The translations under genes were made by a program, and so were the position numbers. 8,424 nt of DNA from Ruminococcus sp. GTDB taxonomy: Bacteria > Bacillota > Clostridia > Oscillospirales > Ruminococcaceae. The notes under the pieces were generated by a model. It ran no database searches, was not told the DNA's origin, and saw nothing but the letters and a program-made list of their open reading frames with translations. Positions within the stretch are counted from its first letter, which is position 1. The number at the start of each line of letters is the position of its first letter. The stretch is taken from positions 1 to 8,424 of the forward strand of contig DMBA01000256.1 in assembly GCA_003446315.1 (NCBI GenBank). Direction: 5' to 3'. This document shows positions 1-8,424 of the stretch, in pieces.

Positions 1-312
1 AAGATGTGGTGGTCACTTTGGTGGTGGTAGTGGTTTCACCGGAAGAAGTGGTTCTATCGGTGGTTGTGGTGGACACATCGGTGATTGTGGTAGTTCCATC
101 GGTGGTTGTGGTAGTGGTTTCACCGGAAGAAGTGGTTCTATCGGTGGTGGTTGTGGTGGTTTCACCGGAAGATGTGGTTCTATCGGTGGTTGTGGTGGAC
201 ACATCGGTGATTGTGGTAGTTCCATCGGTGGTTGTGGTAGTTTCACCGGAAGATGTGGTTCCATCGGTGGTTGTAGTGGTTTCACCGGAAGATGTGGTCA
301 CATCGGTTGTCG
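1..312 (-). repeat. Minisatellite coding the Thr-rich linker
   Basis: Degenerate tandem repeats in the coding frame of the left-edge gene. The core CACCGGAAGA (plus-strand reading, coding SSGE) occurs five times. Between copies lie Thr runs and two unit types: a short one (TTSSGETTTTTDR-like) and a longer one that adds DGTTTITDVSTTTTDR. The long unit appears twice in nearly identical form, separated by one short unit. All visible units keep the reading frame, so gain or loss of units would change linker length without a frameshift. Confidence 0.85.
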
Positions 313-1711
313 TTGTGGTAGTGATTTCGATATCCTCAACAATGATCTCGTCGATGACACGGATGACATCATAATAGAGGGTACCGGAAGTACCATAGTT
401 GGTATCTGCGCTTGCGCTGACTTCCTTATGGGAAACAACATCAACAATGCGCTTGCCTTCCGCAGCATAGATCGAATCGAGCGATGTGTGGATTGCTGCA
501 AGCAGGTCATCGTGCTGATCGTCAGCGATCTTGAAATCAACAGAAGCGTTGTAGCCGTTGATCTGGATATCCCAGTCATAGCCGTCATTTGCAATTGCCT
601 TCACATCAGCGGTGGAAAGGTTGATCGTAGCAGTTGCACCGTAGGACTCATTGAAAGCATTGATGGTCTTGGTGACCCAGTTGTTGACACGCTCACTGTC
701 CAGAGCGCCGGTTGCGGTATCAGGCTGTCTCTTGTCGATTGCATTTTCAGCGCGGTTCACGAGCTTTGCCGGAACGCCGGAGCTTTCGATCGCAGCATCG
801 ACAGCAGCCATATAGTCTGCATAAACAGTGTCGATATCGTCGCCGGAAACGGAAATGTTCTTGCCTGCTTCCACGAGTGCTCTGACATAGCCGTCATAAC
901 GAACAGCCTTATCGAACTTATCGTTGATGAGCTGATTGAACTGCTCAACGGGGCCGCCGGTTGCAGCAGCAGCGCTGAGGATCACGTTTCTGACTTCCTC
1001 AACCTTCGCAAGTGCATAGTTTTCGATCTCATCATCGACATACTTCTTGCCCTTCTCATCGGTGAAGGTGGTCTTATAGGTAACAGTCTTGGACATGTAG
1101 TCGACTTCAGCGGTCACGGTGATATTACCGCTGATCTGAACCTGGCTCCAGTCGATCTTGAAATCAACGCCTGCATCATCAGCGATCCGGTTATTGTTTG
1201 CTCTCTTGAGGTTGTCCTCAAGGATCACAGCCAGAGTCGGCATCATATCCTGAACATCAGCCGTTGCAACAGCAGTACCGTCCGGGCTGACGGTCACGGT
1301 GGTGTCACCGATGCAGTCAAGCAGAGCCTGCACATCTGCGGCGGTCAGATTATTGCTGACCTTTACGCTTTTTTTGCTGTAGTTGTCATACATCTTCTTT
1401 ACACGGTTTCTGATGCTCTGAAGATGCTTGGAAACAGTCTTCTCGGGAGATGCAGTCAACTTCGTATTGAGTTTATCTGCCCAGTCAGACGGCTGTTCTC
1501 TGCCTTCTCTTGTAGCAATTTCCGGATTCTCTTTCGGAATCGGAACATTGAGAACCATCTCCTTGTCAACTACAAGGTTGCCGGATGCATCAGACAATGC
1601 TGCCGTGTCTGCTGCACTGATGTTCACATTTGCTGCAGCAGATGCGATCTGTGTCAGAATGAGAACAGAACTGGATGCAGCGGCGAGCGTGCGCTTAAAA
1701 AGTGATTTCAT
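1..1711 (-). CDS. Secreted protein of unknown function with Thr-rich repeat tail (3' end outside window)
   Basis: The frame is open from an ATG at 1711 to the left edge, giving 570 residues with no stop. The start is supported by AAGGAGAGG a few bases upstream. Residues 1-25 form a signal peptide (KR near the N-terminus, a hydrophobic stretch, then an ASA-type cleavage site near residue 25), so the protein should be exported. Residues 26-460 are a mixed helical/beta region that I do not recognise. It shows a weak internal duplication: NLTAADVQAL at 121-130 resembles NLSTADVKAI at 364-373, and each is preceded by a helical stretch and followed by a DW..QI.G pattern. From residue 464 on the chain is almost all Thr with spaced SSGE, TDR, DGT and ITDVS units, a typical wall-spanning or interdomain linker. 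Anything beyond it (for example a dockerin or anchor) lies outside the window. No catalytic motif is visible. Secretion is well supported; function is unknown. Confidence 0.85.
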   Translation of the reverse strand, partial: MKSLFKRTLAAASSSVLILTQIASAAANVNISAADTAALSDASGNLVVDKEMVLNVPIPKENPEIATREGREQPSDWADKLNTKLTASPEKTVSKHLQSIRNRVKKMYDNYSKKSVKVSNNLTAADVQALLDCIGDTTVTVSPDGTAVATADVQDMMPTLAVILEDNLKRANNNRIADDAGVDFKIDWSQVQISGNITVTAEVDYMSKTVTYKTTFTDEKGKKYVDDEIENYALAKVEEVRNVILSAAAATGGPVEQFNQLINDKFDKAVRYDGYVRALVEAGKNISVSGDDIDTVYADYMAAVDAAIESSGVPAKLVNRAENAIDKRQPDTATGALDSERVNNWVTKTINAFNESYGATATINLSTADVKAIANDGYDWDIQINGYNASVDFKIADDQHDDLLAAIHTSLDSIYAAEGKRIVDVVSHKEVSASADTNYGTSGTLYYDVIRVIDEIIVEDIEITTTTTTDVTTSSGETTTTTDGTTSSGETTTTTDGTTTITDVSTTTTDRTTSSGETTTTTTDRTTSSGETTTTTTDGTTTITDVSTTTTDRTTSSGETTTTTKVTTTS

Positions 1712-1823
1712 TCAAACCTCTCCTTATGAATAGATTATGTACGGGATGTGACTGTGCGGCGGTAATACGGGCTGTTCCTTTACTCTTTGCTGACTACGCA
1801 CTGAGACACATATACATATTGAC

Positions 1824-1852
1824 ATTATAGCATTCTTCTCTTGAAAAAGCAA
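1824..1852 (-). promoter_or_regulatory. Promoter of the left-edge secreted protein gene
   Basis: Read on the minus strand: TTGCTT (1852-1847), 17 bases, then TATAAT (1829-1824), with TGC directly before the -10 (extended -10). Expected transcription start is about 1818, giving a leader of about 107 nt before the ATG at 1711. The -10 is perfect; the -35 matches TTGACA only in TTG and C-to-A-diverged positions, which the extended -10 may offset. No clear structure was seen in the leader. Confidence 0.65.
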
Positions 1853-2072
1853 GCCTTTTTCTTCAAATTGTAAAGATTCTACAAACTCCGCATTTCGGGA
1901 TGTAGCTGTTTAGATAATTTTCACACGGCTTTTCCGAAATTTCCCAGCTAGTTCGTGCGTTTTCGACACTTTCACCTGAAAAATTCATATATCTTCCATG
2001 AGAACATACACCTGATGATGCAAAGATATAATTGTTATAATATAAAAATATATAGATTTTCCATAAAACCTC
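1853..2072. other. AT-rich spacer between divergent promoters
   Basis: No gene is supported here. A short minus-strand open frame covering most of it lacks a ribosome binding site and has an unconvincing composition. The stretch near 2030-2060 is very AT-rich (ATTGTTATAATATAAAAATA-like) and could act as an upstream element for the promoter that follows at 2073. Nothing else was recognised. Confidence 0.5.
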
Positions 2073-2101
2073 TTGACAAATCGAGAAAGATATGATATAA
2101 T
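2073..2101 (+). promoter_or_regulatory. Perfect extended -10 promoter of the putative ncRNA
   Basis: TTGACA (2073-2078), 17 bases, TATAAT (2096-2101), with TGA immediately upstream of the -10. All twelve core bases match the sigma-A consensus, the spacing is optimal and the -10 is extended. Transcription should start near 2108. Such strength is unusual in front of a region with no protein gene and argues for an abundant RNA. Confidence 0.85.
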
Positions 2102-2142
2102 ACAGACATAACAAAGAAATCAATCGCTTAGCTGTTGATTTT

Positions 2143-2350
2143 AAGGAGGCGTTACCAATGGGCTGAGCAGTTTCGTAATCGGAGAAACAAATATCACAGA
2201 AAGGATGTGCTTCCGATGCAGAAGTACGTTTCCGGATAAAATTCCGGCATTCACACTATTATAATATAACGAAACGGACGTGATTCCAATGTACAGGCAA
2301 TCTCAAATTCAAGATTTCTGACAGCCTGAAAGGATGTGTTTCCAATGCAG
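2143..2350 (+). repeat. Four diverged copies of a ribosome-binding-site-like element
   Basis: Copies: AAGGAGGCGTTACCAATG (ends 2160), AAGGATGTGCTTCCGATG (ends 2218), ACGGACGTGATTCCAATG (ends 2291) and AAGGATGTGTTTCCAATG (ends 2347). Consensus from GGA on: GGANGYGNTTMCRATG. Spacing between the AUGs is 58, 73 and 56 nt. Sequence between copies is not conserved. Each AUG would start only a tiny frame (2, 7, 10 and 14 codons) and the peptides share no sequence, so selection seems to act on the nucleotide motif. The GGA...UCC arms of copies 2-4 could form a 3-bp stem with a 6-nt loop. Copies 2 and 4 are followed by CAG. Confidence 0.75.
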
Positions 2351-2427
2351 TCACATTGGTTGATCCTTCAGCAATCCGGAGTGGTATAGACTGGAGTGCT
2401 GAAGATATGAATAAGATAACTTCATAA

Positions 2428-2458
2428 GCAGCACTGTCACCCGTGCAGACAGTGCTGC
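2428..2458 (+). other. Perfect 11-bp hairpin in the putative ncRNA
   Basis: GCAGCACTGTC (2428-2438) pairs perfectly with GACAGTGCTGC (2448-2458) around a 9-nt loop ACCCGTGCA. No T-tract follows, so it is not a terminator itself. It lies 19 bases before the terminator stem and is probably a stable 3' domain of the RNA. Confidence 0.8.
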
Positions 2459-2477
2459 GATATTTCGATATTCATAA

Positions 2478-2513
2478 AGAGGCGATTCGGATTCGGATCG
2501 CTTTTCTTTTTTT
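2478..2513 (+). terminator. Intrinsic terminator of the putative ncRNA
   Basis: A stem of about 9 bp (2478-2486 with 2497-2505, two G-T wobbles, core GCGAT/ATCGC) leads into CTTTTCTTTTTTT. It ends only four bases before the -35 of the next promoter, which separates the upstream RNA from the protease-like gene. Confidence 0.7.
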
Positions 2514-2516
2514 GCA

Positions 2517-2545
2517 TTGACAAGCAGCGGCAGATCCGGTATAAT
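2517..2545 (+). promoter_or_regulatory. Consensus promoter of the YhfC-like gene
   Basis: TTGACA (2517-2522), 17 bases, TATAAT (2540-2545). The -10 is preceded by CGG, so unlike the other promoters in this window it is not extended. Expected start is near 2552, leaving a leader of about 37 nt before the ATG at 2589. Confidence 0.85.
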
Positions 2546-2588
2546 AAAAGCAGTTTTGTTTCCATGATGTGTGAAGGAGTTGCTGCTT

Positions 2589-3410
2589 ATGGATCCAATC
2601 CAGACATTGCCGGATCTTTTGTTTTCCGGCAGCGTTCTGACCGGATACGCATGCACCGGCATTTTTTATCTGCTGCTGCCCGTTGCCGCTTATCTGATCC
2701 TGCGCAAATTCAGCGAAACAAGGATCTATGCCGTCATAATCGGCTGCATCGTATATTTTCTTTCCGTCAAACTTTGTGATCTCTGCGCGATGGTTGTTGG
2801 TTCCGGTCTGCCGTTTTCGGCAAAAGTTGTTGTTGCCTCTGCATTGGCAGCATTTTTCGAGGAACCCGGCAGATTGCTTGCCATGCGTTATCCGATTGCT
2901 GATATCCGCAAAAACAGTTCTGTCATTTGTTATGCGATCGGGCATGCCGGATTGGAATGCGTCATTCGCGCCATACACGCATTCCGGATCTTCCGAACAG
3001 GCGCGCTTGTGAATCAGCGCGGTCTGCAAAGCATTCTGAACGGCAAATCCGCCGAACAAGCCGCTGCCGCCGCCGCTGAATTGCAGCAATATGCAAACCA
3101 CGATCTTTTCGCCGGCTTCTGGGATATATGCAATGCCGTCACCAATTTCGGCGTACACATTGCGCTTTCCCTGCTGATCTTCAACAAAGCCATCCGAAGC
3201 GGCATCTGGCTGCGCTGGCTGCTCCTCGCAATTCTCCTGCATTATCTGTTGAATGCAGCTGCATTTTTCACCGCATTCAGCCCGAACGCATCGCTTTCCG
3301 GCATGATCGGCTGCGCATGCGGCATCGGCATCGCAGCGCTTGTTTACCGCCTGATCGACGGAAAAGCCGTCATCAACGAAATTCTGTATCCGCTTGCAGA
3401 CAACAACTGA
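2589..3410 (+). CDS. YhfC-family (CPBP-like) intramembrane protease homologue
   Basis: A 273-residue multi-pass membrane protein. The ATG at 2589 is chosen because AAGGAG (2574-2579) sits nine bases ahead; an in-frame GTG at 2571 overlaps that site and is rejected. Hydrophobic segments lie at roughly 15-38, 46-70, 78-90, 112-128, 183-199, 206-228 and 238-255. Conserved-looking polar residues sit in the membrane: FFEEPGR (E91, E92, R95), GHAGLE (H119, E123), H190, and HYLLN (H218, N222). The EExxR, HxxxE and HxxxN set is what I know of the YhfC group, related to CPBP/ABI intramembrane metalloproteases, where such residues are thought to bind the metal. The length fits the family. Substrate is unknown. 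It has its own promoter and shares a terminator with the convergent gene, so it is probably monocistronic. The active-site reading is by analogy. Confidence 0.8.
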   Translation: MDPIQTLPDLLFSGSVLTGYACTGIFYLLLPVAAYLILRKFSETRIYAVIIGCIVYFLSVKLCDLCAMVVGSGLPFSAKVVVASALAAFFEEPGRLLAMRYPIADIRKNSSVICYAIGHAGLECVIRAIHAFRIFRTGALVNQRGLQSILNGKSAEQAAAAAAELQQYANHDLFAGFWDICNAVTNFGVHIALSLLIFNKAIRSGIWLRWLLLAILLHYLLNAAAFFTAFSPNASLSGMIGCACGIGIAALVYRLIDGKAVINEILYPLADNN

Positions 3411-3418
3411 CACATATG

Positions 3419-3463
3419 AAAAGCCCGAAAGCAACATGTAAGCCGTTGCTTTCGGGCTTTTTT
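3419..3463. terminator. Bidirectional terminator between convergent genes
   Basis: AAAAGCCCGAAAGCAAC (3419-3435) pairs perfectly over 17 bp with 3445-3461 around a 9-nt loop. An A-run on the left and a T-run on the right make it usable from both strands. It lies 8 bases after the stop of the protease-like gene and about 4 bases beyond the stop of the large minus-strand gene. Confidence 0.92.
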
Positions 3464-3466
3464 CGA

Positions 3467-5815
3467 TCAGGTTGCAAGATCAAGCGCAATATATGCCGTA
3501 TTCGGATGAATAATCAGATTATCGTCCACCTTGACCGAGAAATCCGTCAACTGCGAAACATCCGCTTTATAAAGATCGCCTGTTTTTCCGGCAGCACAAT
3601 CCACAGTCAAAGTGCCTTCCACCTCTGTTTCCGAAACGGAAGTGAGATGCAGCCATACTTCTTCCTCGCTGTTCTCGCGCAGCCGCACGCATGCAAAAGA
3701 GCGATCCGGTTCTTTTGCCATCAGCACGGTCAAAATGCCGATGCGTTCCTGTGCCAGCGCTTCAATTTTGCGGGAAGTCACAATATAACTGCCGTAGCAG
3801 AATTCCTTGAAATCGTCTTCTCCCAGCACATTCAGGCGTTTCCGCTTCGGTGTACCGTCCGCAGCCTCGCCGTCATACAGATACAAAACTGCATTTCCTT
3901 CCAGACCGGCAGCATCATCGCCGAGCATCTTTGTGCGGACAGCCCATCCTGCTTCTGTTCCGTCGGCATAATCCGCACGCGCTTCCGAAACCGGAACCCA
4001 TGTGCACACGACCGGCGAATTATCCGATTTGTATACAACCGTGAACGGTTTTTTCGCATCCGTCAATTCTTCGCGCAGCAGAATCCGTTCCACCGCAAAT
4101 GACAGCATATCGCAATATCGTCCGTAATTTTCCTTCGTGGCATCCAGAATCTCGATTTCACGCAGTCCGCATGTGCGCAGACCTCTTGTCGTGATCCAGA
4201 GATGGTCGTCCTCTTCCGTGCCGTGCAGCTCCAGATTATACAGATAATCCACCATCGGCGGCACTTCGCTGCGTGCTGCCATCAGAACCCATGTTGCAGG
4301 CAGCATCTTCATGCGGGAATAGTCCAGATACGCAACCGCTTCCGGGCAAAGCAGATTCGCAAATTTCAATTGCATATGCAGGGCAATATCCGGCTGCTTT
4401 TCCTCAAACGGCATCAGGAAGACCACTGTCCCTTCCGCAGATTCCACTGCCTTCAGGGATTCATCCGAAACCGGAGATGCCGGACGGAATTCCCGATAAT
4501 CCGGAACCGGCTGACACAGGATCGCAAGCTGATAAATGTCATGCGAGCCGTCTGCCACACCGATCTGGAAGGCAAGCATGCCCTGCTCCTCATCCGCTTT
4601 CGAGAGCAGCACAACATATCTGCCGTCCTGCTGCAATTTTCTGGTCACGCTATCCACAGTCAGTTCTTCCGGCAGCGTGCTGCAAACCGCACCGATCACC
4701 GATACAGACTGTTCTGCATCGCCGTGGATCAGGTCATTCGCATCCTTTTCATAAGGCGGCAATTCTGCCTGCAAATAATCCGTCATATAGGTGTTGCCGT
4801 TTCTCGCATCAAACTTTTCTGCGAGTGTTTTTGCTTCTTCATAGAAATAATCCCGCAGCTCCGAAGTCTGATAGTGGAAATCCTCCCGATACAGTGCAAA
4901 ATCAGTCGGCAGAATCAGAACCAGCGAATCATCTTTCATCTGCCTGAAAAGCTGATATGCGCCGGCAGCAAACATAAAGCGGGAACGATGATTGCGGCAA
5001 GCAATGAAATTCGGCAGCTCATGCCGGAAGATCAGTGTGCCCATGTGATGGCTGACCGCCGCATAATACCGGAGCAGCGTGCTGATTTCCGGCAGATCAT
5101 CCATCTGCTGCTTGGCGATCGCATAAAGCTGCTTTGCCATTGTGCGGGAATCGTCATATTCCCCGTGGCGGATATTATATTCGATCCATGCCGCATAGGT
5201 ATTATCCGGCACATTGCCGCAGTGCAGGGAGCCGTCAAAGATCGGCTTGCACATGGCATCCGCTTTCTCAGGATGGTCAAAGAGGAGCTGCATCTGCACA
5301 TCATGCGAAAGCTCGCAGGCAGCGCAGTCTTTCAGCGCATCTTCCGGCTCACGGCGATATTTACCGTATTCCGATTCCGGCATCAGATTGCCGGTGAAGC
5401 GGGATGCCACTTCGCGCAAATAAAGGTATGTGCGCTTGGAATAGCCGTATGTTTCCAGTCTCCGGCTGTATTCTGCAAAGAATTCTTCGATCTTCTCCAG
5501 CGGGATATGGTGGAAATCCAATGCATTTTCAATGACCAGCTTGAAGCTCCACATGAGCATTTCCTGGTTTTCCGGATCTTCCTGCAATTCCTCACTTGCA
5601 TCATAAATAGCGATCATCTCCGGGAAGATCACCAGCGCATCCACAACATCGCTTTCAAACGTCGATTCATTCAAAAGCCGATGGCGGAAGCGAAACTGCC
5701 ATTCCGTATCCTTTGCCTCATCCGCTGCCTGGATCGCGGTTTTGATCGCACGCAGACGCGGCGCACCGTGTTCCATCTGCTGATAGTCCTGAATATATTG
5801 TTCAGCGTTAAACAT
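3467..5815 (-). CDS. Large cytoplasmic protein, helical N-terminal half plus DUF4026/DUF2314-like C-terminal half
   Basis: 782 residues with no signal peptide or membrane segment. The ATG at 5815 follows GGAGGAACCTT, a good ribosome binding site. Residues 1 to about 365 are predicted helical with TPR-like pairing (for example the stretch around EYDDSRTMAKQLYAIAKQQ). Residues about 375-600 include YLDYSRMKMLPATWVL, VPPMVDYLYNLELHG and LWITTRGLRTCGLREIEIL (near 537-556). This pattern resembles DUF4026 proteins of Firmicutes. The C-terminus, with EEEVWLHLTSVSETEVEGTL near 717-735, resembles DUF2314. These names are recalled, not searched. Biochemical function is unknown; related DUF families often sit in stress or toxin-immunity neighbourhoods, but nothing here proves that. 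It lies 44 bases after the 88-residue gene and is probably co-transcribed with it. Gene call secure, family call moderate. Confidence 0.85.
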   Translation of the reverse strand: MFNAEQYIQDYQQMEHGAPRLRAIKTAIQAADEAKDTEWQFRFRHRLLNESTFESDVVDALVIFPEMIAIYDASEELQEDPENQEMLMWSFKLVIENALDFHHIPLEKIEEFFAEYSRRLETYGYSKRTYLYLREVASRFTGNLMPESEYGKYRREPEDALKDCAACELSHDVQMQLLFDHPEKADAMCKPIFDGSLHCGNVPDNTYAAWIEYNIRHGEYDDSRTMAKQLYAIAKQQMDDLPEISTLLRYYAAVSHHMGTLIFRHELPNFIACRNHRSRFMFAAGAYQLFRQMKDDSLVLILPTDFALYREDFHYQTSELRDYFYEEAKTLAEKFDARNGNTYMTDYLQAELPPYEKDANDLIHGDAEQSVSVIGAVCSTLPEELTVDSVTRKLQQDGRYVVLLSKADEEQGMLAFQIGVADGSHDIYQLAILCQPVPDYREFRPASPVSDESLKAVESAEGTVVFLMPFEEKQPDIALHMQLKFANLLCPEAVAYLDYSRMKMLPATWVLMAARSEVPPMVDYLYNLELHGTEEDDHLWITTRGLRTCGLREIEILDATKENYGRYCDMLSFAVERILLREELTDAKKPFTVVYKSDNSPVVCTWVPVSEARADYADGTEAGWAVRTKMLGDDAAGLEGNAVLYLYDGEAADGTPKRKRLNVLGEDDFKEFCYGSYIVTSRKIEALAQERIGILTVLMAKEPDRSFACVRLRENSEEEVWLHLTSVSETEVEGTLTVDCAAGKTGDLYKADVSQLTDFSVKVDDNLIIHPNTAYIALDLAT

Positions 5816-5859
5816 AAGGTTCCTCCGTTTAAGGTTATAGAAGCGCCGTACCGATGCGC

Positions 5860-6126
5860 TTATTTTTCAAATTCGGCTTGCAGAAAGTCCAGCATCTGCT
5901 GAAAACCCTCATCCGATACCGGATATTCCGCACTGCCTTCGATCTCACCGCGTTCCTTCACGATCTCATAGCACAGATCCTGCCGCCACACCTCAATATG
6001 CAGCAGACCGTCTGCCGGTTCCACACGATAGCGCAGATGTTTCCGGCTTCCGGTGTGTATATTGCCGGATTCAAAATAAAAGGTTTTCGGAATATCGAAC
6101 GCATTGCGGGGCTGATGTTCTTCCAT
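5860..6126 (-). CDS. Small protein of unknown function (88 aa)
   Basis: The ATG at 6126 is preceded by AAAGGAGGAAGGGC, a very strong ribosome binding site. The protein is acidic and soluble, with no signal peptide. It reads as a beta-rich N-terminal part (FYFESGN, LRYRVEP, LLHIEVWRQDLCYEIV) and a C-terminal helix (DEGFQQMLDFLQAEFEK). I do not recognise a family. It is followed after 44 bases by the large DUF-type gene, and the two probably form a translational unit or complex. Its ribosome binding site begins just past the T-tract of a strong terminator, so it may depend on readthrough from the TerB-like gene upstream. I saw no good promoter between the terminator and the start. Confidence 0.85.
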   Translation of the reverse strand: MEEHQPRNAFDIPKTFYFESGNIHTGSRKHLRYRVEPADGLLHIEVWRQDLCYEIVKERGEIEGSAEYPVSDEGFQQMLDFLQAEFEK

Positions 6127-6141
6127 GCCCTTCCTCCTTTG

Positions 6142-6180
6142 AAAAAAACTGCCCTCGCAAATCTGGTTCTGCGAGGGCAG
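6142..6180 (-). terminator. Strong intrinsic terminator or attenuator inside the minus-strand cluster
   Basis: CTGCCCTCGCA (6149-6159) pairs perfectly with TGCGAGGGCAG (6170-6180), an 11-bp G+C-rich stem with a 10-nt loop. On the minus strand it is followed by AGTTTTTTTC. It lies 9 bases after the stop of the TerB-like gene and ends right before the ribosome binding site of the 88-residue gene, so it should cut or reduce transcription into the two downstream genes. Confidence 0.88.
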
Positions 6181-6189
6181 ATATCACTG

Positions 6190-6618
6190 TTAGCTCTTCA
6201 CTTCGATCGGCGACGGCGCTGCACCCAGCGTATCCTCGATCTCATCATATACATCATAAAGATGCATCACGCAGGTTTCCAGCTTCTTGCAGATGTGTTC
6301 GTCCAAACCGAGCGAATCCCGCAGCTCATTCAAAGCGCGGCGCTCAGATGCATCCTCAAAGCCGTCTGCGAGTGCAAACGAATAGATCTCCATATAAACC
6401 TTGCGCTTGCTGACATCATTGAGCTGTGCCAGTGTGTCGCGGGCAGCAGCGGTTGCAGTCGGATCATAGGTAAATCCGTATACGCCCAATGCAGCCTTAT
6501 ATTCTTCCAGCATTGCGTCTTCTTCCGCAGTCACAATACCGTCTTCCTCGATCATTTCCGCTGCAAGCGTCAGGAACGCTTCCGCTTCGATTCTCTCAAA
6601 TTCATGCAAAAATAACAT
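6190..6618 (-). CDS. TerB-like domain protein
   Basis: 142 residues from the ATG at 6618, chosen because AAAGGACGGG lies just upstream. An in-frame ATG 30 bases earlier (6648) has no ribosome binding site and would include this site in its coding sequence. The protein is all-helical, acidic and soluble. Two related acidic turns are visible: IEEDGIVTAEEDAMLEEY (23-40) and ALADGFEDASERRALNEL (82-99). This D-G-x-x-x-x-x-E pattern, followed by a helix, is the signature of the TerB (tellurite resistance) fold, where acidic residues are thought to bind metal. TerB-like proteins are usually linked to envelope stress or phage response; a real tellurite role is not implied. It has its own promoter at 6699-6727 and a terminator directly after its stop. 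Confidence 0.82.
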   Translation of the reverse strand: MLFLHEFERIEAEAFLTLAAEMIEEDGIVTAEEDAMLEEYKAALGVYGFTYDPTATAAARDTLAQLNDVSKRKVYMEIYSFALADGFEDASERRALNELRDSLGLDEHICKKLETCVMHLYDVYDEIEDTLGAAPSPIEVKS

Positions 6619-6698
6619 TTTTTCATCCCGTCCTTTCAATTGTTGCATTACAGGGCGATGCCGCTGTATTCTCCACCCCGGATGCGGGGATTAGTTAT

Positions 6699-6727
6699 AG
6701 TATATCATAAATTGCAGAAAAAAGCAA
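6699..6727 (-). promoter_or_regulatory. Promoter of the TerB-like gene
   Basis: Minus strand: TTGCTT (6727-6722), 17 bases, TATACT (6704-6699), with TGA before the -10 (extended -10). The same -35 hexamer and spacing are used at 1824-1852. Expected start is near 6693; the leader of about 75 nt contains a short hairpin CCCCG/CGGGG (6676-6689). Confidence 0.65.
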
Positions 6728-7200
6728 GCAATTCTCATGAAAAATCTGTGTAAACGGCAAAAAACTGCCATTCAGAAGATTTTCGCAGAAAAACTTGTTT
6801 TTTTCATGATTTGCAGAAAAAAACGGCTTTCCGTTTCCCCGGTATACTATTTATATATGTGTTTTCATATAAAGCTGCAAAACAAACCGGTTACAAACCT
6901 GTTTTTCTTTCAAAAATCGCGTTCCGGCAGTCATTTTGCTCCAAATTCTGCGCAAAATAGTGTGTTTTCTACTGTCCTATTGTGTCTTTTTACTGTCCGA
7001 TTATCGCAAAAAAGAAAGGATTTGTAACGAATTTATTACAGACCGGTAACAAGGTGACCGACTGGATTTCGTATAGATTTGCCAAATTGCAGCGCTGATA
7101 GACAACAAATCGCACAAAAACCGGCTCGTTTTTTGATAAAATTAAAAAGATTATTCAGCAGAACGCCGAAAACACGCCTTCTTCATAAAAAATTCAAAGG
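6728..7200. other. Long AT-rich intergenic region
   Basis: No gene is supported. The one open frame (6737-7027, plus) lacks a ribosome binding site and has low-complexity composition. It holds a short minus-strand terminator-like hairpin (AAACGG/CCGTTT at 6821-6836, followed on that strand by a T-run) with no evident transcript to serve. It also holds a pair of direct repeats at 6966-7002 and several TTACA/TGTAA words upstream of the promoter at 7201, listed separately. Confidence 0.6.
6966..7002 (+). repeat. Operator-like direct repeat with 21-bp period
   Basis: TTTCTACTGTCCTATT (6966-6981) and TTTTTACTGTCCGATT (6987-7002) match at 14 of 16 positions. The 21-bp period places both on the same face of the helix. 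They lie about 200 bp upstream of the -35 of the right-edge secreted gene. A bound regulator is an inference. Confidence 0.5.
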
Positions 7201-7229
7201 TTGACAAATTGATTACAACGTGCTATAAT
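7201..7229 (+). promoter_or_regulatory. Perfect extended -10 promoter of the CHAP-like gene
   Basis: TTGACA (7201-7206), 17 bases, TATAAT (7224-7229), with TGC before the -10. All core positions match the consensus. Expected start is about 7236, giving a leader of roughly 150 nt. On the minus strand the -35 region reads TGTAAT-N5-TGTCAA (7217-7201), one base from the WalR/YycF box TGTWAH-N5-TGTWAH. Confidence 0.88.
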
Positions 7230-7234
7230 ATGGT

Positions 7235-7325
7235 TGCGGCGTTACAAAAACGGCAAAGCCGCAGCCTGCAATCCGTATACCGGAAACCGGTCAGGCATAA
7301 CATAGAGACAGCCGGATAACGGGAA
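7235..7325 (+). promoter_or_regulatory. Structured 5' leader, riboswitch-like but class unassigned
   Basis: Pairings possible in this leader: TGCGGC (7235-7240) with GCCGCA (7258-7263), or alternatively CGGC-AAA-GCCG (7251-7261); GCCTG (7264-7268) with CAGGC (7292-7296), enclosing ACCGG-AAA-CCGGT (7279-7291) and a 10-nt bulge; the bulge ATCCG (7271-7275) with CGGAT (7313-7317), a pseudoknot; and CGTTA (7240-7244) with TAACG (7317-7321), which could close the whole domain. GTTAC (7241-7245) could also pair with GTAAC (7375-7379), next to the ribosome binding site. These nested and mutually exclusive pairings suggest a regulatory RNA. The words GCAAAGCC and GACAGCCGG recall c-di-GMP-I riboswitches, but the rest of that consensus is missing. 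Confidence 0.45.
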
Positions 7326-7386
7326 AACCTGCGCTCACCCCAGTTCACCGAAAACCACAAACAGGAAAGAGAAGGTAACCCACATT

Positions 7387-8424
7387 ATGAAAGAACAATT
7401 AAAACGTATCCTAGCAACCGCAGCGGCGAGCCTCACAGTGCTCCCCTGCATCTTCGCATCCCCCGCCGCATTTCCTGCGGCAATCACAGTTTCCGCGGCA
7501 GATACAACAGATGTGACAGCCGCCGGAACCATGTACACCGATTCCGCTTCATTCTTGCAAAAACTCAATGTTATCCGAAACGGCGCGTGCGGTCTCTATG
7601 CAAATACCAGCAAGGCTCCAACCGGTCACGACCTCTCCGTTGGCAGCCGCCTCAATACCAGTTATCGGTATTATACGGTCACCCCTTCCGGTCAAACCTG
7701 GAACGGCTGGCAGTGCTTCATTTATGCGCAGGGTGTTTACGGTCAGCTCTTTGATGAGCTTCCACTCAGCGGCGCAGGCGGTTATAATCATTCCCGTGTT
7801 GCAATCCGCAATGCCACTTCCATTTCGGCTGACTCCTTCAAAGCAGCAGGCATCATGCCCGGTGCTTATATCCGTACCACTGCCAATTCCGACGGCAGCT
7901 ATAACGGCAGCAACGGTCACTCGCTGATCGTCCTCGGCTACAGCGACTGGAGTGTTTACATTCTGGAAGGCAATGCCGATAACCGCGGTCTGATCCGGGA
8001 AGCAACCATGACATTCGCCGAATTCAACCGCTATTACCTGACCAATACCGGCAGAAGAATCAGTCACATCGTGCAGCCGACCGATGACTATTACAGAACT
8101 GTTTACGGCATGAGCTTCAGCACGCCTGCCGAAACAACACCGATCACCAAGCCGTCCACCACGGCAACCACGACGACCAAGACCACGACAACCACCACAA
8201 CAACCACGACAACCACGACAACCACAACCACAACAACCACCACGACGACAACAACGACTACGACAACCACTGCAACAACACCAGCCACAACCACAGCAGC
8301 AACTGCTGCTCCGGTTGAAACCACCATTTCTACGGAAACCACTGTTTCCGCCCCGACTGTGCAAACTCTGGATATGCTCTTTATTCAGCGGCCGGATATG
8401 ACGCTTCATCCGGATCTTCCGGAT
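7387..8424 (+). CDS. Secreted CHAP/NlpC-like cysteine peptidase or amidase with poly-Thr linker (3' end outside window)
   Basis: 346 residues are visible and the frame is open to the edge. The ATG at 7387 follows AGGAAAGAGAAGG. Residues 1-37 are a signal peptide (KEQLKR, hydrophobic core, cleavage near VSA). Residues about 50-235 form a papain-fold-like domain: WNGWQCFIYAQ (C110), NGHSLIVLGY (H178) and ILEGNADN (E194, N196). The Cys, His and Glu/Asn order and spacing fit CHAP-type peptidoglycan amidases/endopeptidases, in which Cys attacks the amide bond. Residues 245-310 are Thr-rich with 30 consecutive Thr (266-295), a wall-spanning or interdomain linker. A new domain starts near 327 and is cut off. 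Likely role: cutting cell-wall peptide or another amide outside the cell. It has a perfect promoter and a structured leader. Could instead be a protein-directed cysteine peptidase. Secretion is clear; catalytic class is fairly likely. Confidence 0.85.
   Translation, partial: MKEQLKRILATAAASLTVLPCIFASPAAFPAAITVSAADTTDVTAAGTMYTDSASFLQKLNVIRNGACGLYANTSKAPTGHDLSVGSRLNTSYRYYTVTPSGQTWNGWQCFIYAQGVYGQLFDELPLSGAGGYNHSRVAIRNATSISADSFKAAGIMPGAYIRTTANSDGSYNGSNGHSLIVLGYSDWSVYILEGNADNRGLIREATMTFAEFNRYYLTNTGRRISHIVQPTDDYYRTVYGMSFSTPAETTPITKPSTTATTTTKTTTTTTTTTTTTTTTTTTTTTTTTTTTTTTATTPATTTAATAAPVETTISTETTVSAPTVQTLDMLFIQRPDMTLHPDLPD
8182..8271 (+). repeat. Run of 30 threonine codons
   Basis: Ninety bases of ACN codons with no interruption, coding Thr266-Thr295. 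All four Thr codons occur, with ACA and ACC most common and ACT rare, and the order is irregular. So it is not a pure trinucleotide repeat, which may limit slippage. It forms the core of the linker after the CHAP-like domain. Confidence 0.95.

Follow-up and report, generated by a model that had tools for sequence, protein, structure and literature searches.

A predicted RNA of tandem Shine-Dalgarno and micro-ORF units in a gut Oscillospiraceae genus: a candidate ribosome catcher

The sponge RNAs CsrB and RsmZ are stand-alone transcripts of about 400 nucleotides (nt) with GGA-type motifs that mimic ribosome-binding sites, and CsrA is the best-known protein for GGA repeats. Leader-peptide attenuators combine tiny open reading frames (ORFs), strong Shine-Dalgarno (SD) sites, hairpins and a terminator, and minigenes such as lambda barI are reading frames of two codons. 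We know of no bacterial RNA made up of strong start sites in tandem, each with a stop directly after it, and none was found in Rfam or in a literature search that was mostly without subscription papers, preprints and supplements. The predicted RNA described here lies at positions 2073–2513 of an 8,424-nt stretch of Ruminococcus sp. DNA, referred to in its entirety as the window. Like CsrB and RsmZ, it appears to be stand-alone, is about 400 nt long and has repeated GGA-type motifs; like the attenuators, it has tiny ORFs, strong SD sites, hairpins and a terminator; and its shortest ORF, MG followed by a stop, has two codons, as in the barI minigenes, but is arranged in tandem with others inside a conserved RNA. 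As a lineage-conserved RNA of Bacillota it also resembles ModT, the raiA-motif RNA of Clostridioides difficile, which the accessible part of its source describes as a structured RNA with a mechanism that is not yet clear (PMC11706538).

The stretch 2073–2513 is supported as a discrete transcription unit, with a promoter and a terminator of its own (Table 1) and a predicted RNA gene length of about 400 letters. A sequence-only reading of this DNA had pointed to a perfect promoter, to stable hairpins including a perfect 11-bp one and to an intrinsic terminator, all of which stand. It had also placed an independent promoter for the next gene 4 bases past the T-tract; that promoter is present (2517–2545, 12/12 matches), but the gap to the end of the tract at 2513 is 3 bases (GCA). 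Because the totals returned by the scanners are about those of chance (4 promoters, 3.7 expected; 2 terminators, 1.9 expected), the weight of the promoter rests on its perfect match and on its conservation. Among the 28 elements compared below, TTGACA and the TG are kept in 28/28 and TATAAT in 25/28, and the 24 nt upstream of the -35 have a mean A+T content of 79%. A T-rich tract follows the terminal hairpin within 45 nt in 18 of the 28. Given the consensus promoter, high abundance of the predicted RNA is plausible.

Table 1 Features of the window in and around the predicted RNA gene
Feature	Position	Strand	Details and basis
Divergent gene, secreted Thr-rich protein	2–1711	-	Runs off window
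Divergent control region	1712–2072	.	Neighbour's -10 at 1824–1829, - strand, by eye
A/T-rich tract, UP-element-like	2037–2072	+	5' of promoter; putative role
Consensus promoter	2073–2101	+	TTGACA-17-TATAAT, TG at 2093–2094; 12/12 matches
5' hairpin	2117–2141	+	12-nt arms, 83% complementary; inverted repeat and fold
Unit 1	2143–2166	+	Extended SD AAGGAGGCGTTACC; micro-ORF MG-stop (2158–2166)
Unit 2	2199–2239	+	GAAAGGATGTGCTTCC; micro-ORF MQKYVSG-stop (2216–2239)
Hairpin CCGGA/TCCGG	2232–2247	+	ORF2 stop codon in loop
Unit 3	2272–2321	+	AAACGGACGTGATTCC; micro-ORF MYRQSQIQDF-stop (2289–2321)
Unit 4	2328–2389	+	GAAAGGATGTGTTTCC; micro-ORF MQSHWLILQQSGVV-stop (2345–2389)
Hairpin, loop with TGGTATAG	2366–2404	+	Motif GTGGTATAG at 2381–2389
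Terminal hairpin	2428–2458	+	Perfect 11 bp (2428–2438/2448–2458); loop ACCCGTGCA at 2439–2447
Intrinsic terminator	2478–2513	+	Hairpin 2478–2505 and T-tract; terminator scan

The core of the element is formed by four copies of AAGGAnGyGnTnCCrATG, at 2143, 2201, 2274 and 2330. Each copy joins an SD site to a start codon that opens a micro-ORF, with a stop within 2 to 14 codons. A pattern of two units matches the window at 2 places and 200 shuffles at none. A repeat layout had been recognized from the letters, and repeats are indeed present, but their nature, four units of SD and start codon, had been missed; the companion statement that the stretch holds no credible protein gene is not supported in the strict sense, given four micro-ORFs with early in-frame stops that look selected.

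The element occurs in 28 of 30 sampled genomes of one gut-bacterial genus. A sequence model of its 5' part (R1) gave 27 of these, with one strong locus in each among the matches listed, and in the 28th (G405) the element was recognized by its position beside the divergent gene. In G415 the divergent gene starts 117 bases from the contig end, so that the element would fall off the contig, and in G416 the element was not found. The statistics given here use the elements of the 27 genomes together with that of the window (28 in total, G405 being left out); loci L078, L080 and L081, which are model matches and not arrays, were also left out. The closest relative of the window element in this set shares no more than 66% identity with it. 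An exact two-unit scan of 84,980 species returned ten loci, all in metagenome-assembled genomes (MAGs; Oscillospiraceae 8, Clostridia 1, Ruminococcus 1), and all ten genomes belong to the same genus of 30. These distributions support a lineage-restricted predicted RNA, as far as searched, in keeping with the lineage specificity proposed earlier.

Looser patterns were read against reversed controls. The family-wide single-unit pattern matched 51 places in 39 of 396 genomes (reversed control, 7), and three additional single-unit matches within the genus were read, each lying 5' of a long ORF. The order-wide two-unit pattern matched once in each of 5 of 394 genomes and is not enriched, because its reversed control matched more often (16 hits in 14 genomes); it also missed G010 and G157, both of which have arrays. 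Two of its five matches were read: L143 is an ordinary-looking gene start, and L142 (G453) may be a small array, with TTG starts and a terminator-like hairpin. On contig 30 of G405 a lone SD-MG-stop unit (L089) is located in the leader of a membrane-protein-like gene. A phage origin was rejected, three exact patterns having no match in viral contigs.

The 28 elements comprise 109 units, 2 to 6 per element, after four of 113 CCnATG sites judged to be non-units were dropped. ORF1 is 1–3 codons long in 25/28 elements and ORF2 7 or 8 codons in 21/28, with later ORFs spanning 1–34. The start-codon frame holds an ORF of at most 12 codons in 95 of the 109 units, compared with 33 in one of the remaining frames and 41 in the other; restoring the four dropped sites gives 0.85 versus 0.33 and 0.37 of 113. 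The median ORF is shortest in the start-codon frame in all 28 elements, and among representatives below 65% identity (n = 15, window excluded) early stops were counted in 53/59 versus 48/118 cases (Fisher p = 1e-10). The early in-frame stops look selected, as they would if short translated frames were being maintained by selection. Their restriction to the frame set by the start codon speaks against an RNA with SD-like motifs and nothing more and, taken with the SD sites, they imply that the predicted units would be translated, as a dual-function (coding) sRNA would require. Because the search for units demanded CC and ATG, and the terminal loops were picked out with a few set variants, these letters are conserved partly by construction.

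A further feature of the units is the extent to which they match the free 3' tail of 16S rRNA. Two genomes of the genus have a 16S match, and in the one that was read the 3' end is GGATCACCTCCTTTCT. The unit AGAAAGGAnGUGnnUCC can pair with the whole free tail with two interruptions, at -10 and -6. These two positions vary most within the core; conservation is highest at AAAGGA, at the Gs of -9 and -7 and at the CC before the start codon. Duplexes with the tail have a mean energy of -15.5 kcal/mol over the units and -6.2 kcal/mol over same-letter shuffles. The best SD sites of long ORFs in the same loci average -8.2 kcal/mol (44 non-overlapping ORFs of at least 200 aa), with 1/44 as strong as the unit mean, and -7.8 kcal/mol in a looser set of 87 ORFs that includes overlaps. 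By mean energy, the terminal 16 nt of 16S rRNA are the best of 1501 windows; taken singly, 30 of 86 distinct units have the tail as their top 16S window, with a median rank of 5. Pairing is interrupted though a better match is only a few changes away, so selection is not for maximal binding.

Predicted structure is modest outside the terminal hairpin. The window stretch 2108–2513 folds at -125.6 kcal/mol (z = -6.1, 100 dinucleotide shuffles), and over the 28 elements the mean z is -2.3 (-1.3 without the terminal hairpin), with 8/28 below -2; a globally structured RNA was rejected on this weak set-wide folding. The covarying stems anticipated earlier are thus limited to one strong case, the terminal hairpin, and do not extend to the global fold. 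This hairpin is well supported: 25 distinct rows show compensatory changes at 10 of its 11 pairs, and its cells are paired in 94.2% of cases versus 74.0% in shuffles. Its loop, the conserved CCCGUGCA, is exactly CCCGTGCA in 23/28 elements and is predicted to contact a protein or an RNA. The ORF2 stop lies in a hairpin loop in 15/28 elements, above the 38/140 of control windows, and the equivalent counts for ORF1 (8/28 versus 29/140), ORF3 (6/27 versus 35/135) and ORF4 (7/20 versus 28/100) are not clearly above control; RNAalifold returned zero consensus pairs for the ORF2 region. The GGUAUAG hairpin was rejected as a conserved fold, GGTATAG being present in 12/28 elements and its covariation score being equalled by 77/500 shuffles. 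In predicted folds, with unit regions scored as a whole, start sites are unremarkable in accessibility, being 0.42 unpaired versus 0.44 for the rest, and 0.39 with shuffled surroundings.

Against Rfam 15, the window stretch matched only L20_leader at E ≤ 10 (18.1 bits against a gathering score of 58.7, E = 8.8). In four scans covering 42 loci (16, 13, 11 and 2, including L107 and 12 of the 27 window-genus element loci), only tRNA and 6S RNA reached gathering, outside the arrays. The earlier reading of the RNA as possibly new is supported insofar as no Rfam family reaches gathering within the arrays. tmRNA was rejected, ARAGORN finding none in the window or in 12 sister loci.

The genes on the two sides of the element behave differently. 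The sequence-only reading had envisaged relatives upstream of unrelated genes, and downstream genes do mostly differ among the 28 elements, but on the upstream side all of them share one divergent gene: a gene start like AGGAGAGGTTTGAATGAA is found 310–396 bp from the element in 28/28. Automatic ORF clustering joined 21 of these 28 neighbours, and the rest were judged by their start region. Relatives of the divergent protein amount to 22 hits, most of them without a name and one named as an Oscillospiraceae hypothetical protein. Three full-length relatives that were read end in repeats that we take to be dockerin-like, and Pfam gave only weak EF-hand hits. A hairpin in the 5' leader of the divergent gene (window 1712–1900; L052–L079), which in the window reads AUGUAUAUGUGUC...GACACAU-CCCG-UACAU, and a promoter region that has a TTTGTnGAATCTTTACAATTTG-like stretch upstream both recur among the elements in varied form (by eye). 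The element is followed in the window by a gene for a YhfC-family intramembrane protease at 2589–3410 (PF10086, 56.6 bits), which has a consensus promoter of its own.

Similar arrays occur outside the genus. The R1 scan of the family gave 14 of 197 genomes at E ≤ 1e-6, three of them inside the window genus, and in a second genus, that of G157, R1 matches occur in 15/31 genomes at E ≤ 1e-5 (L112 and L115–L128). There the array diverges from a DUF1292 gene in 13/15 loci (Pfam check in one) and is close to 6S RNA, which is above gathering score in 11/15; RuvX was found in the one locus checked. The order of the array is MKR or MKRHxxx, MKLARSWI, a GCA unit, MNVNKHKIL and MNRCxTA, each peptide ending at a stop codon, followed by a terminator; L122, L123, L124 and L128 (4/15) depart from it. 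The GCA unit, present in 15/15 loci (near 1730 in L112), reaches a stop after 3–5 codons, and its duplex with the 16S tail averages -18.2, stronger than that of the window-genus units. R2, a model of the second-genus core, matched 5/297 family genomes, four of the second genus and G259, whose array (L138, at the end of contig 34) has at least ten tail-complementary units (mean -14.6) with a 201-nt higher-order tandem repeat, ends at a terminator-like hairpin and is cut by the contig end. L138 also has tail-site units with GCA or ACA at the start position, mostly with an in-frame stop within a few codons. If the units do capture ribosomes, GCA and ACA units would mean capture without ordinary initiation. 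The sister arrays may have common ancestry with the window RNA or may share only its design. The DUF1292/6S locus of the window genus (L129, L130, L131; L093/L094) has a different stretch there, about 700 nt to a terminator-like hairpin in the two loci read through; its strand shows no long ORFs but one SD site and an ORF of 20–21 aa.

The architecture of the element is well supported, and from it we infer a function. Judged on sequence, the element is likely to be a regulatory RNA that catches ribosomes, and not a protein gene or an RNA that is non-coding throughout. In the mechanism we favour, the four predicted start sites, in tandem and able to pair with the free 16S 3' tail, would capture initiating ribosomes and the window-genus units would be translated; each capture would lead to quick release at the nearby stop, upon which the site could reload. 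Overall, the RNA would act in trans on initiating ribosomes, titrating or buffering them, and this effect may be tuned to the divergent gene for the secreted protein. That 2073–2513 specifies a stand-alone, abundantly transcribed RNA acting in this way has, in our estimate, slightly less than an even chance of being correct. More tentatively, it may represent a new class of RNA, the micro-ORF array, which through tandem tail-complementary capture with built-in stops would buffer or sense translation initiation globally in gut Oscillospiraceae.

The peptides themselves could be the product, the element being an ordinary if extreme mRNA, a micropeptide operon. Such an operon would account for the second-genus ORF2, which encodes MKLARSWI in 11/15 loci with synonymous differences only (ORFs extracted by position; earlier pattern-based counts lean to synonymous changes, being third-position changes only at some codons) and in the remaining four encodes other peptides that share an ARSG core. 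It would also account for ORF4, where MNVNKHKIL (7/15) or a close variant (4) occurs in 11 loci, with another peptide in 1 and none found in 3. Retention of MKLARSWI through synonymous changes supports translation in the second genus. In the window genus, ORF2 opens with MQK, MQR or MQE followed by Y, L or A in 19 distinct sequences, but codon-position bias is absent from ORF2 there (16, 19, 15), so that only the sister family offers evidence of translation at the level of the peptide. An ORF1 of just 1–3 codons in most elements and sister units with GCA or ACA in place of ATG also sit poorly with peptides as the purpose, and we consider this reading unlikely. The units might instead mimic ribosome-binding sites to titrate an RNA-binding translation repressor, as in a CsrB-like protein sponge. 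The repeated GGA motifs, the strong promoter and terminator, the stand-alone form and a spacer conserved beyond the SD core would suit this, and a single match elsewhere (L049) lies ahead of an Ala/Lys-rich gene, a possible target. CsrA (PF02599) was detected in 0 of 10 element-bearing genomes of the 28, MAGs that may be incomplete, with the PF02599 control positive in E. coli, B. subtilis and T. maritima; this makes a CsrB-type sponge unlikely, and a CsrA sponge was rejected. In-frame stops within a few codons would moreover be needless in a pure sponge, which we regard as improbable. The protein binding proposed from the letters is not directly supported; as a whole, that interpretation is partly supported.

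Just as improbable, in our judgement, is a base-pairing regulatory RNA that acts through the terminal loop CCCGUGCA, with micro-ORFs that only load ribosomes and so shield the transcript from Rho and nucleases. The conservation of the loop above a covarying stem and the constant divergent neighbour speak for it, but it leaves 16S-tail complementarity beyond an ordinary SD unexplained, and none of the 16 sister loci scanned contains CCCGTGCA. A role as leader or attenuator for the next gene, which is yhfC-like in the window, would explain the micro-ORFs and terminators, which are attenuator hallmarks, and L089 provides one genus member with an MG-stop unit just 5' of a protein gene. With downstream genes that vary between elements and, in the window, a next gene that has its own consensus promoter past the terminator, we consider it highly improbable. 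The ribosome catcher remains our preferred reading.

Set against described systems, the window RNA departs from each. Unlike CsrB and RsmZ, its units have start codons, early in-frame stops and a match to the 16S tail, and its hosts are without detectable CsrA (0/10). Unlike leader-peptide attenuators, its ORFs are in tandem, no downstream gene is constant and the next gene in the window has a promoter of its own. Unlike ModT, which is described as a structured RNA (PMC11706538), it matches no Rfam family, folds weakly overall and is made of SD-ORF units. The sister array near 6S RNA and DUF1292 shares a similar promoter, 16S-tail-like units, micro-ORFs and a terminator, and differs from the window RNA in its sequences and locus, its conserved peptides, its GCA unit and its lack of a CCCGUGCA loop. 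Gene finders generally ignore ORFs of 2–10 codons and RNA finders seek conserved folds, so micro-ORF arrays could slip between the two and point to a blind spot of both. If the RNA holds initiating ribosomes, it would constitute an RNA-level valve for translation initiation, comparable to 6S RNA for RNA polymerase, and the sister array of this proposed valve sits close to 6S RNA itself.
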